This document shows positions 1 to 64,000 of a stretch of DNA of 64,000 nucleotides, in pieces. The notes under the pieces were generated by a model. It did not search any database and had not been told where the DNA came from. It worked only from the letters and a program-made list of their open reading frames with translations. This DNA comes from Halomonas aestuarii (GTDB lineage: Bacteria; Pseudomonadota; Gammaproteobacteria; Pseudomonadales; Halomonadaceae). The first letter of the stretch is position 1. Each line of letters opens with the position of its first letter. The translations under genes and the position numbers were made by a program. Location of the stretch: NCBI RefSeq assembly GCF_001886615.1, contig NZ_CP018139.1, forward strand, positions 1,116,001 to 1,180,000. The letters run 5' to 3'.

Positions 1-1008
1 GCCGAGGCCACGCCGGTCGAACTCGCCACCGACGACACGCCGCTCGGCCATGCCCGCGCGCCCAGCCGGACGATCCGCGAGCACTGGTGGATCGCCAGCT
101 ACTCGGCGCTGCGCACCGGCGCCACCCCGGATGAGGAAGCTGAATCCGCCGTCCAGGCCGAGCCGGCCCCCGAGCCCACCACCGCCGACGAGGCCACGGC
201 GATGGAGGTGATCGACGAGCCCTTCGACGCGGCGGCTTCCACGGTGAGCGAGGGCTCGCTTCACCGCTTCCCCCGCGGCCCCTCGGCGGGCACCTTCCTG
301 CACGGCCTGCTGGAGTGGGCCGGCGAGGAGGGCTTCGCCCGGGTGGCCCAGGACGCCGAGATGCGCGCCGACACCCTGGCCCGGCGCGCTAACCGCCGCG
401 GCTGGGAGGGCCAGATCGCCGCCCTCGAACAGTGGCTGCCGGAGCTACTGACCACGCCGCTGCCGGTGCCGAATTCGGACGATGGCGAGGCCGCGCCGCT
501 GCGCCTCGATGCCCTGGACGGCTACCGGGTCGAGCTGGAGTTCTGGTTCGCCGCCCACCGGGTGAACACCCGCCGACTGGACGCCCTCGTAAGCGCTCAC
601 ACACTCGGCGGCCGGCCGCGGCCGGCGCTCGAGCCCGATACCCTCAACGGCATGCTCAAGGGCTTCATCGACCTGGTGGTGGAGCACGAGGGGCGCTTCT
701 ACGTGCTCGACTGGAAGTCCAACCACCTGGGCGCCGACGACGCCGCCTACACCGAGGCGGCGATGGGTGAGGCCGTGCTCGAGAAGCGCTACGACGTGCA
801 GTACTGCCTCTACCTGCTGGCCCTGCACCGGCTGCTCGCGGCCCGGCTGCCGGACTACAACATCGAGCGCCACCTGGGCGGGGTGCTCTACGTCTTCCTG
901 CGCGGCACCCGCGCGCCCTCCCGCGGCGTGCACGCCGAACGCCCGCCGAGCGAGCTGATCCTCGCGCTCGATACCCTGTTTCGCGCCGCCGAGGAGGCCG
1001 CCGCATGA
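1..1008 (+). CDS. recB: RecBCD nuclease/helicase subunit RecB, C-terminal part
   Basis: The gene enters from before the window; the frame is open from base 1 and about 335 C-terminal residues are visible. RecB is the 3'-5' helicase and nuclease subunit of the RecBCD recombination and exonuclease complex. Visible marks are the SYSAL segment at the helicase/nuclease linker, FPRGPSAGTFLH at the start of the nuclease domain, and the PD-(D/E)XK core GFIDLVVE...YVLDWKSNHLG followed by QYCLYLLAL. The D and DWK residues are the expected metal-binding set. The stop overlaps the recD start by 4 bp (ATGA at 1005-1008), so the two genes are probably translationally coupled. An acidic, alanine/proline-rich linker lies between the SYSAL region and the nuclease domain. 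Confidence 0.96.
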   Translation, partial: AEATPVELATDDTPLGHARAPSRTIREHWWIASYSALRTGATPDEEAESAVQAEPAPEPTTADEATAMEVIDEPFDAAASTVSEGSLHRFPRGPSAGTFLHGLLEWAGEEGFARVAQDAEMRADTLARRANRRGWEGQIAALEQWLPELLTTPLPVPNSDDGEAAPLRLDALDGYRVELEFWFAAHRVNTRRLDALVSAHTLGGRPRPALEPDTLNGMLKGFIDLVVEHEGRFYVLDWKSNHLGADDAAYTEAAMGEAVLEKRYDVQYCLYLLALHRLLAARLPDYNIERHLGGVLYVFLRGTRAPSRGVHAERPPSELILALDTLFRAAEEAAA

Positions 1009-3200
1009 TGCCGGATACCCCGAACCACACTGCCGCGCCCGAAGCCGCGCTGATGCAAGCGCCCGAACAGGCGCTGGCCAATCACGCGGCGCTCTTCGCC
1101 CTGCTCGACCGCTGGGTGGCGCGCGGCTGGCTGCGCTCGCTGGACCGCGCCTTCGCCGCCTTCCTGCATCGCGAGGCGACGGCGGCCAACGGGGTGAGTG
1201 AAGCCTCACCCCTGCTGTTGCTGGCGGCCGCACTCGCCAGCCACCAGCTCGGCCGCGGCCACGTCTGCCTGGATCTCACCCAGACGCTCGCCACGCCGGA
1301 CCTCGCGCTCTCGCTGCCGCCGGAGGGCGACAGCCTGGAGGACCCGCCGCCGCTGCCCAGCCGGGTGATGGCCGCGCTGGAGCTGGACGCCTGGCGTGCG
1401 GCGCTGGCCCAGCCGGAGCTGGTCGCCGAGGGCCCCGGCAGCACCCCGCTGGTGCTCGCCGGAAGCCGAGAGCGCCCCCGGCTCTACCTGCGCCGCTACT
1501 GGCAACACGAGCAGGATATCCACAGCCGGATCAATGAGCGGCTCGGCGAGGCAAAGAGCGACGACGAGACCCCGGATGCGGCCCGCCTGCGCCCAATCCT
1601 CAACGCCCTCTTCCCCAACCGGAGCGATGCCCCGCACGCGATCGACTGGCAGAAGGCCGCCTGTGCGCTGGCCGGCCGCTCGCGCTTCGCGGTGATCACC
1701 GGCGGCCCCGGTACCGGCAAGACCACCACCGTGGTGCGCCTGCTCGCCCTGCTCCAGGCGCTGGCCCTCGGCGAAAATGGGGGTGAAGGCGAGGGTGAGG
1801 GAGAACAGGCCCTGCGCATCCGCCTGGCCGCCCCTACCGGCAAGGCCGCCGCCCGGCTCAACGAATCCATCGCCGGCCAGGTGGCGAAGCTCGACCTCGA
1901 CGGCCTGGCCGACGACCCCGAGCGGCTGCGAAGCGTCATCCCCAAGGAGGTCTCGACGCTGCACCGGCTGCTCGGCTCCCGACCCGACACCCGCCGCTTC
2001 CGCCACGACCGCCACAACCCGCTGCCGCTGGACGTGCTGGTGGTGGACGAGGCCTCGATGGTGGATGTGGGCATGATGGCCGCGATGCTCGAGGCGCTGC
2101 CGCCCCGGGCGCGGCTGGTGCTGCTCGGCGACAAGGACCAGCTCGCCTCGGTGGAGGCCGGCTCGGTGCTCGGCGACCTGTGCGCCCGGGCCGAGGGCGG
2201 CCACTACACCCCTGCCACCGCCGAGTGGCTGGGAGAGGCCACCGGCCAGCCTCTGCCCGCAAAGACGCTGGACGCCGACGGCCAGCCGCTGGACCAGGCC
2301 ATCGCCATGCTGCGCGTCAGCCACCGCTTCACCGCCGACAGCGGCATCGGCCAGCTGGCCGCGGCGATCAACCTCGAGGCCGCGCCCGCCGCCAAGCGCC
2401 ACGCCATCACCACGGCGCTTACCCACGGCTTCGCGGACCTCTCGCACCACAAGCTTTCCGCCGACGACGAGCGCGGCCTGGCCCGCCTGGCCGTGACCGG
2501 CTGCCCCGAGCGCTTTCCGAATGCCAAGGCAGCCGATGCGCCGCCGGTGGGCTATCGCCACTTCCTGAGCGTGATGACCGAGCAGCGCCCGGCCGACCAG
2601 GCGGATCAGCAAGACTTCGATGACTGGGCAAGACAGGTGCTCGCGGCCCACGGCGACTTCCAGCTGCTGTGCGCACTGCGCCGCGGCCCCTGGGGCGTGG
2701 AGGGCCTGAACGAGCGGGTGCGCCAGGCGCTGGAGCAGGAGAAACTGATCGACAGCGAGGACGGCCGCCAGCGCTGGTACCCCGGCCGCCCGGTGCTGGT
2801 CACCAAGAACGACTACGGCCTGGGGCTGATGAACGGCGATATCGGCATCACCCTGGACATGCCGCGCCCGGGCGCTGTGCCCGGCGACGGCAGCCGCCGC
2901 CTGCTGCGGGTGGCCTTCCCCGCCGGCGACGGCACCGATCGCATCAAGTGGGTGCTGCCCTCGCGCCTGCAGGCGGTGGAGACGGTGTTCGCGATGACGG
3001 TGCACAAGTCCCAGGGCTCGGAGTTCACTCACGCCGCCCTGGTGCTGCCCGACGCGCCGAACCCCATCCTCACCCGGGAGCTGGTCTACACCGGCATTAC
3101 CCGCGCCCGCCACTGGCTGACGCTGGTCGAAACCGGCCGCGGCCAGCTGATGGACGCGGCGCAAAGGCGAGTGATGCGAGTGAGTGGGTTGGGGAGTTGA
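1005..3200 (+). CDS. recD: RecBCD helicase subunit RecD
   Basis: RecD is the 5'-3' superfamily 1B helicase of RecBCD. The 731-residue product has an N-terminal RecD domain, Walker A GGPGTGKTTT near residues 233-242, Walker B DEASMVD, LGDKDQLASVEAGSVLGDL and the C-terminal UvrD_C_2 segment with AMTVHKSQGSE and YTGITRARHWLTL. It overlaps recB by 4 bp; a second ATG lies directly after the first. The last dozen codons use AT-ending codons (CAA, AGG, CGA, AGT, TTG), unlike the rest of the gene. The final ~237 bp are present again, diverged, at 3821-4061. This suggests that the present 3' end arrived with the inserted gene downstream. Function of the intact gene is certain; the replacement is inferred. 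Confidence 0.96.
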   Translation: MMPDTPNHTAAPEAALMQAPEQALANHAALFALLDRWVARGWLRSLDRAFAAFLHREATAANGVSEASPLLLLAAALASHQLGRGHVCLDLTQTLATPDLALSLPPEGDSLEDPPPLPSRVMAALELDAWRAALAQPELVAEGPGSTPLVLAGSRERPRLYLRRYWQHEQDIHSRINERLGEAKSDDETPDAARLRPILNALFPNRSDAPHAIDWQKAACALAGRSRFAVITGGPGTGKTTTVVRLLALLQALALGENGGEGEGEGEQALRIRLAAPTGKAAARLNESIAGQVAKLDLDGLADDPERLRSVIPKEVSTLHRLLGSRPDTRRFRHDRHNPLPLDVLVVDEASMVDVGMMAAMLEALPPRARLVLLGDKDQLASVEAGSVLGDLCARAEGGHYTPATAEWLGEATGQPLPAKTLDADGQPLDQAIAMLRVSHRFTADSGIGQLAAAINLEAAPAAKRHAITTALTHGFADLSHHKLSADDERGLARLAVTGCPERFPNAKAADAPPVGYRHFLSVMTEQRPADQADQQDFDDWARQVLAAHGDFQLLCALRRGPWGVEGLNERVRQALEQEKLIDSEDGRQRWYPGRPVLVTKNDYGLGLMNGDIGITLDMPRPGAVPGDGSRRLLRVAFPAGDGTDRIKWVLPSRLQAVETVFAMTVHKSQGSEFTHAALVLPDAPNPILTRELVYTGITRARHWLTLVETGRGQLMDAAQRRVMRVSGLGS
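2964..3200 (+). repeat. 3' end of recD, first copy of a direct repeat
   Basis: This stretch, the functional recD terminus, matches 3821-4061. From the GTG TTC GCG ATG codons onward I count about 22 differences in roughly 215 aligned bases, close to 90% identity, mostly at third codon positions. The repeat flanks an inserted AT-richer gene. Homology starts near CGCCTGCA in both copies, with a one-base indel shortly after. Confidence 0.85.
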
Positions 3201-3203
3201 TGT

Positions 3204-3701
3204 TCACGGGGCGCCAAACAGCGCCTCGTAGACCTCCACGGCACTTTCGTATTTGACGAAATGGCTTTTGGGGATGTGACGAATCGCAGGGCGCTCCGCC
3301 TTGATCCCTTCCGCATTGCCCTTGGTGTGCTTTGCCACCTTGAACCCCGAGAGATCAGGCAGCGGCTCTCCCGGTGAACCGCCGAAGATCAGGAATGGGC
3401 CCAACTCTAACGTCTCGGCATCGAATTGAATCCAGACCACCACGCCTGACGGCTTGCCACCAAGCGCCGTATGCACGTTCTGCTTGGCGGTTCTCGCCTC
3501 TCGACTGGAAGCCTTGAGCTGGAGATGGCGGACAAAGCCATTTTCTTCAGCAATCAGATCGTATCCGCTGTTGTCGACTTCTGGTTTTGCAACTTCTAGC
3601 CTGCAGCCTCTCTCAAGCCAGGAATGCTTGAGCAATTCACCGACGAACAGATGTTCAATCAAGCGCTCTCGGTACGACGAGTGGATGAAGTGTTGTTTCA
3701 A
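3204..3701 (-). CDS. PD-(D/E)XK nuclease-like protein inserted after recD
   Basis: This 165-residue protein is of no family I can name. Its N-terminal half shows the layout of a PD-(D/E)XK nuclease core: Glu16 in the first helix (RERLIEH), Asp48 in SGYDLI, and Gln61-x-Lys63 in HLQLKAS, resembling the D...QxK form of Mrr-like and Holliday-junction enzymes. A conserved-looking middle follows (KPSGVVVWIQFD, GPFLIFGGSPG, KVAKHTKGNAEG). The start is TTG at 3701, chosen because AGGAG lies 8 bp upstream. The gene faces recD and ends 3 bp after its stop, and is clearly AT-richer than its neighbours. It sits alone between two copies of the recD 3' end. I infer a DNA-acting, possibly phage-defence role; no activity is shown by sequence alone. 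Confidence 0.7.
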   Translation of the reverse strand: MKQHFIHSSYRERLIEHLFVGELLKHSWLERGCRLEVAKPEVDNSGYDLIAEENGFVRHLQLKASSREARTAKQNVHTALGGKPSGVVVWIQFDAETLELGPFLIFGGSPGEPLPDLSGFKVAKHTKGNAEGIKAERPAIRHIPKSHFVKYESAVEVYEALFGAP

Positions 3702-3820
3702 TTTTAATCTCCTCTAGCAACAGCACTGCATGCATATCACACCGAAAATTAGCCACTAGGTCAGGGAAAATTTTTCCTTTCAGAGACGAAAAACATTACA
3801 CCAAGTAGATACTACTCTCA
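3702..3820. other. AT-rich leader of the inserted gene
   Basis: This AT-rich stretch lies between the inserted gene and the second recD copy. On the minus strand it contains AGGAG just before the TTG start and several AT-rich hexamers, such as TAATGT, that could act as a -10 element. No clear -35/-10 pair can be assigned. I see no integrase site or inverted repeat at its edge. Confidence 0.4.
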
Positions 3821-4061
3821 CGCCTGCATGTGGTGGATGAGGGTGTTCGCGATGACGGTGCACAAGTCCCAGGGCTCGGAACTCATCCACGCCGCCCTGG
3901 TGCTGCCCGACGCCCCCAACCCCATCCTGACGCGGGAGCTGGTCTACACCGGCATCACCCGCGCCCGCCACTGGCTCACCCTGGTCGAGACCGGCCGCGG
4001 CCAGCTGCTGGACGCGGTGGAGCGGCGGGTGATGCGGGTGAGCGGGCTGGGAGCCGGATGA
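3821..4061 (+). pseudogene. recD: Displaced 3' end of recD (second copy)
   Basis: This fragment encodes the last ~72 residues of RecD again (VFAMTVHKSQGSE through the RHWLTLVETGRGQL region), with F to L, T to I, M to L, A to V and Q to E changes against the intact gene, then a stop at 4061. It has no start of its own in the recD frame; the join upstream carries a one-base shift. The copy keeps GC-ending host-like codons and no internal stop, so it looks like the original chromosomal recD terminus, recently cut off when the insert came in. A small ATG-initiated reading frame at 3828 exists but is unlikely to be a real gene. Confidence 0.85.
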
Positions 4062-4190
4062 GCATTGGCACCCGCTTGTTTTAGCACTATCTTTAAATGC
4101 TTATATTGCAGGTGGCTGGCAGGTAAGCGCTCACCGCGAACGCCAGAAAGGACACGTCGACGATCACCCCAGGACCGGGAGAGCCGCCCT

Positions 4191-5396
4191 ATGTCGTCAC
4201 CCATCACCAGAGGCCGGTTGAACCGGCTGACCGGTCAGTTTCACGAGCCCGGCAGGGAAGCGATGTATCGCCGGGATATCGCGCCCAGGGTGCGACGCGA
4301 GTCCTGCCTGGCGCTCTGCGTGGCGGCCCTGGTCTTCGGCATGTTTGCCATTTCCGACTACCACTATGTCGGCATGGGCACCCCGCTCACCCTGCTGCTC
4401 GCCATGCGCCTGCTGGTGGTCGCGTCCTGTCTGGTACTGGCCCTCATGATCGGACGCTGGGGCGACTATTCCCGCAAGGCCTGGCTGCACGCCCTGCCCC
4501 TCTGGATACTGGCGACAGGCATCATCCTGATCGTGCCCTTGCGCCCCGAGAGCCTATCCACCCAGGTCACCGCGGTGGCGATGGCCACCATGGCGTTCTA
4601 CCTGCTGATCCCCAACCTGCTGCCCATCGTGGCCCTCGCGAGCCTCTACCTGAGCCTGGGCTTCCTGGCCTCGGCGGTGATGGTGGCGGACATTCCCGCC
4701 GTGGTGGCACTGCGCATTGCGCTGCTGCTGGTCATGGCCAATGCCGTGGGCTTCTTCGCCCTGCTGCGCCTGGAAAAGCTGCAGCGAAAACAATATGCGC
4801 TCCTGCAGGAAGAGCGGTCCCAGAACCAGCAGATGGCCGAGGAAATCGCTCACCGCAAGTCGCTGGAAGCCCAGCTGCGCAGGGTCGCCGAACGGGATGT
4901 CCTGACGGGCCTGGACAGTCGCGTTCATTTCATGACGCGAGCCCAGGACCTGCTTCAGCGGTCACAGTTCGACAAGTCGCCCTTCAGCCTGATGATGATC
5001 GACGTGGACCACTTCAAGGCCATCAACGATACCTGGGGACACAGCCAGGGCGATCGCGTGCTGGCCACGATCGCGGACACCTGCAAGCGATCCCTCCGGC
5101 CCCAGGACGTGATCGGGCGTTTCGGCGGCGAGGAATTCATCGTGGCCCTGCCGGACACTCACCTGGAGGACGCTCGAATGGTGGCGGAGCGGCTGCAGCG
5201 TAAGGTCGCCGAGCTGCCGGTGCGGGAGGACATGCCCGACCACCGCCTGACCGTCACCATCGGTATCGCCGGAGGCCACGAGGAGGCGACCGACTTGCCC
5301 TCCCTGATCCAGTCGGCGGACCAGGCCCTGTATGCCGGCAAGCACGGCGGCAGGAACCGGGTGGTGATGAGTGACGAAGGGAGAGCCAAGGCGTGA
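4191..5396 (+). CDS. Membrane-bound diguanylate cyclase (GGDEF)
   Basis: This 401-residue protein should make c-di-GMP from two GTP. About six hydrophobic segments lie between residues 37 and 192 with no large extracytoplasmic domain. A short coiled coil (about 195-230) leads into a GGDEF domain beginning at RDVLTGLDSR. The active site is GGEEF at 312-316; an RxxD product-inhibition site (RPQD, 303-306) lies five residues before it, so feedback control is likely. I chose ATG 4191 over an upstream in-frame ATG at 4065 because GGGAG precedes it and the upstream part reads as non-coding and crosses an AT-rich patch. It stands alone after the recD remnant. Confidence 0.88.
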   Translation: MSSPITRGRLNRLTGQFHEPGREAMYRRDIAPRVRRESCLALCVAALVFGMFAISDYHYVGMGTPLTLLLAMRLLVVASCLVLALMIGRWGDYSRKAWLHALPLWILATGIILIVPLRPESLSTQVTAVAMATMAFYLLIPNLLPIVALASLYLSLGFLASAVMVADIPAVVALRIALLLVMANAVGFFALLRLEKLQRKQYALLQEERSQNQQMAEEIAHRKSLEAQLRRVAERDVLTGLDSRVHFMTRAQDLLQRSQFDKSPFSLMMIDVDHFKAINDTWGHSQGDRVLATIADTCKRSLRPQDVIGRFGGEEFIVALPDTHLEDARMVAERLQRKVAELPVREDMPDHRLTVTIGIAGGHEEATDLPSLIQSADQALYAGKHGGRNRVVMSDEGRAKA

Positions 5397-5497
5397 AGGG
5401 GAAGAGGCTCGTAAAGTGATACGCGGCAGTTGGTCAGCTTTCGGCGACAGGCGGCCATGGGGTCTTGTCTGACATCACTCCTGGGCTCAGCCGCCGG

Positions 5498-5830
5498 TCA
5501 TGTTGACTGAGGCCGACCATAGTCTTCGAAGGACTGCTCCACACCCCGTTCGGCCTTGTATTCCACATACCGGGCAATCTGGAGCTCATCCCTCTCGAAG
5601 CATTCTCGCTCTTCCAGCGCCTTCATTGATGGCCAGCGTTCTACTCCGATGTAGTCCCATTCACTATCACTTTCTGTACAGTCGATCATGGAGATCGCCG
5701 TCATTCCCAGGTCATCAAGATTAACCCGATCACGCACCATGAATTGTCTTTGCTCTTCCTCGGAAAGCTGGAAGAACGAAGGCTTCATCTTGGCAAAAAA
5801 GATCCTGACGACAGGCGTTTCATTCTTCAT
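5498..5830 (-). CDS. Conserved hypothetical protein, 110 aa
   Basis: I do not recognise a named family. The small soluble protein begins with a beta-strand-like VVRIFFAKMKP and has SEEEQRQFMVRDRVNLDDLGM, a MIDCTES strand, WDYIGVERWPSM and ERDELQIARYVEYK. Spacing of strands and helices suggests a dimeric alpha/beta barrel (ferredoxin-like) fold, which is inference only. It faces the preceding diguanylate cyclase convergently. Codon use is less GC-biased than that of its neighbours. Confidence 0.7.
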   Translation of the reverse strand: MKNETPVVRIFFAKMKPSFFQLSEEEQRQFMVRDRVNLDDLGMTAISMIDCTESDSEWDYIGVERWPSMKALEERECFERDELQIARYVEYKAERGVEQSFEDYGRPQST

Positions 5831-5952
5831 TGGGACATGTCCGTATAGTGAACCAGAAACATGACAGGCATTAGACGGACCACCCCATTATTGGATGAAC
5901 GTCCCGGCCCGTTGCCTGTGCCGGCAGGTCTGTTGTGGCCTGAACGTGGAGC

Positions 5953-6297
5953 CTACTCCACCTCCTCCGTCACCTTCTCGGCATCGAACGCCAGCCGCCC
6001 GGCGATCGCCTGCATCTCGTCTATCGGATTGTCATAGCTCCAGGCCAGATCGGAGACATCGGGCAGCGAGTAATAGGTGGTGTCGCCCTTGAACGGGCAG
6101 TGGGTCACGGTGGAGGAGACCGAGAGCTGCGACATGTCCACATCCTCACGCGGCACATACTGGCGGTGGGGATAGCCGGGCTCGCGCAGTTCGATGGCCT
6201 GGCGCGTATCGGCGACCGGGGTGTCGCCATCGAGAATGCGGACCCGACGGGTGTGCGGATGCAGGGTGATGCGGGGGTCGGGGGTGTGATCGGTCAT
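5953..6297 (-). CDS. DUF427 domain protein
   Basis: This 114-residue protein shows the DUF427 signature: ITLHPHTRRVRI, IELREPGYPHRQYVPREDV, THCPFKGDTTYYSL, then AWSYDNPIDEMQAIAGRLAFDAEKV. The family is a small beta-rich fold of unknown function. Start ATG 6297 is preceded by AAGGA; an earlier ATG at 6327 would add an unlikely basic tail. A second, C-terminally altered DUF427 gene lies at 13465-13788. This copy keeps the complete C-terminal block. Confidence 0.88.
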   Translation of the reverse strand: MTDHTPDPRITLHPHTRRVRILDGDTPVADTRQAIELREPGYPHRQYVPREDVDMSQLSVSSTVTHCPFKGDTTYYSLPDVSDLAWSYDNPIDEMQAIAGRLAFDAEKVTEEVE

Positions 6298-6422
6298 CGA
6301 GCGTTCCTTGCGGCGTGGCGGTTCCATCAGCCTAAGGCGAGGAACGCCGGATGTCAGCGCTTGGCGACCCGGCCCCTGGCCGCCATGATGGGGGCGTCAA
6401 TGGACGTCGGGAGACTCTCGGG

Positions 6423-7079
6423 ATGAGCAGGACACCACGGGCCACGGCGCCCCTGACGGCGCTGGGCGGCCAGAACATTCTCTTCGTGATGGCGGCCGAG
6501 TCCGAATACGGCCCGCACCTCAGGCAGCGCTTCGAGCCCTTCATGACCGGCGTGGGCCCCGTGGAGGCGGCGGTGGAGCTCACCGCCGCGTTGGCCGGGC
6601 TGGAGGGCCGCGGGCGGATGCCGGACCTGGTGGTGTCGCTGGGCTCGGCGGGCAGCCGGGCGCTGGAGCAGACCGAGGTCTACCAGGCCACCTCGGTGTC
6701 CTACCGCGACATGGACGCCTCGCCGCTGGGCTTCGAGCAGGGCATCACTCCCTTCCTCGACCTGCCGGCAGCGTTGCCCCTGCCGCTGCGGATTCCCGGC
6801 CTTCGCGAGGCCTCGCTCTCGACCGGCGCCAATATCGTCTCGGGCGCGGCCTATGACGGCATCGCCGCCGACATGGTGGACATGGAGAGCTATGCCTGCC
6901 TGCGCACCTGCACGCGCTTTGCGGTGCCGCTGGTCGTGCTGCGCGGCATCTCGGACGGCAAGTCGGAGCTGCGCCACATCGACGACTGGACGGAGTACCT
7001 CCACGTCATCGACGAGAAGCTGGCCGTGGCCGTTGACCGCCTGGGCGAGGCGTTCGCCCGGGGCCTGTTGACGCGCTGA
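6423..7079 (+). CDS. 5'-methylthioadenosine/S-adenosylhomocysteine nucleosidase-like protein
   Basis: This 218-residue protein belongs to the nucleoside phosphorylase fold shared by MTA/SAH nucleosidases, which hydrolyse the N-glycosidic bond of MTA or SAH. Evidence is the start ILFVMAAESEYG, FMTGVGPVEAA, LVVSLGSAGS, the DMESYA loop with the ribose-binding Met-Glu, and VLRGISDGKSEL carrying the catalytic Ser-Asp. ATG 6423 is chosen for the upstream GGGAG; the frame opens earlier at 6351. It faces the MerR gene convergently, only 7 bp away. The exact nucleoside substrate is not visible. Confidence 0.85.
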   Translation: MSRTPRATAPLTALGGQNILFVMAAESEYGPHLRQRFEPFMTGVGPVEAAVELTAALAGLEGRGRMPDLVVSLGSAGSRALEQTEVYQATSVSYRDMDASPLGFEQGITPFLDLPAALPLPLRIPGLREASLSTGANIVSGAAYDGIAADMVDMESYACLRTCTRFAVPLVVLRGISDGKSELRHIDDWTEYLHVIDEKLAVAVDRLGEAFARGLLTR

Positions 7080-7086
7080 GCCAACG

Positions 7087-7575
7087 TCACGACCGCCTGG
7101 CGGCGGCCGCGGGTGGCTCGCCCAGATCAAAGGCCCCGCCGTGGGCGGTGTCGCTGTCACACAGCTGGTGGTCGCTGAGCACCTCGATGATGCGGCAGCT
7201 CTCGACCTTGCCGCCGGCACACTGGCCGATCATCCGCTGGAGCTCGTCGCGCAGCGCGGAGAGCCGCTGCAGCCGCGACTCCACCTCCTCCAGGTGGTGC
7301 TTGGCGAGGGCATCGACCTCGTCGCAGCACATGTCGGGCCGGTCCGACATCGCCAGCAGCTCGCGCACGGCCTCCACCGAGAAACCGAAGTCCCGGGCAT
7401 GGCGGATGAAGGTCAGCCGCCGGACGGCCTCCTCCCCGTAGCGCCGCTGCCCGCCCTCGGTCCGCGAGGTCTCGTGCAGCAGGCCGACGTGTTCGTAGTA
7501 GCGCACCGTTTCCGGCAGGCAGCCGGCCCGACGGGCCAGCTCGCCGATGCCGATGTCCTGGCGTGTCTCCGACAT
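7087..7575 (-). CDS. MerR-family metal-responsive regulator (CadR/PbrR/ZntR type)
   Basis: This 162-residue repressor/activator has the MerR winged helix at the N-terminus (IGELARRAGCLPETVRYYEHVGLL, then GGQRRYGEEAVRRLTFIRHARDFGFS), a long dimerisation helix, and a C-terminal metal loop. Candidate ligands are Cys83-Cys84 in DMCCDEV, Cys119 in GQCAGG and Cys127 in ESCRI, the pattern of divalent Zn/Cd/Pb sensors. ATG 7575 follows GAGGAG. It is divergent from the P1B ATPase, and a classical MerR operator lies between them, so it almost certainly controls that pump. Confidence 0.92.
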   Translation of the reverse strand: MSETRQDIGIGELARRAGCLPETVRYYEHVGLLHETSRTEGGQRRYGEEAVRRLTFIRHARDFGFSVEAVRELLAMSDRPDMCCDEVDALAKHHLEEVESRLQRLSALRDELQRMIGQCAGGKVESCRIIEVLSDHQLCDSDTAHGGAFDLGEPPAAAARRS

Positions 7576-7666
7576 CTCCTCGCTCCTCGATGCTCGATGT
7601 GACGCGTTCTCGTGAAGCACTCTCTTGAAACGCTCTCTTGAAGCGCTCAGATCCTGTGACCACGAC

Positions 7667-7697
7667 TTGAACCTGTAGTTGCTACAGGGATTATGCT
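7667..7697 (+). promoter_or_regulatory. MerR-type operator and promoter of the metal ATPase
   Basis: A -35 box TTGAAC (7667-7672) and a -10 box TATGCT (7692-7697) are separated by 19 bp, the over-long spacer typical of MerR promoters. Within the spacer is a perfect 7-bp dyad CCTGTAG-TTG-CTACAGG (7672-7688), nearly the known CadR/PbrR operator. It reads toward the ATPase start at 7730. Metal-bound regulator is expected to twist this DNA and activate transcription. Confidence 0.93.
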
Positions 7698-7729
7698 TCA
7701 GATGTCATCCCGATCTCAGGAGCCACGCC

Positions 7730-9928
7730 ATGTCCGCTTCGGCATCCACGGCCACCGCCTCGACCCTGACGCTGCGCGTCGAGGGCATGGACTGCGGCGG
7801 CTGCGAGCGCAAGGTCGAATCCGCCCTTGGCCGCCTGGACGGCATCGCGGAGGTCTCGGCCAGCTCGGTCACCGGGTCGGTGAAGCTGCACTATTCCGCA
7901 CACTCGCCTGTGCACTCGGCGCCCTCCCACGCAGTGATCGAGAAGACGATCCACGAGCTCGGCTATCGGCTCGTCAGCGAGGAGGAGGCGAACGAGCCGG
8001 ACGCCGCCCCCTCCGCCTGGTGGCAGTCCGCCAAGGGGCGCCTGGTGCTCGTCAGCGGGGGCCTGCTGCTGCTGGCGTTCGCCCTGCGCCTGGCCTGGCC
8101 GGCGCTGGGCAACTGGCCCTTCGTCGCCGCCACCGTGGTGGGCCTGGTGCCCATCGTGCAGGGCGCCTGGGGCGCGCTGAAGCAGCGCAACCCCTTCACC
8201 ATCGAGATGCTGATGAGCATCGCCGCCCTGGGCGCCCTGGCCATCAATGCCGCCGCCGAGGCGGCGGTGGTGGTCTTCCTGTTCGCCGTGGGCGAACTGC
8301 TGGAAGGCGTGGCCTCCCAGCGGGCGCGGCGCAGCATCTCGGCCCTGGCGGACCTGACGCCGTCGGCCGCGAGGCTGCTGGAAGCGGGCGAGACCCGTGA
8401 GGTCCCGGCCGCCTCGCTGACGCCCGGCCAGCGGGTACTGATCCGCCCGGGCGACCGCGTGCCCTGCGACGGGCGCATCCTGACCGGGGAGTCCGACCTG
8501 GACGAGTCGCCGATCAACGGGGAGTCGGTGCCCCGCTCCCGCGGCCCCGGCAACGACGTCTTCGCCGGCACCGTGAACCTGAATGCCGCCCTCGAGGTGG
8601 AGGTGACGCGCCGCGCGGAGGACAACACCATCGCCCGCGTCATCCGGCTGGTGGAGGAAGCCCAGGCGGCCAAGGCGCCGATGGCCCGCTTCATCGACCG
8701 CTTCGCGCAGTACTACATGCCGGTGGTGGTGGGGCTGGCCCTGCTGATGGCCGTGGCGCCACCTCTGGTCGCGGGCATGGCATGGTCGGAATCGATCTAC
8801 CGCGCCCTGGCGCTGCTGCTGATCGCCTGCCCCTGCGCGCTGGTCATCTCGACCCCCGCGGCGATTGCCGCCGGGCTCTCGGCCGGCGCACGGCGGGGCC
8901 TGCTGATCAAGGGCGGCGCGGTGCTGGAGCAGCTCGGCAAGCTCAAGCTGGTCGCGCTGGACAAGACCGGCACGCTCACCGCGGGCACGCCTCGGGTCAC
9001 ACGGGTGGAAGGCTGGGGCGCCGGGCAGGACGAGGGCGAGATCCTGCGGCTCGCCGCCGCGCTGGAGCGCGACTCCAGCCACCCCATCGCCCTGGCCATC
9101 CTCGACCATGCCCGGCAGCAGGGCCTGTCGCTGCCCCGGGCGAGCGACACCCGCGCCCTGGCCGGCAGCGGCGTGTCGGGTCGCGTCGAGGGGCGCGAGC
9201 TGAGCCTGATCACCCCGCGCCATCTGGCCGAACGGGTGACGCTCGCCGACGACCTGAGCGCCCGCATCGTCGAGCTGGAGCAGGCCGGCCAGAGCCTCGC
9301 GGTGCTGGTCGAGGGCGAGCAGGTACTGGGCCTGATCGCCGTTCGCGACGAGCCGCGCGACGACGCCCGGCAGGGCCTGGCGGCGCTGTCGCGGCTGGGC
9401 GTGCGGGCCGTGATGCTCAGCGGCGACAACGCTCGCACCGCCGAGGCCATCGGCGACCAGCTGGGGATCGAGGCGCACGGCGAGCTGATGCCCGAGGACA
9501 AGGCCCAGCGCGTGCGTGACTGGCAGGCCGCCGGCCAGGGGCCGGTCGGCAAGGTCGGCGACGGCATCAACGATGCCCCGGCACTGGCGACCGCCGAGGT
9601 GGGCATCGCCATGGGCGGCGGAACGGACGTGGCGCTGGAGACGGCGGATGCGGCGCTGCTCAAGAACCGCGTGAGCGGCATCGCCGAGCTGATCGACCTG
9701 TCCCGCGCCACCCTGCGCAACATCAAGACCAACGTCGCCCTTGCGCTGGGCCTGAAGGCGGTCTTCCTGGTCACCACGGCGCTGGGATTCACCGGCATGT
9801 GGATCGCGGTGATGGCGGATACCGGCGCCACGGTGCTGGTGACGCTGAACGCCATGCGGCTGCTGGGCTACCGCTTCTCGCCGGGGGACGCCCCGATGGA
9901 GGCGCGGCCCGGCACGGCCACGTCATGA
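7730..9928 (+). CDS. P1B-type Zn/Cd/Pb-exporting ATPase
   Basis: This 732-residue inner-membrane pump exports divalent soft metals. An N-terminal HMA domain carries GMDCGGC (19-25). Transmembrane helices follow, with the ion-site CPC at 367-369 (IACPCALVIS, the P1B-2 signature), the phosphorylated Asp411 in DKTGTLT, a nucleotide-domain SSHPIA motif and GDGINDAP. ATG 7730 has AGGAG upstream; an in-frame codon at 7679 lies inside the operator and is excluded. It is divergent from its MerR regulator. Annotated relatives are called cadA or zntA; exact metal preference cannot be read. Confidence 0.94.
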   Translation: MSASASTATASTLTLRVEGMDCGGCERKVESALGRLDGIAEVSASSVTGSVKLHYSAHSPVHSAPSHAVIEKTIHELGYRLVSEEEANEPDAAPSAWWQSAKGRLVLVSGGLLLLAFALRLAWPALGNWPFVAATVVGLVPIVQGAWGALKQRNPFTIEMLMSIAALGALAINAAAEAAVVVFLFAVGELLEGVASQRARRSISALADLTPSAARLLEAGETREVPAASLTPGQRVLIRPGDRVPCDGRILTGESDLDESPINGESVPRSRGPGNDVFAGTVNLNAALEVEVTRRAEDNTIARVIRLVEEAQAAKAPMARFIDRFAQYYMPVVVGLALLMAVAPPLVAGMAWSESIYRALALLLIACPCALVISTPAAIAAGLSAGARRGLLIKGGAVLEQLGKLKLVALDKTGTLTAGTPRVTRVEGWGAGQDEGEILRLAAALERDSSHPIALAILDHARQQGLSLPRASDTRALAGSGVSGRVEGRELSLITPRHLAERVTLADDLSARIVELEQAGQSLAVLVEGEQVLGLIAVRDEPRDDARQGLAALSRLGVRAVMLSGDNARTAEAIGDQLGIEAHGELMPEDKAQRVRDWQAAGQGPVGKVGDGINDAPALATAEVGIAMGGGTDVALETADAALLKNRVSGIAELIDLSRATLRNIKTNVALALGLKAVFLVTTALGFTGMWIAVMADTGATVLVTLNAMRLLGYRFSPGDAPMEARPGTATS

Positions 9929-9969
9929 CGATCTCCACCTCATGAAGCCCTTCATGAGCTGACAGCCGA

Positions 9970-9998
9970 GGCCGGGCGCGGCGATGCGCCCGGCCCAC
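9970..9998 (+). terminator. Putative terminator after the metal ATPase
   Basis: A perfect 10-bp stem, GGCCGGGCGC (9970-9979) with GCGCCCGGCC (9986-9995) around a 6-base loop, lies 41 bp after the ATPase stop. The following T-run is short (TTT), so termination strength is uncertain. Confidence 0.55.
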
Positions 9999-10162
9999 GT
10001 TTGGAAAAGCGGAACGTCTCTGTCAGCATGATCCGCACATACATCCTGTGCTCGGATGACGGCGCCGCCCGGGCGCCCCCGCCACATCGACGCCCTTCGC
10101 GTCGCGGTCATCCTTCTTGCATCGACGAGCTCAGCCAACGTGCTGAACCACAGGAGGCCCGC

Positions 10163-11179
10163 ATGACGACCCGCCAATCGACGCTCTCGCCCCTGGATCC
10201 CCAACGCGTTGCCACCATCGAGGCCTTCGGCGGCACCATCACCCCGCTGGATCCCGTCGGGGCGCAGGTGCAGGGCATCGACCTCTCCGCCGAGGAGGCC
10301 CCGCCGGCCGAGGTGCTCGAGGCCCTGGAACAGGAAATGGCCCATCGCGGGTTCCTCGTCTTCAAGAACGACACCCAGCTGAGCGCCGACGACTTCCTAC
10401 GCGCGAGCTGCTGGTGGGGCGGCAAGGAGCTGCACAGCACCCATGGCGTGCACCCGGCCACGCCGGGTAACAACCCGCATATCTTCCGCCTCTCGAACGA
10501 TCAGCGTCACGGCATCCCCGGCGTGGGCCCGCAGTGGCACAACGACGGCAGCTTCAACGCGGACACCTTCTCGCACTCGGGCTACCACATCATCCGCCCG
10601 GCCGAGAAAGGCGGCGGCACCTACTTCGCCCACCAGGGGGCCGCCTATGACGCCCTCCCGGAGGATCGGAAGGAGTTCTGGAGCCGCCTCTCCTCGGTGA
10701 ACTCCGCCTCGGGCGTGGTGCATCCAGTGGTGCACGAGCACCCCATCTCGAAGCGAAAGTGCATCTGGCTGCACCTGGGCATGACGGGGGCGGTGATCGA
10801 GAAGCTCCCCGACGAGGAGGCCTTCCGCCTGCTGAACGAGGATGAGCTGACGCAGCTCTGTCATGAGTACAACGACATCCTGAATGCCGGCCTGGAGAAC
10901 GGCTACGCCACGGCCTTCGAGTATCAGGAGAACGACTGCGTGTTCATCGACAACCTCGCCGTGGCGCATCGCGCCGCGCCCGAGGCGCACCTGCCGGTGG
11001 AGCAACAGGGCCTGCGGATCATGCACCGCAGCACCGTGCGCGGCATGCAGGACCTAGCGCCCGGCTTCGGGCTGCCGCAGCACGTCAATATCCAGGGGCC
11101 CAATCCCCTCGGCGAAGGCGTCTGGAAAGGCGGCGGCATCGGCTTCCGGTGGGAAGAAGGCATTCCCATGCAGAACTGA
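10163..11179 (+). CDS. TauD-family Fe(II)/2-oxoglutarate dioxygenase
   Basis: This 338-residue enzyme belongs to the TauD/TfdA family, which couples decarboxylation of 2-oxoglutarate to hydroxylation of a substrate. The facial triad is visible as His126-x-Asp128 in QWHNDGSF and His269 in IDNLAVAHRA, with an Arg in the later LRIMHRSTVRG for 2-oxoglutarate binding. ATG 10163 has a strong AGGAGG at 10152-10157; an in-frame ATG at 10001 would add a low-complexity arginine-rich leader and is rejected. Neighbours (metal pump, NACHT gene) do not tell the substrate. Taurine itself is only one of many substrates in this family. Confidence 0.88.
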   Translation: MTTRQSTLSPLDPQRVATIEAFGGTITPLDPVGAQVQGIDLSAEEAPPAEVLEALEQEMAHRGFLVFKNDTQLSADDFLRASCWWGGKELHSTHGVHPATPGNNPHIFRLSNDQRHGIPGVGPQWHNDGSFNADTFSHSGYHIIRPAEKGGGTYFAHQGAAYDALPEDRKEFWSRLSSVNSASGVVHPVVHEHPISKRKCIWLHLGMTGAVIEKLPDEEAFRLLNEDELTQLCHEYNDILNAGLENGYATAFEYQENDCVFIDNLAVAHRAAPEAHLPVEQQGLRIMHRSTVRGMQDLAPGFGLPQHVNIQGPNPLGEGVWKGGGIGFRWEEGIPMQN

Positions 11180-11202
11180 TAGACGCGCGAATGCCCGATA
11201 TC

Positions 11203-11243
11203 AGGTGGCGGCGGGGGCATCACTTTGGTGTTGCCCGCCACCT
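11203..11243 (+). terminator. Hairpin after the dioxygenase gene
   Basis: AGGTGGCG at 11203 pairs with CGCCACCT ending at 11243, extended by partly paired GC bases around a TTTG loop. There is no good T-run, so it may be a weak or rho-aided end. It marks the left side of the AT-rich island. Confidence 0.4.
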
Positions 11244-11400
11244 CAGCCCGATGGTGACATAGTGCTGACCTACGGCGGCATAACCAGCACCCGCCTGACT
11301 CACTTTGATCGATACAAGCGATTCAAAAGTACATATAAAAATATCAAAAAAATATCCTGCGCCCCAACAACGGAAATACGTTTTTTCTTAATAAATGGAC

Positions 11401-13350
11401 TCAAAATCCCTCTAATAGCGCCCCCACCCCATTACTTTCATCTTTTGACATCACATCAAGCTCCTTCTTAACCTCATCCTCATCAAGCGCATACGGGGAG
11501 TTTAAATACAAAAGTCTGTTCACCGTATCAAAATTTGCCGAATTATTTATTAAATGACCAGGATCATCCACCACTTCATAAACCTTCCTTCGCTTAATTG
11601 TTGATTTCAGCAAATCTTTAGCGAGCGCATCAAAGCTATCGTCGACTTCCACAAACAACTCTGGATTAACTTTTTTTATTACAGGAAAAACCTTCCTTGC
11701 TACACCCTGCTTATAATAGAAAAACACAGGAACACTTTTTCCATCATAGGAAAGCCCGCTCATCATAACATCTTTAGTGAAATCGCCATCAATAAAAGGC
11801 TGAATTTGTTCGCGAATCCAGTTTCTATCTGACTCGTTTCTCATATAACAAAAAGAAAACTCTACATCATTGGAAAAACTGAGACCTTTCCTGGCCTTAA
11901 TAACATCACGACTAATTCTTTTGTTTTTTATTTCGGAGCAACTCTTTTCACAATGCTTCAAAAAATCTTCAAAAACGCGTTTTGCTATGCTGAACTTAAA
12001 TGCTGAATAGTCTATATCAGAGCAAAGATCAATTACGTTTAGAAACTTACCTCCCTTGTCAGCATCATAAATTTTTTCTAGCAACTCCGCCTGGCGAGAC
12101 TTTACATCATTGCAAATAAACATAGCCGCAAAGTATTCCATAAGAGACTTGTGCGACCAGCCAATAACCCCACCCTCTTTTACAAAAATCGGGACTGTTG
12201 AAACAAGATCTTTAACAAAATCGCTTGGGGAAACAGAAATCTCTGCCATTTCATCGATGATCTCTTTAAGAGTTATCTCTAGCTCGTCTTTTCTGAAATT
12301 CAGCCTGCCCTCATTTTTCAAACACCAAAAACCTAGGCGCCTAAGCACAGCATGAAAGTTTACCGAGTCCAGATTTGAATATTTCTCTCTAATGAAACCC
12401 ACTTCCTTGCTTAAATCATGGGACTCAAAAAGCGCCTCGTATACCTGCGAGTAAAACAAGCTCCTTTTTTTCGGGACTACTGATTTATGCCGATACGCAC
12501 AAAAAAGCAACGACACATATAGCGGAGTGGTTAGGAACTCATGAACACCTTCCCTCCCACTACTATTTATATCTCTAACCAGCTTATGGAAAAAAACTTC
12601 CTCTGGGTCATATTTCTTTATTAGCTCAAAAGCCTCTTCTCTCTTCAAGCTCCTGACTGAAAGTCTTGAAAAAGAGTGAAACTCTGGAAGATACGTTTCA
12701 TTCCTCGAGGTTACTATTATTTTAGATTCCGGAAAACTATTTGAGAAATCATTTATATCATCAACAGCTTTCGCTTGAAGCTTATCCGGGGTTTCGTCGA
12801 CTCCATCAAAAACACAAATCAAAGGAAGTTCTTTTAGCACAGAAACACACACGTCCTCACGAATCCCCAATTTATTACCAATCTGACTTACAAGGGACTC
12901 TTCGGAAAGCTTCCTCATTTCAAAAAATATTGGGATTCCTATTTCATGCTCCACTACATTAACAACTACTTTTTTCGAAAGGGTGGTCTTCCCCATTCCC
13001 GCATTGTCTACTAACAGAAGACGATCGCCCATATCAAAAACATCTCGACCATCCTCAACAACAATCTCTTTCCCATCTGAGTAATCTACAACAGTTAATG
13101 GCATATAGAGATCACTTAGCTTTTTAGGAGCATTCTGAAAAGCTATAGTATTTATTACAGAGCACTGCCCCGCGATGTTTGCAAGATACCCTTCTGCTCC
13201 AGACTTAAATTTTCTATAAGCATCTTTAGATTTCATCAAATGAAGAATTTTTTTCTCTACATAAGGAGAAACAAACCTTCTATAAATACGATTAGCAACA
13301 GGCACAGATAGTTCTATAGCCTTTTTAGCCGTCAAAGTCTCCAATGCCAT
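11401..13350 (-). CDS. Bacterial NACHT NTPase (candidate antiphage protein)
   Basis: This 649-residue STAND NTPase has Walker A NAGMGKTT (116-123), Walker B ICVFDGVDE (178-186) with the NACHT-type extra acidic residues, sensor-1 IIVTSR (211-216) and a winged-helix end IGWSHKSLMEYFAA (396-409), matching the family F-x-H-x3-EYFAA pattern. Residues 1-105 and about 430-649 match no domain I know and are where an effector and a sensor could sit. Start ATG 13350 has GGAGG upstream. The gene is very AT-rich against GC-rich flanks and stands alone, which points to horizontal transfer. Bacterial NACHT proteins of this kind are known to block phage infection; that role here is inferred. Confidence 0.87.
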   Translation of the reverse strand: MALETLTAKKAIELSVPVANRIYRRFVSPYVEKKILHLMKSKDAYRKFKSGAEGYLANIAGQCSVINTIAFQNAPKKLSDLYMPLTVVDYSDGKEIVVEDGRDVFDMGDRLLLVDNAGMGKTTLSKKVVVNVVEHEIGIPIFFEMRKLSEESLVSQIGNKLGIREDVCVSVLKELPLICVFDGVDETPDKLQAKAVDDINDFSNSFPESKIIVTSRNETYLPEFHSFSRLSVRSLKREEAFELIKKYDPEEVFFHKLVRDINSSGREGVHEFLTTPLYVSLLFCAYRHKSVVPKKRSLFYSQVYEALFESHDLSKEVGFIREKYSNLDSVNFHAVLRRLGFWCLKNEGRLNFRKDELEITLKEIIDEMAEISVSPSDFVKDLVSTVPIFVKEGGVIGWSHKSLMEYFAAMFICNDVKSRQAELLEKIYDADKGGKFLNVIDLCSDIDYSAFKFSIAKRVFEDFLKHCEKSCSEIKNKRISRDVIKARKGLSFSNDVEFSFCYMRNESDRNWIREQIQPFIDGDFTKDVMMSGLSYDGKSVPVFFYYKQGVARKVFPVIKKVNPELFVEVDDSFDALAKDLLKSTIKRRKVYEVVDDPGHLINNSANFDTVNRLLYLNSPYALDEDEVKKELDVMSKDESNGVGALLEGF

Positions 13351-13464
13351 ATCAGCCTCCGGTATAGAAGAAAATCATATACTGCATAGTTACACACATC
13401 ATAAAAACACAAGAGGGATTTATAAAACATGATAAAAGCAAAAAGCATCACGTTTCTTAGCTCA
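13351..13464. other. AT-rich 5' region of the NACHT gene
   Basis: This AT-rich leader separates the NACHT gene from the end of the DUF427 gene. On the minus strand TATGAT precedes the GGAGG ribosome site by about 16 bases and could be a -10 element, but no convincing -35 box is seen. Confidence 0.4.
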
Positions 13465-13788
13465 TTAATAGCCATTATAAAAAATCATCCCACCCTTGAC
13501 CCGCCCAACACCCCTCCAAGTCTTTCCGTAACTCCACGCCTTATCCTTGTGCTTGCAATACCAGAAGTTACTTTCGTTGCCCTTGAGGGGGCCATGGGTC
13601 TCGGTCTCGAAAGGCGTGAGCGGGACCATCCGCACGTCGTCGCGGGGAATGTACTGCCGCGACGGATAGCCGGTTTCGCGCAGTTCGATGGCGAGAGTGG
13701 TATCGGCCAGCAGGGTGTCGTCGATGGCGACCCGGATCCGGCGGGCATGCGGGTGCAGCGTGATGCTGGGCTCTGAGGCATCATCCAT
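13465..13788 (-). CDS. DUF427 domain protein with altered C-terminus
   Basis: The first ~70 residues fit DUF427 well (ITLHPHARRIRV, IELRETGYPSRQYIPRDDV, THGPLKGNES). The last ~35 do not: after KAWSYGKTW the usual acidic EV-x-I-x-G block and VAFYPDKV ending are replaced by VGRVKGGMIFYNGY. Base composition drops in this same tail and stays low through the adjoining NACHT island. I read this as a DUF427 gene whose 3' end was overwritten at the island boundary; it may be non-functional. A complete paralogue lies at 5953-6297. Confidence 0.7.
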   Translation of the reverse strand: MDDASEPSITLHPHARRIRVAIDDTLLADTTLAIELRETGYPSRQYIPRDDVRMVPLTPFETETHGPLKGNESNFWYCKHKDKAWSYGKTWRGVGRVKGGMIFYNGY

Positions 13789-13972
13789 GATCGTTCCCTG
13801 TCGTTTTTTCTAATATTGGGAACAGCGTAGCAGCCCACCCAGCCCGCGCCGATGGCCAATCGCTTACATCGAAGGTCTATCCGGGGACCCGATGCATGCA
13901 GGTCATATCGTGTCCTCCTGAAACGGACTACCCTCAAGGGTGCATGCCCCCCCACGTTGGAAGGATGCCACC

Positions 13973-14266
13973 ATGAACGATAGCGATAGAGAAGCCTACG
14001 AGCAGAAGCTGCAGGCCCAGTTGGACGAGTGGAAGGCCGAGATGGACAAGCTCCAGGCCAAGGCGGATGCCGCCGAGGCCGATGCGCGCATCGAGTATCA
14101 GAAGCAGATGGACAGGCTCGAGGCACAGCGGGAGGACGCCAGGCAGAAGCTGACCGAACTCCAGGAAGCCAGCGATAGCGCCTGGAAAGACATGAAGTCG
14201 GGCGTGGAAAACGCCTGGGACTCGCTGAATGAATCCCTCAAGAAGGCACGTTCCCGCTTCAAGTAG
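13973..14266 (+). CDS. Small coiled-coil protein
   Basis: This 97-residue, highly charged protein is predicted almost wholly helical: heptad-like runs of K, E, Q, A and L from YEQKLQAQLDEW through QREDARQKLTELQEA, ending in an amphipathic SGVENAWDSLNESLKKARSRFK. Such soluble coiled-coil proteins occur singly in many proteobacteria and are often called stress-related, but no function is certain. ATG 13973 follows AAGGA; the ATG at 13940 lacks a ribosome site. A hairpin follows the stop. Confidence 0.8.
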   Translation: MNDSDREAYEQKLQAQLDEWKAEMDKLQAKADAAEADARIEYQKQMDRLEAQREDARQKLTELQEASDSAWKDMKSGVENAWDSLNESLKKARSRFK

Positions 14267-14284
14267 TCCGCCTCTTCTTCTCCT

Positions 14285-14308
14285 AAGGCGCCCTCCCTGG
14301 GCGCCTTT
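14285..14308 (+). terminator. Terminator of the coiled-coil gene
   Basis: A perfect 9-bp stem AAGGCGCCC (14285-14293) pairs with GGGCGCCTT (14299-14307) over a five-base loop, 18 bp after the stop. The A-rich left and T-rich right arms give it terminator character although the T tail is short. Confidence 0.7.
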
Positions 14309-14450
14309 CCCCTAACGCTTTCCCTGGACGCCGTTCCCTGGTCGCCGTTTATTGGGGGCGCTCGTCCGCGACGCCCTCGCCTCGCCTGATACTCACTTTC
14401 CTGGCTGGCCTGGTCCGTCATGCCCGATGCCGCCCCCGGCGAGGTGACGA

Positions 14451-14500
14451 AAAAAAGCCGATCGCCCGTCCCGGCCATGGTGGCGTGACGGGCGATCGGC
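14451..14500 (-). terminator. Rho-independent terminator of the YdcH-family gene
   Basis: On the minus strand a perfect 14-bp stem (14500-14487 with 14470-14457) with a 16-base loop is followed by six T residues (AAAAAA at 14451-14456 on the plus strand). A second 10-bp hairpin (14510-14535) lies between it and the gene stop at 14538. Confidence 0.88.
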
Positions 14501-14537
14501 GTGTCGCGTGAACCGGCTCAGCCGCGAGCCGGTTCGG

Positions 14538-14774
14538 TCATTCGTTCAGGTAGGTGGCGATGGCGTCCTTGAGGGCGACGCGCTTCTTGCGAGTGTCTTC
14601 CTCGATGTGGGTGGCCACCGGCTCGACTTCGGTCTCCATCCGGTGAACCTGCCGGTTTACCTCGTGGTAATCCTCGACGAGTTTCGCGAAATGGGTATCC
14701 GACTGCTTGAGGTTGTGGATGCGCTCAGCGTGATCGGGAAACTCTTCGGCCAGTTCGTGCGGTGTATGGCTCAT
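14538..14774 (-). CDS. YdcH family protein (DUF465)
   Basis: This 78-residue protein matches the DUF465/YdcH family: HELAEEFPDHAERIHNLKQSDTHFAKLVEDYHEVNRQVHRMETEVEP, with a positively charged DTRKKRVALKDAI end. The family forms small helical, coiled-coil proteins of unknown function. ATG 14774 has GGAGGTG upstream. It is monocistronic, ending at the strong hairpin described at 14451-14500. Confidence 0.9.
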   Translation of the reverse strand: MSHTPHELAEEFPDHAERIHNLKQSDTHFAKLVEDYHEVNRQVHRMETEVEPVATHIEEDTRKKRVALKDAIATYLNE

Positions 14775-14850
14775 GGCACCTCCAAGTCCTTGTGTGTGCT
14801 ACCGATACAATATCGACCCTATCAGTGACTTGGCAGCCCGTCCATCAGCA

Positions 14851-15198
14851 TCATCCGCGCCGCGCAAGCGCCCGCTCGAGCTCCTGCCGATAGGCCGCCT
14901 CATGGCCCGCCGGATCGGCGGGAAAACGGCCAAGCGCCACGGCCAGCTCGAAGAAGCCCGGCCGGGGCAGGTCGCCGCGGCGGCTGACCACCAGGGCGGC
15001 GATCATCGGCCGGCCGGCGGCGACGTCCTCGCGCATCAGCGCCTCCAGGGCCAGGGCGACGCGCTGGATGGTGCGCGGTGGCGAGAGGCCCAGCGCCTCG
15101 GCGGCCTGCTGGTAGGTGATCGGCACCGCCGCATCGGGCAGGCCAGTCAGCAGCGCCCGCAGGCGCGAGACCAGCTCGGGGTCGGCGTGGCTCGCCAT
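14851..15198 (-). CDS. Conserved hypothetical protein, 115 aa
   Basis: I do not recognise a named family. The N-terminal part (PELVSRLRALLTGLPDAAVPITYQQAAEALGLSPPRTIQRVALALEALMREDVAAG) looks like a winged helix with a YQQAAEALGL helix-turn-helix, as in DNA-alkyltransferase-like or RNA polymerase-associated small proteins. The second half has RRGDLPRPGFFELAVALGRFPADP. ATG 15198 is chosen for the AGGAGGG upstream; the frame continues far upstream but reads as non-coding there. A remnant of the 3' end of a paralogue lies at 19470-19562. Confidence 0.75.
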   Translation of the reverse strand: MASHADPELVSRLRALLTGLPDAAVPITYQQAAEALGLSPPRTIQRVALALEALMREDVAAGRPMIAALVVSRRGDLPRPGFFELAVALGRFPADPAGHEAAYRQELERALARRG

Positions 15199-15405
15199 GC
15201 GTTCGGCCCTCCTAGGGGTGGCAGGAAAGTGGGGGAGCAGGAAAATGGGGAGCAGGAACCCTCGGGAGCTCAGCCCGCCCGCGCCGTGCCGAGTCTCCGC
15301 CCTGGCAGGCTCGCGGGCAAGCCCACCGCCCGCCTCCAGGCGGCCCGGCCGGCGTGCTAGCATGGCGCGGTTCTCCTCATCCTTCACCTCGGCAGCGGAA
15401 CTTCC

Positions 15406-15933
15406 ATGGAAGAGATCGGCCTGAGATGGCTGCTGGGCCAGGGCGTCAGCCTGGTGGCCCTGGCACTCTGCCTGCTGGGCTTCGCCAGCAAGCGCGACGA
15501 CAGGCTTTTCGTGCTGCTGCTGTTTGCCAACGTCGCCTTCGCCGCGCAGTTCGTGCTGTTCGAGAGCTGGGTGGCGGCAGGCATCTCGGCGCTGATCGTG
15601 GTGCGCATCGCCCTGGTGCGCCGCTTTCCCCGCCACCGTGCGCTCATGCTGGCGATGCTGGCCGCCACCCTGGCGGTGGCGGCACTGACCTGGAGCGGCC
15701 CGAGGGACATTCCGGCCCTGGCGGCGGGGCTGCTGGGCAGCTGGGGCATGTTCATGCTGCGCGGCATCGCCATGCGCGCCGCCCTGGCCGTAGCGGCGCT
15801 ATGCTGGATCATCAGCAATGTGCTGGCCGGTTCCATCGGCGGCACCCTCGCCGAAAGCCTGATCTTCGTGACCAATGTGATCACCATCTTCCGCCTCCGG
15901 CGGGATGCCCGGCTGCGCTATATCCAAGGCTGA
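15406..15933 (+). CDS. YgjV family inner membrane protein
   Basis: This 175-residue protein has five to six transmembrane stretches (VSLVALALCLLGFAS, LFVLLLFANVAFAAQFVLF, ALMLAMLAATLAVAAL, ALAVAALCWIISNVLAGS and others) and the SIGGTLAESLIFVTNVITIFRL ending typical of the YgjV family of uncharacterised inner-membrane proteins. It is divergent from the 115-residue gene. No partner or substrate can be read. Confidence 0.85.
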   Translation: MEEIGLRWLLGQGVSLVALALCLLGFASKRDDRLFVLLLFANVAFAAQFVLFESWVAAGISALIVVRIALVRRFPRHRALMLAMLAATLAVAALTWSGPRDIPALAAGLLGSWGMFMLRGIAMRAALAVAALCWIISNVLAGSIGGTLAESLIFVTNVITIFRLRRDARLRYIQG

Positions 15934-15997
15934 ACGCCACCGCCGCTCAGCGTATAGCCCGGCATCGCCAGGACGACGGCGACGCGGGCCAGCAGGG

Positions 15998-16870
15998 TCA
16001 GGCGGTCGCCTCCTCGCCCACGGCCTGCCAGCTCCCGTGAGCGGCGATGCGGCGGGCAAAGGCCGTCACGTCGACAGGCGCTCGCCCCAGCGCCCGCTGC
16101 ACGCCATCGGCCACGTAGGCGTTGCGCCCGTCGAGCACCGTCTCGAACAGGTAGTTCAGCAGCCAGGCGACCTCCTGGGGCGCGCCCGAGGCGGTGACGG
16201 CCCGGGCGAAGTCGGCCGCGGGGACCGGGACGAAGGCCACCTCGCGCCCGGCGGCGCGGGAGATCTCCCCCGCCAGCTCGGCGAAGGTCAGGCAGCGGGG
16301 CCCGGTGACCTCGTAGGTCTCGCCGGCGTGCCCCTCCTCGGTCAGCGCGGCCACCGCCACCTCGGCGATGTCATCGACGTCGATGAAGGGCTCGGGGATA
16401 TCGCCCGCCGGCAGGGTTATGACGCCGGCCTGCACCATGCCGAGGAACTCGCCCTCCGAGAAGTTCTGCATGAACCAGCTCGCGCGCACCACCGTCCACT
16501 CGACCTCGGCGGCCTGGAGGATCCGCTCGCAGGCCTGCGCCTCCTCCTCGCCGCGCCCGGAGAGCAGCACCAGGCGCCGGACGCCCTTGGCGACGGCCAG
16601 GTCCACCACGCGGCGGATCGCCTCCGTGGCGCCGGGAATCGCCAGATCCGGAGCGTAGGTGAGGTAGGCCGCCGTGACGCCCTCGAAGGCCGTCTCCCAG
16701 CCGCTGGGATCGTTCCAGTCGAACGCCGGGGTCGTCGAGCGCGAGGCGATGCGGGTCTCGATGCCTCGGGCCTGGAGGCGCTCGGCGACGCGACGCCCGG
16801 TCTTGCCGGTGCCGCCCAGGACGAGGACGACGCCCTGGTGATCCTGCTGGGTGATGGATGGTGCCTTCAT
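15998..16870 (-). CDS. NmrA-like NAD(P)-binding protein
   Basis: This 290-residue atypical short-chain dehydrogenase has the Rossmann start VVLVLGGTGKTGRRVAERL, then RIASRSTTPAFDW, LVLLSGRGEEEA, VVRASWFMQNFSE and YEVTGPRCLTFAELA, the pattern of NmrA/SDR-a5 proteins such as NAD(P)H-sensing or quinone-reductase-type members. ATG 16870 has GAGGAG upstream. It is divergent from the AraC-family regulator at 17001, an arrangement in which the regulator commonly controls the reductase. The substrate is unknown. Confidence 0.85.
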   Translation of the reverse strand: MKAPSITQQDHQGVVLVLGGTGKTGRRVAERLQARGIETRIASRSTTPAFDWNDPSGWETAFEGVTAAYLTYAPDLAIPGATEAIRRVVDLAVAKGVRRLVLLSGRGEEEAQACERILQAAEVEWTVVRASWFMQNFSEGEFLGMVQAGVITLPAGDIPEPFIDVDDIAEVAVAALTEEGHAGETYEVTGPRCLTFAELAGEISRAAGREVAFVPVPAADFARAVTASGAPQEVAWLLNYLFETVLDGRNAYVADGVQRALGRAPVDVTAFARRIAAHGSWQAVGEEATA

Positions 16871-16954
16871 GGTGCTTTCTCCTCGAGATCGGTCGGGGCT
16901 GCCCGGGGGCGTGGGTGACGCCTTGAAGCGTAAGGAGGGCAGCGCTGAGCCACC

Positions 16955-16994
16955 ATGCGCGGGACGCTCGGTTTCATACGCGGGCGTCTATAAT
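16955..16994 (+). promoter_or_regulatory. Candidate AraC-type operator and promoter
   Basis: Two related segments, ATGCGCGGGACGCT at 16955 and ATACGCGGGCGTCT at 16976, are 10/14 identical and 21 bp apart, two helical turns, the spacing expected for an AraC-family dimer. The second runs into TATAAT (16989-16994), only 6 bp before the regulator ATG, which would give an almost leaderless transcript. No good -35 box is seen. Confidence 0.4.
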
Positions 16995-17000
16995 CGTGCG

Positions 17001-17945
17001 ATGGATACGCTAGGTGGACTGCTGGACGCCCCGCGGGCCCGCGGGGCCTTCACCCTTCGCACGGTGATGACCCCGCCCTGGTCGCTGAGGATCGTCGCCG
17101 AATCGCCCCTGACGCTGATCGCCGGCGTGACGGGCGAGACATGGCTCGTGCCCGACGAGGGCGAGCCGGTGCGCATCGGCCCCGGCGACATCGCCGTGAC
17201 GCGGGCCCCGGACCACTACACCGTCGCCCACTCCCCCGCCATGTCCCCGCAGGTGGTGATCCACCCGGGCCAGCGCTGCTGCGACCTGGAAGGCCGCTCC
17301 GTGCGGGAGGCGATGACCCACGGGGTGCGCACTTGGGGCAACGATCCCCGGGGCGAGACGGTCTTCCTCGTCGGCGCCTACGAGCACCTGAGCGACATCA
17401 GCGATCGCCTGCTGCGCTCGCTGCCGCCCGTGCTGTCGCTGTCGCATCGCGACTGGGAATCGCCCCTGGTGCCGCTGCTGTGCGACGAGGTGGTCGTCGA
17501 CGAGCCGGGGCAGGCGGCCGTGCTCGACCGCCTGCTCGACCTGCTGATCACCGCGGTGCTGAAGGCCTGGTTCGCCCGGCAGGACGCCGACCGACCGGCC
17601 TGGTGGCGCCACCAGGGCGACCGGATCGTAGAGCGCGCGCTGCGCCTGATGCATGACTATCCCGCTCGTCCCTGGACACTGGACGCCCTGGCCCTGGAGA
17701 CGGGTGCCTCGCGGGCATCCCTGGCGCGACGCTTCCACAACCTGGTGGGCGAGCCGCCCATGACCTTCCTGAAACACTGGCGCATGGCCCTGGCGGCGGA
17801 CCTGCTCTGCCAGCCCGACGAGACGGTCGGCAGCGTGGCGGAGAAGGTCGGCTACGCCACGCCCTATGCGTTCAGCACGGCCTTCAAGCGGGTGCGGGGT
17901 GTAAGCCCGAAAACGCATCGGGCGAGTGCCCTGGCAAGCGACTGA
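17001..17945 (+). CDS. AraC-family regulator with cupin_6 N-terminus
   Basis: This 314-residue transcription factor has an N-terminal AraC-type cupin (GGLLDAPRARGAFTLR, PWSLRIVAESPLTLIAGVTGETWL, GDIAVTRAPDHY, VFLVGAYEHL) and a C-terminal double helix-turn-helix (WTLDALALETGASRASLARRFHNLVGEPPMTFL and SVAEKVGYATPYAFSTAFKRVRGVSP). Relatives sit beside the oxidoreductase they control, as here with the divergent NmrA-like gene. TATAAT lies 6 bp before the ATG, so the message may be leaderless; no ribosome site is apparent. The inducer is unknown. Confidence 0.88.
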   Translation: MDTLGGLLDAPRARGAFTLRTVMTPPWSLRIVAESPLTLIAGVTGETWLVPDEGEPVRIGPGDIAVTRAPDHYTVAHSPAMSPQVVIHPGQRCCDLEGRSVREAMTHGVRTWGNDPRGETVFLVGAYEHLSDISDRLLRSLPPVLSLSHRDWESPLVPLLCDEVVVDEPGQAAVLDRLLDLLITAVLKAWFARQDADRPAWWRHQGDRIVERALRLMHDYPARPWTLDALALETGASRASLARRFHNLVGEPPMTFLKHWRMALAADLLCQPDETVGSVAEKVGYATPYAFSTAFKRVRGVSPKTHRASALASD

Positions 17946-17958
17946 GTGAGCGGCTCCT

Positions 17959-18384
17959 TTACCCCCAGGACACGGGAGTGGCCTTGGGGGTGGCGCTGGC
18001 CTGACTATCGCTGCCCTCACGCACGCACTTGGCGTAAAAGGTGATCACCTCGGAGTGCACGCCGCTGGCGTCCGCCTTGATCAGGCCGGCACCCTTCATC
18101 TGCGTGCCCGGGACGGCCCACCAGCACGACGCGGTGAGCACGCCCTCCTCCTCCCGGGTGAGCACCTCGGTCAGCTCCATGAAGGGATCCGGAACACGAC
18201 CCTGGGCTTGTGACGCGATGGCCTCCTTCATCCCGGCGAGGTAATCCGCAAACCCATCCCTCGAGACGACGCCGACATTCGGATCATCGAACGTATAGTC
18301 CTCCGCCAGGGCCGACAGGATCGTATCGGCATCGCCCTTGGTCCAGCCTTCCGCATAAGCTCTCAAGTGTTCTGCTGCGTTCAT
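17959..18384 (-). CDS. NTF2-like (SnoaL-type) protein
   Basis: This 141-residue protein has an NTF2-like fold: HLRAYAEGWTKGDADTILSALAEDYTFDDPN, FADYLAGMKEAI, FMELTEVLTREEEGVLTASCWWAVPGT and an SEVITFYAK ending strand. Members act as small hydrolase/isomerase-like enzymes or binding proteins; no catalytic residues can be assigned. ATG 18384 has GGAGGA upstream. It converges on the AraC-family gene with a 13-bp gap. The last ~18 residues (SDSQASATPKATPVSWG) look disordered. Confidence 0.78.
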   Translation of the reverse strand: MNAAEHLRAYAEGWTKGDADTILSALAEDYTFDDPNVGVVSRDGFADYLAGMKEAIASQAQGRVPDPFMELTEVLTREEEGVLTASCWWAVPGTQMKGAGLIKADASGVHSEVITFYAKCVREGSDSQASATPKATPVSWG

Positions 18385-18720
18385 TTTACTGTCCTCCAGT
18401 CATCTACCGGCAGGTGAGATCTCCCACTCGATGCCCCCGGCGCCCTAGATTCATCAACCCTTTTCATGGCCAAAAAACGTGAAAAACCATGAGTCCTTCA
18501 TGTTCAATCATCATCGTTTACAGTCATGATAATGACGTCAAACAATGCCTGGATAATGCTCAGAATCAGTCGCGATTCCTGCCGATCCAGTAAAGGAATA
18601 TCCGTCAAAAAAGGCGCCGTATAACAAGGATAATCCAGCCGGCGGACTTGTCGATAATCGGGAGGAAATGGGAGGTGAACGCCACGGAACAACATCGCCA
18701 GGATGGGCGGCTCCGCTGGG
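18385..18720. other. Intergenic AT-richer stretch
   Basis: I find no convincing gene here. Base composition falls in the middle (about 18460-18640) with runs such as CCAAAAAACG. It contains the minus-strand leader of the NTF2-like gene at its left. A minus-strand open frame at 18504-18761 lacks family features and overlaps the racemase gene. It may be a decayed region. Confidence 0.4.
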
Positions 18721-19416
18721 TCAGCCCTGCCCCAGCGCCCGTCGCACCGCCTGCTCGGCATGGATGGCCGTGGTGTCGTAGAGCGGTACCTCGGTATCCT
18801 CCGCCTGGATCAGCAGGCCGATCTCGGTGCAGCCGAGGATCACGCCCTGGGCGCCTCGCCGGGCCAGGTCGTCCACCACTCCCAGATAGGCGGCTTTCGA
18901 GTCGGCCGTCGTCACACCCTGGCAGAGCTCCCGGTAGATGACGTCGTGGATCACCTCCCGCTGCGCGTCACCGGGCACCAGTACCTCGATGCCGCGCGCC
19001 TCGAGCCGTTGGCGATAGAACGCCTGCTCCATGGTGAACCGGGTGCCCAGCAGCCCCACCCGGGTCACGCCATCCTCGATCAGCACGCTGGCCGTGGCAT
19101 CGGCGAGATGCAGCAGGGGCAGCGCGACCGCCTGCTCGATCTGTGGGGCCACGATATGCATGGTGTTGGTGCAGAGTATGAGGAAGTCCGCCCCCGCGGC
19201 CTCGAGCGCCCGGGCCGCCGAGACGAGGATTTCGGCGGTGGCCGCCCAGTCGCCACGGTGCTGCAGGGCCTCGATCTCCGCGAAGTCGACGCTGTAGAGC
19301 ACCAGCCTGGCCGAGTGCAGGCCGCCCAGCCGCTCTCTCACCTGCTGATTGATGAGGCAATAGTAGGCCTGGGTCGATTCCCAGCTCATGCCGCCGATGA
19401 GCCCGATGGTCTGCAT
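18721..19416 (-). CDS. Aspartate/glutamate racemase family protein
   Basis: This 231-residue protein belongs to the cofactor-independent Asp/Glu racemase family, which uses two Cys residues for proton transfer. They are visible in LILCTNTMH and GVILGCTEIGLL. The start TIGLIGGMSWESTQAYY is the family signature. ATG 19416 has GGGGAGGA upstream. It could act on aspartate or another amino acid such as hydantoin-derived ones; neighbours do not settle this. Confidence 0.9.
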   Translation of the reverse strand: MQTIGLIGGMSWESTQAYYCLINQQVRERLGGLHSARLVLYSVDFAEIEALQHRGDWAATAEILVSAARALEAAGADFLILCTNTMHIVAPQIEQAVALPLLHLADATASVLIEDGVTRVGLLGTRFTMEQAFYRQRLEARGIEVLVPGDAQREVIHDVIYRELCQGVTTADSKAAYLGVVDDLARRGAQGVILGCTEIGLLIQAEDTEVPLYDTTAIHAEQAVRRALGQG

Positions 19417-19469
19417 GCTGTCCTCCCCTGCCGTGAACGTTCGATCACCCTGGCCTTACTCTCTTCGCC

Positions 19470-19562
19470 TCATTCTGATGGCCCGGCCAGTACCTGAGCG
19501 AGTTCCTGCCGATAGCCCGCCTCGTGGCGGGCCGGGTCGGCGGGAAAGCGGCAGCGTGCCTG
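19470..19562 (-). pseudogene. Remnant of a paralogue of the 115-aa gene
   Basis: Read on the minus strand this fragment encodes RFPADPARHEAGYRQELAQVLAGPSE and a stop, matching the C-terminus of the gene at 14851-15198 (RFPADPAGHEAAYRQELERALARRG). Over the core ~50 bp I count about six mismatches. Nothing upstream in the same frame continues the match, so only the last ~27 codons survive. It marks the left edge of an AT-rich patch. Confidence 0.75.
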
Positions 19563-19939
19563 GCGCCCATTGCAACTTCACGTGACCTCGCGGCCCATCT
19601 ATGTGCTTTACTCGGCTGGTGGCCTTTTCGATCCATCAGCTTGATTGGTCTGCGGTGCGGGCCCATGCCTTCATGCGTTGATATCTTGATACATGAATAT
19701 ACAGACAGCCTTATTGGCTCTCGCAACACGCAGACGCACGCGAATCCTGCACAGGTTTCCGAGCTATACTTAGGTCATGTTGATATCAATGCGTCAGCCA
19801 TGAGGTCGCGCAAGAGAACATTGTTGAGCGTGCCGGCGCATTCAAGCCCTTGAATTAAAATAATAAACGCGCACGCAGCCTAACGACTGTTCGTCGACAA
19901 TGAAGAAAATACATAAAATACTGTAAATCAGGAGAAACA
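19563..19939. other. Intergenic stretch, AT-rich toward its right end
   Basis: No gene is supported. It starts right after the gene remnant and becomes AT-rich toward the membrane protein start at 19940; AT-rich hexamers such as TATACT (19763 region) may serve as a -10. A 109-codon plus-strand frame here has no recognisable content. Confidence 0.4.
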
Positions 19940-20401
19940 GTGAACAAGCTGAAATATCTAACGGAAAAAATCAGTCGAGCTGTGTATCTATGCATCAGCT
20001 TGTCTCTTGGAATCATCAGTCTTGCGATGATCATTTATGCCATTTTTGACATTCTGACCTCATTCCACGATAGAGCTTTACTTGCAACCGCTCTTCTCGA
20101 TGCGATCGGCTTGATAGTGATTGGAATGGCGGTTTTTGATGTATCCAAATTTTTATTGGAAGAAGAAGTTTTGGATGTCCATGCCAACAAGACAAATGTT
20201 ACGCGGAGAGCAACATTAGTAAAGTTTCTTACAATCATTATTATTGCCATTTTTCTTGAATCATTGGTCAACCTTTTCGCAGCGGCAAAAAAAGATATCA
20301 GCTTGTTGATTTATCCCACCTTATTGATATTTGTCGGCGTTCTATTTGTGATTGGCTTAGGTGTGTATCAAAAGCTGACTCAAGAGGAGGATAACCAATA
20401 G
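19940..20401 (+). CDS. Four-helix membrane protein of unknown function
   Basis: This 153-residue protein starts at GTG 19940, supported by AGGAG 8 bp upstream. Four transmembrane segments are evident: YLCISLSLGIISLAMIIYAI, LLDAIGLIVIGMAVF, FLTIIIIAIFLESLVNLF and LLIYPTLLIFVGVLFVIGLGVY. The DVSKFLLEEEVL and LVKFLTIII motifs recur in a widespread proteobacterial membrane family whose function I do not know. It is noticeably AT-rich compared with surrounding genes and isolated, so may be transferred. Confidence 0.78.
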   Translation: MNKLKYLTEKISRAVYLCISLSLGIISLAMIIYAIFDILTSFHDRALLATALLDAIGLIVIGMAVFDVSKFLLEEEVLDVHANKTNVTRRATLVKFLTIIIIAIFLESLVNLFAAAKKDISLLIYPTLLIFVGVLFVIGLGVYQKLTQEEDNQ

Positions 20402-20736
20402 GTGCTGAGATTTGTTTGAATATATATGAGAAAACCAGGTGTTAAACAGCACGGCTCGCGTGTTTTGCATGCAACGATTCAGGAACCACCCTTCGCCGCA
20501 AAGGCAGTTCATTTGCTGAGCAGTGAAAATAGTCTCGATGAGTGCACCTTCACTCCAGGCCATCAGCTTTTGGTACGATGGGCAACATCCTGATCTGACG
20601 ATTAGAATGACTTACTGAGCGACCTGCCCATGAATAACGAGGCGTTGTTTCAATCCAGCATGACCATTCGGAGTTTGCTGTTCCTGACTCAGACGTCAGG
20701 TCCCAGAGGATCTGCGAGTGATGAGGTGCCGTGGTT
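20402..20736. other. Intergenic region before the DUF2254 gene
   Basis: I see no gene here; base composition returns from AT-rich to GC-rich across it. A short minus-strand frame (20357-20563) lacks protein-like character. The right end holds the weak GAGG ribosome site for the next gene. Confidence 0.4.
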
Positions 20737-22083
20737 ATGAGAGCGAAGATATTCAAGTCCTGGGATCGCGTTCGTGCCAGCTTCTGGTTCCTGCCTGTCG
20801 TCATGGCGGGGGGCGCGGTGGCGTTGGCCTTCGTGACCGTGGCCCTTGATGCGTCGTTGACGGACTGGTTCCAGCGTAGCTGGGGCTGGACGTTCACAGG
20901 TGGGGCGGCAGGGGCGGGTGCCGTGCTGGGAACCGTCGCCGGGTCAATGATCACCATCGCCGGGGTAGTTTTCTCGATGACATTGGTGGCTCTTTCGCTC
21001 GCCTCGTCCCAACTGGGACCCCGGTTGCTGCACAGTTTCATGCGCGATACCACGACCCAGGTGGTCCTCGGCACCTTCGTTGCTACCTTCCTCTACTGCC
21101 TGCTCGTTCTCCGCACGCTCCGACATGCCGAGGAGGTCTTGTTCGTCCCTCATCTGTCGGTCTCGCTCGGCGTGGTGTTTGCGGTAGCGAGCGTGGGGGT
21201 GCTGATCTACTTCATCCATCACGTGTCAGTCTCCATCCAGGCCAATGAAGTCGCTGCGCGAATGGGTGGGGAATTGATCAAGGGGATCGACCGCCTGTTC
21301 CCGGAACAGATCGGGCGGGGCGCTCCACGGATTCCGGCCGAGCCGCCCGATGCCGGCTTCCTCAGCGCCTTCGACCTGGAGGCTCACCCGATTGATGCGG
21401 TGGGGGACGGCTACCTTCAGTTCATCGACGCTGACGTCCTGTTGGCGTCGGCCATGGAAGAGGATGTGGTGTTGCGGCTGGAACGAGGGCCCGGACACTA
21501 TGTCGTGGCCGACCGACCGCTGGTCCTGGTCTGGCCCGGCAACCGGGTGACCGACCAGCTCACGGCGCAGATCCATGCCGCCTTTACACTGGGCAACCAG
21601 CGGAGTCCCCGGCAGGACATCGAGTGCTCGGTCAACCAACTGGTGGAGATTGCCGTACGGGCTCTCTCCCCCGGGGTGAATGATCCCTTCACGGCGATGG
21701 CGTGTGTCGACCACTTGGGGTCTGCATTGTCTCGTTTGGCGCAACGTGACATGCCGTCGCCTTATCGCCATGACGCCCAGGATCAGCTTCGGCTGATTAC
21801 GCCTGCTGTCACCTTCGCGATGATCACGGACGCGGCGTTCAACCAGATCCGGCAATATGGCCGCACCAGTGCCGCCGTGACCATCCGCCTGCTGGAGACG
21901 ATTGCCGTGGTTGCGGAATCTGCACATCGCGCCGAGGACCGAGCCGCGCTCCAGCGCCACGCCGAGATGATTAGCCGAGGGGCTGGCAAGGGGTTGCCGG
22001 AAATCGAGGACCGCCGGGAGGTAGGCGAGCGCTACCAGGCAGCGATCCAGTTGCTCAGGGAGCCAGAAGGACCCAGCGAGTGA
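20737..22083 (+). CDS. DUF2254 family membrane protein
   Basis: This 448-residue protein (from ATG 20737; a GTG at 20731 is also in frame) matches DUF2254: N-terminal transmembrane helices, the family block SMITIAGVVFSMTLVALSLASSQLGPRLLHSF, TFVATFLYCLLVLRTLR, YFIHHVSVSIQANEVAARMG and the soluble part with ALSPGVNDPFTAMACVDHLG. The role of the family is unknown; it is common near ion-handling genes, as here before a VIT-type transporter. GAGG at 20723-20726 suits the ATG better than the GTG. Confidence 0.88.
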   Translation: MRAKIFKSWDRVRASFWFLPVVMAGGAVALAFVTVALDASLTDWFQRSWGWTFTGGAAGAGAVLGTVAGSMITIAGVVFSMTLVALSLASSQLGPRLLHSFMRDTTTQVVLGTFVATFLYCLLVLRTLRHAEEVLFVPHLSVSLGVVFAVASVGVLIYFIHHVSVSIQANEVAARMGGELIKGIDRLFPEQIGRGAPRIPAEPPDAGFLSAFDLEAHPIDAVGDGYLQFIDADVLLASAMEEDVVLRLERGPGHYVVADRPLVLVWPGNRVTDQLTAQIHAAFTLGNQRSPRQDIECSVNQLVEIAVRALSPGVNDPFTAMACVDHLGSALSRLAQRDMPSPYRHDAQDQLRLITPAVTFAMITDAAFNQIRQYGRTSAAVTIRLLETIAVVAESAHRAEDRAALQRHAEMISRGAGKGLPEIEDRREVGERYQAAIQLLREPEGPSE

Positions 22084-22165
22084 CATTGCAATCGTCGCTC
22101 CCCCCGACCTTCTTCGACGGCGAGTGCGCTTGATCGTCAGTGATTCCGCACTAAAGGAATGACGC

Positions 22166-22855
22166 ATGCTGCATACCGAAAGACATAGAACACAACGAAC
22201 CGGATGGCTTCGCGCGGCTGTTCTCGGCGCGAATGACGGCATCGTCTCCACGGCGAGTCTTGTCCTCGGCGTAGCGGCTTCAGGCGCAACGACCCAGACC
22301 ATTCTGGTAGCAGGCGTGGCCGGCCTTGTCGCTGGTGCCATGTCGATGGCTGCCGGCGAGTATGTCTCGGTCAGCTCGCAAGCCGATACCGAGCGCGCGG
22401 ATCTCGCGCGGGAGGGAAGAGAGTTAGCCGAAAGTCCGGTCCAGGAGCACGCAGAACTGAAAGCCATCTACGTTGGACGTGGTCTCGATGAGGAACTGGC
22501 CAGCAGCGTCGCGACGCAATTGATGGAGCACGACTCGCTTGGCGCACATGCCCGAGACGAGCTTGGTATATCGGACACCTTGGCCGCAAAGCCCGTGCAA
22601 GCCGCATTCGCGTCGGCGGGGACTTTTGCGGTGGGTGCCGCACTGCCGCTACTGATGGTCGCTTTGCTTCCTGCGTCAGTGCTCATGTGGGGCCTGGCTG
22701 GCAGCTCGCTTGTGTTTCTGGCGCTGCTGGGACTGCTGGCGGCACGAGTCGGGGGTTCCCCGGTGGTTTCCTCCATCGTGCGCGTCAGCTTTTGGGGCGC
22801 CCTGGCGATGGCACTGACCGCCGGGGTCGGGGCTCTCTTTGGGGTGGCGACATGA
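22166..22855 (+). CDS. VIT/CCC1-type metal transporter
   Basis: This 229-residue membrane protein belongs to the VIT1/CCC1 family, which moves Fe2+ or Mn2+ out of the cytoplasm. Evidence is WLRAAVLGANDGIVSTASLVLGVAASGA, the VAGLVAGAMSMAAGEYVSVSSQADTERADL block, an acidic cytoplasmic helix with LMEHDSLGAHARDELG, and three C-terminal hydrophobic segments. ATG 22166 follows AAGGAATG. It lies downstream of the DUF2254 gene and faces the nitroreductase. Metal preference is not readable. Confidence 0.9.
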   Translation: MLHTERHRTQRTGWLRAAVLGANDGIVSTASLVLGVAASGATTQTILVAGVAGLVAGAMSMAAGEYVSVSSQADTERADLAREGRELAESPVQEHAELKAIYVGRGLDEELASSVATQLMEHDSLGAHARDELGISDTLAAKPVQAAFASAGTFAVGAALPLLMVALLPASVLMWGLAGSSLVFLALLGLLAARVGGSPVVSSIVRVSFWGALAMALTAGVGALFGVAT

Positions 22856-22885
22856 TCAGGCTATCGGCGAAGTGGTGCTGCGGCG

Positions 22886-23617
22886 TCACTTCATCTCGAA
22901 GCCGCGCTTGACCAGGAACTCGCGCATGTGGGGGCGCAGCTTGGTGTCGAACAGCGGAGTGAGGTTGCGCGACCAGTCGCTCTGCTTGTTGCCGCCCTTC
23001 CGCCCCTGGTAGTAGGCATGCATGGTCTCGTCGTAGGCCGCCACCTGCTCGCGGTCGTCGCTGTAGGTGTCCTCCTTGAGGATCGCCGCCACCGGCAGGC
23101 GCGGCTTCACGTCCGGCTCCTGGGCCGGGTAGCCGAGGCACATGCCGAACACCGGGAACACGTGGTCCGGCAGGCCCAGCAGGTCGCTGACCTGCTGGGG
23201 ATCGTTGCGTATTCCGCCGATGTAGCAGATGCCCAGCCCTTCGGATTCGGCGGCGATGGCCACGTTCTGGGCCATCAGGGCGGTGTCCACGCTGGCCACC
23301 AGCAACTGCTCGGTCATGCCGCGCACCACCCGGGCGCCGGTGCGCTCGGCGGCTTCGGTAGGGCGCTTCATGTCGGCGCAGAACACCAGGAAGTCCGCAC
23401 AGCGGGCGATGTAGCCCTGGCCGCCGGCCAGCTCGGCGATCGCTTCGCGGTGGGCGGGGTTCGTCACGTGGATGACGCTGTAGGCCTGCACGTGGCTGGA
23501 GGTGGCCGCGGCCTGCCCGGCGCGGATCAGCTCCTCCAGCAGTTCGCGAGGGACCGGCCGGTCGGTGAACTTGCGGATGGAGCGGTGGGACTTGAGCAGC
23601 TCGATGGTGGGATTCAT
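22886..23617 (-). CDS. NfsA-family NADPH nitroreductase
   Basis: This 243-residue flavoprotein fits the oxygen-insensitive NfsA/FRP family, which reduces nitroaromatics and quinones with NADPH. Visible are the FMN-binding start LLKSHRSIRKFTDRPV, QAAATSSHVQAYSVIHV, AAESEGLGICYIGGIRN and LPVFGMCLGYPAQEPDVKPRLP, then the family HAYYQGR region. I take ATG 23617 with GAGGT upstream; an ATG at 23803 would add an unsupported tail of 62 residues. It converges on the VIT gene. Confidence 0.9.
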   Translation of the reverse strand: MNPTIELLKSHRSIRKFTDRPVPRELLEELIRAGQAAATSSHVQAYSVIHVTNPAHREAIAELAGGQGYIARCADFLVFCADMKRPTEAAERTGARVVRGMTEQLLVASVDTALMAQNVAIAAESEGLGICYIGGIRNDPQQVSDLLGLPDHVFPVFGMCLGYPAQEPDVKPRLPVAAILKEDTYSDDREQVAAYDETMHAYYQGRKGGNKQSDWSRNLTPLFDTKLRPHMREFLVKRGFEMK

Positions 23618-23802
23618 GGGACCTCGTGAAAGGGTGTCGGTCGACGCGCTCAAGGCGCGCCAAGAACATCGGGTAACCGCACATTGTCCATCACTCGGCG
23701 ACGACTTGCATCGCTCGACGCCCGTCGTGTTCGCGGCATGCCGGCAGGGCCCAGCTTCCTTCGCATCCCCCCGAGCTGTACCGTGGACACCATCGAACCG
23801 CA

Positions 23803-24444
23803 ATGACAGGAATGACCGACCCCATGCTGACGAGACACTCCACGCTTCCCGACCCTCGCGTCTGGCGGTTCGCCCTTGTGCTGATGATGGCGATGCTGCT
23901 GACGGGTTGCGGCGTCAACAACATCCCCACCTACGACGAGCAGGTGAAGTCGGCCTGGGCGCAGGTGGAGAACCAGTACCAGCGGCGCGCGGACCTGGTG
24001 CCCAACCTGGTGGAGACGGTCAAGGGGTTCGCCCGGCAGGAGCAGGAGACCCTGACCGCCGTGGTGGAGGCGCGGGCCAAGGCCACGTCCATCCAGATCG
24101 ATGCCGAGTCGCTGGACGACCCGCAGAAGATGCGCCAGTTCGAGCAGGCCCAGCAGCAACTCAGCGGGGCGCTGAGCCGCCTGATGGCGGTGTCCGAGCG
24201 CTATCCCGACCTGAAATCGAACCAGAACTTCCTGGCCCTGCAGTCGCAGCTGGAAGGCACCGAAAACCGCATCGCCGTGGCGCGGCGCGACTTCATCACT
24301 GCGGTCGAGCGCTACAACACCGAGCTGCGCACCTTCCCCGGTCGCCTGTGGCACACCGTGCTCTACAGCGACATGACGCTGCGCGAGACCTTCGACGCCA
24401 CGACCGAGAACGCCGACCAGGCCCCCCAGGTGGAGTTTGAATGA
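23803..24444 (+). CDS. LemA family lipoprotein
   Basis: This protein of up to 213 residues has a lipoprotein signal (VLMMAMLLTGC, cleavage before Cys36) and the LemA signature: NNIPTYDEQVKSAWAQVENQYQRRADLVPNLVETVKGFA, with long helices and a C-terminal NTELRTFPGRLW block. The family is of unclear function and is regularly paired with TPM-domain proteins, as here. ATGs at 23803, 23812 and 23824 are all in frame; the ribosome site does not decide. The stop overlaps the next start by 4 bp (ATGA). Confidence 0.9.
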   Translation: MTGMTDPMLTRHSTLPDPRVWRFALVLMMAMLLTGCGVNNIPTYDEQVKSAWAQVENQYQRRADLVPNLVETVKGFARQEQETLTAVVEARAKATSIQIDAESLDDPQKMRQFEQAQQQLSGALSRLMAVSERYPDLKSNQNFLALQSQLEGTENRIAVARRDFITAVERYNTELRTFPGRLWHTVLYSDMTLRETFDATTENADQAPQVEFE

Positions 24445-25202
24445 TCGATCTTCTGCGCATTCCGTTATTGGCGCTGCTGCTGTCGGGGACCCTGGGCCTT
24501 CAGGCCCAGGACCTTCAGGCACAGCAGCTCGACTTCCCCGAGCTGTCCGGTCGCGTGGTCGACCAGGCCGACCTGCTGGACCAGGCCACCGAATCACGCC
24601 TGAGCAAGCAGCTCGCGGCGCACGAGGAGGCCACCACCGAGCAACTGGTGGTGGCCACCCTGCCCGACCTGCAGGGCGTGACCATCGAGGAGTATGGCTA
24701 TCAGCTGGGGCGCCACTGGGGCATCGGCCAGGAAGAGGAGGACAACGGCGCCCTGCTGATCGTCGCGCCGAATGAGCGCAAGGTGCGCATCGAGGTCGGC
24801 TATGGCCTCGAGGGTCGACTGACCGACGCCCAGTCCTCGGTGATCATCAACCGCATCCTGACGCCGGCCTTCCGCGAGGGCGACTACACCCGCGGCATCT
24901 CCGAGGGGGTGGAGGCGATGATCCGGGTGCTGGGCGGCGAGCCCCTGGACACCAGCGCCACCGCCAGCGCCCAGGCCGGCCAGCAGAAACCCGAGGGACC
25001 GGCCTCGATCTTCTTCCTCCTGATGTTCGTCATCGTGATGACCCTGGTACGCGGCGGTCGCGGCGGCCTGCTGGCCGGCATCCTGCTGGGCGGTGCGCTC
25101 GGCGGCGGGTCGCGCGGCGGCGGCGGTGGCTTCGGTGGAGGCGGTGGCTTCGGAGGCGGCGGCGGTGGCTTCGGCGGCGGCGGCGCGTCCGGCGGCTGGT
25201 AA
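24441..25202 (+). CDS. TPM domain protein with Gly-rich tail (YgcG type)
   Basis: This 253-residue protein has an N-terminal signal peptide, a TPM domain (LSGRVVDQADLLDQATESRLSKQL, QLVVATLPDLQG, GALLIVAPNERKVRIEVGYGLEGRLTD), one transmembrane helix (IFFLLMFVIVMTLV) and a tail of GFGGGG repeats ending in GASGGW. Proteins of this shape sit in the membrane beside LemA and are thought to be involved in photosystem- or stress-related membrane repair in plants; the bacterial role is unknown. It is coupled to lemA by a 4-bp overlap. Confidence 0.9.
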   Translation: MIDLLRIPLLALLLSGTLGLQAQDLQAQQLDFPELSGRVVDQADLLDQATESRLSKQLAAHEEATTEQLVVATLPDLQGVTIEEYGYQLGRHWGIGQEEEDNGALLIVAPNERKVRIEVGYGLEGRLTDAQSSVIINRILTPAFREGDYTRGISEGVEAMIRVLGGEPLDTSATASAQAGQQKPEGPASIFFLLMFVIVMTLVRGGRGGLLAGILLGGALGGGSRGGGGGFGGGGGFGGGGGGFGGGGASGGW

Positions 25203-25264
25203 TCCCGCCTTCCGTCCGGCGGCGACACCCACATGACAATCAGGATTCGGAGATCACGATCCCC

Positions 25265-25882
25265 ATGGCTTTATTGAGTGAAGACGAGCAGCGCCAGGTC
25301 GCCGAGGCGATTCATCGGGTCGAACGCGAGACCGATGCCGAGCTGGTCACCGTGCTGGCTCCGCAAGCGGACAACTATGCCTACATCCCGCTGCTCTGGG
25401 CCGGCCTGCTGGCCCTGGTGGTGCCCGGTGCGGTCAACTACTTCCCCGGCTGGCTGACGGCCTACGAGCTGACGCTGGTGCAGTGGTCGACCTTCATCGT
25501 GCTGGGCCTGGTGTTCCGCCGCCCCACCATCACCACCCGGCTGATCCCGCAATCGGTTCGCCATTGGCGGGCGGGCAACCTCGCCCGGCGGCAGTTCCTG
25601 GAACAGAACCTGCACCATACCGAGGGGGAAACGGGGATGCTGATCTTCGTCTCCGAGGCCGAGCGGTACGTGGAGATCCTGGTCGACCGGGGCATCTCGG
25701 CGCGCATCGGCGACGAGGCCTGGCAAACCATCGTGGCGGCGTTCACCCGGCGGGTGAAGGACGGCGAGACGCTGAAGGGCTTCCTGGAGTGCATCGAGGC
25801 CTGCGGCGAACATCTCAAGGAGCAGGTACCGGCCACCCACGAGCGCAACGAACTGCCCAATCACCTGATCGTGCTGGATTGA
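25265..25882 (+). CDS. TPM domain membrane protein
   Basis: This second TPM-domain protein (205 residues) has no signal peptide: LSEDEQRQVAEAIHRVERETDAELVTVLAPQAD is followed by two transmembrane helices (about residues 36-85), then RQFLEQNLHHTEGETGMLIFVSEAERYVEILVDRGISARIGDEAW. It completes the usual lemA-TPM-TPM trio, 62 bp after the Gly-rich protein. The cluster is probably one operon. Function is unknown. Confidence 0.88.
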   Translation: MALLSEDEQRQVAEAIHRVERETDAELVTVLAPQADNYAYIPLLWAGLLALVVPGAVNYFPGWLTAYELTLVQWSTFIVLGLVFRRPTITTRLIPQSVRHWRAGNLARRQFLEQNLHHTEGETGMLIFVSEAERYVEILVDRGISARIGDEAWQTIVAAFTRRVKDGETLKGFLECIEACGEHLKEQVPATHERNELPNHLIVLD

Positions 25883-25988
25883 CCCTATCTCGACCCTGCA
25901 CCGGGCATGACGAGCGATGACCCGCGGCCGATGCCCACCGGAAGCACTGCCGCCGTACGACACGAGCTGACCGACGCGAGGCACCGGC

Positions 25989-26762
25989 ATGACACGAGAG
26001 CGCATGACATCGGGACATCGAGGCGCGGGCCTGGCCTTCAAGGTGGCCGTGGCCGGGGGCATCCTGGCCCTCCTGGGCGCCCTCTCCCTGGCCGGGGCCG
26101 GGCCGGCCTATCGCCTGGGGGCGCTCTCCCTCGGAGATGCCTTCAGCCTGCTGCGCTACGGCGCCTTCGTCGCCCTGGGTGCCGCCGGGCTGGGCGGGGT
26201 GAGCCTGCTCATCGCCGCCCTCACCCGCCGTGGCCTGTCGGCCGTGCTCGGCGCGCTGGTGATCCTGGCCGGCCTGGCGCTGGTCGCGGTGCCTTGGCTG
26301 CAGCTGCAGCAGGCGCGCACGGTGCCGCCCATCCACGACATCACCACCGACCTGCAGGACCCGCCCGCCTTCGAGGCCCTGGTGGCGCCCCGGGAGGCCG
26401 CCCCCAACGCCGTGGCCTACCCCGGCGAGGCGACCGCCCGCCAGCAGCGCGAGGCCTACCCCGACATCCAGCCGCTGGTGCTGGCGGCCTCAATCGAGGC
26501 CGTGCGAACGGCCGCCGAGGCCGAGGCCCGGGAGGCCGGCTGGGAGATCGCCGCCCTGGAGGACCGGAGGCTCGAGGCCACCGATACCACCTTCTGGTTC
26601 GGCTTCAAGGACGACGTGGTGATCCGCCTGAGCGAGACGAACGACGGCGTGCGGGTGGACATGCGCTCCGCCTCGCGGCTCGGCACCAGCGACGTGGGCA
26701 CCAATGCGGCGCGCATCCGGGCCTTCCTGGAGGCGCTGGAGCGACGCCTCGCGCCGTCGTAG
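25989..26762 (+). CDS. DUF1499 domain membrane protein
   Basis: This 257-residue protein has three N-terminal transmembrane helices (about 18-105) and a C-terminal DUF1499 domain: VPPIHDITTDLQDPPAF, then EAREAGWEIAALEDRRLEATDTTFWFGFKDDVVIRL and ASRLGTSDVGTNAARIRAFL, a set typical of the family. The role is unknown. The start could also be ATG 26004 (MTSGHRG). It follows the TPM genes on the same strand after a 106-bp gap. Confidence 0.87.
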   Translation: MTRERMTSGHRGAGLAFKVAVAGGILALLGALSLAGAGPAYRLGALSLGDAFSLLRYGAFVALGAAGLGGVSLLIAALTRRGLSAVLGALVILAGLALVAVPWLQLQQARTVPPIHDITTDLQDPPAFEALVAPREAAPNAVAYPGEATARQQREAYPDIQPLVLAASIEAVRTAAEAEAREAGWEIAALEDRRLEATDTTFWFGFKDDVVIRLSETNDGVRVDMRSASRLGTSDVGTNAARIRAFLEALERRLAPS

Positions 26763-26897
26763 CCGAGCGGCCGGAGCGGTTCGCTCCCTCGGGCTCTTAC
26801 TACCATGACACTCATCTGAAATACTGATGACCGTCATTCTCTTGATGATTCACCGAGCCTCAAGGGCCATGTCCCGACACGCAGAAGGAGGTGCCCC

Positions 26898-27379
26898 ATG
26901 GGGCATTGCGCACGCAGGAACGGAGCCTGCCACCGCTGTGAAGGGGAGCTGCCCTTCGACATCACCATGGCCTTCCAGCCGATCGTCGACCTGCGGCAGC
27001 GTCGCGTGCATGCCTACGAGGCCCTGGTGAGGGGCCCTGAGGGGGAACCGGCCGGCCAGGTGCAAGAGCAGGTGACCGAAGAGCTGCTTTACCGCTTCGA
27101 CCAGGCGTGTCGCGTCAAGGCCATCGAGCAGGCCAGTGCGCTGGGCATGCAGGAACCCCTCTCGATCAATTTCCTGCCCAATGCCGTCTACGAACCCGAG
27201 GCGTGCATCCAGGCCACGCTGGAGGTGTCGCGGCGCGTGGGCTGTTCCAGGCCGGCATCGCGCTGCAACAGGGCTACTTCTTCGCCCGGCCAGCCCTGAA
27301 TGCCCTGGCGACGAGCCTCGAGGCCCCCATGGCGGCCGTGCTCGATCCCCCCTCTCCTTCCACCGGAGCCGTCACATGA
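26898..27379 (+). pseudogene. EAL phosphodiesterase gene with internal deletion and frameshift
   Basis: A strong ribosome site (AAGGAGGT) precedes ATG 26898. The first ~115 codons encode the start of an EAL domain of the YcgF/BluF-like type: a Cys-rich head (Cys4, Cys11, Cys14), ITMAFQPIVD, AYEALVRG (EAL at 41-43), YRFDQACRVKAIEQA and LSINFLPNAVYEPEACI. Near 27240 the frame shifts and the remaining codons give LFQAGIALQQGYFFARPAL, the extreme end of an EAL domain. The middle with the DDFGAGY and KLD residues, roughly 110-130 residues, is missing. The tail frame stops in the ATGA shared with the next gene. c-di-GMP hydrolysis must be lost. Confidence 0.88.
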
Positions 27380-28260
27380 CGCTGACCCTCGCCCCTTTCG
27401 ACAATACGGAGAAGGTGATCCAGGCCGCCCCCATCGGGATCTGTGTCACCGATGCCGAGGGCCGCTTCGAGATGGTCAACCCCGCCTACTGCGAGTTCTA
27501 CGGCTATCGCGAGGAGGAGCTGCTCGGTCAGCCCTTCACCATGGTGGTGCCCGAGGCCAACCGCCCCCTGCTGGACGAGCTGCACGCGCGCTTCATCGAG
27601 GGGGACAGCGACATGGAGGCGACCCAGGAGTGGGAGGTTCAGGGAAGGGATGGTGAGCCCAGGAACATCCTGGCCAAGGCCGCCCGCATCCTGGATGGCC
27701 AGGGCCACGCCAAGAAGGTCACCTTCGTGCTGGACATCACCGAGCGCAAGCGCCTGGAGGAGCGCCTGGAGTTCCTCGCCCACCATGACGAGCTGACCGG
27801 CCTGCTCAATCGTCGCGCCGGCCTGGGCCTGCTGGAGCAGGAGATCCTGCGCAGCCGCCGCTACGACACACCGCTCTGCGTGGCGACCTGCGATCTGGAT
27901 CACTTCAAGCGGGTCAACGACCGCCATGGCCATGCGGTGGGCGACAGCGTGCTGCGCGACGTGGCCCACCTGATGAAGGACGCGATGCGCCAGCACGACC
28001 GCGTCATCCGCCTGGGCGGTGAGGAGTTCCTGATCCTGCTGCCCGGGGTGGTGCGGGAGGGCGCGTGTCGGGCCGTGGAGCGGCTTCGCCAGCGTCTCGA
28101 GACGACGCCGGTGGCCGACGAGGGGCTATCGCTGACGCTCTCGGCCGGCGTGGCCGAACTTCAGGGCGACGAGGCGGCCGACGCCCTCATGGAGCGGGCC
28201 GATCGCGCCCTCTACCGCGCCAAGGACCAGGGGCGTAACAGGGTGCAAGACACCGCCTGA
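27376..28260 (+). CDS. PAS-GGDEF diguanylate cyclase
   Basis: This soluble 294-residue protein should synthesise c-di-GMP. A PAS domain (about 10-125: IQAAPIGICVTDAEGRFEMVNPAYCEFYGYREEELLG, ending in DITERKRLEER) precedes a GGDEF domain starting at HHDELTGLLNRR. GGEEF is at 214-218 and an RxxD inhibitory site (RQHD, 205-208) lies five residues before it. Its ATG overlaps the stop of the broken EAL frame (ATGA, 27376-27379), so it was once coupled to a phosphodiesterase; with that gene broken its translation may now depend on reinitiation. Confidence 0.92.
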   Translation: MTLTLAPFDNTEKVIQAAPIGICVTDAEGRFEMVNPAYCEFYGYREEELLGQPFTMVVPEANRPLLDELHARFIEGDSDMEATQEWEVQGRDGEPRNILAKAARILDGQGHAKKVTFVLDITERKRLEERLEFLAHHDELTGLLNRRAGLGLLEQEILRSRRYDTPLCVATCDLDHFKRVNDRHGHAVGDSVLRDVAHLMKDAMRQHDRVIRLGGEEFLILLPGVVREGACRAVERLRQRLETTPVADEGLSLTLSAGVAELQGDEAADALMERADRALYRAKDQGRNRVQDTA

Positions 28261-28322
28261 TCCTGGACCCAGTCCGATACCGGCCGCCGCGACAAGCCGC
28301 CTCGCCATGGCGCGGTGCCGGC

Positions 28323-28955
28323 TCAGCGCAGCGCCTCGCCGATCTCCCGCTCGCCGTCGAGCAGCACGAACTCGCGGTCGACCAGCTCCCGGGCCTTGAG
28401 AAGGTGCAGCAGGGCATGGGCGACGTTGGCGCGCGACACCTGGTTATCCCCGCCGGTCTCCTCCAGCGAGGTGGCGACCCGCTCGGAGGCGTCCTCGTCG
28501 GTGAGCCGGCCCGGCTTGAGGATCACGTGGGGCACGCCGGAGCTTCGCAGGTGGCCGTCGGCGGCGAACTTGGCCGCCATGTAGGGGCGCAGCTTCTCGG
28601 GGGCCTCCATGGGATTCTCGGCCCGCATGGCACTGACCATCAGGAAGCGCTCGATGCCCTGCTCACGGGCGATGTCCACGGCGCGGATGGCCGCGTAGAG
28701 GTCGATCAGCAGGGTCTTGTCGGGGCCGGTATGCGGCCCCGAGCCGGCGGTGAAGATCACCTGGTCGCAGCCCTCGAAGGCGTGACGGAAGTCACCCTCC
28801 AGGTCGGCGATGACGGTCTCGATCTCGCGATCGGCGAACCAGGGCTGCTGGGCCGCATCGCGGATCATCGCCTTGATGGGCTCGCCGGCGGCCTTCGCCA
28901 GCTCGCAGAACTGCCGGCCGATCTGGCCGTTGGCACCGATCACCAGGGTCGTCAT
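28323..28955 (-). CDS. Atypical SDR / NAD(P)-binding protein
   Basis: This 210-residue protein has the Rossmann start LVIGANGQIGRQFCELA, AMIRDAAQQPWF, the DLEGDFRHAFEGCDQVIFTAGSG strand-loop, FLMVSAMRAENP and VPHVILKPGRLTDE, as in the SDR-a5 (YwnB/NmrA-like) group. These often sense or reduce with NAD(P)H; the substrate is unknown. ATG 28955 has GAGGAG upstream. It converges on the diguanylate cyclase gene. Confidence 0.88.
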   Translation of the reverse strand: MTTLVIGANGQIGRQFCELAKAAGEPIKAMIRDAAQQPWFADREIETVIADLEGDFRHAFEGCDQVIFTAGSGPHTGPDKTLLIDLYAAIRAVDIAREQGIERFLMVSAMRAENPMEAPEKLRPYMAAKFAADGHLRSSGVPHVILKPGRLTDEDASERVATSLEETGGDNQVSRANVAHALLHLLKARELVDREFVLLDGEREIGEALR

Positions 28956-29106
28956 GGGCTCTCCTCGGGTCGCGTGGGAAGGTTCTACCTACTGCATGCG
29001 GGCGAGACCGGCGGGAATCAAGGCGGGCCCGCGATGGCGCCCGGCCGGACCGTGGAGATATGGTAGCCTGTGCGCCGCACATCGACTCGACCAGCAAGAG
29101 GCCGGC

Positions 29107-29304
29107 ATGTCCGCGACCACCCCCATGACGACCCCGCGCCCCGCCTCGCCCTGCATCCGGCTCTGTCGGGTCGACGACGCCACCGACCGCTGCGAGGGCT
29201 GCGGACGCTACCTCGACGAGATCGCCCGCTGGGGCAGCATGGACGAGGTGGAGCGGGAGGTCGTGTGGCAACGCCTGGAACGGGCCGGCCCCCTCGGCCG
29301 GTGA
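29107..29304 (+). CDS. DUF1289 protein
   Basis: This 65-residue protein has the DUF1289 cysteine set: SPCIRLCRVDDATDRCEGCGRYLDEIARW, that is CxxxC then CxGC, likely a small metal (Zn or Fe-S) site. Function is unknown. ATG 29107 follows GAGGCCGGC; longer in-frame extensions upstream lie in the promoter region of the neighbouring divergent gene. The same small family occurs beside oxidoreductases in many proteobacteria. Confidence 0.88.
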   Translation: MSATTPMTTPRPASPCIRLCRVDDATDRCEGCGRYLDEIARWGSMDEVEREVVWQRLERAGPLGR

Positions 29305-29394
29305 GCCTCTTCCCGGGAAGGATCCCGCCCGAGGCACAGCGGGTCAGGCGCTGCCGGACCACGCTCGCCAGATGACACCGCCACGGAGACGGCC

Positions 29395-30588
29395 ATGACC
29401 CTCATCAGCACGGATCACCGCCATCGGGTGACCCATACCTACTTCCTCGCCTTCGTGGCGATTGGCATGAGCGGCGGCCTGCTGGGGCCGGCGCTGCCCC
29501 ACCTGGCCGAGATGACCGGCTCGAGCATGAGCCAGATCGCCCTGCTGTTCACGGCCCGTGCGCTCGGCAACATGCTCGGCGCGGTCTCCTCCGGCCTGCT
29601 GGTGGACCGCCTGCCCGGTCACCGGGTGCTGATCGCCATGCTGGTGCCGCTGGCGGCGGGACTGGCCGCGGTGCCCCTGAGCCAGGCCCTGATGCCGCTG
29701 GTGGCGCTGGTGTTCCTGCTCGGCTTCTGCGAGATGTCGGTCAATGCCGGCGCCAACACCCTGCTGCTGTGGACCCACGGCACCCGCTCGGCGCCCTGGA
29801 TCAGCGCCCTGCACTTCTGCTTCGGGCTCGGCAACATGCTGGTGCCGATGGTGCTGGTGGCCGCGCTGTCGCTGACCGGCCTGTTCCACGGGGCCTTCTG
29901 GCTGGTGGCCGCCCTGGCGCTCGCACTCTGTGTGCCGCTGGCAAGGCTCAGTAGCCCGCGACAGGACACCGTGAACCGCGCGGAGCGCGAGCCGCCCCCG
30001 CCCGGGGATGCCTGGCGACTGGCGCTGTTCCTGTTGCTCTTCTCGCTCTACGTGGGCACCGAGATCACCTTCGCCGGCTGGATCACCGCCTATGCCTCGC
30101 TGAGCGGCGAGTCGCCGGGCGATGCCGCCCTGCTGGTGACCCTGTTCTGGATGACCCTCTCGGCCGGGCGCCTGGCGGCGATCCCGCTGCTGCGACGCTT
30201 CACCCCCTGGCGGATGCTGCGCCTCTGCCTGGGCCTGGGGGTCCTCTCGGGGGTGTCGCTGCAGTTCGGCTGGCTGCCGCTGCCGTTGATCGCGCTGCTG
30301 TTCGGCCTGGCCTGCTCGGCGATCTTCCCCACCCTGTTCGGGCTGAGCAACCAGCTGATGGTGATGAGCGGCCGCACCACCGGCCTGATCTTCCTGGCCG
30401 CCAGCAGTGGCGCCATGGCGGTGCCCTCTCTGGCCGGGCCGCTGCTGGAGGGGCTCGGGACGGGCAGTTTCCCGCTGCTGCTCTGCGCGCTGATGGGCCT
30501 GATGGCGCTGGGCATGGTCACCCTGCGGGCCAGGGTGGCGCGCACCTCGGGCGCCGGCCACGGCGATCAGGCCTCGGCAACTCCCTAG
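29395..30588 (+). CDS. MFS transporter
   Basis: This 397-residue protein has twelve predicted transmembrane segments split by a hydrophilic loop at about 183-203 (SSPRQDTVNRAEREPPPPGD). The MFS loop 2-3 motif is present as GLLVDRLPGHRV after ARALGNMLGAVSS. Such FucP/YcaD-like carriers export or import sugars or small organics; no substrate is evident. It starts at ATG 29395 with GGAG upstream and lies downstream of the DUF1289 gene. Confidence 0.87.
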   Translation: MTLISTDHRHRVTHTYFLAFVAIGMSGGLLGPALPHLAEMTGSSMSQIALLFTARALGNMLGAVSSGLLVDRLPGHRVLIAMLVPLAAGLAAVPLSQALMPLVALVFLLGFCEMSVNAGANTLLLWTHGTRSAPWISALHFCFGLGNMLVPMVLVAALSLTGLFHGAFWLVAALALALCVPLARLSSPRQDTVNRAEREPPPPGDAWRLALFLLLFSLYVGTEITFAGWITAYASLSGESPGDAALLVTLFWMTLSAGRLAAIPLLRRFTPWRMLRLCLGLGVLSGVSLQFGWLPLPLIALLFGLACSAIFPTLFGLSNQLMVMSGRTTGLIFLAASSGAMAVPSLAGPLLEGLGTGSFPLLLCALMGLMALGMVTLRARVARTSGAGHGDQASATP

Positions 30589-30604
30589 GCGCGCCCTCGC
30601 AGGC

Positions 30605-31150
30605 TCACCCCGGCGTCGCTTGCCCGCGCCCAGGCCTCGCCACCGGGAGGGGCAGGTGCAGGATCGCCCCGCGCAGGCCGCGCTCGTCTGCCCACAGCTG
30701 ACCCATGGTGATGGGCAACCGGAAGCGTCGCTTGCCGGCCGCGCCGGGATTGAACAGCAGCCGCTGGCCCTGCCACTGGTTCCTCGGCTTGTGGGAGTGG
30801 CCGTGGAGCACGGCGTCGCAGGAGACGTCGGGCGCGAGGTCGGCGATGTCGTGGACGAGGTGCAGCCGCCAGCCGTTGACCCGCAGGTCCTGCGTGTGGG
30901 GAAGCCGCTCGGCCCAGGCGGCGGTGTCGATGTTGCCGCGCACGGCGTGCACCGGCGCCAGCTCGGCGAGTCGCTCGAGGATCCCGGCGTCCTCGTCCCG
31001 GGCGCCGACGTCCCCGAGGTGCAGGATCAGGCCGCAGCCCTCGAGCATGGCGAGGGACTCGGGTCGCAGCAGCCCGTGGGTATCGGAGATCACGCCGATC
31101 GGCCCGGCAAGCGCCAGTTCCGGCATGGTAAGGTCGCGTCTGTCCGTCAT
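30605..31150 (-). CDS. YfcE/MJ0936-type metallophosphoesterase
   Basis: This 181-residue phosphodiesterase has the calcineurin-like metal motifs: GVISDTHGL (DxH), LHLGDVGARD (GDxxxxD-like), VRGNIDTAAW (GNxD), HDIAD (His) and LHGHSHKPR (GHSH). Members hydrolyse small phosphodiesters. ATG 31150 is used; an internal ATG at 31126 (MPELALAG) is equally possible and both have weak ribosome sites. It is divergent from the DUF3820 gene, whose start lies 12 bp away. Confidence 0.9.
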   Translation of the reverse strand: MTDRRDLTMPELALAGPIGVISDTHGLLRPESLAMLEGCGLILHLGDVGARDEDAGILERLAELAPVHAVRGNIDTAAWAERLPHTQDLRVNGWRLHLVHDIADLAPDVSCDAVLHGHSHKPRNQWQGQRLLFNPGAAGKRRFRLPITMGQLWADERGLRGAILHLPLPVARPGRGQATPG

Positions 31151-31162
31151 GGAGCCAGCATA

Positions 31163-31378
31163 GTGAATCCCGAAGACCTTGAGAAACTGGTCACCCTGCG
31201 CATGCCGTTCGGCAAGCACGCGGGCTGCCTGATCGCCGACCTGCCCGGCCCCTACCTCAACTGGTTTGCCCGCGAGGGCTTTCCAAACGGCCAGATCGGC
31301 CGCCTGCTGCAGCTGATGCACGAGATCGACCACAACGGACTGAGCGAGCTGCTCGACCCGCTGCGCCGGGGAAGCTGA
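31163..31378 (+). CDS. DUF3820 family protein
   Basis: This 71-residue protein begins at GTG 31163, with GGAG 8 bp upstream, and carries the family motif LVTLRMPFGKHAGCLIADLPGPYLNWFAREGFPNGQIGRLLQLMHEIDHNGL, commonly annotated as a putative quorum-sensing-regulated virulence factor family. The biochemical role is unknown; the MPFGKHxG and PxxYLxWF segments suggest an exonuclease-associated small domain. Confidence 0.88.
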   Translation: MNPEDLEKLVTLRMPFGKHAGCLIADLPGPYLNWFAREGFPNGQIGRLLQLMHEIDHNGLSELLDPLRRGS

Positions 31379-31393
31379 CCGGCCAGCGAGGTG

Positions 31394-31978
31394 CTAGTCC
31401 CGATCCAGGTAGCGGGTCATCAGAACCCAGTCGCCGCCGTGCGGGCAGCCGGGCCAGGGGACCATCGGCAGGGTGGCCACCTCGCCGAAGCCCAGTCGAC
31501 GGTAGAAGGTCCGGGCGCGGCGGTTCTCCGAGGCCACGATCAGGCTCATCAGGTCACAGCCGGCGGCGATCGTCGAGGCCTCGGCCTGGGCCATCAGCAG
31601 GCGGCCGACGCCCTTGCGGCGTGCCGTCGGCAGGGTGGCGATGCCATTGATGTACCAACTGCCCGGCACCCTGGCCTCGAGACGCAGCAGGGGCCTGACG
31701 CTCTCGGGGCAGTCATCCAAATCCTCCGGGGCGAAGGCCTCCGGCAGGCGGTAGGCGAGGATCATCCCGACCAGCCGTCCCCGGTCGATGCACACCCGGG
31801 CGTGGCGGTAGCTGAAGCCGCCCTCCTCCCTGGCGGCACGTTCCGCCCCGACCTCCAGGGGCGACTGGCCGCCCTCGGCCATCTGCCCCCAGAGGTATTC
31901 GGGCAAGCCTTCTCCCGCCAGGTTGATCAGGTAGGCCAGGTCCCGGGCATCGGCCCGGTTGGCATCGCGCAGTCGCAT
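31394..31978 (-). CDS. GNAT family N-acetyltransferase
   Basis: This 194-residue protein has the GNAT acetyl-CoA loop RRKGVGRLLMAQAE, preceded by the strand WYINGIATLPTAR and followed by SLIVASENRRARTFYRRLGFGEVA. The N-terminus MRLRDANRADARDLAYLINLAGEGLPEYLW resembles a group seen across halomonads. Substrate is unknown. ATG 31978 has GGGAGG upstream. It faces the DUF3820 gene. Confidence 0.9.
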   Translation of the reverse strand: MRLRDANRADARDLAYLINLAGEGLPEYLWGQMAEGGQSPLEVGAERAAREEGGFSYRHARVCIDRGRLVGMILAYRLPEAFAPEDLDDCPESVRPLLRLEARVPGSWYINGIATLPTARRKGVGRLLMAQAEASTIAAGCDLMSLIVASENRRARTFYRRLGFGEVATLPMVPWPGCPHGGDWVLMTRYLDRD

Positions 31979-32207
31979 GGTCGCCTCCCGGAACCGTCGC
32001 GTCAGGCATCACAGGCTCGATGGGTCGCGATGCCACTGCCGGCATGACGCCGTCAGGCGCTCGGCTCCCTTTCAGCGTAGCCCCTCGGCCCGGCCCCTTC
32101 ACCGCCACGAGCAAGGCTGCCTCGCATGATGCCGGTCATGGTGCGGCGGCCTGACCGGGTGCTAGCGTGAAGGGGCCGCCCGGAAGGGGCTCGTGGAGCA
32201 GGCCTGA

Positions 32208-32936
32208 ATGAACAACGACGTGAAGCGGGAGATCATCGACCTTGCCACCCTGGACGAGGTGGCGCGTGAGCGACTCACCGAGGAGATGTTCGCGCTGAAC
32301 ACCCTTCTGTTCGACGGCGTCGACCATGAGCAGTTCGTTCGGGAGGTGATCGCCCTGCCCGCTCGCTGGACGCGGATCCAGCTGCTGCGCAACGCCGCGG
32401 GCGAGCTGATCGGCTACAACGCCGCGCACCTCTTCGACCGGGTCCTGGAGGGGCGGCCCTGCAGCATCTTTCGTGTCGAGGCCGGCATTCTTCGGGCCTA
32501 CCGGGGCAGGCGCAGCACCTTCCTGTTCGGCATGCGCCAGGCCCTGGCCTACCGGCTGCGCCACCCGTTCCGGCGGCTCTATCTCTTCTGCACCCCGGTG
32601 CACCCCTCCAGCTACTGCCTGCTGGCCGGCCACTTCCACGAGGTCTACCCCGGCCCCGGCCGGCCGGTGCCGCCGGCGATGCAGACCCTGATGCAGGAGA
32701 TGGCCGATGGCTTCGGGGAGATCCCCGCGGCCTCGGGGGATCCCGGGCTTCGTCAGGTCGGGTGGATCACCCGCGAAGGCGAGCAGGAGACCCTGCGCTG
32801 GCAGGCGAGCGAGGCGCCAGAGGTCCGCTTCTACCTGACGCGCAATCCCGACTACCGGCAAGGGGTCGGGCTGGTGACGCTGGTGCCCCTCTCCTGGCGC
32901 AACCTCCTGATGACGTCCTGGAAGGCATCGGGATGA
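32208..32936 (+). CDS. Hypothetical protein, possible GNAT-like fold
   Basis: I do not recognise this 242-residue family. A strand-helix run (LLRNAAGELIGYNAAHLFDRVLEGRPCSIFRVEAGILRAYRGRRSTFLFGMRQALAYRL) has the look of a degenerate GNAT domain, with YRGRRSTFLFG at the place of the acetyl-CoA loop. A later HPSSYCLLAGHFHEVYPG segment is distinctive. A GGAG site lies upstream of ATG 32208. No membrane segment or signal peptide is present. The fold guess is inference. Confidence 0.65.
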   Translation: MNNDVKREIIDLATLDEVARERLTEEMFALNTLLFDGVDHEQFVREVIALPARWTRIQLLRNAAGELIGYNAAHLFDRVLEGRPCSIFRVEAGILRAYRGRRSTFLFGMRQALAYRLRHPFRRLYLFCTPVHPSSYCLLAGHFHEVYPGPGRPVPPAMQTLMQEMADGFGEIPAASGDPGLRQVGWITREGEQETLRWQASEAPEVRFYLTRNPDYRQGVGLVTLVPLSWRNLLMTSWKASG

Positions 32937-33032
32937 CCATCGAGCCCGCGCGGGACGTCGAGAGCATCATCGCGGGACGGCCGAGGGTCCGCGGGGCCGC
33001 CCAGCGGCACCGCGGACCAGAACAGCAAGACC

Positions 33033-33485
33033 TTATTCGAAGGTGGCGCAGACGTCCGACTGTGCACCGGGGTTGTGGCTTTCCACGTGGGTGACCGCTT
33101 CTCCGGACGCTTCCAGCGCCACGCTCCACTGGTGGTCGGTCCCCTTGGGATCGCAGCTACCCTCGCTGCCGCCGCCGAAGTTGGAATCGATCCAGTAGTG
33201 CACCTCGTAGCTGCCGCCTTCGTGGAGGGCGCCTGGGAAATCGAAGGAGAAGGCCGGGTCCGCGTCGGCGGAGACCGTGTCGGACATCGTCTCGAGGACC
33301 TCGCCGGAGGAGGCATCGACCAGGGCGGCCTGGACGGCCTGGCCGCCGTGGGGGCCGTTGAAACTGGCGTCGCCCTGGAAGGTCAGGTCCTGCCCTTCCA
33401 TGGCCAGGGCCACGGGGGCGAGGAACAGCAGTGAGAGAAGCAGGCGCCGAGGCCGGATGCGGCCGGGAATGATGGGCGTTGTCAT
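33033..33485 (-). CDS. Secreted hypothetical protein
   Basis: This 150-residue protein has an N-terminal signal peptide (RRLLLSLLFLAPVALAM, cleavage near residue 28) and a beta-rich mature part with FQGDASFNGPHGGQAVQAALVD and YEVHYWIDSNFGGG, plus two Cys (SCDP and DVCATF) that could form a disulphide in the periplasm. ATG 33485 follows GGGAGGTG. I cannot assign a family. It stands alone between the 242-residue gene and the DUF3422 gene. Confidence 0.72.
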   Translation of the reverse strand: MTTPIIPGRIRPRRLLLSLLFLAPVALAMEGQDLTFQGDASFNGPHGGQAVQAALVDASSGEVLETMSDTVSADADPAFSFDFPGALHEGGSYEVHYWIDSNFGGGSEGSCDPKGTDHQWSVALEASGEAVTHVESHNPGAQSDVCATFE

Positions 33486-33589
33486 GAGGCACCTCCCGAT
33501 GGGAATAGCGGTGAACATGCAGGCCCGGATGGGCCTGCCTACAGCATAGTGCTCCCCCTCGGCTCCTGCAGGGGCCGAATGGCCTCGCC

Positions 33590-34822
33590 TCAGTGATTCT
33601 TGACGCGCTGGATGCGCCAGGCCAGCAGGCCAATGATCCCGACCCCCAGGGGCCCAAGCACGACGGCGGCGACGGTCGGCTCGATCACCACCCCCAGGGC
33701 GGAGAGGCTCTGCAGCCCCAGCTTGAACAGGCTGAAGAGGTAGTAGCTGATGACGATGATCGAGAGCCCCTCGACCGCCTTCTGGATCTTCAGCTGGCTG
33801 CTGGTGCGCTCGTTGAGGCTCTGCAGGATCTCGGAGTTCTGCTCCTCGATCTCCACCTGGGCCCGGGTGCGCAGCAGGTCGTTGAGCCGTGCCACGCTCT
33901 CCGCCAGGCTTTCCTGGCGCCGGTTGATGGTGGCGCAGTAGTGCACCGTCGGTCGGAAGCGGCGCAGGATGAAGGTCCCGAGCCGTGGGCGATCGCCGAG
34001 CCGTCCCTCGCGCAGCTCCTCGATTCGGTTGAAGACGATCCGCGCGTAGGCCTCGGTGGCGCTGAAGCGCTGGCGCGAGCGGGCCCCGGTGCGCTCGAGC
34101 CTGGCGGACAGCGCCGAGATGGCCGAGAGCAGGGGGCGGGGGCTCTCCTCCTCCCCCTCGGTATTGCGGTCCGACAGTTCGCCGAGCTCGAGTTCGTTAT
34201 CGCGCAGCTCCAGGCTCATCTCCTTGGCCACCGGCAGGGCCAGCGAGGCCATCATGCGATAGGTCTCGATCTCCAGCAGCCGGCGGGTCATGCGTCCCAG
34301 GCGGAAGGCGTTGAGCCCGCGGTTGACCAGCAGCAGGCGATTGACGCCGGCGGCGGTGAGCCGAAAGTCGCTCCAGACGGTGGCATCGCCATCGCCCACG
34401 CTGGAGCCGGCAGGGTCCCGGAAGCCATAGGCCTCGGCCTCGCCGTCCCAGCGCGCCTCCGACTCCACCAGCAGCAGGCTGGCACTGATCAGGGCCCTGT
34501 CGTGAACGGCGGCGATCTCCGCCAGCGGCGAGGGCGGTGCCGGCCAGGACTCCCCCTGGCCGGCCCTCGGCACCAGCAGGGTCAGGGTGAAGAACTCGGT
34601 GTGGCGCTCCCACTTCAGGGTCTGGTCGCCGAGATCGAGGATCTCCTGGGCCGCCTCGCGGTCGGGGGTACGTCCGGTCACCTCGGCGAGCCGGTCTAGG
34701 ATGTCGGCGGCGATATCGCCGGTATCCAGGAAGGCGTAGTGGTGCAGGTGGGCCGGCTCCTCGAAGTAGATCGAGGGCCGGGCATGGAGCTCGTTGTGCA
34801 GACGCGCGCGTTGTGGGTGCAT
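33590..34822 (-). CDS. DUF3422 family membrane protein
   Basis: This 410-residue protein matches DUF3422: an N-terminal HPQRARLHNELHARPSIYF, HEFFTLTLL-type strand (RHTEFFTLTLLVPR), LGRMTRRLLEIETYRMMASLALPVAKEM, a long helical part (SESVARLNDLLRTRAQVEIEEQN) and two C-terminal transmembrane helices (residues about 350-400). The family role is unknown. It lies next to the CorA-like gene, and the C-terminal helix pair recalls CorA-type transporters. Confidence 0.88.
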   Translation of the reverse strand: MHPQRARLHNELHARPSIYFEEPAHLHHYAFLDTGDIAADILDRLAEVTGRTPDREAAQEILDLGDQTLKWERHTEFFTLTLLVPRAGQGESWPAPPSPLAEIAAVHDRALISASLLLVESEARWDGEAEAYGFRDPAGSSVGDGDATVWSDFRLTAAGVNRLLLVNRGLNAFRLGRMTRRLLEIETYRMMASLALPVAKEMSLELRDNELELGELSDRNTEGEEESPRPLLSAISALSARLERTGARSRQRFSATEAYARIVFNRIEELREGRLGDRPRLGTFILRRFRPTVHYCATINRRQESLAESVARLNDLLRTRAQVEIEEQNSEILQSLNERTSSQLKIQKAVEGLSIIVISYYLFSLFKLGLQSLSALGVVIEPTVAAVVLGPLGVGIIGLLAWRIQRVKNH

Positions 34823-34916
34823 GTCGGGGCCTGGACAGGGAAGAACCCCCCGAGACTAGAGGCTGGTGATCACCAGGCCAAGCCCAGGCGTCAACGTGCC
34901 TCCACGCCGGTCGCCC

Positions 34917-35885
34917 TCACAGCCACCGCATGCGGCGGAAGACCCACAGCAGGGCGAGGCCGATGGCCAGCATCACACCGAGCAGCACGAAATAGCCGAA
35001 GCGATAGGCGAGCTCGGGCATGTTCGCGAAGTTCATGCCATAGATGCCGGCGAGGAAGGTCAGCGGCACGAAGATGGCGGTGATCACCGTGAGGACCCGC
35101 ATGGTGATGTTGAGCTGGTGCGAGGAGAGGGAGATATAGCCGTCTACCAGGTCGCCGCAGATGTCGTAGTACATCTGGGTCAGGCTGTGCAGGCGCTCGA
35201 AGCGCTCGTGCACGTCGTTGATGGCGTGCAGGGTGTCGGCCTCCTCTCGGGGCAGGTGCGAATAGTCGTAGGCCATCAGCTCCTGGGTGATCGCCTGATG
35301 GTAGTTGAACACCCGGCGCATCTTAACCAGCCGCGACTTGTAGCTGATGATACGCTTCATCAGGCTGTCGTTGCCGGCCTCGATCAGGCCGTCCTCCAGA
35401 TCGCTGAGCTGGGTCTCGAACTCCAGCAGGCTATCGAGATAGAAGCCCGCCGAGAGGTGCATGATCTTCAGGGCCACATGGCCGGGGGATTTCGCCAGGA
35501 GCCGGCTGCCGTCCTGCTCCCACATACGATCGATGCTCATGGCGAGGCTCGGGTGCAGGCTGATCAGGTAGCGCTCGCCGATGAAGAAGGCAACCTGCTG
35601 CGGGGCATAGTTGAGTTCCGCATCGAAGGACGAGATGCCCCGGTAGAGGATCAGGGTATGGGTCTCGAACTCCTCGATCTTGGGCGGGTGGCGCTCGCGC
35701 TGGGCATCGATGATGGCCAGTGGGTGACAGTCGAAGGCCTCGAGCAGCGCGCGCTGGTCGTCGGGGGACGCGCCCTGGAGGTCGATCCAGATGCGGCTGT
35801 CGGGGGTGTCGCGCCAGCGGTCGATCAGCGCCTCCCCGCCTCTCGTCACCCGGCCATCGGCTTCCAGCAGCTGCGTGCGCATCAT
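34917..35885 (-). CDS. CorA/ZntB family divalent-cation transporter
   Basis: This 322-residue protein has a large cytoplasmic N-terminal domain, long helices (ILSTGFYLD-like LSAGFYLDSLLEFETQLSDLEDGL), and two C-terminal transmembrane helices joined by the family selectivity motif GMN in LAGIYGMNFANMPEL. It forms pentamers that pass Mg2+, Co2+ or Zn2+; the MPEL after GMN fits the ZntB/CorA-II group. Two adjacent ATGs (35885 and 35882) could start it, with AGGA upstream. It is upstream of, and co-directional with, DUF3422. Confidence 0.9.
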   Translation of the reverse strand: MMRTQLLEADGRVTRGGEALIDRWRDTPDSRIWIDLQGASPDDQRALLEAFDCHPLAIIDAQRERHPPKIEEFETHTLILYRGISSFDAELNYAPQQVAFFIGERYLISLHPSLAMSIDRMWEQDGSRLLAKSPGHVALKIMHLSAGFYLDSLLEFETQLSDLEDGLIEAGNDSLMKRIISYKSRLVKMRRVFNYHQAITQELMAYDYSHLPREEADTLHAINDVHERFERLHSLTQMYYDICGDLVDGYISLSSHQLNITMRVLTVITAIFVPLTFLAGIYGMNFANMPELAYRFGYFVLLGVMLAIGLALLWVFRRMRWL

Positions 35886-35977
35886 GGTGTCGTCATCCTG
35901 TGGCGAGAGCGCCGCCCGGGCGGCGTGCAACGGGCATCCTGCCGGCTGTCATGCCTGGCGACAGGCGGCCGGGCGCG

Positions 35978-36691
35978 TCAGTCCTGGCGCTCGTAGGCGT
36001 CCTTGAGGCGGTAGAACTCGGCGACGACCTCGTCCATGGCGGCGGCGTCGTAATCGCACAGGCCGCTGACCACGAGCTTCTTGGAGCCGGTGCCGACCCG
36101 CTCGCCGCCGGCGGTGATCTGGAACTCCAGCAGGGCGTCGCCACGCTTGCCGGCCACCGTCAGTGATGAGTCGACGAGTTCGAGGCCCGGCAGCTGACCG
36201 TTCTGCCGGTCCAGCGAGAAGCCCATGCTGTCGTAGATCACCAGGGGGCGACGGGGATTGAACATGACCCCCTGCTCTTCCATCAGCGGCTTGAGATAGT
36301 GGGGGAAGTTCTTGCCCGAGAAGGCCACGTAGCAGCGGGTGAAGGCCTCCACGACCGCCTCGTCGCGGGTCGTCTCGCCACTGCGCGACACCTCCAGGTA
36401 GCACTTGCCCTGCTCGTCACAGACGCGGATGAGCCCGTCGTCGTGCTCGGCGAAGCAAAGTGGCACGCCGTCCCCGACCATGCTCAGGAAGCGGAAGCTC
36501 ATGGTCTGCGAGAGCCCGTAGCGGGCCAGCACCAGCGCGAAGAGCAGGTCACCGGGCACGCAGAATCGTCGCGCATCGGTGTTGTGGATGGGGTTGTAGT
36601 CACCGGCGATGCGCTTGGCGAAGTGACTGGCCTGCTCGGCGGAGATCCGGACCCAGCCCTCCGTCCGCGTGTGGAAGTCATCAAGAAACAT
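35978..36691 (-). CDS. DUF3581 protein
   Basis: This 237-residue protein fits DUF3581: FLDDFHTRTEGWVRISAEQASHFAKRIAGDYNPIHNTDARRFCVPGDLLFALVLARYGL, which resembles the N-terminal hot-dog helix of MaoC-type hydratases (the DYNPIH motif), followed by a second half-domain. The hydratase-like His-Asp pair is only partly present, so the activity is unclear. It begins the co-directional run DUF3581-CorA-DUF3422 on the minus strand. Confidence 0.87.
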   Translation of the reverse strand: MFLDDFHTRTEGWVRISAEQASHFAKRIAGDYNPIHNTDARRFCVPGDLLFALVLARYGLSQTMSFRFLSMVGDGVPLCFAEHDDGLIRVCDEQGKCYLEVSRSGETTRDEAVVEAFTRCYVAFSGKNFPHYLKPLMEEQGVMFNPRRPLVIYDSMGFSLDRQNGQLPGLELVDSSLTVAGKRGDALLEFQITAGGERVGTGSKKLVVSGLCDYDAAAMDEVVAEFYRLKDAYERQD

Positions 36692-36947
36692 GTGTCGTGA
36701 ACCTGCCCCGAGTCATTGGCAATCCTTGGTCTCCGGCAGTCACCGGAGGGGCAGATGATGCCACAAATTAACGGCTTGCGCGGCCCGTCTCGCGCGGAAA
36801 GACGGTCGGGCTTCCGGTCGCCTCATACCCCTACCAAAGACGGAGGGGGTAATAGAGAAGGGGCATACTGCGTCGCAACACCCTGTGATAACATTTGATC
36901 ACTTTTTTCACCCTTCCCCCCACCTCCTCCTCAGGATGATCGCAGCC

Positions 36948-38429
36948 ATGCTGACAACCTGTCGCTCCCCCCATTGGCCACGGCACCTTGCCCGGTGGCC
37001 GGGCATGTTCATGCTTGCCCTCATTGCCTTTCTCGTCAGCGGCCCGGCAGTGGCCGTCACCGGCGAGCTCGACCTGACCGGCTCCTTCGTGGGCCTGCTC
37101 GCCGTCGCCATCTTCGTGCTCGCCTACGCCCTGGTCATGGCCGAAGAGAAGATCCACATGCGCAAGTCGAAGCCGGTCCTGGTCGCGGCCGGCATCATCT
37201 GGGCGCTGATCGGCTGGGTCTACGTGAAGGCGGGCATGCCGGCGGAGTCCGAGCACGCCTTCCGCACCACGCTGCTCGAGTTCACCGAGCTGATGCTGTT
37301 CCTGCTGGTGGCGATGACCTACATCAACGCCATGGACGAGCGTCGGGTGTTCGATGCCCTGCGTTCCTGGATGGTCCGCAAGGGCTTCAGCTACCGCTCC
37401 CTGTTCTGGATCACCGGCGTGCTGGCCTTCGTCATCTCGCCGGTCGCCGACAACCTGACCACCGCCCTGCTGATGTGTGCCGTGGTGACCAAGGTCGCCG
37501 AGGGCGACAAGCGCTTCATCAACCTGGCCTGCATCAACATCGTGGTGGCCGCCAACGCCGGCGGCGCCTTCAGTCCCTTCGGCGACATCACCACCCTGAT
37601 GGTCTGGCAGGCCGGCATCGTCCAGTTCTATGAGTTCTTCGAGTTGCTGATCCCCTCGCTGATCAACTTCCTGATCCCGGCCGTGGTGATGAGCATCTTC
37701 ATCAAGAACCGCAAGCCCGACAGCCTGGAAGAGGACGTCTGGCTCAAGCGCGGCGCCCGCCGCATCATCTTACTGTTCCTGCTCACCGTTGCCACTGCCG
37801 TGGCCTGCCACACCCTGCTGCACCTGCCACCGGTCCTGGGCATGATGACGGGCCTGGGCTACCTGCAGTTCTTCGGCTACTACCTGCGCCGGACCCTCCC
37901 GCGCTCCATCGAGCGCAAGCGCACTATCTACAGCCAGCGCGGCGACTGGAAGAAGCTCGAGAGCCTGGGCAGCGTGGTGCCCTTCGATGTCTTCAACCGC
38001 GTGGCCCGCGCCGAGTGGGACACCCTGCTGTTCTTCTACGGGGTCGTGATGTGCGTCGGGGGCCTGGGCTTCATGGGTTACCTCGGCCTGCTCTCCGAGG
38101 CGCTTTACACCGGCTGGAACGCCACCGGCGCCAACATCACCCTCGGGGTGATCTCGGCCGTCGTCGACAACATCCCGGTGATGTTCGCCGTGCTGACCAT
38201 GGAACCCGAAATGTCCCATGGTCACTGGCTGCTGATCACCCTGACGGCTGGCGTCGGCGGCAGCCTGCTCTCCATCGGCTCGGCGGCCGGCGTCGCCCTG
38301 ATGGGCCAGGCCCGCGGCAGCTACACCTTCATGGGCCACCTGCGCTGGAGCCCGGTGATCGCGCTGGGCTACATCGCCAGCGTGGCAGCCCACATGTGGC
38401 TCAATGCTGAGAGCTTCCACGTCTTCTGA
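36948..38429 (+). CDS. nhaD: NhaD-type Na+/H+ antiporter
   Basis: This ~493-residue inner-membrane antiporter expels Na+ or Li+ in exchange for H+ and is central to salt and alkaline tolerance in halophiles. Evidence is the NhaD/ArsB-like course of about twelve helices with AFVISPVADNLTTALLMCAVVTK, NLACINIVVAANAGGAFSPFGDITTLMVWQAG (matching the family Na+-binding region) and the repeat half GVISAVVDNIPVMFAVLTMEP. A signal-like first helix ends at VSGPAVAVTG. ATG 36948 or 36936 may be the start; ribosome sites are weak. A hairpin follows the stop. Confidence 0.93.
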   Translation: MLTTCRSPHWPRHLARWPGMFMLALIAFLVSGPAVAVTGELDLTGSFVGLLAVAIFVLAYALVMAEEKIHMRKSKPVLVAAGIIWALIGWVYVKAGMPAESEHAFRTTLLEFTELMLFLLVAMTYINAMDERRVFDALRSWMVRKGFSYRSLFWITGVLAFVISPVADNLTTALLMCAVVTKVAEGDKRFINLACINIVVAANAGGAFSPFGDITTLMVWQAGIVQFYEFFELLIPSLINFLIPAVVMSIFIKNRKPDSLEEDVWLKRGARRIILLFLLTVATAVACHTLLHLPPVLGMMTGLGYLQFFGYYLRRTLPRSIERKRTIYSQRGDWKKLESLGSVVPFDVFNRVARAEWDTLLFFYGVVMCVGGLGFMGYLGLLSEALYTGWNATGANITLGVISAVVDNIPVMFAVLTMEPEMSHGHWLLITLTAGVGGSLLSIGSAAGVALMGQARGSYTFMGHLRWSPVIALGYIASVAAHMWLNAESFHVF

Positions 38430-38444
38430 GCGCCATCCCTCCCT

Positions 38445-38473
38445 CCCGGCGGCTCCCTTGCCGCCGGGAATTT
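38445..38473 (+). terminator. Putative terminator after nhaD
   Basis: CCCGGCGG (38445-38452) pairs perfectly with CCGCCGGG (38461-38468) over an 8-base loop and is followed by AATTT. The stem starts 16 bp after the nhaD stop. Confidence 0.55.
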
Positions 38474-38812
38474 CACCTCGCGTTGATACTCTCGCCTGTA
38501 AATTTCCTTAAATTGATGTAGCGTATAAGAATGGTAAGTGTCGGCGTGGCACGGTGGTGATCCTGATGCCTATCGGGTGACCTTACTAGGCCATGCATCC
38601 GGCACGATAATGATAAAGCCCGGCTGGGCAGCAGGGAGAAGGCGTCATCAACTCATACACACATCAAGTGCGGGCCTTGCCTGCATGGTGCATGAACCTG
38701 GCGTTCATCAGACAACGGGAACACACCCGCCGATGCGATCGTACGTTCTGACCCACCGCATCGCGGTGGTGACCACCACTGCCGATGCCCGCCAGCCCCG
38801 GAGGCACGCCCC
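38474..38812. other. Intergenic region before the PstS-like gene
   Basis: I see no gene. An AT-rich patch (about 38490-38540, around CCTTAAATTGATG and GTATAAG) could hold a promoter for the four genes downstream, but the hexamer spacing is not convincing. The rest is of average composition and holds no repeat I can find. Confidence 0.4.
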
Positions 38813-39259
38813 GTGGCGCGCCTGACCGCCCTGGCACTGGCGACCCTGGTGCTGCTGACCGGCCTGTCGCTGTCCGGGACACCGGCCCGTGCCCAGGAGG
38901 ATGCGGTCCTGCTGGTGGCGAACCCGGACGTCACGACCAGACGACTGACGCGCGACACCACCCGCGCCATCTTCGCCATGCGGCAACGCACCTGGCCAGA
39001 TGGTCAGGCCGTGCGGGTGTTCGTGCTCGACAACAACCACCCCGTGCATGCGCGCTTCGCCAAGGAACAGCTGTCCGTCTACCCGCATCAGCTGCAGCTG
39101 GCGTGGGATCGCATGGTGTTCTCGGGAACCGGGCAGGCCCCCAACCGGGTTCGCGACCAGGAGGAGATGCGCAACCGCGTCGCCAATACTCCCGGTGCCT
39201 TGGGATATCTTGAAAGGGAGTACCTGGATGATAGCGTCCAAGTCATTTCGATGGACTGA
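38813..39259 (+). CDS. PstS-like periplasmic substrate-binding protein
   Basis: This 148-residue exported protein has a signal peptide (residues 1-27, LALATLVLLTGLSLSGTPARA-type ending at AQ) and a PBP-like fold shortened from PstS: TTRRLTRDTTRAIFAMRQRTWPDGQAVRVFVLDNNHPVHARFAKEQLSVYPHQL, then MVFSGTGQAP and NTPGALGYLERE, the region that closes a phosphate-like site. Small members of this type occur beside porins and signalling proteins. The porin start overlaps its last 32 bp. The ligand is unknown; an oxyanion is a guess. Confidence 0.8.
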   Translation: MARLTALALATLVLLTGLSLSGTPARAQEDAVLLVANPDVTTRRLTRDTTRAIFAMRQRTWPDGQAVRVFVLDNNHPVHARFAKEQLSVYPHQLQLAWDRMVFSGTGQAPNRVRDQEEMRNRVANTPGALGYLEREYLDDSVQVISMD

Positions 39260-40451
39260 TCCTAGCTCCATTGCTGCCATGGCCGCCGCCGTGGCCTTGG
39301 GCATGTCCGCTCAGGCCCGCAGCGACGAGGGCGTAATGGATACCCTCCAGGTGCATGGCTTCATGAGCCAGGCGCTGGTCATCACCGATGAGAACAACTT
39401 CTTCGGCCCCAGCAGCGAGGGAGGGGGAAGTTACAAGTTCACCGAGATCGGCGCCAACGCCTCGCTGCGGCCCCACGAGGATGTGCTGCTGGCCGCCCAG
39501 GTGCTGAGCCGCCGTGCAGGCGGGGACGGGAGTGATGCCAGCCCGAAGCTGGACTACGGGCTCATCGATTACCAGATGCTGTCAAACCAGAAGCGCACCT
39601 TCGGGATTCAGGTCGGCCGCTTCAAGAACCCGTTTGGCTTCTACAACCAGACCCGTGATGTGGCCTTCACGCGCCCCAGCATCCTGCTGCCCCAGTCCAT
39701 CTACTTCGACCGTACCCGATCACTGGGCTTGGCAGGCGACGGCGTCAGCCTCTATCACGAGGAAAGGCTGTCGAACGGAGTGATAAGAACGCAGGTTGGT
39801 TTTGGACAAGCGCAGGCAGGTGATGACCTCAGGCGCACCCTCCGCCTGGATAATGTTCCTGGGTCCCTTGATCCAAAACAATCAGCCATCGGCCAGGTTC
39901 GCTATGAGCATGATGGCGGTCGTATTGTTGCAGCTCTGAGTGCCGCACAGGCAAAGGCGAAGTTCGACTCGAATACGCCTCTGCAATCCGACATAACCTT
40001 CCGTTTTCGTCCCGTCATACTTTCACTTCAGTACAACGAGGAACTATGGAGCCTTACCGGTGAGTTCGCTCTAAGGCCCACAGAACTGGGGGGTATAGAC
40101 AACCCCTGGGTCAACGATATCACCGGGGAAAGCTGGTATCTGCAATACACCCGACGCTTCCTGGATGATTGGCAATGGCTGATTCGTTACGACAGCCTGA
40201 CCAGCAACAGGGATGACAGGTCAGGAAAACAGATTGAAGAATTTACCAATGGCATGGTGCCCTCTTATTCACAGTTCGCCGACGACATCACCTTAGGGCT
40301 GCAATGGACACCGCATCCAAGGGTAATGCTGGCCGGAGAATATCACCATGTCGATGGCACAGGATGGCTCCCCGTCGAGGATAATCCGGACCCGTCCGAG
40401 ACCAGGCGCCGCTGGAACATGTTCCTGTTCCAGCTCTCGTTGCGCTTCTGA
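39228..40451 (+). CDS. Outer-membrane beta-barrel (porin-like) protein
   Basis: This 407-residue protein starts at ATG 39228 (AAGGGAG 7 bp upstream), inside the previous gene. It has a signal peptide (AAMAAAVALGMSAQA), alternating amphipathic strands through the protein, and ends in FLFQLSLRF with the C-terminal Phe expected for BAM-dependent insertion. HGFMSQALVITDENNFFG near the N-terminus and QVGRFKNPFGFYNQTRDVAFTRPSI are typical of general or phosphate-type porin-like barrels. It is co-directional with the PstS-like and GGDEF-EAL genes, so may be sensed by or supplied to that module. Channel specificity is unknown. Confidence 0.85.
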   Translation: MIASKSFRWTDPSSIAAMAAAVALGMSAQARSDEGVMDTLQVHGFMSQALVITDENNFFGPSSEGGGSYKFTEIGANASLRPHEDVLLAAQVLSRRAGGDGSDASPKLDYGLIDYQMLSNQKRTFGIQVGRFKNPFGFYNQTRDVAFTRPSILLPQSIYFDRTRSLGLAGDGVSLYHEERLSNGVIRTQVGFGQAQAGDDLRRTLRLDNVPGSLDPKQSAIGQVRYEHDGGRIVAALSAAQAKAKFDSNTPLQSDITFRFRPVILSLQYNEELWSLTGEFALRPTELGGIDNPWVNDITGESWYLQYTRRFLDDWQWLIRYDSLTSNRDDRSGKQIEEFTNGMVPSYSQFADDITLGLQWTPHPRVMLAGEYHHVDGTGWLPVEDNPDPSETRRRWNMFLFQLSLRF

Positions 40452-40483
40452 CGACTCGATGCCCTGGCCTGGACTCCCCCGAG

Positions 40484-43309
40484 ATGACACTCCCTCCGTC
40501 ACTACGGTCGCGTCATAGACTCAGCCTCACCTGGCGAGTCATTGCCCTGAGCAGCCTGCTGCTGGTCGGGCTCGTGGTGCTGTTCACCTGGCTGGGCCAC
40601 AATAACCTGACCCGCCAGTTCCAGGAGAGCCGTAGCGAACACCATCAGCGCCAGCAGCGCGAGATACGCCTGGCCCTTGAGCGCTCGGCGGAGAACCTCC
40701 GACAGCTGGCGGGACTGGCAGCGGCCTCGCCACGCCTGGGGCCGCCCCTCGCATCGGGCAATGAGCCGGAGATCGAGGCGGCGCTGGCCTCCCAATGGCC
40801 GACCCTGCAGCTCGAGGCCGGCATCGACGAGATACTGGTGGTGGATATCCATGGACGGACGATGGGCCGCTGGGGTTCCGGCCAGCATGAGACCAGGCTG
40901 CCGATCCAGGCCTGGGTACAACGGGTCATGGACACCGAGGTCCCCATCACGACACTGCGCTGCACGATGGACTGCCAGCAGTATGCGGCCGTTCCGGTGC
41001 TGATGAATGGCGAGAGCGTCGGCCTGGTCGTGCTCTCCCGCTCGCTGGCCGACGTGACCCGACAGGCCAGGGAGGTCTCCAATGCCGAAGTGGCACTGCT
41101 GGTGACGGGCTCTCGCCATAACGGCAATCTCCCCGACGAACGCCAGCTGGACGCCTGGAACGGTTATCTCCTGGCCCTGACGCGCCAGGAGGAGAGCCTG
41201 CCGTTGCTGCAACGAGCCGCCGGGCTTGGGCCGATCAGCTCCCTGCTGCAAGCCCCTTTGCAGTTGCATGAACAAGGCCAGCACATCGAGCTGAGTGCCG
41301 TCCGCATGGACGAGGATGCCGACCGTCGAAGCACCGGCTACTTCCTGCTGATCTCGGATATCACGGCCCAGATAAGGGCCATCAACGAGGACACGCGAAC
41401 CCTGCTGGGGGTGGGCCTGGCAGGCTGGATCGCCGCGGAGCTGATGCTGCTGCTGATCCTGCTGCGCCCCATGGCACGTCTACGGCGGATCGCCGGCTTG
41501 CTGCCGACGCTGGCCAATGGGGGATTCGAGGATATCCGAGCCGCGATCCCCGCCGTCCGCCGTCGACTGTCCGACGAGATCGACGTCCTGGAAGGCACGA
41601 CGCTGGAACTCTCTCACCAACTCGAGCGGCTGGAGGAAGAGGTCCAGGCACGCGGTGACCAGCTGGCGGCACGAATCGAGGAACTTGCCCAGGAAAGGGA
41701 CTTCGTCAACAGCCTGCTGGATACCGCCCGGGTCTTCATCATCGCCCAGGACAGCCGTGGACGCATCAGCCTGGTCAACGACTACACCCGCGCGATGCTG
41801 GACCTGGACGACTCCTCCCTGCTGGGTCGCCACTTCGTGGACGTGTTCAAGGCGGGCAGCCCTTCTCTGGTCGGCGCCTTCGACAAGGCCCATCAGGAGG
41901 AGCGGACCCTCGAGACGCCGGACCAGCGTCTCCATACCATCGCCTGGTACCATGCCCCGCTGCCGCCCGGCAGCGATGGCAGCATGTCGCGGATCTCGGT
42001 GGGGCTCGACATCACCGAACGCAAGGCCGCGGAGGCACGCCTGACCTGGCTGGCCGAACGCGACCCCCTGACCGAGCTCTACAACCGACGTTTCTTCCAG
42101 GATGCCCTGCAGAAGTCCCTGGGGCGAGAGTCACGCGGCGCCGTGCTGCTGCTGGACCTGGACCAGTTCAAGGAGGTCAACGAGCTCAGCGGCCACCATA
42201 TCGGCGACCGCCTGCTGCAGAAGGTGGCCGAGACACTCCTGCTGAACCTGGGCCATCGCGGCGTCATCGCGCGCCTGGGGGGCGACGAGTTCTCGTTGTT
42301 GCTGGAGAACGCGGACGAGGACCAGGCGGTACAGGTGGCTCAGCATATCGACCAGTTGCTCGACAACCTCGGTTTCACGGCGGCTGGCCGGCGGCACCGG
42401 GTCACCGCGAGCATCGGCATTGCCCTGTTTCCCACACACGGCTTGACGCCCGCTGATCTCATGGCCAGCGCCGACATGGCGATGTACAAGGCCAAGGAAA
42501 GCGGCAGCCAGCACTGGCATCTGCTGTCTACCACCGAGAACGCCAAGAGCGAGTTGCAGGAGCGGGTATACTGGGTCGAGCGCGTGCGCAGCGCCCTGGA
42601 AGAGGACAGCTTCGAGCTGATGGTCCAGCCGATCATGAGGCTCGAGGATCGCGACGTGAAGCACTATGAAATACTGTTGCGCATGCGCGATACCGACGGC
42701 AGCCTGGTGTCTCCCTCCTATTTCATCCCGATCGCGGAGCGCAGCGGCCAGATCGTGCAGGTCGATCGCTGGGTGCTGCGCCACAGCCTGCGGATCCTCC
42801 ATCAATTGCAGGACAGGGGTATAAGCCTGGCGGTCAACCTGTCCGGCCAGTCCCTCCATGACGAGGGGCTGAAGCAGTACCTGGCCGACGAACTGGCCGA
42901 CAGCGGTGCCGATCCGCACTACCTGATCCTCGAGGTCACCGAGACGGCCGCCGTCACCGACTTCTCGACCGCCCGCGGCGTGCTGCAGGCACTACGCGAC
43001 CTGGGCTGCCGCACGGCCCTGGACGACTTCGGCGTGGGCTTCAGCAGCTTCCACTACCTGGGACAACTGCCGGTGGACTACATCAAGATCGATGGCTCCT
43101 TCATCCGCAGCCTGCCGATCAGTCCCGAGAGCCGCGTCATCGTCCAGGCCATTGCCGATATCGCTGCCGGCTTCGGGAAGCAGGCAATTGCCGAGTTTGT
43201 CGATCAGGAAGCCCTGCTGCCGATACTGAAGTCCTATGGCATCACCTATGGCCAAGGGTTTCATCTCGGACGCCCCATTCCGATCCACGAAACAATCAAA
43301 ATCGACTAA
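40484..43309 (+). CDS. Membrane sensor with PAS, GGDEF and EAL domains
   Basis: This 941-residue protein is anchored by helices at about 18-38 and 306-328 with a ~265-residue periplasmic sensor between them that resembles a dCACHE domain and carries Cys160 and Cys164. A HAMP-like stretch, a coiled coil (370-405) and a PAS domain (405-515) lead to GGDEF (GGDEF at 599-603) and EAL (EIL at 729-731, then VNLSG, LEVTETAA, DDFGVGFSS, KIDGSFI). There is no RxxD inhibitory site before GGDEF. Both catalytic cores look intact, though AEFVD replaces the common AEGVE loop. It follows the porin by 32 bp and probably turns a periplasmic signal into c-di-GMP change. Confidence 0.93.
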   Translation: MTLPPSLRSRHRLSLTWRVIALSSLLLVGLVVLFTWLGHNNLTRQFQESRSEHHQRQQREIRLALERSAENLRQLAGLAAASPRLGPPLASGNEPEIEAALASQWPTLQLEAGIDEILVVDIHGRTMGRWGSGQHETRLPIQAWVQRVMDTEVPITTLRCTMDCQQYAAVPVLMNGESVGLVVLSRSLADVTRQAREVSNAEVALLVTGSRHNGNLPDERQLDAWNGYLLALTRQEESLPLLQRAAGLGPISSLLQAPLQLHEQGQHIELSAVRMDEDADRRSTGYFLLISDITAQIRAINEDTRTLLGVGLAGWIAAELMLLLILLRPMARLRRIAGLLPTLANGGFEDIRAAIPAVRRRLSDEIDVLEGTTLELSHQLERLEEEVQARGDQLAARIEELAQERDFVNSLLDTARVFIIAQDSRGRISLVNDYTRAMLDLDDSSLLGRHFVDVFKAGSPSLVGAFDKAHQEERTLETPDQRLHTIAWYHAPLPPGSDGSMSRISVGLDITERKAAEARLTWLAERDPLTELYNRRFFQDALQKSLGRESRGAVLLLDLDQFKEVNELSGHHIGDRLLQKVAETLLLNLGHRGVIARLGGDEFSLLLENADEDQAVQVAQHIDQLLDNLGFTAAGRRHRVTASIGIALFPTHGLTPADLMASADMAMYKAKESGSQHWHLLSTTENAKSELQERVYWVERVRSALEEDSFELMVQPIMRLEDRDVKHYEILLRMRDTDGSLVSPSYFIPIAERSGQIVQVDRWVLRHSLRILHQLQDRGISLAVNLSGQSLHDEGLKQYLADELADSGADPHYLILEVTETAAVTDFSTARGVLQALRDLGCRTALDDFGVGFSSFHYLGQLPVDYIKIDGSFIRSLPISPESRVIVQAIADIAAGFGKQAIAEFVDQEALLPILKSYGITYGQGFHLGRPIPIHETIKID

Positions 43310-43386
43310 TGTATATTCCGATGTCCATACCCCCGACCAATGCACTGCTTCGTGTTGAGTCACAGCTTGATAAAGGAAAGCCACAT

Positions 43387-44199
43387 ATGGATACACCCTC
43401 GGAGAAGCCTCAGAAAAGGACATCAGCTGCCGATCTCTTCGATGCTTTTATCAAGGACTTTTCTTTCGAAGTTGCTCGAAGCGATGCCGAAAAACACCGG
43501 ATATTCAAGCTTAGGCACGAGGTCTACTGCCAGGAGATAGGCTACCACCCCCCCGGAATTTCTTCGAAAGGAGAAGAGGTTGATTCTCATGACTCTCATT
43601 CAATTCACTGCCTGATCGAGCATAAAAAATCCGGAATCGCCGCAGGGTGCCTCAGACTTGTGTTGCCGGCCCCCAGGAGCGAGGGGAGAAACCATCGACT
43701 GCCACTTCAGGATTACGGCGAAGGGAGTTTAACGCATGAACTCCTTCACCCTGCCAAGCTTCCCTACGAAAGCATCTGTGAAATATCTCGGTTTGCGATC
43801 GCCAGACCATTCCGACACAAGCCCATCAAGCACGAAATACTGGATTCCGAGAATCCCTCATACCAGTTTACAGCTGAAGAAAAAAAGACATTCCCCCTGA
43901 TCATCGTGGCTCTGTTTCTTGCCACATATGCCTTGGTGGGTCTAACGAAAAAACGTCATGTTTTCGCCATGATGGAGTCCAGGCTTCCAAGGCTTCTCTC
44001 CATGTCGGGGTTCAACTTCACGCGAGTGGGAGAAAGCATTGAGATGCATGGCACCCGAAGTGCATTTTATATCGACCACACGAAAGCCGAGAAGGAAATG
44101 CATGAAGACTTGATGCCGCTCTACCTGCATATCCGCAGGGAGCTGGCCATCCAGCTCGAAGACATGCCGATGCGGGAGGCCAGGGTTTCCTGCCCCTGA
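43387..44199 (+). CDS. PEP-CTERM/exosortase-system-type acyltransferase
   Basis: This 270-residue protein fits the PEP-CTERM/exosortase system-associated acyltransferase family, a GNAT/LuxI-like fold: FEVARSDAEKHRIFKLRHEVYCQEIGYHPPG (the conserved RHEVYCQE), HCLIEHKKSGIAAGCLRLVLP and YESICEISRFAIARPFR. I choose ATG 43387 (AAAGGAAAG upstream); a GTG/ATG at 43309 precedes it in frame. No exosortase or PEP-CTERM protein is seen nearby, so this is an orphan member. Its AT-richer composition and its 3' end, which overlaps a convergent gene by 79 bp, are unusual. An acylated signal or lipid is possible but not shown. Confidence 0.83.
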   Translation: MDTPSEKPQKRTSAADLFDAFIKDFSFEVARSDAEKHRIFKLRHEVYCQEIGYHPPGISSKGEEVDSHDSHSIHCLIEHKKSGIAAGCLRLVLPAPRSEGRNHRLPLQDYGEGSLTHELLHPAKLPYESICEISRFAIARPFRHKPIKHEILDSENPSYQFTAEEKKTFPLIIVALFLATYALVGLTKKRHVFAMMESRLPRLLSMSGFNFTRVGESIEMHGTRSAFYIDHTKAEKEMHEDLMPLYLHIRRELAIQLEDMPMREARVSCP

Positions 44200-45290
44200 A
44201 GCCGGGAAAGCTTCGGCCCCGGGTATAGCCTGTCCGGCCAGTCCAGCAGCATGATGGCCAGCACGTTACGGTGCTCTCCCCTGGCCAGGTTCGTGCCTCC
44301 CTGCTCAGAGGGCACCATCCGCGCCACCGGATCGTAGGCCTCGAGCAGCGCATCGCGCAGACGCCTCACGGCCGGATGCTCCTCCTCCCCGGCCAGCAGG
44401 AAACTGATCCCCACCTCCGTGTAGATGTCCTCCTTGGTGTCGACCAGGATGCGCTCCAGCCCGGCGGCGAACTGGTCCAGCACCCAGCGGAAGTTCTCGG
44501 CCTCCACGGGCTTCTGGTAATAGTCGCTGGCGGCAATCACGAAGTGGGTCATGCCGTAGATCTTGTTGCGATACTCGGCCGTGGAGAGCCGCGGATCACG
44601 CGCCGGGGGATACTGTCGACGGAAGGCTGCCGTGGCCTCCTCCCTCAGATCGGCGACCCCCAGGTCCTCGAGGTAATACACCAGGTTGGCGACCTGGGCG
44701 GCGTAGACCGCCATCACCTCGGGATCGAGCACGAAGGTGCGGAAATCGACGCCTGCCAGGTAGTCCAGCGCCCGGTGATAGCCGGGCAGGTCAGCCTCGT
44801 TCAGCAAGCCGTGATATTTCGCCTGGGTCAGGTCGAAGGCCAGGCCCTTCGCATAGGCGATCTCGCCCCACTCGCCCAGCATCCGCTTGCGGCGACGCTG
44901 CTTCGCGCTGCCTTCCGGATAGGCCGCCACCTGCTCCCGGGCCCGTCGCGCGGCATGGTCGGGGTCGGCCAGGGCATCGATCTCCTCGCGCAGATCACTC
45001 ACCAGCTGCCGTCCATAGGCGCGGTTGAGGGGCAGGTAACGTTCCTCGCCGGTCAGCCGATAGAGCCGCTGCGCATAGTGTCGCTGCTTGCTCAGGGGCA
45101 GGTCGGGCAGGGCCTCCTCGTAACGCTCCTGGATCGACCGGGCCACGTCGCGGTAGCCGAGCGCCTGGTCGCGCGTCGGCAGGGCGCATCCGCCAAGCGC
45201 CAGCAGCGCCGCAAGCAGCCAGACCATGAGCCTCGTGGACGACCGGAGTGACCGCCGGCTGGCACGCATTCCCGGCATGGCCATGCTCAT
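44121..45290 (-). CDS. DUF3541 family lipoprotein
   Basis: This 389-residue protein has a lipobox (LLALGGC near residue 35) and fits DUF3541: [79 protein letters not shown] and [22 protein letters not shown]. Family function is unknown. The last ~26 residues lie over the convergent acyltransferase gene, an overlap of 79 bp; the family core ends before this, so the tail may be an extension from a lost stop. The start overlaps the stop of the TRIC-family gene by 4 bp (ATGA). Confidence 0.85.
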
Positions 45291-46054
45291 TTTGGCCTGC
45301 CTCCCCGACGGGCGCGGCCGGGCGTGATCATCCTCACCCGCGCCTTGGTTCGCTTCGGGGGCATCGCCGCTGCCTCGGCCTGGCTGCCCTCGCCCTTCCT
45401 GACCTGGTCAGGGGCCTCGGGCGCCTGCGGGGGCTGGACCACCACCCAGGCGAATACCGGCAGGGTCAGCTGCCAGTAGATGGCCGAGAGCCGCAGCCCC
45501 AGGGTGACCCCCAGCCCCGTGGCGATGGATATCCCCAGCGGCGCGGAGAGGGCCTCGAGGCCGACGAAGGCCATGCCGCCGGCGATGGAGGCGGTGGCAT
45601 ACACCTCGCGCCGGAGCACCATGGGTACCCGACGCGCCAGCACGTCTCGGACCATCCCGCCGGCCACCCCGGTGAGCATCCCCATGAGGACCGCCACCAC
45701 CCCGGGCGCCTCCAGCATCAGGGCCTTGTGGGCCCCGATCACCGTGAACAGCGCCAGGCCGAAAGCATCGGCCACCGGCAGGAAGCCGCGCGAGAGGCGG
45801 TGGATATAGTGGAAGCCGAGGATCGACAGCCCCACGGTGACCAGGATCACCCAGAGATAGGTCGGATCCGTCACCCAGAATACCGGACGCACGCCCAGCA
45901 CCAGGTCTCGCAGGGTGCCGCCGCCGATCCCGGTCACCGCCGCCAGCACCAGCATGCCGAAGGGGTCCATCCTCGAGCGGCAGGCCAGCACCACCCCCGA
46001 GAGGGCGAAGACGATCACCCCTGCCATGTCCAGCCAGTAGACCAGCCCTGTCAC
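45287..46054 (-). CDS. TRIC/UPF0126 family channel
   Basis: This 255-residue membrane protein has seven hydrophobic segments and the two family repeats, each with a glycine motif: [44 protein letters not shown] and [30 protein letters not shown]. Bacterial homologues are trimeric monovalent-cation channels. The start is GTG 46054, with GGGAG 9 bp upstream. The tail after about residue 205 is hydrophilic and basic. It is coupled to the DUF3541 gene. Confidence 0.88.
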
Positions 46055-46143
46055 ATCGTCACTCCCTTGTCTGCCGCCCGGCAGCATAGCGCATCACGCG
46101 GCCCTTTCGCCTCACTGGTGCCAGGATGCCGACCGTGCCAGAT

Positions 46144-46629
46144 TCAGCTCCCTTGCAGGGGCAGGCGCCGGATCATGAGGGTCACCGTCTCGCCGTGATG
46201 GACCAGGGTCTCGTGGTCCTGCCAGCCGAGGCGGCGATAGAGCGCCTGCTGGTCCGGCGTGAAGAGATACAGCCGCCCGATGCGGTTCCCGGCGGCCTCC
46301 GCCTCGACTCGACGAACGAGCCCCGAGGCGATGCCCTGACCTCGCCATTCAGGAAGAACATAGACCGACGCCAGCCAGGGCGACAGGGCCGGCCGGGGAT
46401 CGAGGTCATGGGCCACCAGGCTGGCGGTGCCGACGGGCCTGCCCAGCGCGAGGGCCAGGAACACCGAGGGGATGCCTGCCGGCCCGCACTCCCCGCGCAG
46501 GGCGGCACGTCGGGAGGCCAGTGTCTCGCCGGGGCTCAGGTGCGCCCACTCGGCATGCTGCCAGGCCGCGACCCGCGCCAGATGCGGCGAGTCGGCGCCC
46601 AACCGCACGATCTCGTGGTGATCAGCCAC
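46144..46629 (-). CDS. GNAT family N-acetyltransferase
   Basis: This 161-residue protein has the GNAT core: WLASVYVLPEWRGQGIASGLVRRVEAEAA with the acetyl-CoA loop, then RLYLFTPDQQALYRRLGWQDHETLVHHGE, a close match to small-substrate GNATs. I choose GTG 46629, which overlaps the end of zapE by 8 bp and follows GGGGAG; longer in-frame extensions run inside zapE. Its operon position after zapE gives no clue to substrate. Confidence 0.88.
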   Translation of the reverse strand: MADHHEIVRLGADSPHLARVAAWQHAEWAHLSPGETLASRRAALRGECGPAGIPSVFLALALGRPVGTASLVAHDLDPRPALSPWLASVYVLPEWRGQGIASGLVRRVEAEAAGNRIGRLYLFTPDQQALYRRLGWQDHETLVHHGETVTLMIRRLPLQGS

Positions 46630-47800
46630 CCGGGCTCTCCCCATCGAGGTCACGACCGAAGCGCGCCAGCTGCATCTCCTGCAGCCGACTGAGGACCCGC
46701 CGGAACGGGAAGGCGAGGTAGCCGTGGGGATAGAGGTCGCCCATCGCCACCTCCGCCTCCAGGTAGAGCGGGATGCGCCGGTCATAGCACTCGTCGACCA
46801 GGGCGATGAAGCGCCGCACGCCGTCGTCATGGCGGGACAGTTCGGGGAAGTCACGCTCGCCGGCGTCGACCCGCGCCACCCCGTCCTCGGTACCCCGGGC
46901 GATGGGGGCCGACGCCTCGCGACGGCTCAGGCGAGGCACTTCGCTCAGCAGGACATGGTCGAAGCGGTCGCAGAGGGCGATGAAGTCCAGCGCCGCCAGT
47001 GGCTGCTCGCAGAGCTCGGCATAGCGGCACCAGAGCACCCCTTCGCTGCGCGCCACCACGGGGATCGAGCGATGTCCCAGCGCGATGGGGGCGTGGTCCT
47101 CGGGCCGGCCCTGGCGCAGCCGCGTGAAGACCTCATTCAGGGCGCTCGGATGGCCGGGACGCGAGACCCAGTAGCGCGGGTGGGCCCGACCGGGATGCAG
47201 GCGGTGGTCCTGGCCGCCGTCGAGCTCGACCACCCCCATGTGCCGCTCGATGGCCGCGATGGCGGGAAGGAAGCGCTCGCGGTTGAAGCCCTCGGCATAG
47301 AGCTGGTTCGGCGCCTGGTTCGAGGTGCAGACCAGCACCAGGCCGTGGTCGAACATCGCACGGAGCAGTCGACCGAGGATCATCGCATCGGCGATGTCGC
47401 TGACGAACAGCTCGTCGAGGCACAGCACGCGGACCTCGTCGGCCAGCTCCCGGGCCAGCGCCGTCAGCGGGTCGGCGGTGCCGGCCAGCTGGAACTGGCG
47501 GCGGTGCACCCAGCGCATGAAGTGGTGGAAGTGGAGGCGCCGCGAGGGCACGTCGAGGTGTCGATGGAAGAGGTCCATCAGCCAGGTCTTGCCTCGCCCG
47601 ACCGGACCCCAGAGGTAGACCCCGGGGGCCGGCGGACGGGCAGCGCCCGGGGCCTCGCGCAACGAGTGGAAGCAGGCCTCCAGGCGCTCGATCGCCTGCC
47701 ACTGGGCCTCGTCGTTGGCAAAGCCGGCCTGGTCCAGCGCTCGCCGATAGGCCGCCCGCGGCGACATCGCCTCACTCGTGCCGTCCGACACCCTCGCCAT
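46622..47800 (-). CDS. zapE: Cell division ATPase ZapE (AFG1-like)
   Basis: This 392-residue AAA+ protein is the ZapE/AFG1 family ATPase that acts at the Z-ring late in division under stress. Evidence: RPPAPGVYLWGPVGRGKTWLMDLF (Walker A), HHFMRWVHRRQFQLAG, LCLDELFVSDIADAMILGRL (Walker B and family loop), TSNQAPNQLYAEGFNRERFLPAI, the HPGRAHPRYWVSRP stretch and DFPELSRHDDGVRRFIALVDECYDRRIPLYLEAEV. I choose ATG 47800 with GGGGGAGAAGG upstream. The GNAT gene overlaps its end. Confidence 0.92.
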   Translation of the reverse strand: MARVSDGTSEAMSPRAAYRRALDQAGFANDEAQWQAIERLEACFHSLREAPGAARPPAPGVYLWGPVGRGKTWLMDLFHRHLDVPSRRLHFHHFMRWVHRRQFQLAGTADPLTALARELADEVRVLCLDELFVSDIADAMILGRLLRAMFDHGLVLVCTSNQAPNQLYAEGFNRERFLPAIAAIERHMGVVELDGGQDHRLHPGRAHPRYWVSRPGHPSALNEVFTRLRQGRPEDHAPIALGHRSIPVVARSEGVLWCRYAELCEQPLAALDFIALCDRFDHVLLSEVPRLSRREASAPIARGTEDGVARVDAGERDFPELSRHDDGVRRFIALVDECYDRRIPLYLEAEVAMGDLYPHGYLAFPFRRVLSRLQEMQLARFGRDLDGESPGG

Positions 47801-47895
47801 GCCTTCTCCCCCGTCCGGGATGCGCCTCCACGTGATGGGGCGCATCCTACAGGAGATGTCGTGGCCTTGCCCCGTGACGCCTCCCAACAGCGGGC

Positions 47896-51777
<3,882 letters not shown>

Positions 51778-51781
<4 letters not shown>

Positions 51782-52854
51782 AGCTCTCCCTCGTCATACC
51801 CCGGTTCGTGCTCGTCCCCCAGTCCCGGCAGCGCCAGGGGCGCGGCCAGCACGGCGCGCCCCTCCTCCACCCCGAGCAGTTCGGCATGCTCGGGGGAGAG
51901 CATCAGCTGGCCGGTGGGCGACAGGGCATAGCGCGCCACCACGCAGCGGAAGTCCGCCAGCCGCTGGTTGGCGACCATGGCCGGCTCGGCATCGGGCAGG
52001 GCATGGGCCGGGCGGATGCGCACCGGGTGCCAGGCGGCGCGTCGGAAGCTCGCCAGGCGCTCGCGCTCGCCCTTGATCACCGGACCGGCATCGAAGATGT
52101 CGACGTGGCGCGAGCGCAGGAAACCCTCGCCCAGCATCTCGCTCATCGCCGACTCGTGGTCGGGATGCTCTCGGCCGATGGCGGCGCGGGCCTGGGGCGT
52201 GAGCAGCGCCAGGTAGAGCGGGAACTGCGGCATCACCTCGGCGACGAAGCTCTTCGAGCGCACCCCAGCGAAGTAGTTGATCTCCTGGTAGTCGCGCACG
52301 AAGAAGTGGCGACCCACGCTGTTCCAGAACGGCGATTCGCCCTGCTCGTCCAGGTAGCCGGGGAAGGCCATGGCGAGGATCTCGGCGAAGCGCTCCGGAT
52401 ACTGGCTGATGAACATCAGCCGCGCCCGGCGCAGCAAGCTCTCCGCGCTGGTGCCCTTGTAGCGGGCATCCAGCGACAGCGCACACAGCAGGGTCGCCTC
52501 GGAGACCTCATGGGAGAGCGCCAGGGTCGGCACCTCGCGACGCACGTCGAGCTGCTGGGAGGCGTGGATCAGCGTCTCCTGGCGATAGGTGTAGTAGGCC
52601 TCGCGGGCGCCGGCCTGGGCGCGGATGGTGGCGGTGCCGGCCACCTCGCCGCGCTCCAGGTCCTCGAGCACGAAGATGTAGTGCTCGTCGCCGGGCGCCT
52701 CGACCTCACCGGCGAAGGCGCGCTGGGAACGGGCGATGCGCTCCTCCAGGCGGTCGCGGTGGGCCGGCAGGTTGGTCAGGCGCGGCGTGGCGCTGCCGGC
52801 CAGCCGCTCCAGGGACGGCAGGTCCGCCGAGCGGACGGGACGTATGACCAGCAT
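51778..52854 (-). CDS. aruF: Arginine/ornithine N-succinyltransferase, alpha-type subunit
   Basis: This 358-residue partner of the AruG subunit shares the AstA fold: VIRPVRSADLPSLERLAGSATPRLTNLPAHRDRLEERIARSQRAF, YIFVLEDLERGEVAGTATI, LSLDARYKGTSAESLLRRARLMFISQYPERF, ESPFWNSVGRHFFVRDYQEIN and VDIFDAGPVIKGER. ATG 52854 gives the family-like start LVIRPVR; the frame opens at 52908. Its stop overlaps the aruG start (ATGA). Confidence 0.92.
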
Positions 52855-52904
52855 GGCAGGGTCTCCGGAAGGGGATGAGTCGTCGCGCATGGACAGGCCG
52901 GGGC

Positions 52905-54149
<1,245 letters not shown>

Positions 54150-54160
54150 TCAGTCACTCG

Positions 54161-54166
54161 AGTATA
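54161..54166 (-). promoter_or_regulatory. Candidate -10 box of the ast operon
   Basis: On the minus strand TATACT lies about 42 bp before astC ATG 54119 and is the only near-consensus -10 in the 177-bp divergent spacer. I find no matching -35, and ArgR half-sites are not obvious by eye. Confidence 0.35.
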
Positions 54167-54296
54167 GGGAGGGCCGGATAGGGAAGCTTTCAGCAATGGG
54201 ACGGCGAGTTGTGTAAAAGGCAGCCGGGGCCATGGCGCCCCCACGGCCGAGCCGGGATGGGGTAGGCTGAAGGGACGCGTCCACCGGGAGCCTCTC

Positions 54297-54914
54297 ATGT
54301 TCAACACCACGGCCTGGAACCGCATCCGCTACGGGCTCTACGCGCCGGTCTACGACCTGGTGGCCGAGCGCGCCTTTCGCGACGCTCGCCGCCGGGCCCT
54401 GGACCAGGTGACCTGGCGCCCGGGCATGCGCGTGCTGCTGGTCGGGGCCGGCACCGGGCTCGACCTGCCCTGGCTGCCCCGGGATGTCGAGCTCCAGGCC
54501 ACCGACCTGTCGCCGGCCATGGTCCGGCGCCTCGAGCGCCGCGCCGAGCGCCTCGGCAGGGACGTCCTGGCGGAGGCCATGGATGCCGAGCGCCTCCTCT
54601 ACCCCGACGATCACTTCGACGTCGTGGTGATGCACCTGATCCTGGCGGTGATGCCCGACCCGGCCAGGGGCCTGGCCGAGGCCCACCGGGTGCTGAAGGA
54701 AGACGGCCAGCTCTGCGTGATGGACAAGTTCCAGGCCGACGACCGCCCGGCGGGCCTGGCGCGTCGCGGCCTCAACGCCTTCACCTCGGCCATCGCCACG
54801 GATATCACCCGCCAGGCCTCGCCGCTGCTGGAACAGGCCGGCTTTGTCATCGAGCAGGACACGCCGGTGATGATGGGCTCGCTGTTTCGCGCCCTGCTGG
54901 CCCGGCCCGCCTGA
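54297..54914 (+). CDS. Class I SAM-dependent methyltransferase
   Basis: This 205-residue protein has the Rossmann motif I VLLVGAGTGLDLPWLP, then ATDLSPAMVRRLE, the motif DHFDVVVMHLILAVMPDPARGLAEAHRVLKEDGQLCVMDKF and PVMMGSLFRALLA, close to UbiE- or PmtA-like methyltransferases. The N-terminal WNRIRYGLYAPVYDLV helix is shared with phospholipid N-methyltransferase-like members. Substrate is not certain. It is divergent from the ast operon. Confidence 0.88.
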   Translation: MFNTTAWNRIRYGLYAPVYDLVAERAFRDARRRALDQVTWRPGMRVLLVGAGTGLDLPWLPRDVELQATDLSPAMVRRLERRAERLGRDVLAEAMDAERLLYPDDHFDVVVMHLILAVMPDPARGLAEAHRVLKEDGQLCVMDKFQADDRPAGLARRGLNAFTSAIATDITRQASPLLEQAGFVIEQDTPVMMGSLFRALLARPA

Positions 54915-55826
54915 TCAGGACGAGGGGCCGGGGGCGCGCTCCCGCCGAGACGGTGGCGAAAGCGTGCACCAGACCCCGCCGATCACCACCAGGCTGCCGA
55001 CGACCTGCACCGCGAGGATGGTGTCGCCGAGCCACCACCAGGCCCCGAGCATGGTGAACACCGGCAGCAGGTTGAGGTAGATCGCGGCCCGGGTCGGGCC
55101 GATGTCGGCCAGGGCGTTGTTGTAGAGCAGCAGCGCCACCACCGAGGGGAAGATCCCGAGATAGCCGAGCCCGGCCAGTTCGGCCGAGGAGAGCCGCGGC
55201 AGCACCTGCCAGGCGCCCTCCAGCAGGGCGATGGGCGCCAGGGCCAGGTTGGCGATGACGAGCATCGCCAGCAGCCCGCCGTAGCGGGGGAAGCGCGCCA
55301 TGTGCTCCTTGACCATCAGCGAGTAGCCCACCCAGACCAGCACCGCCAGCCCCATGATCAGGTCCCCCGGGTTGACCCCGCCGGGCACCAGCTCAACCCG
55401 TTTCCCGGCGGTGATCACCAGCACGGCCCCGCCCAGGGAGACCACCACGCCGACCCACTGCAGGGGACGGAAGCGCTCGCCCAGCAGCAGCACGCTGAGC
55501 AGCAGGGTGGCGACCGGGATCAGGCTCTCGATGATGGCGACATTGGTCGGCGAGGTGAACTTAAGCGCCGCGTAGATCAGCGCATTGAAGAAGGCCACTC
55601 CGGAGAGGGCGAGGCCCAGCAGCGGTCGCCAGTGGCGACGGAACACCGGCCAGCCCTGGCGCGCCTGGTGCCAGCCCAGCGGCAGCATGACCACCAGCGC
55701 GATGGCCACCCGGCCCATCGAGATGGTGAAGGGCGGCAGGTCCTCCAGCGCCTTGCCGACCAGGATGTTGCCGGAAAAGATTGCCACCACCAGCAGCAGG
55801 AAGAGGTGGGGTCTCAGGGGTCTCAT
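54915..55826 (-). CDS. DMT-superfamily EamA transporter
   Basis: This 303-residue inner-membrane protein has ten predicted helices and two EamA repeats: FSGNILVGKALEDLPPFTISMGRVAIAL, NALIYAALKFTSPTNVAIIESLIPVATLLLSVLLLGERFRPLQWVGVVVSLGGAVLV and LYNNALADIGPTRAAIYLNLLPVFTML. Such carriers export amino acids or metabolites. ATG 55826 has GGAGGTG upstream. It lies downstream of the AraC-family regulator with a 23-bp gap, and may export the compound that regulator senses. Confidence 0.88.
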   Translation of the reverse strand: MRPLRPHLFLLLVVAIFSGNILVGKALEDLPPFTISMGRVAIALVVMLPLGWHQARQGWPVFRRHWRPLLGLALSGVAFFNALIYAALKFTSPTNVAIIESLIPVATLLLSVLLLGERFRPLQWVGVVVSLGGAVLVITAGKRVELVPGGVNPGDLIMGLAVLVWVGYSLMVKEHMARFPRYGGLLAMLVIANLALAPIALLEGAWQVLPRLSSAELAGLGYLGIFPSVVALLLYNNALADIGPTRAAIYLNLLPVFTMLGAWWWLGDTILAVQVVGSLVVIGGVWCTLSPPSRRERAPGPSS

Positions 55827-55849
55827 CGCACCTCCATGGCGTGGCGGGG

Positions 55850-56800
55850 TCAGGTCATCCGCTCCTCGCGGGGGGTGATGCCGAAGTGGTTGCGGTAGGC
55901 GGTGGAGAAGTGGGCCGCCGAGGAGAAGCCCGTCAACAGGGCGATCTCGCCGGCGGGATGGTCGCTCTCGCGCAGCAGGCGACGCGCCCGCTGCAGGCGC
56001 AGGTCCAGGTAGTAGCGGCTGGGCACCGCCTGCAGGTACTTCTTGAACAGGCGCTCGAGCTGGCGCCGCGAGATGCCCAGGTGCTCGGCCAGCTCGTGGG
56101 TGGTCAGGGGCTCCTCGATGTTGGCCTCCATCAGCGCCACCGCCTCGGCCAGGCTCTCCGGCGCATGGCCCAGGCGAGCCCGCAGCGGCACGTGCTGGGG
56201 CTCGTCACCCATGCGGATGCGCTCCAGCACGAAGTGTTCGGAGATGCGCTCGGCCAGCCGGGGGCCGTGCTGGCTGCCCACCAGGGTCATCATCATGTCC
56301 ATGGCCGCGGTGCCGCCGCCGCAGGTCAGCCGGTCGCGGTCGATCTCGAACAGCTGGCGCGACAGCAGGACCCGGGGGAAGGCGTCGGCGACGGCGTCGA
56401 AACGCTGCCAGGGCAGCGTTGCCCGGTAGCCGTCCAGCACCCCGGCCCGGGCCAGCACCTCGGTCCCCCCGCCGATGCCCCCCAGCAGCACTCCGCCCCC
56501 GGCCAGCCGACGCAGCCAGTCGACCAGGGCCTCGGGAACGCGACCGGAGAGCGGTCCCGGGGCGCACACCAGCAGCAGGTCCAGCGGGTCATCCACCTCG
56601 CCGATCCCGGCCTGGGGCACGAGAGCCTGCTGGGAGGCGCTCGTCACGGGGCCGGACGCGGTGGCGAAGGTGGTGAGGCGATAAAGGGGGCGCCCTTCCA
56701 GCCGATTGGCCACGAACAGCGGCTCGGTGGCACAGGCCTCGGCCAGCAGGGAGAAACCGGGCAGCACCACCACACCGACATGCCGCGTCAGTGACGTCAC
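55850..56800 (-). CDS. GlxA-type AraC-family regulator, ArgR/GbdR-like
   Basis: This 316-residue regulator has an N-terminal DJ-1/PfpI (class I amidotransferase-like) sensor domain (VGVVVLPGFSLLAEACATEPLFVANRL, LLGGIGGGTEVLARAGVLDGYRATLPWQRF) and a C-terminal AraC double helix-turn-helix (LTTHELAEHLGISRRQLERLFKKYLQAVPSRYYLDLRLQRARRLL and IALLTGFSSAAHFSTAYRNHFGITPREER). Long stretches match the family of Pseudomonas ArgR and GbdR, which respond to arginine or glycine betaine. The nearby ast operon favours an arginine role. It starts at GTG 56800, 9 bp after the fabV stop. Confidence 0.85.
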   Translation of the reverse strand: MTSLTRHVGVVVLPGFSLLAEACATEPLFVANRLEGRPLYRLTTFATASGPVTSASQQALVPQAGIGEVDDPLDLLLVCAPGPLSGRVPEALVDWLRRLAGGGVLLGGIGGGTEVLARAGVLDGYRATLPWQRFDAVADAFPRVLLSRQLFEIDRDRLTCGGGTAAMDMMMTLVGSQHGPRLAERISEHFVLERIRMGDEPQHVPLRARLGHAPESLAEAVALMEANIEEPLTTHELAEHLGISRRQLERLFKKYLQAVPSRYYLDLRLQRARRLLRESDHPAGEIALLTGFSSAAHFSTAYRNHFGITPREERMT

Positions 56801-56809
56801 ACGAGGGGC

Positions 56810-58018
56810 CTACAGGTTCACGACATCGAAGTCGGCCACCGGATTCACGTCGGCGTCGTAGTCCACGTCGTCGCGCTCGAAGCCGAACAGCTTCAGGAAC
56901 TCGTGCTTGTAGCCGGCGTAATCGGTGATCTCGAAGAGGTTCTCGGTGGTCACCTGGGGCCACAGGTCCTGGCAGGCCTGCTGGACGTCGTCGCGCAACT
57001 CCCAGTCGTCCAGGCGCAGGCGGCCGGCCTCGTCGGTCTCGGCGCTGCCCTGCCCTTCACCAAGGTACAGCCGCTCGCCGAAGAGCCGGTTGAGCTGGTC
57101 GATGGTGCCCTCGTGCAGGCCCTTCTCCTTCATCACCCGATAGACCATGGCGATGTAGAGCGGCATGACCGGGATAGCGGCACTCGCCTGGGTGACCACC
57201 GACTTGAGCACCGCCACGTTGGCCCCGCCGCCGCTGGCCGCGAGGCGCTTGTCGATCTCGCCAGCGGCGCGATCCAGGTCCTCCTTGGCCTTGCCCAGGG
57301 CGCCGTGCCAGTAGATCGGCCAGGTGATCTCGGTGCCGATGTAGCTGAAGGCCACGCTGCGGGCGCCCGGCGCCAGCACGCCGGCGCGGTCCAGGGCATC
57401 GATCCACAGCTCCCAGTCCTCGCCGCCCATCACCGCCTTGGTATCCTCTATCTCCTGCTCGGTGGCGGGCTCGACCTCGGCCTCGATGATGGTGTCCTTG
57501 TTGGTGTCGATGGCGGTGGCCCGGTAGGTCTCGCCGATCGGCTTGAGGCTGGAGCGCTTGAGCTCGCCGCTGTCGGGCAGCTTGCGCACCGGCGAGGCCA
57601 GCGAGTAGACCACGAGATCCACCTGGCCGAGGTCCTGCTGGATCAGCTCGATGGCCTTCTCGCGCGCCTCGTGGGAGAAGGCGTCGCCGTTGATCGACTT
57701 GCTGTAGAGGCCCTCCGCCTTGGCGAACCTGTCGAAGGCGGCGCTGTTGTACCAGCCGGCCGTGCCGGGCTTCTTCTCGGTGCCGGGCTTCTCGAAGAAC
57801 ACGCCCAGGGTGTCGGCACCATAGCCGAAGGCCGCGGTGACGCGGGCCGCCAGGCCATAGCCGCTGGAGGCGCCGATCACCAGCACCTTCTTCGGGCCGC
57901 TGGCCTTGTCCAGGCCCCGCGCGCGGGTCGCCTCGATCTGCTCGAGCACGTTCTGCTCGCAGCCGACGGGATGAGTAGTAGTGCAGATGAAACCGCGGAC
58001 CTTGGGCTTGATGATCAC
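56810..58018 (-). CDS. fabV: FabV-type enoyl-ACP reductase
   Basis: This 402-residue NADH-dependent trans-2-enoyl reductase completes fatty-acid elongation; FabV enzymes resist triclosan. Evidence: [19 protein letters not shown], the nucleotide loop [12 protein letters not shown] (49-60), [31 protein letters not shown], the catalytic Y-x8-K in [11 protein letters not shown], and [22 protein letters not shown]. The start is GTG 58018 with GAGGT upstream; longer in-frame ORF sequence upstream reads as non-coding. The regulator gene follows within 9 bp on the same strand. Confidence 0.94.
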
Positions 58019-58219
58019 GACAGACCTCGTTGTTGGCTGATGGACACGACGGCTGGCCACGACCGCCGCTGTCGAAGTGAGTGACACGACCGCGGGGATC
58101 GTGTCGGCAGTGGGGCACATTCTAGCGGCCCCGAGGCCGGCTGTCCGCCCTTGAGGCCCCGGCACGGCTGGTGCAGGATGCCTGCGTGGCCCGAGCGGCA
58201 AACCTGCAGGAGAGAATGG

Positions 58220-58606
58220 ATGGATGCGCAGACCCTGGTCGATGAGCGCGGCGAGCTGTGGCTCGCGCTGGCGCCGCTGTGGCTCGAGCGCGAGCCTCGC
58301 GAGACCGACTACGCCCGCATGGTCGACGAGATCCAGCGCCACGACCTCAGCCTGCGCGAACTGGAGTGGGTCTTCCGCCTGGAGCTCGCCCCGGTGATGG
58401 CCCGCCATCAGCTGTCGGTGGCCGGCGAGTGGCGTGCGTTCGACGACTATCGCCTGATGCAGCAGCTGGTGTCCCACAACCTGAGGCTCAAGGGCTGGCG
58501 GCGCAAGAGCTGGGCGCTGTTCTCGGGGCTGACCACCATGATGACCCGCCACCGCTGGAACGAGCTGATGGGCCGGGTGATGGTCGCGCGCGGCGAGACG
58601 CCCTGA
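58220..58606 (+). CDS. Small conserved hypothetical protein, 128 aa
   Basis: This 128-residue protein is likely helical ([44 protein letters not shown], then [23 protein letters not shown]). The family is one I recognise only as a conserved hypothetical of halomonads. ATG 58220 has AGGAG upstream. Its last ~65 bp are repeated, with indels and mismatches, directly after the stop (58614-58689), so the gene tail has been duplicated. Confidence 0.75.
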
Positions 58607-58689
58607 CTGCGCGGGATGACCCGACTCGGCCATGGGGCTGAAACGAGCCGATGGGGCGGGTGATGGTCGCGCGCGGCGAGACGCCCTGA
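58542..58689. repeat. Direct repeat of the 3' end of the 128-aa gene
   Basis: The first copy (about 58542-58606) and the second (about 58614-58689) share GATGACCCG at the left and a ~49-bp core from AACGAG to ACGCCCTGA, 83 bp apart, with two mismatches in that core. The second copy reads [15 protein letters not shown] and a stop, against [15 protein letters not shown] in the gene. It encodes nothing by itself. Confidence 0.85.
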
Positions 58690-58726
58690 GCCACGCCCTC
58701 CCGGGACGGCAGCTGCCGCCCCGCGA

Positions 58727-59212
58727 TCAGGGCTCGTCCAGGGCCTTCTCCAGCGCCTCGCGGAGCTCCGCCTCGCCATCGCGAGGGGAAAACCGGCGGA
58801 TCACCCGACCATCCCGGCCAACCAGGAACTTGGTGAAGTTCCACTTGATCATGCTGGTGCCCAGCACGCCCGGCGCCTGGCGCTTGAGCTCGACGAAGAG
58901 GGGATGGGCGCCACCGCCGTTGACCCGGACCTTCTCCATCAGCGGGAAGGAGACGCCGTGCTCGTGCTCCGCGAAGCGGCAGAAATCCAGAGCCGATTCC
59001 GGCGACTGGCGGGCGAACTGGTTGCAGGGGAAGCCCAGCACGGTGAAGCCGCGGTCGCGATAGCGAACGTAGAGATGCTCGAGGTCCCTCAACTGAGGCG
59101 TGAAGCCGCACTGGCTGGCCACATTGACGATCAGCAACACCTGGCCACGCAGGGCGCGAAGGTTGAAGGGCTCGCCGCTCTGGGTGCGGCATTCATGGTC
59201 ATGGATGGACAT
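58727..59212 (-). CDS. Glutathione peroxidase family protein
   Basis: This 161-residue peroxidase reduces hydroperoxides using thiols. It fits the family: LRGQVLLIVNVASQCGFTPQL with peroxidatic Cys, FTVLGFPCNQFARQSPES with the Gln, and TSMIKWNFTKFLVGRDGRVIRRFSP with the Trp and Asn. A Cys in place of selenocysteine means thiol-dependent action, typical of bacterial BtuE-like members. It begins at ATG 59212 and faces the 128-residue gene. Confidence 0.93.
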   Translation of the reverse strand: MSIHDHECRTQSGEPFNLRALRGQVLLIVNVASQCGFTPQLRDLEHLYVRYRDRGFTVLGFPCNQFARQSPESALDFCRFAEHEHGVSFPLMEKVRVNGGGAHPLFVELKRQAPGVLGTSMIKWNFTKFLVGRDGRVIRRFSPRDGEAELREALEKALDEP

Positions 59213-59257
59213 GGATCAGGCTCGCTCTCGGTATTCCTACGATGACACGCCGCCCCA

Positions 59258-61390
59258 TCAGGCGCCAGCCCTGCCCCTGCCTCGCCGCGGCCTCGGCAGG
59301 CGCCGGCGAACCTCGGCCACCCGCCTCGCCAGCCGGCGACGACGCGCGGCGCGCTCGGGCGCCTCGAGCGGGGCGTAGGCCAGCCGTTCGAGGTCATGGG
59401 CACAGTCGTTGAGCGCCCGGCCCGCGGGCCCGGCTTCGGGGGCGATGCGCCGCAGATGGGCGGCCGGCGACTCCCCGGGCCGGGCCGCCAGGCCACGGCC
59501 GGCCAGCCAGGCCTGCAGGATGCCCACCAGCCGTCGCTCGTCATGCTGCAGCTGCCATCGGCGAAGGCCCAGGCGCGCCAACAGGGCGAGCCCCGCGGCC
59601 AGGACCAGCGTGGCCGCCAGGCCAAGCGCGGTGGTCAGCACGCTGTGCCCCGGCAAGAGGGTGTCCAGCCGCGCCCAGGTCTCGCGCCACCAGTCGGCCA
59701 GCCGCGCCATCAGGGCGCGTCGGGACTCGCGCTGGAAGCCGACCACCCCGCGCTGCCAGCGATATTCCAGCCGCTCCCATCCCAGCCGCAGGCCGTTCAC
59801 CCAGCCGACCTCGCGCATGCGCAGCGCAGAGAAGCGGGCATCGGCGAGGAAGGCATCGGCCCCCTCCTCGACCGCCTGGGCGCCCCGCTCGATGCGCTCC
59901 GGGGCGATGACTGCCGTGGGATCCAGGCGCCGCCAGCCACCCTCTCGCCAGACCTCCACCCAGGCATGGGCATCATAGTCGCGCACAGTGAAGTGTCCAT
60001 CCGGATGCCGCTCGCCGCCCAGGAAGCCGGCCACCACCCGCGCCGGGATGCCCGCCATGCGGGCCATCACGGCGGCCGCCGAGGCGTAGTGGCTGCAGTA
60101 GCCGGCCTGGCTGTCGAACAGGAAGTCGTCGACGCGATGCTCGCCGACGAGCCGGGGCGGCGAGAGCGTGTAGCGATAAGGCGCCTCCCCGAAGCGGGCC
60201 ATCATCGCGTCGAGATAGGCATCCGGGTCCCGGCCACTCTCCCGCCAGAGTCGCTGGGCCAGGGCCCGGGTGCGCGGGTTGGCCTCCACCGGCAGCAGGC
60301 GGTGCCACCTCGATCCGGCCGGGTCCGCATAGGCCGGCGGCGCCCCGCTGCTGTCGAGCCGCAGCAGGCTGCGCGAGCTCAGCGCGGCCAACCCCTCCAG
60401 GGTGCCGTCGGCCAGGTAGCGCTGGGGAGTCTCGGCGGCGAGCGGCGTGCCCAGGGAGGGCCGCCAGGGACGGCTGTCCGGCTCCAGCAGCAGCTCGACG
60501 CTGAAGCGGGCGGTCTCCGGCGACTGCCAGGGGGAGCGCGCTCCCGCGCCGACGAAGGCCTCGACGGGGCGCTCCAGGGTCGCGGCCAGCTGGTCGGGCG
60601 TGGCACGAGACCAGCGGATGCCATCGAAGTGCGACAGGGTATAGACCCGCCAGTAGCGCTCGCCGGGGCTGGGCTCGGGGCCCTCGAAGCTCGCCCGGAA
60701 GGCCCGCTCGGCGCTGCGCGAAAGCTCGGCGATGTCGCCGGGGGAGATCGAGTCGGTCAGACCGGTGGAGGCCCGGTCCATCTGCGGCATGCTCCACAGC
60801 GGCCCCAGGCGCGGGAAGGCGACGAACAGCAGCGCCATCAGCGGGGCCGACAGCGCCAGCAGCCAGGCCGTCTCCCGCCATGTCTGGCGAAGGCGGCTGC
60901 CGCCGGCGAGCCAGACCAGCGACTGCAGCAGCCAGGCCAGCGCCAGCAGCGCCCCGGCGGCCATGGGGATCCCCTGGTCGTGCAGGAAGGCCACGGTCGT
61001 GGCCACCAGGCCGATCGCCACCACGACCCGGGCATCCCGTCGGTCCTGGGTCTCGAGCAGCTTGAGCAGGTAGACGCCGAGCAGCAGGCCGATCAGGGCG
61101 TCCATGCTGCCCAGGGTGCCGAACTGCAGCCACAGCGCCAGCACCAGGCCACCGACGGCGACCAGCCGCAGCACCACCCCGGCCCGGGGCAGGCGACTGC
61201 GCAACTGCAGGTAGCGGTAGCCGGCCACCGCCAGCGCCAGGGCCACCAGCCAGGCGGGCATCCAGGCCAGGTGCAGGGCCAGCACCAGGCACTGGCCGAT
61301 GAACAGCTGGCGCAGCATGCCACCGCCCAGGCGCCGACCATCGGCCAGCAGGGCCGGGGCCGCGACCCTGGCGGGGCGACGCTCGCTCAT
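59258..61390 (-). CDS. TgpA/DUF3488 transglutaminase-like membrane protein
   Basis: This 710-residue protein has an N-terminal block of five to six transmembrane helices (about 25-200), a periplasmic transglutaminase-like domain with the catalytic Cys in SQAGYCSHYASAAAVMARMAGIPARVVAGFLGG, His in RDYDAHAWVEVW and Asp in RLDPTAV, then one helix (about 575-600) and a cytoplasmic DUF4129-like end. It is the usual partner of MoxR and DUF58 proteins. ATG 61390 overlaps the DUF58 stop by 4 bp. Confidence 0.9.
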   Translation of the reverse strand: MSERRPARVAAPALLADGRRLGGGMLRQLFIGQCLVLALHLAWMPAWLVALALAVAGYRYLQLRSRLPRAGVVLRLVAVGGLVLALWLQFGTLGSMDALIGLLLGVYLLKLLETQDRRDARVVVAIGLVATTVAFLHDQGIPMAAGALLALAWLLQSLVWLAGGSRLRQTWRETAWLLALSAPLMALLFVAFPRLGPLWSMPQMDRASTGLTDSISPGDIAELSRSAERAFRASFEGPEPSPGERYWRVYTLSHFDGIRWSRATPDQLAATLERPVEAFVGAGARSPWQSPETARFSVELLLEPDSRPWRPSLGTPLAAETPQRYLADGTLEGLAALSSRSLLRLDSSGAPPAYADPAGSRWHRLLPVEANPRTRALAQRLWRESGRDPDAYLDAMMARFGEAPYRYTLSPPRLVGEHRVDDFLFDSQAGYCSHYASAAAVMARMAGIPARVVAGFLGGERHPDGHFTVRDYDAHAWVEVWREGGWRRLDPTAVIAPERIERGAQAVEEGADAFLADARFSALRMREVGWVNGLRLGWERLEYRWQRGVVGFQRESRRALMARLADWWRETWARLDTLLPGHSVLTTALGLAATLVLAAGLALLARLGLRRWQLQHDERRLVGILQAWLAGRGLAARPGESPAAHLRRIAPEAGPAGRALNDCAHDLERLAYAPLEAPERAARRRRLARRVAEVRRRLPRPRRGRGRAGA

Positions 61391-62343
61391 CGCCCGGCCT
61401 CCCGGGGCGTCGCGGGGAAACGGGCCAGCGCATCCAGCGCCCGGCGGCGCTGGCTGTCGCCCTCCCCCTGGGCCAGGGTAAGCCCCGGCAGCCGAAGGCC
61501 GTAGCGGTCCCCGGCGCGATGGTGCGCCAGCACCCGGCCACAGAGCACCGAGAGGCGACGCTCCGGGTCGCCGCGACAGGCATCGTAGTCGAGCCACAGC
61601 TGACGGCGGGGCGGCACGCTGAACACCTTGGTGGCGAGCACCCCGGTGCGACTCCACTGCTTCCAGGCCACCTGGCCCGGGCTGTCACCGGAGTGGAAAC
61701 GGCGCAGCCCGGCGAAGTCGCCGGCCTCCAGGCCGACGCCGCCGTGCCGAACGGCCGGCTCGTCCTCCTCCAGGGGGCGGGGCCAGACCAGCAGCTCGGC
61801 ATCGTGGCTCACCCAGGCCACCACCCGGACGAGGCCCAGCGGCCAGCGGGTCTCGACCCGCAGCCAGGGCAGTCCGACGAGGCCGCGCCGGGGGGTCGGC
61901 AAGGCCAGCTCGGCCTCGCCGACGCCATCGACGATGTCCAGTCGCCCACAGGCGCCATCGCAATGGAGGTCGAGGGCCGTGCGCGGCCGGCGGGCCCGCA
62001 GCACCACGCCGAGGCGCACCTCGCCACCCGCGAAGGCCTCGCGGGGCAGGCGCAGCGCGGGCGTGACGCCCAGCAGATTGAGCCAGCCCCGCAGCAGGGC
62101 CACCACGCCGATGCTGAACAGCCAGAAGGCCAGCACGTAGGCCAGGTTGTTCTGGTAGTTGATGCCGAACAGCAGGAGCACGATCACCAGGGCCGCCCAA
62201 CCCAGGCCGAAGCGGGTGGGAATCAGGAACAGCCGCCGCTGGGGCAGGGGCGCCTCCAGCGGGGTGGCCAGGCGACGCCGCCACCAGCGACGCAACCGTT
62301 CACGGCGGCGCGCGCTGGGCGTCGCCCCGGCCGCCATGCTCAC
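61387..62343 (-). CDS. DUF58 domain protein
   Basis: This 318-residue protein has two N-terminal hydrophobic segments (LGWAALVIVLLLFGINY and AYVLAFWLFSIGVVALLRG) and a DUF58 domain including GLEAGDFAGLRRFHSGDSPGQVAWKQWSRTGVLATKVFS, the family hallmark. The start is GTG 62343, in a GTGA overlap with the moxR stop; an ATG at 62338 is a close alternative. It is coupled to the TgpA gene by ATGA. The family is a scaffold in MoxR-associated clusters. Confidence 0.9.
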   Translation of the reverse strand: MSMAAGATPSARRRERLRRWWRRRLATPLEAPLPQRRLFLIPTRFGLGWAALVIVLLLFGINYQNNLAYVLAFWLFSIGVVALLRGWLNLLGVTPALRLPREAFAGGEVRLGVVLRARRPRTALDLHCDGACGRLDIVDGVGEAELALPTPRRGLVGLPWLRVETRWPLGLVRVVAWVSHDAELLVWPRPLEEDEPAVRHGGVGLEAGDFAGLRRFHSGDSPGQVAWKQWSRTGVLATKVFSVPPRRQLWLDYDACRGDPERRLSVLCGRVLAHHRAGDRYGLRLPGLTLAQGEGDSQRRRALDALARFPATPREAGR

Positions 62344-63266
62344 CCCATCACCGGCACGCGGGTCAGCAGGTGGCGCGCCAGGACCTCGCCTTCCTCACGC
62401 GGTCCGCTGCTGAGCCGGTGGCCCGTCACCGGCACCCACACCGCCTGGATGTCCTCGGGCAGCACGTGGTCGCGTCCCTCGAGCAGTGCCCAGCCACGCG
62501 CCGCCTGGAGCAGGGCGAGTACGCCGCGGGTGGACAGCCCCCAGGCCAGCTCGGGGTGCTCGCGGCTGGCCGCGGCCAGCGCCTGCACGTAGTCGAGCAG
62601 CGCATCGGCCACGTGGATGCCATCCAGTCGCGCCTGCCAGGCCCGCAGCCGCTCGGCGTCGAGCAGCACCGGCAGCGAGGCGAGCCGCACCCGGCCGGCC
62701 TGGCCACGCAGGATCTCGCGCTCGGCCCGAGGGTCCGGGTAGCCCAGCGAGAGACGCATCAGGAAGCGGTCGAGCTGCGACTCCGGCAGGGCGAAGGTGC
62801 CGGCCTGCTCCTGGGGGTTCTGGGTGGCGATGACGAAGAAGGGATCCGGCAGCGCACGGGTCTCGCCCTCCACGCTCACCCGCCCCTCCTCCATGGCCTC
62901 GAGCAGCGCGCTCTGGGTCTTGGGGGTGGCCCGGTTGATCTCGTCGGCAAGCACCAGCCCGTGGAAGATCGGCCCGGGATGGAACCGGAAGCTCCCCTCG
63001 CGCGGGTCGAAGACCGATACCCCGAGCACGTCGGCGGGCAGCAGGTCGCTGGTGAACTGCAGGCGCTGCATGTCTAGCCCGGTGACCCGTGCCAGGGCCT
63101 GGGCCATCGTGGTCTTGCCGAGCCCGGGCAGGTCCTCGATCAGCAGGTGACCGTGGGCCAGAAGGCAGCAGAGGGCCAGGCGCACCTCCCGGGACTTGCC
63201 GAGCACCACGCCCTCGAGGGCGGCGAGCACCGCATCCAGGTCATCGAGCTGGGCCGGCCGGTTCAT
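62340..63266 (-). CDS. MoxR-family AAA+ ATPase
   Basis: This 308-residue ATPase is a MoxR chaperone-like protein that acts on membrane or metal-centre substrates. Evidence: HLLIEDLPGLGKTTMAQALARVTGLDMQRLQFTSDLLPADVLG (Walker A and family loop), LVLADEINRATPKTQSALLEAMEE (Walker B), FVIATQNPQEQAGTFALPESQLDRFLMRLSLGYP. ATG 63266 overlaps the stop of the NUDIX gene by 4 bp. With DUF58 and TgpA it forms one operon. Confidence 0.93.
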   Translation of the reverse strand: MNRPAQLDDLDAVLAALEGVVLGKSREVRLALCCLLAHGHLLIEDLPGLGKTTMAQALARVTGLDMQRLQFTSDLLPADVLGVSVFDPREGSFRFHPGPIFHGLVLADEINRATPKTQSALLEAMEEGRVSVEGETRALPDPFFVIATQNPQEQAGTFALPESQLDRFLMRLSLGYPDPRAEREILRGQAGRVRLASLPVLLDAERLRAWQARLDGIHVADALLDYVQALAAASREHPELAWGLSTRGVLALLQAARGWALLEGRDHVLPEDIQAVWVPVTGHRLSSGPREEGEVLARHLLTRVPVMG

Positions 63267-63811
63267 GGGCCGACCTCCAGCTCGCCCTCGGCCCGCAGGG
63301 CCTGCACCGCCTGGCGGGTATCCGGGGTGATCCCGTCCAGGGCCAGGGCCTCGTCGGGCGACAGCCAGAAGGCGTCGGCCACCTCATCGGCCTGCAGGGT
63401 CAGCGGTCCGTCGTGGTCGACCAGGAAGACGCTGCCGAAGATATGATTGCCGCCCTCGGCATGGACGAACTCCAGCACGTGACGCAGCGGCACGCCGCGG
63501 ATGCCGAGCTCCTCGGCCAGCTCGCGACGCGCCGCCACGTGGACCGCCTCGCCGGCGCCCACCACGCCGCCGGCGGCGAGGTCCAGGCCGCCCGGAAAGA
63601 CCTCCTTGGTCAGGGTGCGGCGCTGCACGCAGAGCTCGCCGCGGGTGTTGCGTACCACGATGTAGGTGGCCCGGTGCCAGAAGCGAAAGCGGCGCATGGC
63701 GACCCGGGGCGCACTGCCGCAGGGCCGGTTGCGGGTATCCACCAGCTGGATCTGCTCATCGGCGATATGCGGCTCGGGCGGGTCGCCGGCCTGGGAAGGG
63801 GTCGCGGTCAT
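63263..63811 (-). CDS. NUDIX hydrolase
   Basis: This 182-residue protein has a NUDIX box GVVGAGEAVHVAARRELAEELGI (G-x5-E-x7-REL-x2-EE), preceded by ATYIVVRNTRGELCVQRRTLTKEVFPGGLDLAAG, a layout like YfcD or isopentenyl-diphosphate isomerase-like NUDIX members. Substrate is unclear. ATG 63811 has GGGAG upstream. It leads the moxR-DUF58-tgpA operon through 4-bp overlaps. Confidence 0.9.
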   Translation of the reverse strand: MTATPSQAGDPPEPHIADEQIQLVDTRNRPCGSAPRVAMRRFRFWHRATYIVVRNTRGELCVQRRTLTKEVFPGGLDLAAGGVVGAGEAVHVAARRELAEELGIRGVPLRHVLEFVHAEGGNHIFGSVFLVDHDGPLTLQADEVADAFWLSPDEALALDGITPDTRQAVQALRAEGELEVGP

Positions 63812-63932
63812 GGGGGACTCCCGAGGAAATGTCATCAGACTAACCAGTCGCGGCGGCAGCGTCACGCCGCGCGTTGACCGCCTGCGGGGCGGGGACCATG
63901 CTCAGGTCAGGCCTCTCCTGCGGAGCCCGACC

Positions 63933-64000
63933 ATGCCCGACGCCCCTGCCCGCTCCCGGCTGGCCACCCACGAGGTGACCAACCAGCCCGCCCCTCCGGA
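63933..64000 (+). CDS. AidB-like acyl-CoA dehydrogenase, 5' end only
   Basis: Only 22 codons lie inside the window: MPDAPARSRLATHEVTNQPAPP. The THEVTNQPxPP segment at the start is typical of AidB-type acyl-CoA dehydrogenases, which begin with this motif before the flavoprotein body. The CDS runs off the right end. It is divergent from the NUDIX gene. Confidence 0.6.
   Translation, partial: MPDAPARSRLATHEVTNQPAPP

Follow-up and report, generated by a model that had tools for sequence, protein, structure and literature searches.

The DNA analysed here, referred to as the window, is a stretch of 64,000 nucleotides from Halomonas aestuarii. It hosts an intact recD gene, which encodes the alpha subunit of exodeoxyribonuclease V, and the 3′ end of this gene is present a second time further downstream (Table 1). 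The two ends form a direct repeat of 213 nt at 90% identity (2981-3193 and 3839-4051), which blastn joins over 253 nt at 87%, in line with the identity of about 90% given in a preliminary description of this DNA. The sole gene between the copies is antisense, with its edge 3 bp past the recD stop codon. Its GC content is 0.55 versus 0.71 in the kilobase up to that stop, thus the earlier account of a single AT-richer gene right after recD holds as well. The same account took the downstream copy to lack a stop codon. This is an error, because the copy has an open frame that ends in a TGA at 4059-4061. The well-kept part of the repeat does run from 3839, but the copy does not start there: an HMM match begins at 3773, and the sequence from 3773 to 3838 is decayed.

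Table 1. Features of the recD locus in the window, with the evidence for each.
Feature	Position	Strand	Evidence
recD, exodeoxyribonuclease V alpha subunit, intact	1005..3200	+	ORF; TIGR01447 561 bits (cut-off 310)
Joined copy of the recD 3′ end, own-clade type	2981..3193	+	Repeat, tree, diagnostic sites
G-rich rare-codon recD tail, common in the genus	3180..3194	+	Codon counts, genome search
Cargo gene, 165 aa, PD-(D/E)XK nuclease-like	3204..3701	-	ORF; weak PF11645 and PDB 2ost matches
Downstream recD-end copy, decayed 5′ part	3773..3838	+	HMM match from 3773; alignment
Downstream recD-end copy, well-kept part, open to TGA	3839..4061	+	Own-clade to 3905, mostly other-clade from 3914
Spacer, directly behind recD in G085 and similar genomes	4062..4187	+	Alignment
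GGDEF diguanylate cyclase gene, start uncertain	4188..5396	+	PF00990 E 2e-45

The duplication of the recD end is far beyond chance. With an HMM built from 79 recD ends, and spanning about 1.2 kb of recD, the downstream copy scores 260 bits; across 878,083 bases from other loci the score never exceeds 8.2 bits. Elsewhere in the window, a weak match to this HMM at 11223-11316 (15.6 bits, E 0.0021) is possibly a very old recD-end remnant. Judged by eye, the stretch behind the stop codon of the GGDEF gene (5397-5460) may hold a remnant of the recD tail together with a CAGCTTTCGGCC-like sequence, of a kind that is frequent behind recD in relatives. There was no Rfam match in window 2800-5600.

Origin of the two recD ends

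In order to place the two ends we compared them at 12 diagnostic sites, where the window's clade differs from a second clade. All 12 are of the own-clade type in the joined end, which is also among the 17 rows that represent this clade. In the downstream copy, each of the four sites up to 3905 has the own-clade type, and seven of the eight beyond have that of the other clade. In the tree, the downstream copy lies to the side of the second clade (99/94), the joined end to that of its own, and an AU test rejects holding the two together (p 0.0196). The copies therefore do not pair as a simple tandem duplication would. To judge from the diagnostic sites, the downstream copy is a chimera, with a 3′ part of another clade, and the two copies, being of different clades, do not come from one target. 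The layer that holds the nuclease-like gene may have carried a recD end from a close relative, indistinguishable from the resident end. These results bear on the earlier proposal that the insert arrived by recombination with a long duplication of the gene end. This proposal stands in its outline, but not in its assignment of the joined end as foreign and the downstream end as the lineage's own.

The earlier account had suggested looking across the genus for an empty site, and such an arrangement is present in the sister genome G085. In G085, which is a different species, recD is followed directly by the spacer and GGDEF gene of the window's downstream side, without the nuclease-like gene (window +599..+2168 aligns with G085 -261..+1308 at 86.5%). 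Its GGDEF gene is the nearest of 16 to that of the window (100/99), and a further recD end lies behind it. The arrangement with both copies is not found in all related genomes. Elsewhere, homologues of the GGDEF gene are followed by recD-end copies, and we read this gene as cargo of an older layer. We infer that the GGDEF layer, with a recD end, preceded the nuclease layer, which was then added in front.

Recurrence in the genus and family

When the 77-aa recD end was sought in 90 genomes of the same genus, 84 had a match and 22 had two or more. The recD regions of 79 of the 84 were read, all but those of G013, G037, G043, G044 and G066, with less than 1.5 kb behind recD available in 5 of the 79. 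An extra partial recD 3′ end of at least 40 bits is found in 23/79, and in 20 of these it lies behind recD on the recD contig. The other three are G031 (another contig, which may adjoin), G033 (another contig) and G074 (about 365 kb away). Five further genomes have weak recD-end pieces alone. In G027, one of the 22 genomes with two or more matches, the second match is part of a frame of 690 aa, probably another full recD. The end of recB serves as a comparison: among the 85 of 90 genus genomes with a match to its last 77 aa there is no partial recB end, and second matches in two genomes are both in long frames (1326 and 1250 aa).

Across 99 genomes, namely the 79 and 20 of other genera that were mostly picked for having two matches, we count 41 displaced copies above 20 bits in 32 genomes. 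These fall into 24 groups by their left context, two of which have 8 and 7 members (PAP2-like and GGDEF, respectively). Although the HMM spans so much of recD, 36 of the 41 copies reach the recD terminus. Except for a 97-nt piece at 647-743, their starts are scattered over hmm 728-1118, though with clusters. By our reading, a deletion between two GTGCTGCCC repeats that recurs in several copies accounts in part for one of the clusters, the one in which the window's clade switch falls.

Outside the genus, 26 genomes have two or more matches; of 15 that were fetched, 7 have displaced copies in the fetched stretch, and one of five fetched genomes with a single match has a fragment. In the whole family, 265 genomes have a match and 48 of these have at least two, with second matches outside the genus inspected in a minority of cases. 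In a sample of the order, each of the 142 matching genomes from outside the family has a single match, the query being less sensitive there. A recD end on contig C14 of G132 (L241, 8980-9205) lies near a glutamine-synthetase-like gene. Since the recD contig of G132 stops 3.4 kb past the gene and may be contiguous with C14, this end was left out of the count of ends remote from recD.

Cargo behind recD

The cargo varies between genomes and is rich in anti-phage genes. We chose 107 of the 146 ORFs of at least 170 aa in the 5 kb behind recD and scanned 102 of these. At E <= 1e-10, the PADLOC models matched include AriA (7 proteins), mad3 (6), PtuA (5), GajA (4), Old (4), NsnB (4) and Drt8 (3). 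The same scan of 35 other ORFs of the window gave no matches, hence anti-phage genes are enriched behind recD, as a constant core gene, when the 102 ORFs are compared with this one-genome control. Single cases include GajA with GajB in G014, OloB in G015 and a type I methyltransferase in G024. PAP2 proteins, HicB proteins and the GGDEF gene are further cargo.

The clearest recent transfer is between G003 and G024, whose first cargo is 96.6% alike over 1414 bp versus 70% identity of the recD bodies. On another contig of G033 there is a recD end that is 85% identical to that of G201, from another genus, and 75% to its own; it directly precedes what reads as a DNA methylase gene. In G074, what reads as an acetyltransferase gene is flanked by two recD ends, which share 95-96% identity with the window's clade but 80-86% with that of G074 itself. 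Most displaced copies elsewhere are nearest to the recD ends of their own clade.

Searches for possible vehicles gave nine plasmid records with a match, five of them annotated as recD. Among these is a 229-kb Halomonas plasmid (NZ_CP130702.1, L239) that carries recB and recD. One more Halomonas ‘plasmid’ has a full recD match. The phage search returned one 35-base match, and viral contigs gave 12 loci at 42-62% identity.

The recD tail

The recD gene ends with GTG AGT GGG TTG GGG, codons that are rare elsewhere in recD. Most genomes use AGT in just one of the 11 serine columns and TTG in just one of the 55 leucine columns, both in the tail; GGG is the majority choice in 3 of 37 glycine columns, two of them inside the tail. 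The AT-ending last codons of the joined copy had previously been taken as a mark of foreign origin. The same codons are usual in the genus: among the genomes that share the residue, AGT is used in 62/79, GGG in 65/79, TTG in 52/76 and the final GGG in 44/70. The rare-codon tail is thus common in the genus, and the codon argument for a foreign joined end falls.

Of the 79 tails from the genus, 55 have the 17-base motif with up to two mismatches, as do 11 of the 20 from other genera. Its 15-base core occurs a single time in the window's genome, and sequences diverge right past it (0.674 mismatches). We see no special protection of the tail in displaced copies, where it has 0.176 mismatches versus 0.138 for its surroundings (average of 19/29 copies). 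Four G-tracts with loops of at most 12 occur in 34 of 79 tails, and synonymous resampling gives a mean of 1.7 and a maximum of 6, for genomes that are related and not independent. The tail is predicted to be quadruplex-capable, and this capability would be conserved over genera; the quadruplex reading is kept as an idea because the related genomes are not independent.

A bolder version of this idea, which we regard as doubtful, is that the recD 3′ end and its G-rich tail are the attachment module of a new integrase-free cassette system. Here the recD end and cargo together would be the mobile unit, the quadruplex-capable tail would mark or trigger the crossover, and defence genes would accumulate behind the RecBCD operon somewhat as integron cassettes do behind attI.

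How the insertions may arise

Insertions behind recD recur, are restricted to its 3′ end, bring varied and defence-rich cargo and include chimeric and foreign copies, with no tyrosine recombinase nearby in 10 genomes. We put the probability at about one half that the recD 3′ end is an insertion hotspot of the family without an integrase of its own, fed by homology-driven recombination of recD end plus cargo. Under this explanation, DNA from a relative, with a recD end and then cargo, would recombine with the resident recD end. recD would be kept intact, the cargo would be placed directly behind it and a truncated recD 3′ end would be left on the far side. Repeated rounds would build cargo layers separated by recD-end fragments, which would decay or be refreshed by later recombination. 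In the window, the nuclease-like gene would be the newest layer, before the older GGDEF layer. The engine would presumably be RecA-type homologous recombination, with either a circle or a one-sided fragment as the incoming DNA.

Support comes from the partial ends of recD (23/79 genomes) versus none for recB (85 genomes), and from the displaced copies, their diversity of context (41 copies, 24 groups) and their arrival at the terminus (36/41). It also comes from the chimera in the window, the foreign ends in G033 and G074 and the empty site of G085. Finally, the 73 tyrosine recombinases of 10 genomes are all either on a contig without recD or more than 100 kb away from it, which supports the same explanation and agrees with the original remark that no integrase is seen.

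Several results count against it. In G003 and G024 the near-identity begins at the recD tail and not inside a long recD stretch. Over 14 picked pairs of genomes that share cargo, the likeness of the recD end shows no consistent excess over what the recD body would lead one to expect (-3.4 to +2.1 sd); a recD end that hitchhikes at length with its cargo is therefore rejected as a rule. The starts of displaced copies form clusters, with the window's clade switch (3905-3914) inside one of them, and the AU test is merely on the border of rejecting a tree that keeps the downstream copy in its own clade (p 0.055). The order of layers is not strict either, as the nearer copy is the weaker one in G022 and G051.

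We favour homology-driven insertion over a recombinase acting in trans, which is possible, though we hold it to be distinctly less probable. This enzyme, encoded elsewhere, would act at a fixed site in the recD end, either the G-rich tail or a core near codon -50, and the element would supply a substitute gene end. The left boundary at the tail in G003 and G024 fits this, as does the conserved rare-codon tail. So does the position of the window's clade switch, which shares one stretch with the starts of the copies that follow GGDEF in G085, G029 and G068. However, no tyrosine recombinase lies near recD in the 10 genomes, PF00589 is absent from the 25 families listed, out of 102 from Pfam that the cargo sample contains, the copy starts are spread over positions 728-1118 of the HMM, and displaced copies keep the tail no better than its surroundings.

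It is improbable that the insertions are mostly old and vertically inherited, with a few ancient events behind recD, then loss and decay and little present mobility. The two large groups of copies with a common left context, PAP2-like and GGDEF, and the closeness of most copies to the recD genes of their own clade speak for such a history; the number of left-context groups, the foreign copies in G033 and G074, and cargo that is so much more alike than the recD bodies beside it speak against it.

The nuclease-like gene

We consider the nuclease to be a passenger and not the engine of the insertion. The protein matches PF11645 with an E of 0.0016 and 18.9 bits, under the cut-off of 26.1, and its profile finds only 2ost in the PDB (E 0.048); this family includes a homing endonuclease. 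It has 1017 relatives at E <= 0.001, with loci in several phyla by their record titles, and an 88% identical protein from Halomonas caseinilytica is among the named nearest. The gene is present in 13 of 275 family genomes and in 3 of 90 genus genomes. The latter are the window, G054 (beside recD, truncated) and G071 (away from recD). In at least four genomes (G071, G206, G220 and G259) it is on a different contig from recD.

In G054 (L083, L114) the nuclease gene behind recD is shortened by an apparent transposase gene, IS1380-like by reading. The far recD end is not visible there because the contig ends at this gene.

Flank duplication is not a habit of the nuclease family, with a direct flank repeat at just 10 of 80 other loci. 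Three of the ten, from Vibrio and Aliivibrio (L033, L042 and L061), lie among several repeats of about 120 bases and may be integron arrays. Homing, in which the nuclease would cleave recD and insert a copy of its own gene, the duplication being a by-product, would fit its weak likeness to PF11645 and 2ost. We nevertheless hold it to be very unlikely from the distribution of the gene over genomes, with the gene beside recD in only two, other cargo accompanying most recD-end copies and flank repeats so infrequent in the family.

Comparison with known systems

When phage 21 or e14 integrates at icd, the element supplies a substitute 3′ end for the gene and the old end comes to lie on the far side. 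The recD locus is similar in that the gene end is replaced and the old end is found beyond the insert. It differs in having no integrase gene nearby, and with copy starts that are scattered but clustered it may lack a single fixed junction. No site-specific recombinase of such an element's own was found at recD, either among the tyrosine recombinases of 10 genomes or in the Pfam families listed for the cargo.

Insertion with long target duplication, in which cargo lies between long direct copies of the target, is reportedly known for restriction-modification genes from work of the Kobayashi group. The preliminary description had drawn this parallel, and it holds for the cargo between two long direct copies, the lack of an integrase and the empty site. 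It fails for the origin of the copies, which are mixed and not taken from one target, and the recD site is further set apart by its reuse across the family, its layers and its varied cargo.

Hotspots without an integrase have been described as puzzling, and recombination at the flanking core genes has been proposed for them, by Oliveira et al. 2017 (PMC5635113). The recD locus is alike in its variable region beside a core recombination gene, the lack of an integrase and recombination in the flanking core gene. That model is one of clean double recombination; the recD locus instead keeps truncated copies of the flanking gene as scars. The core defence hotspots of Pseudomonas aeruginosa (PMC10250203) are likewise integrase-less and have defence genes behind constant core genes with no obvious mobile element. 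Their authors expect no recombination scars; the recD locus has scars, and its core gene is recD. There is no mention of gene-end scars in the consulted parts of these two papers, and insertions at the recD end are undescribed in the titles and abstract openings of the papers retrieved on recD, Halomonas, defence islands and hotspots.

Many bacterial hotspots have no integrase, and the scars at recD may show how such defence hotspots are built. With recD-end scars in place, donors, junctions and layers can be read, and the mechanism can be tested in the laboratory. The locus of RecBCD is itself tied in this way to the accumulation of anti-phage genes.
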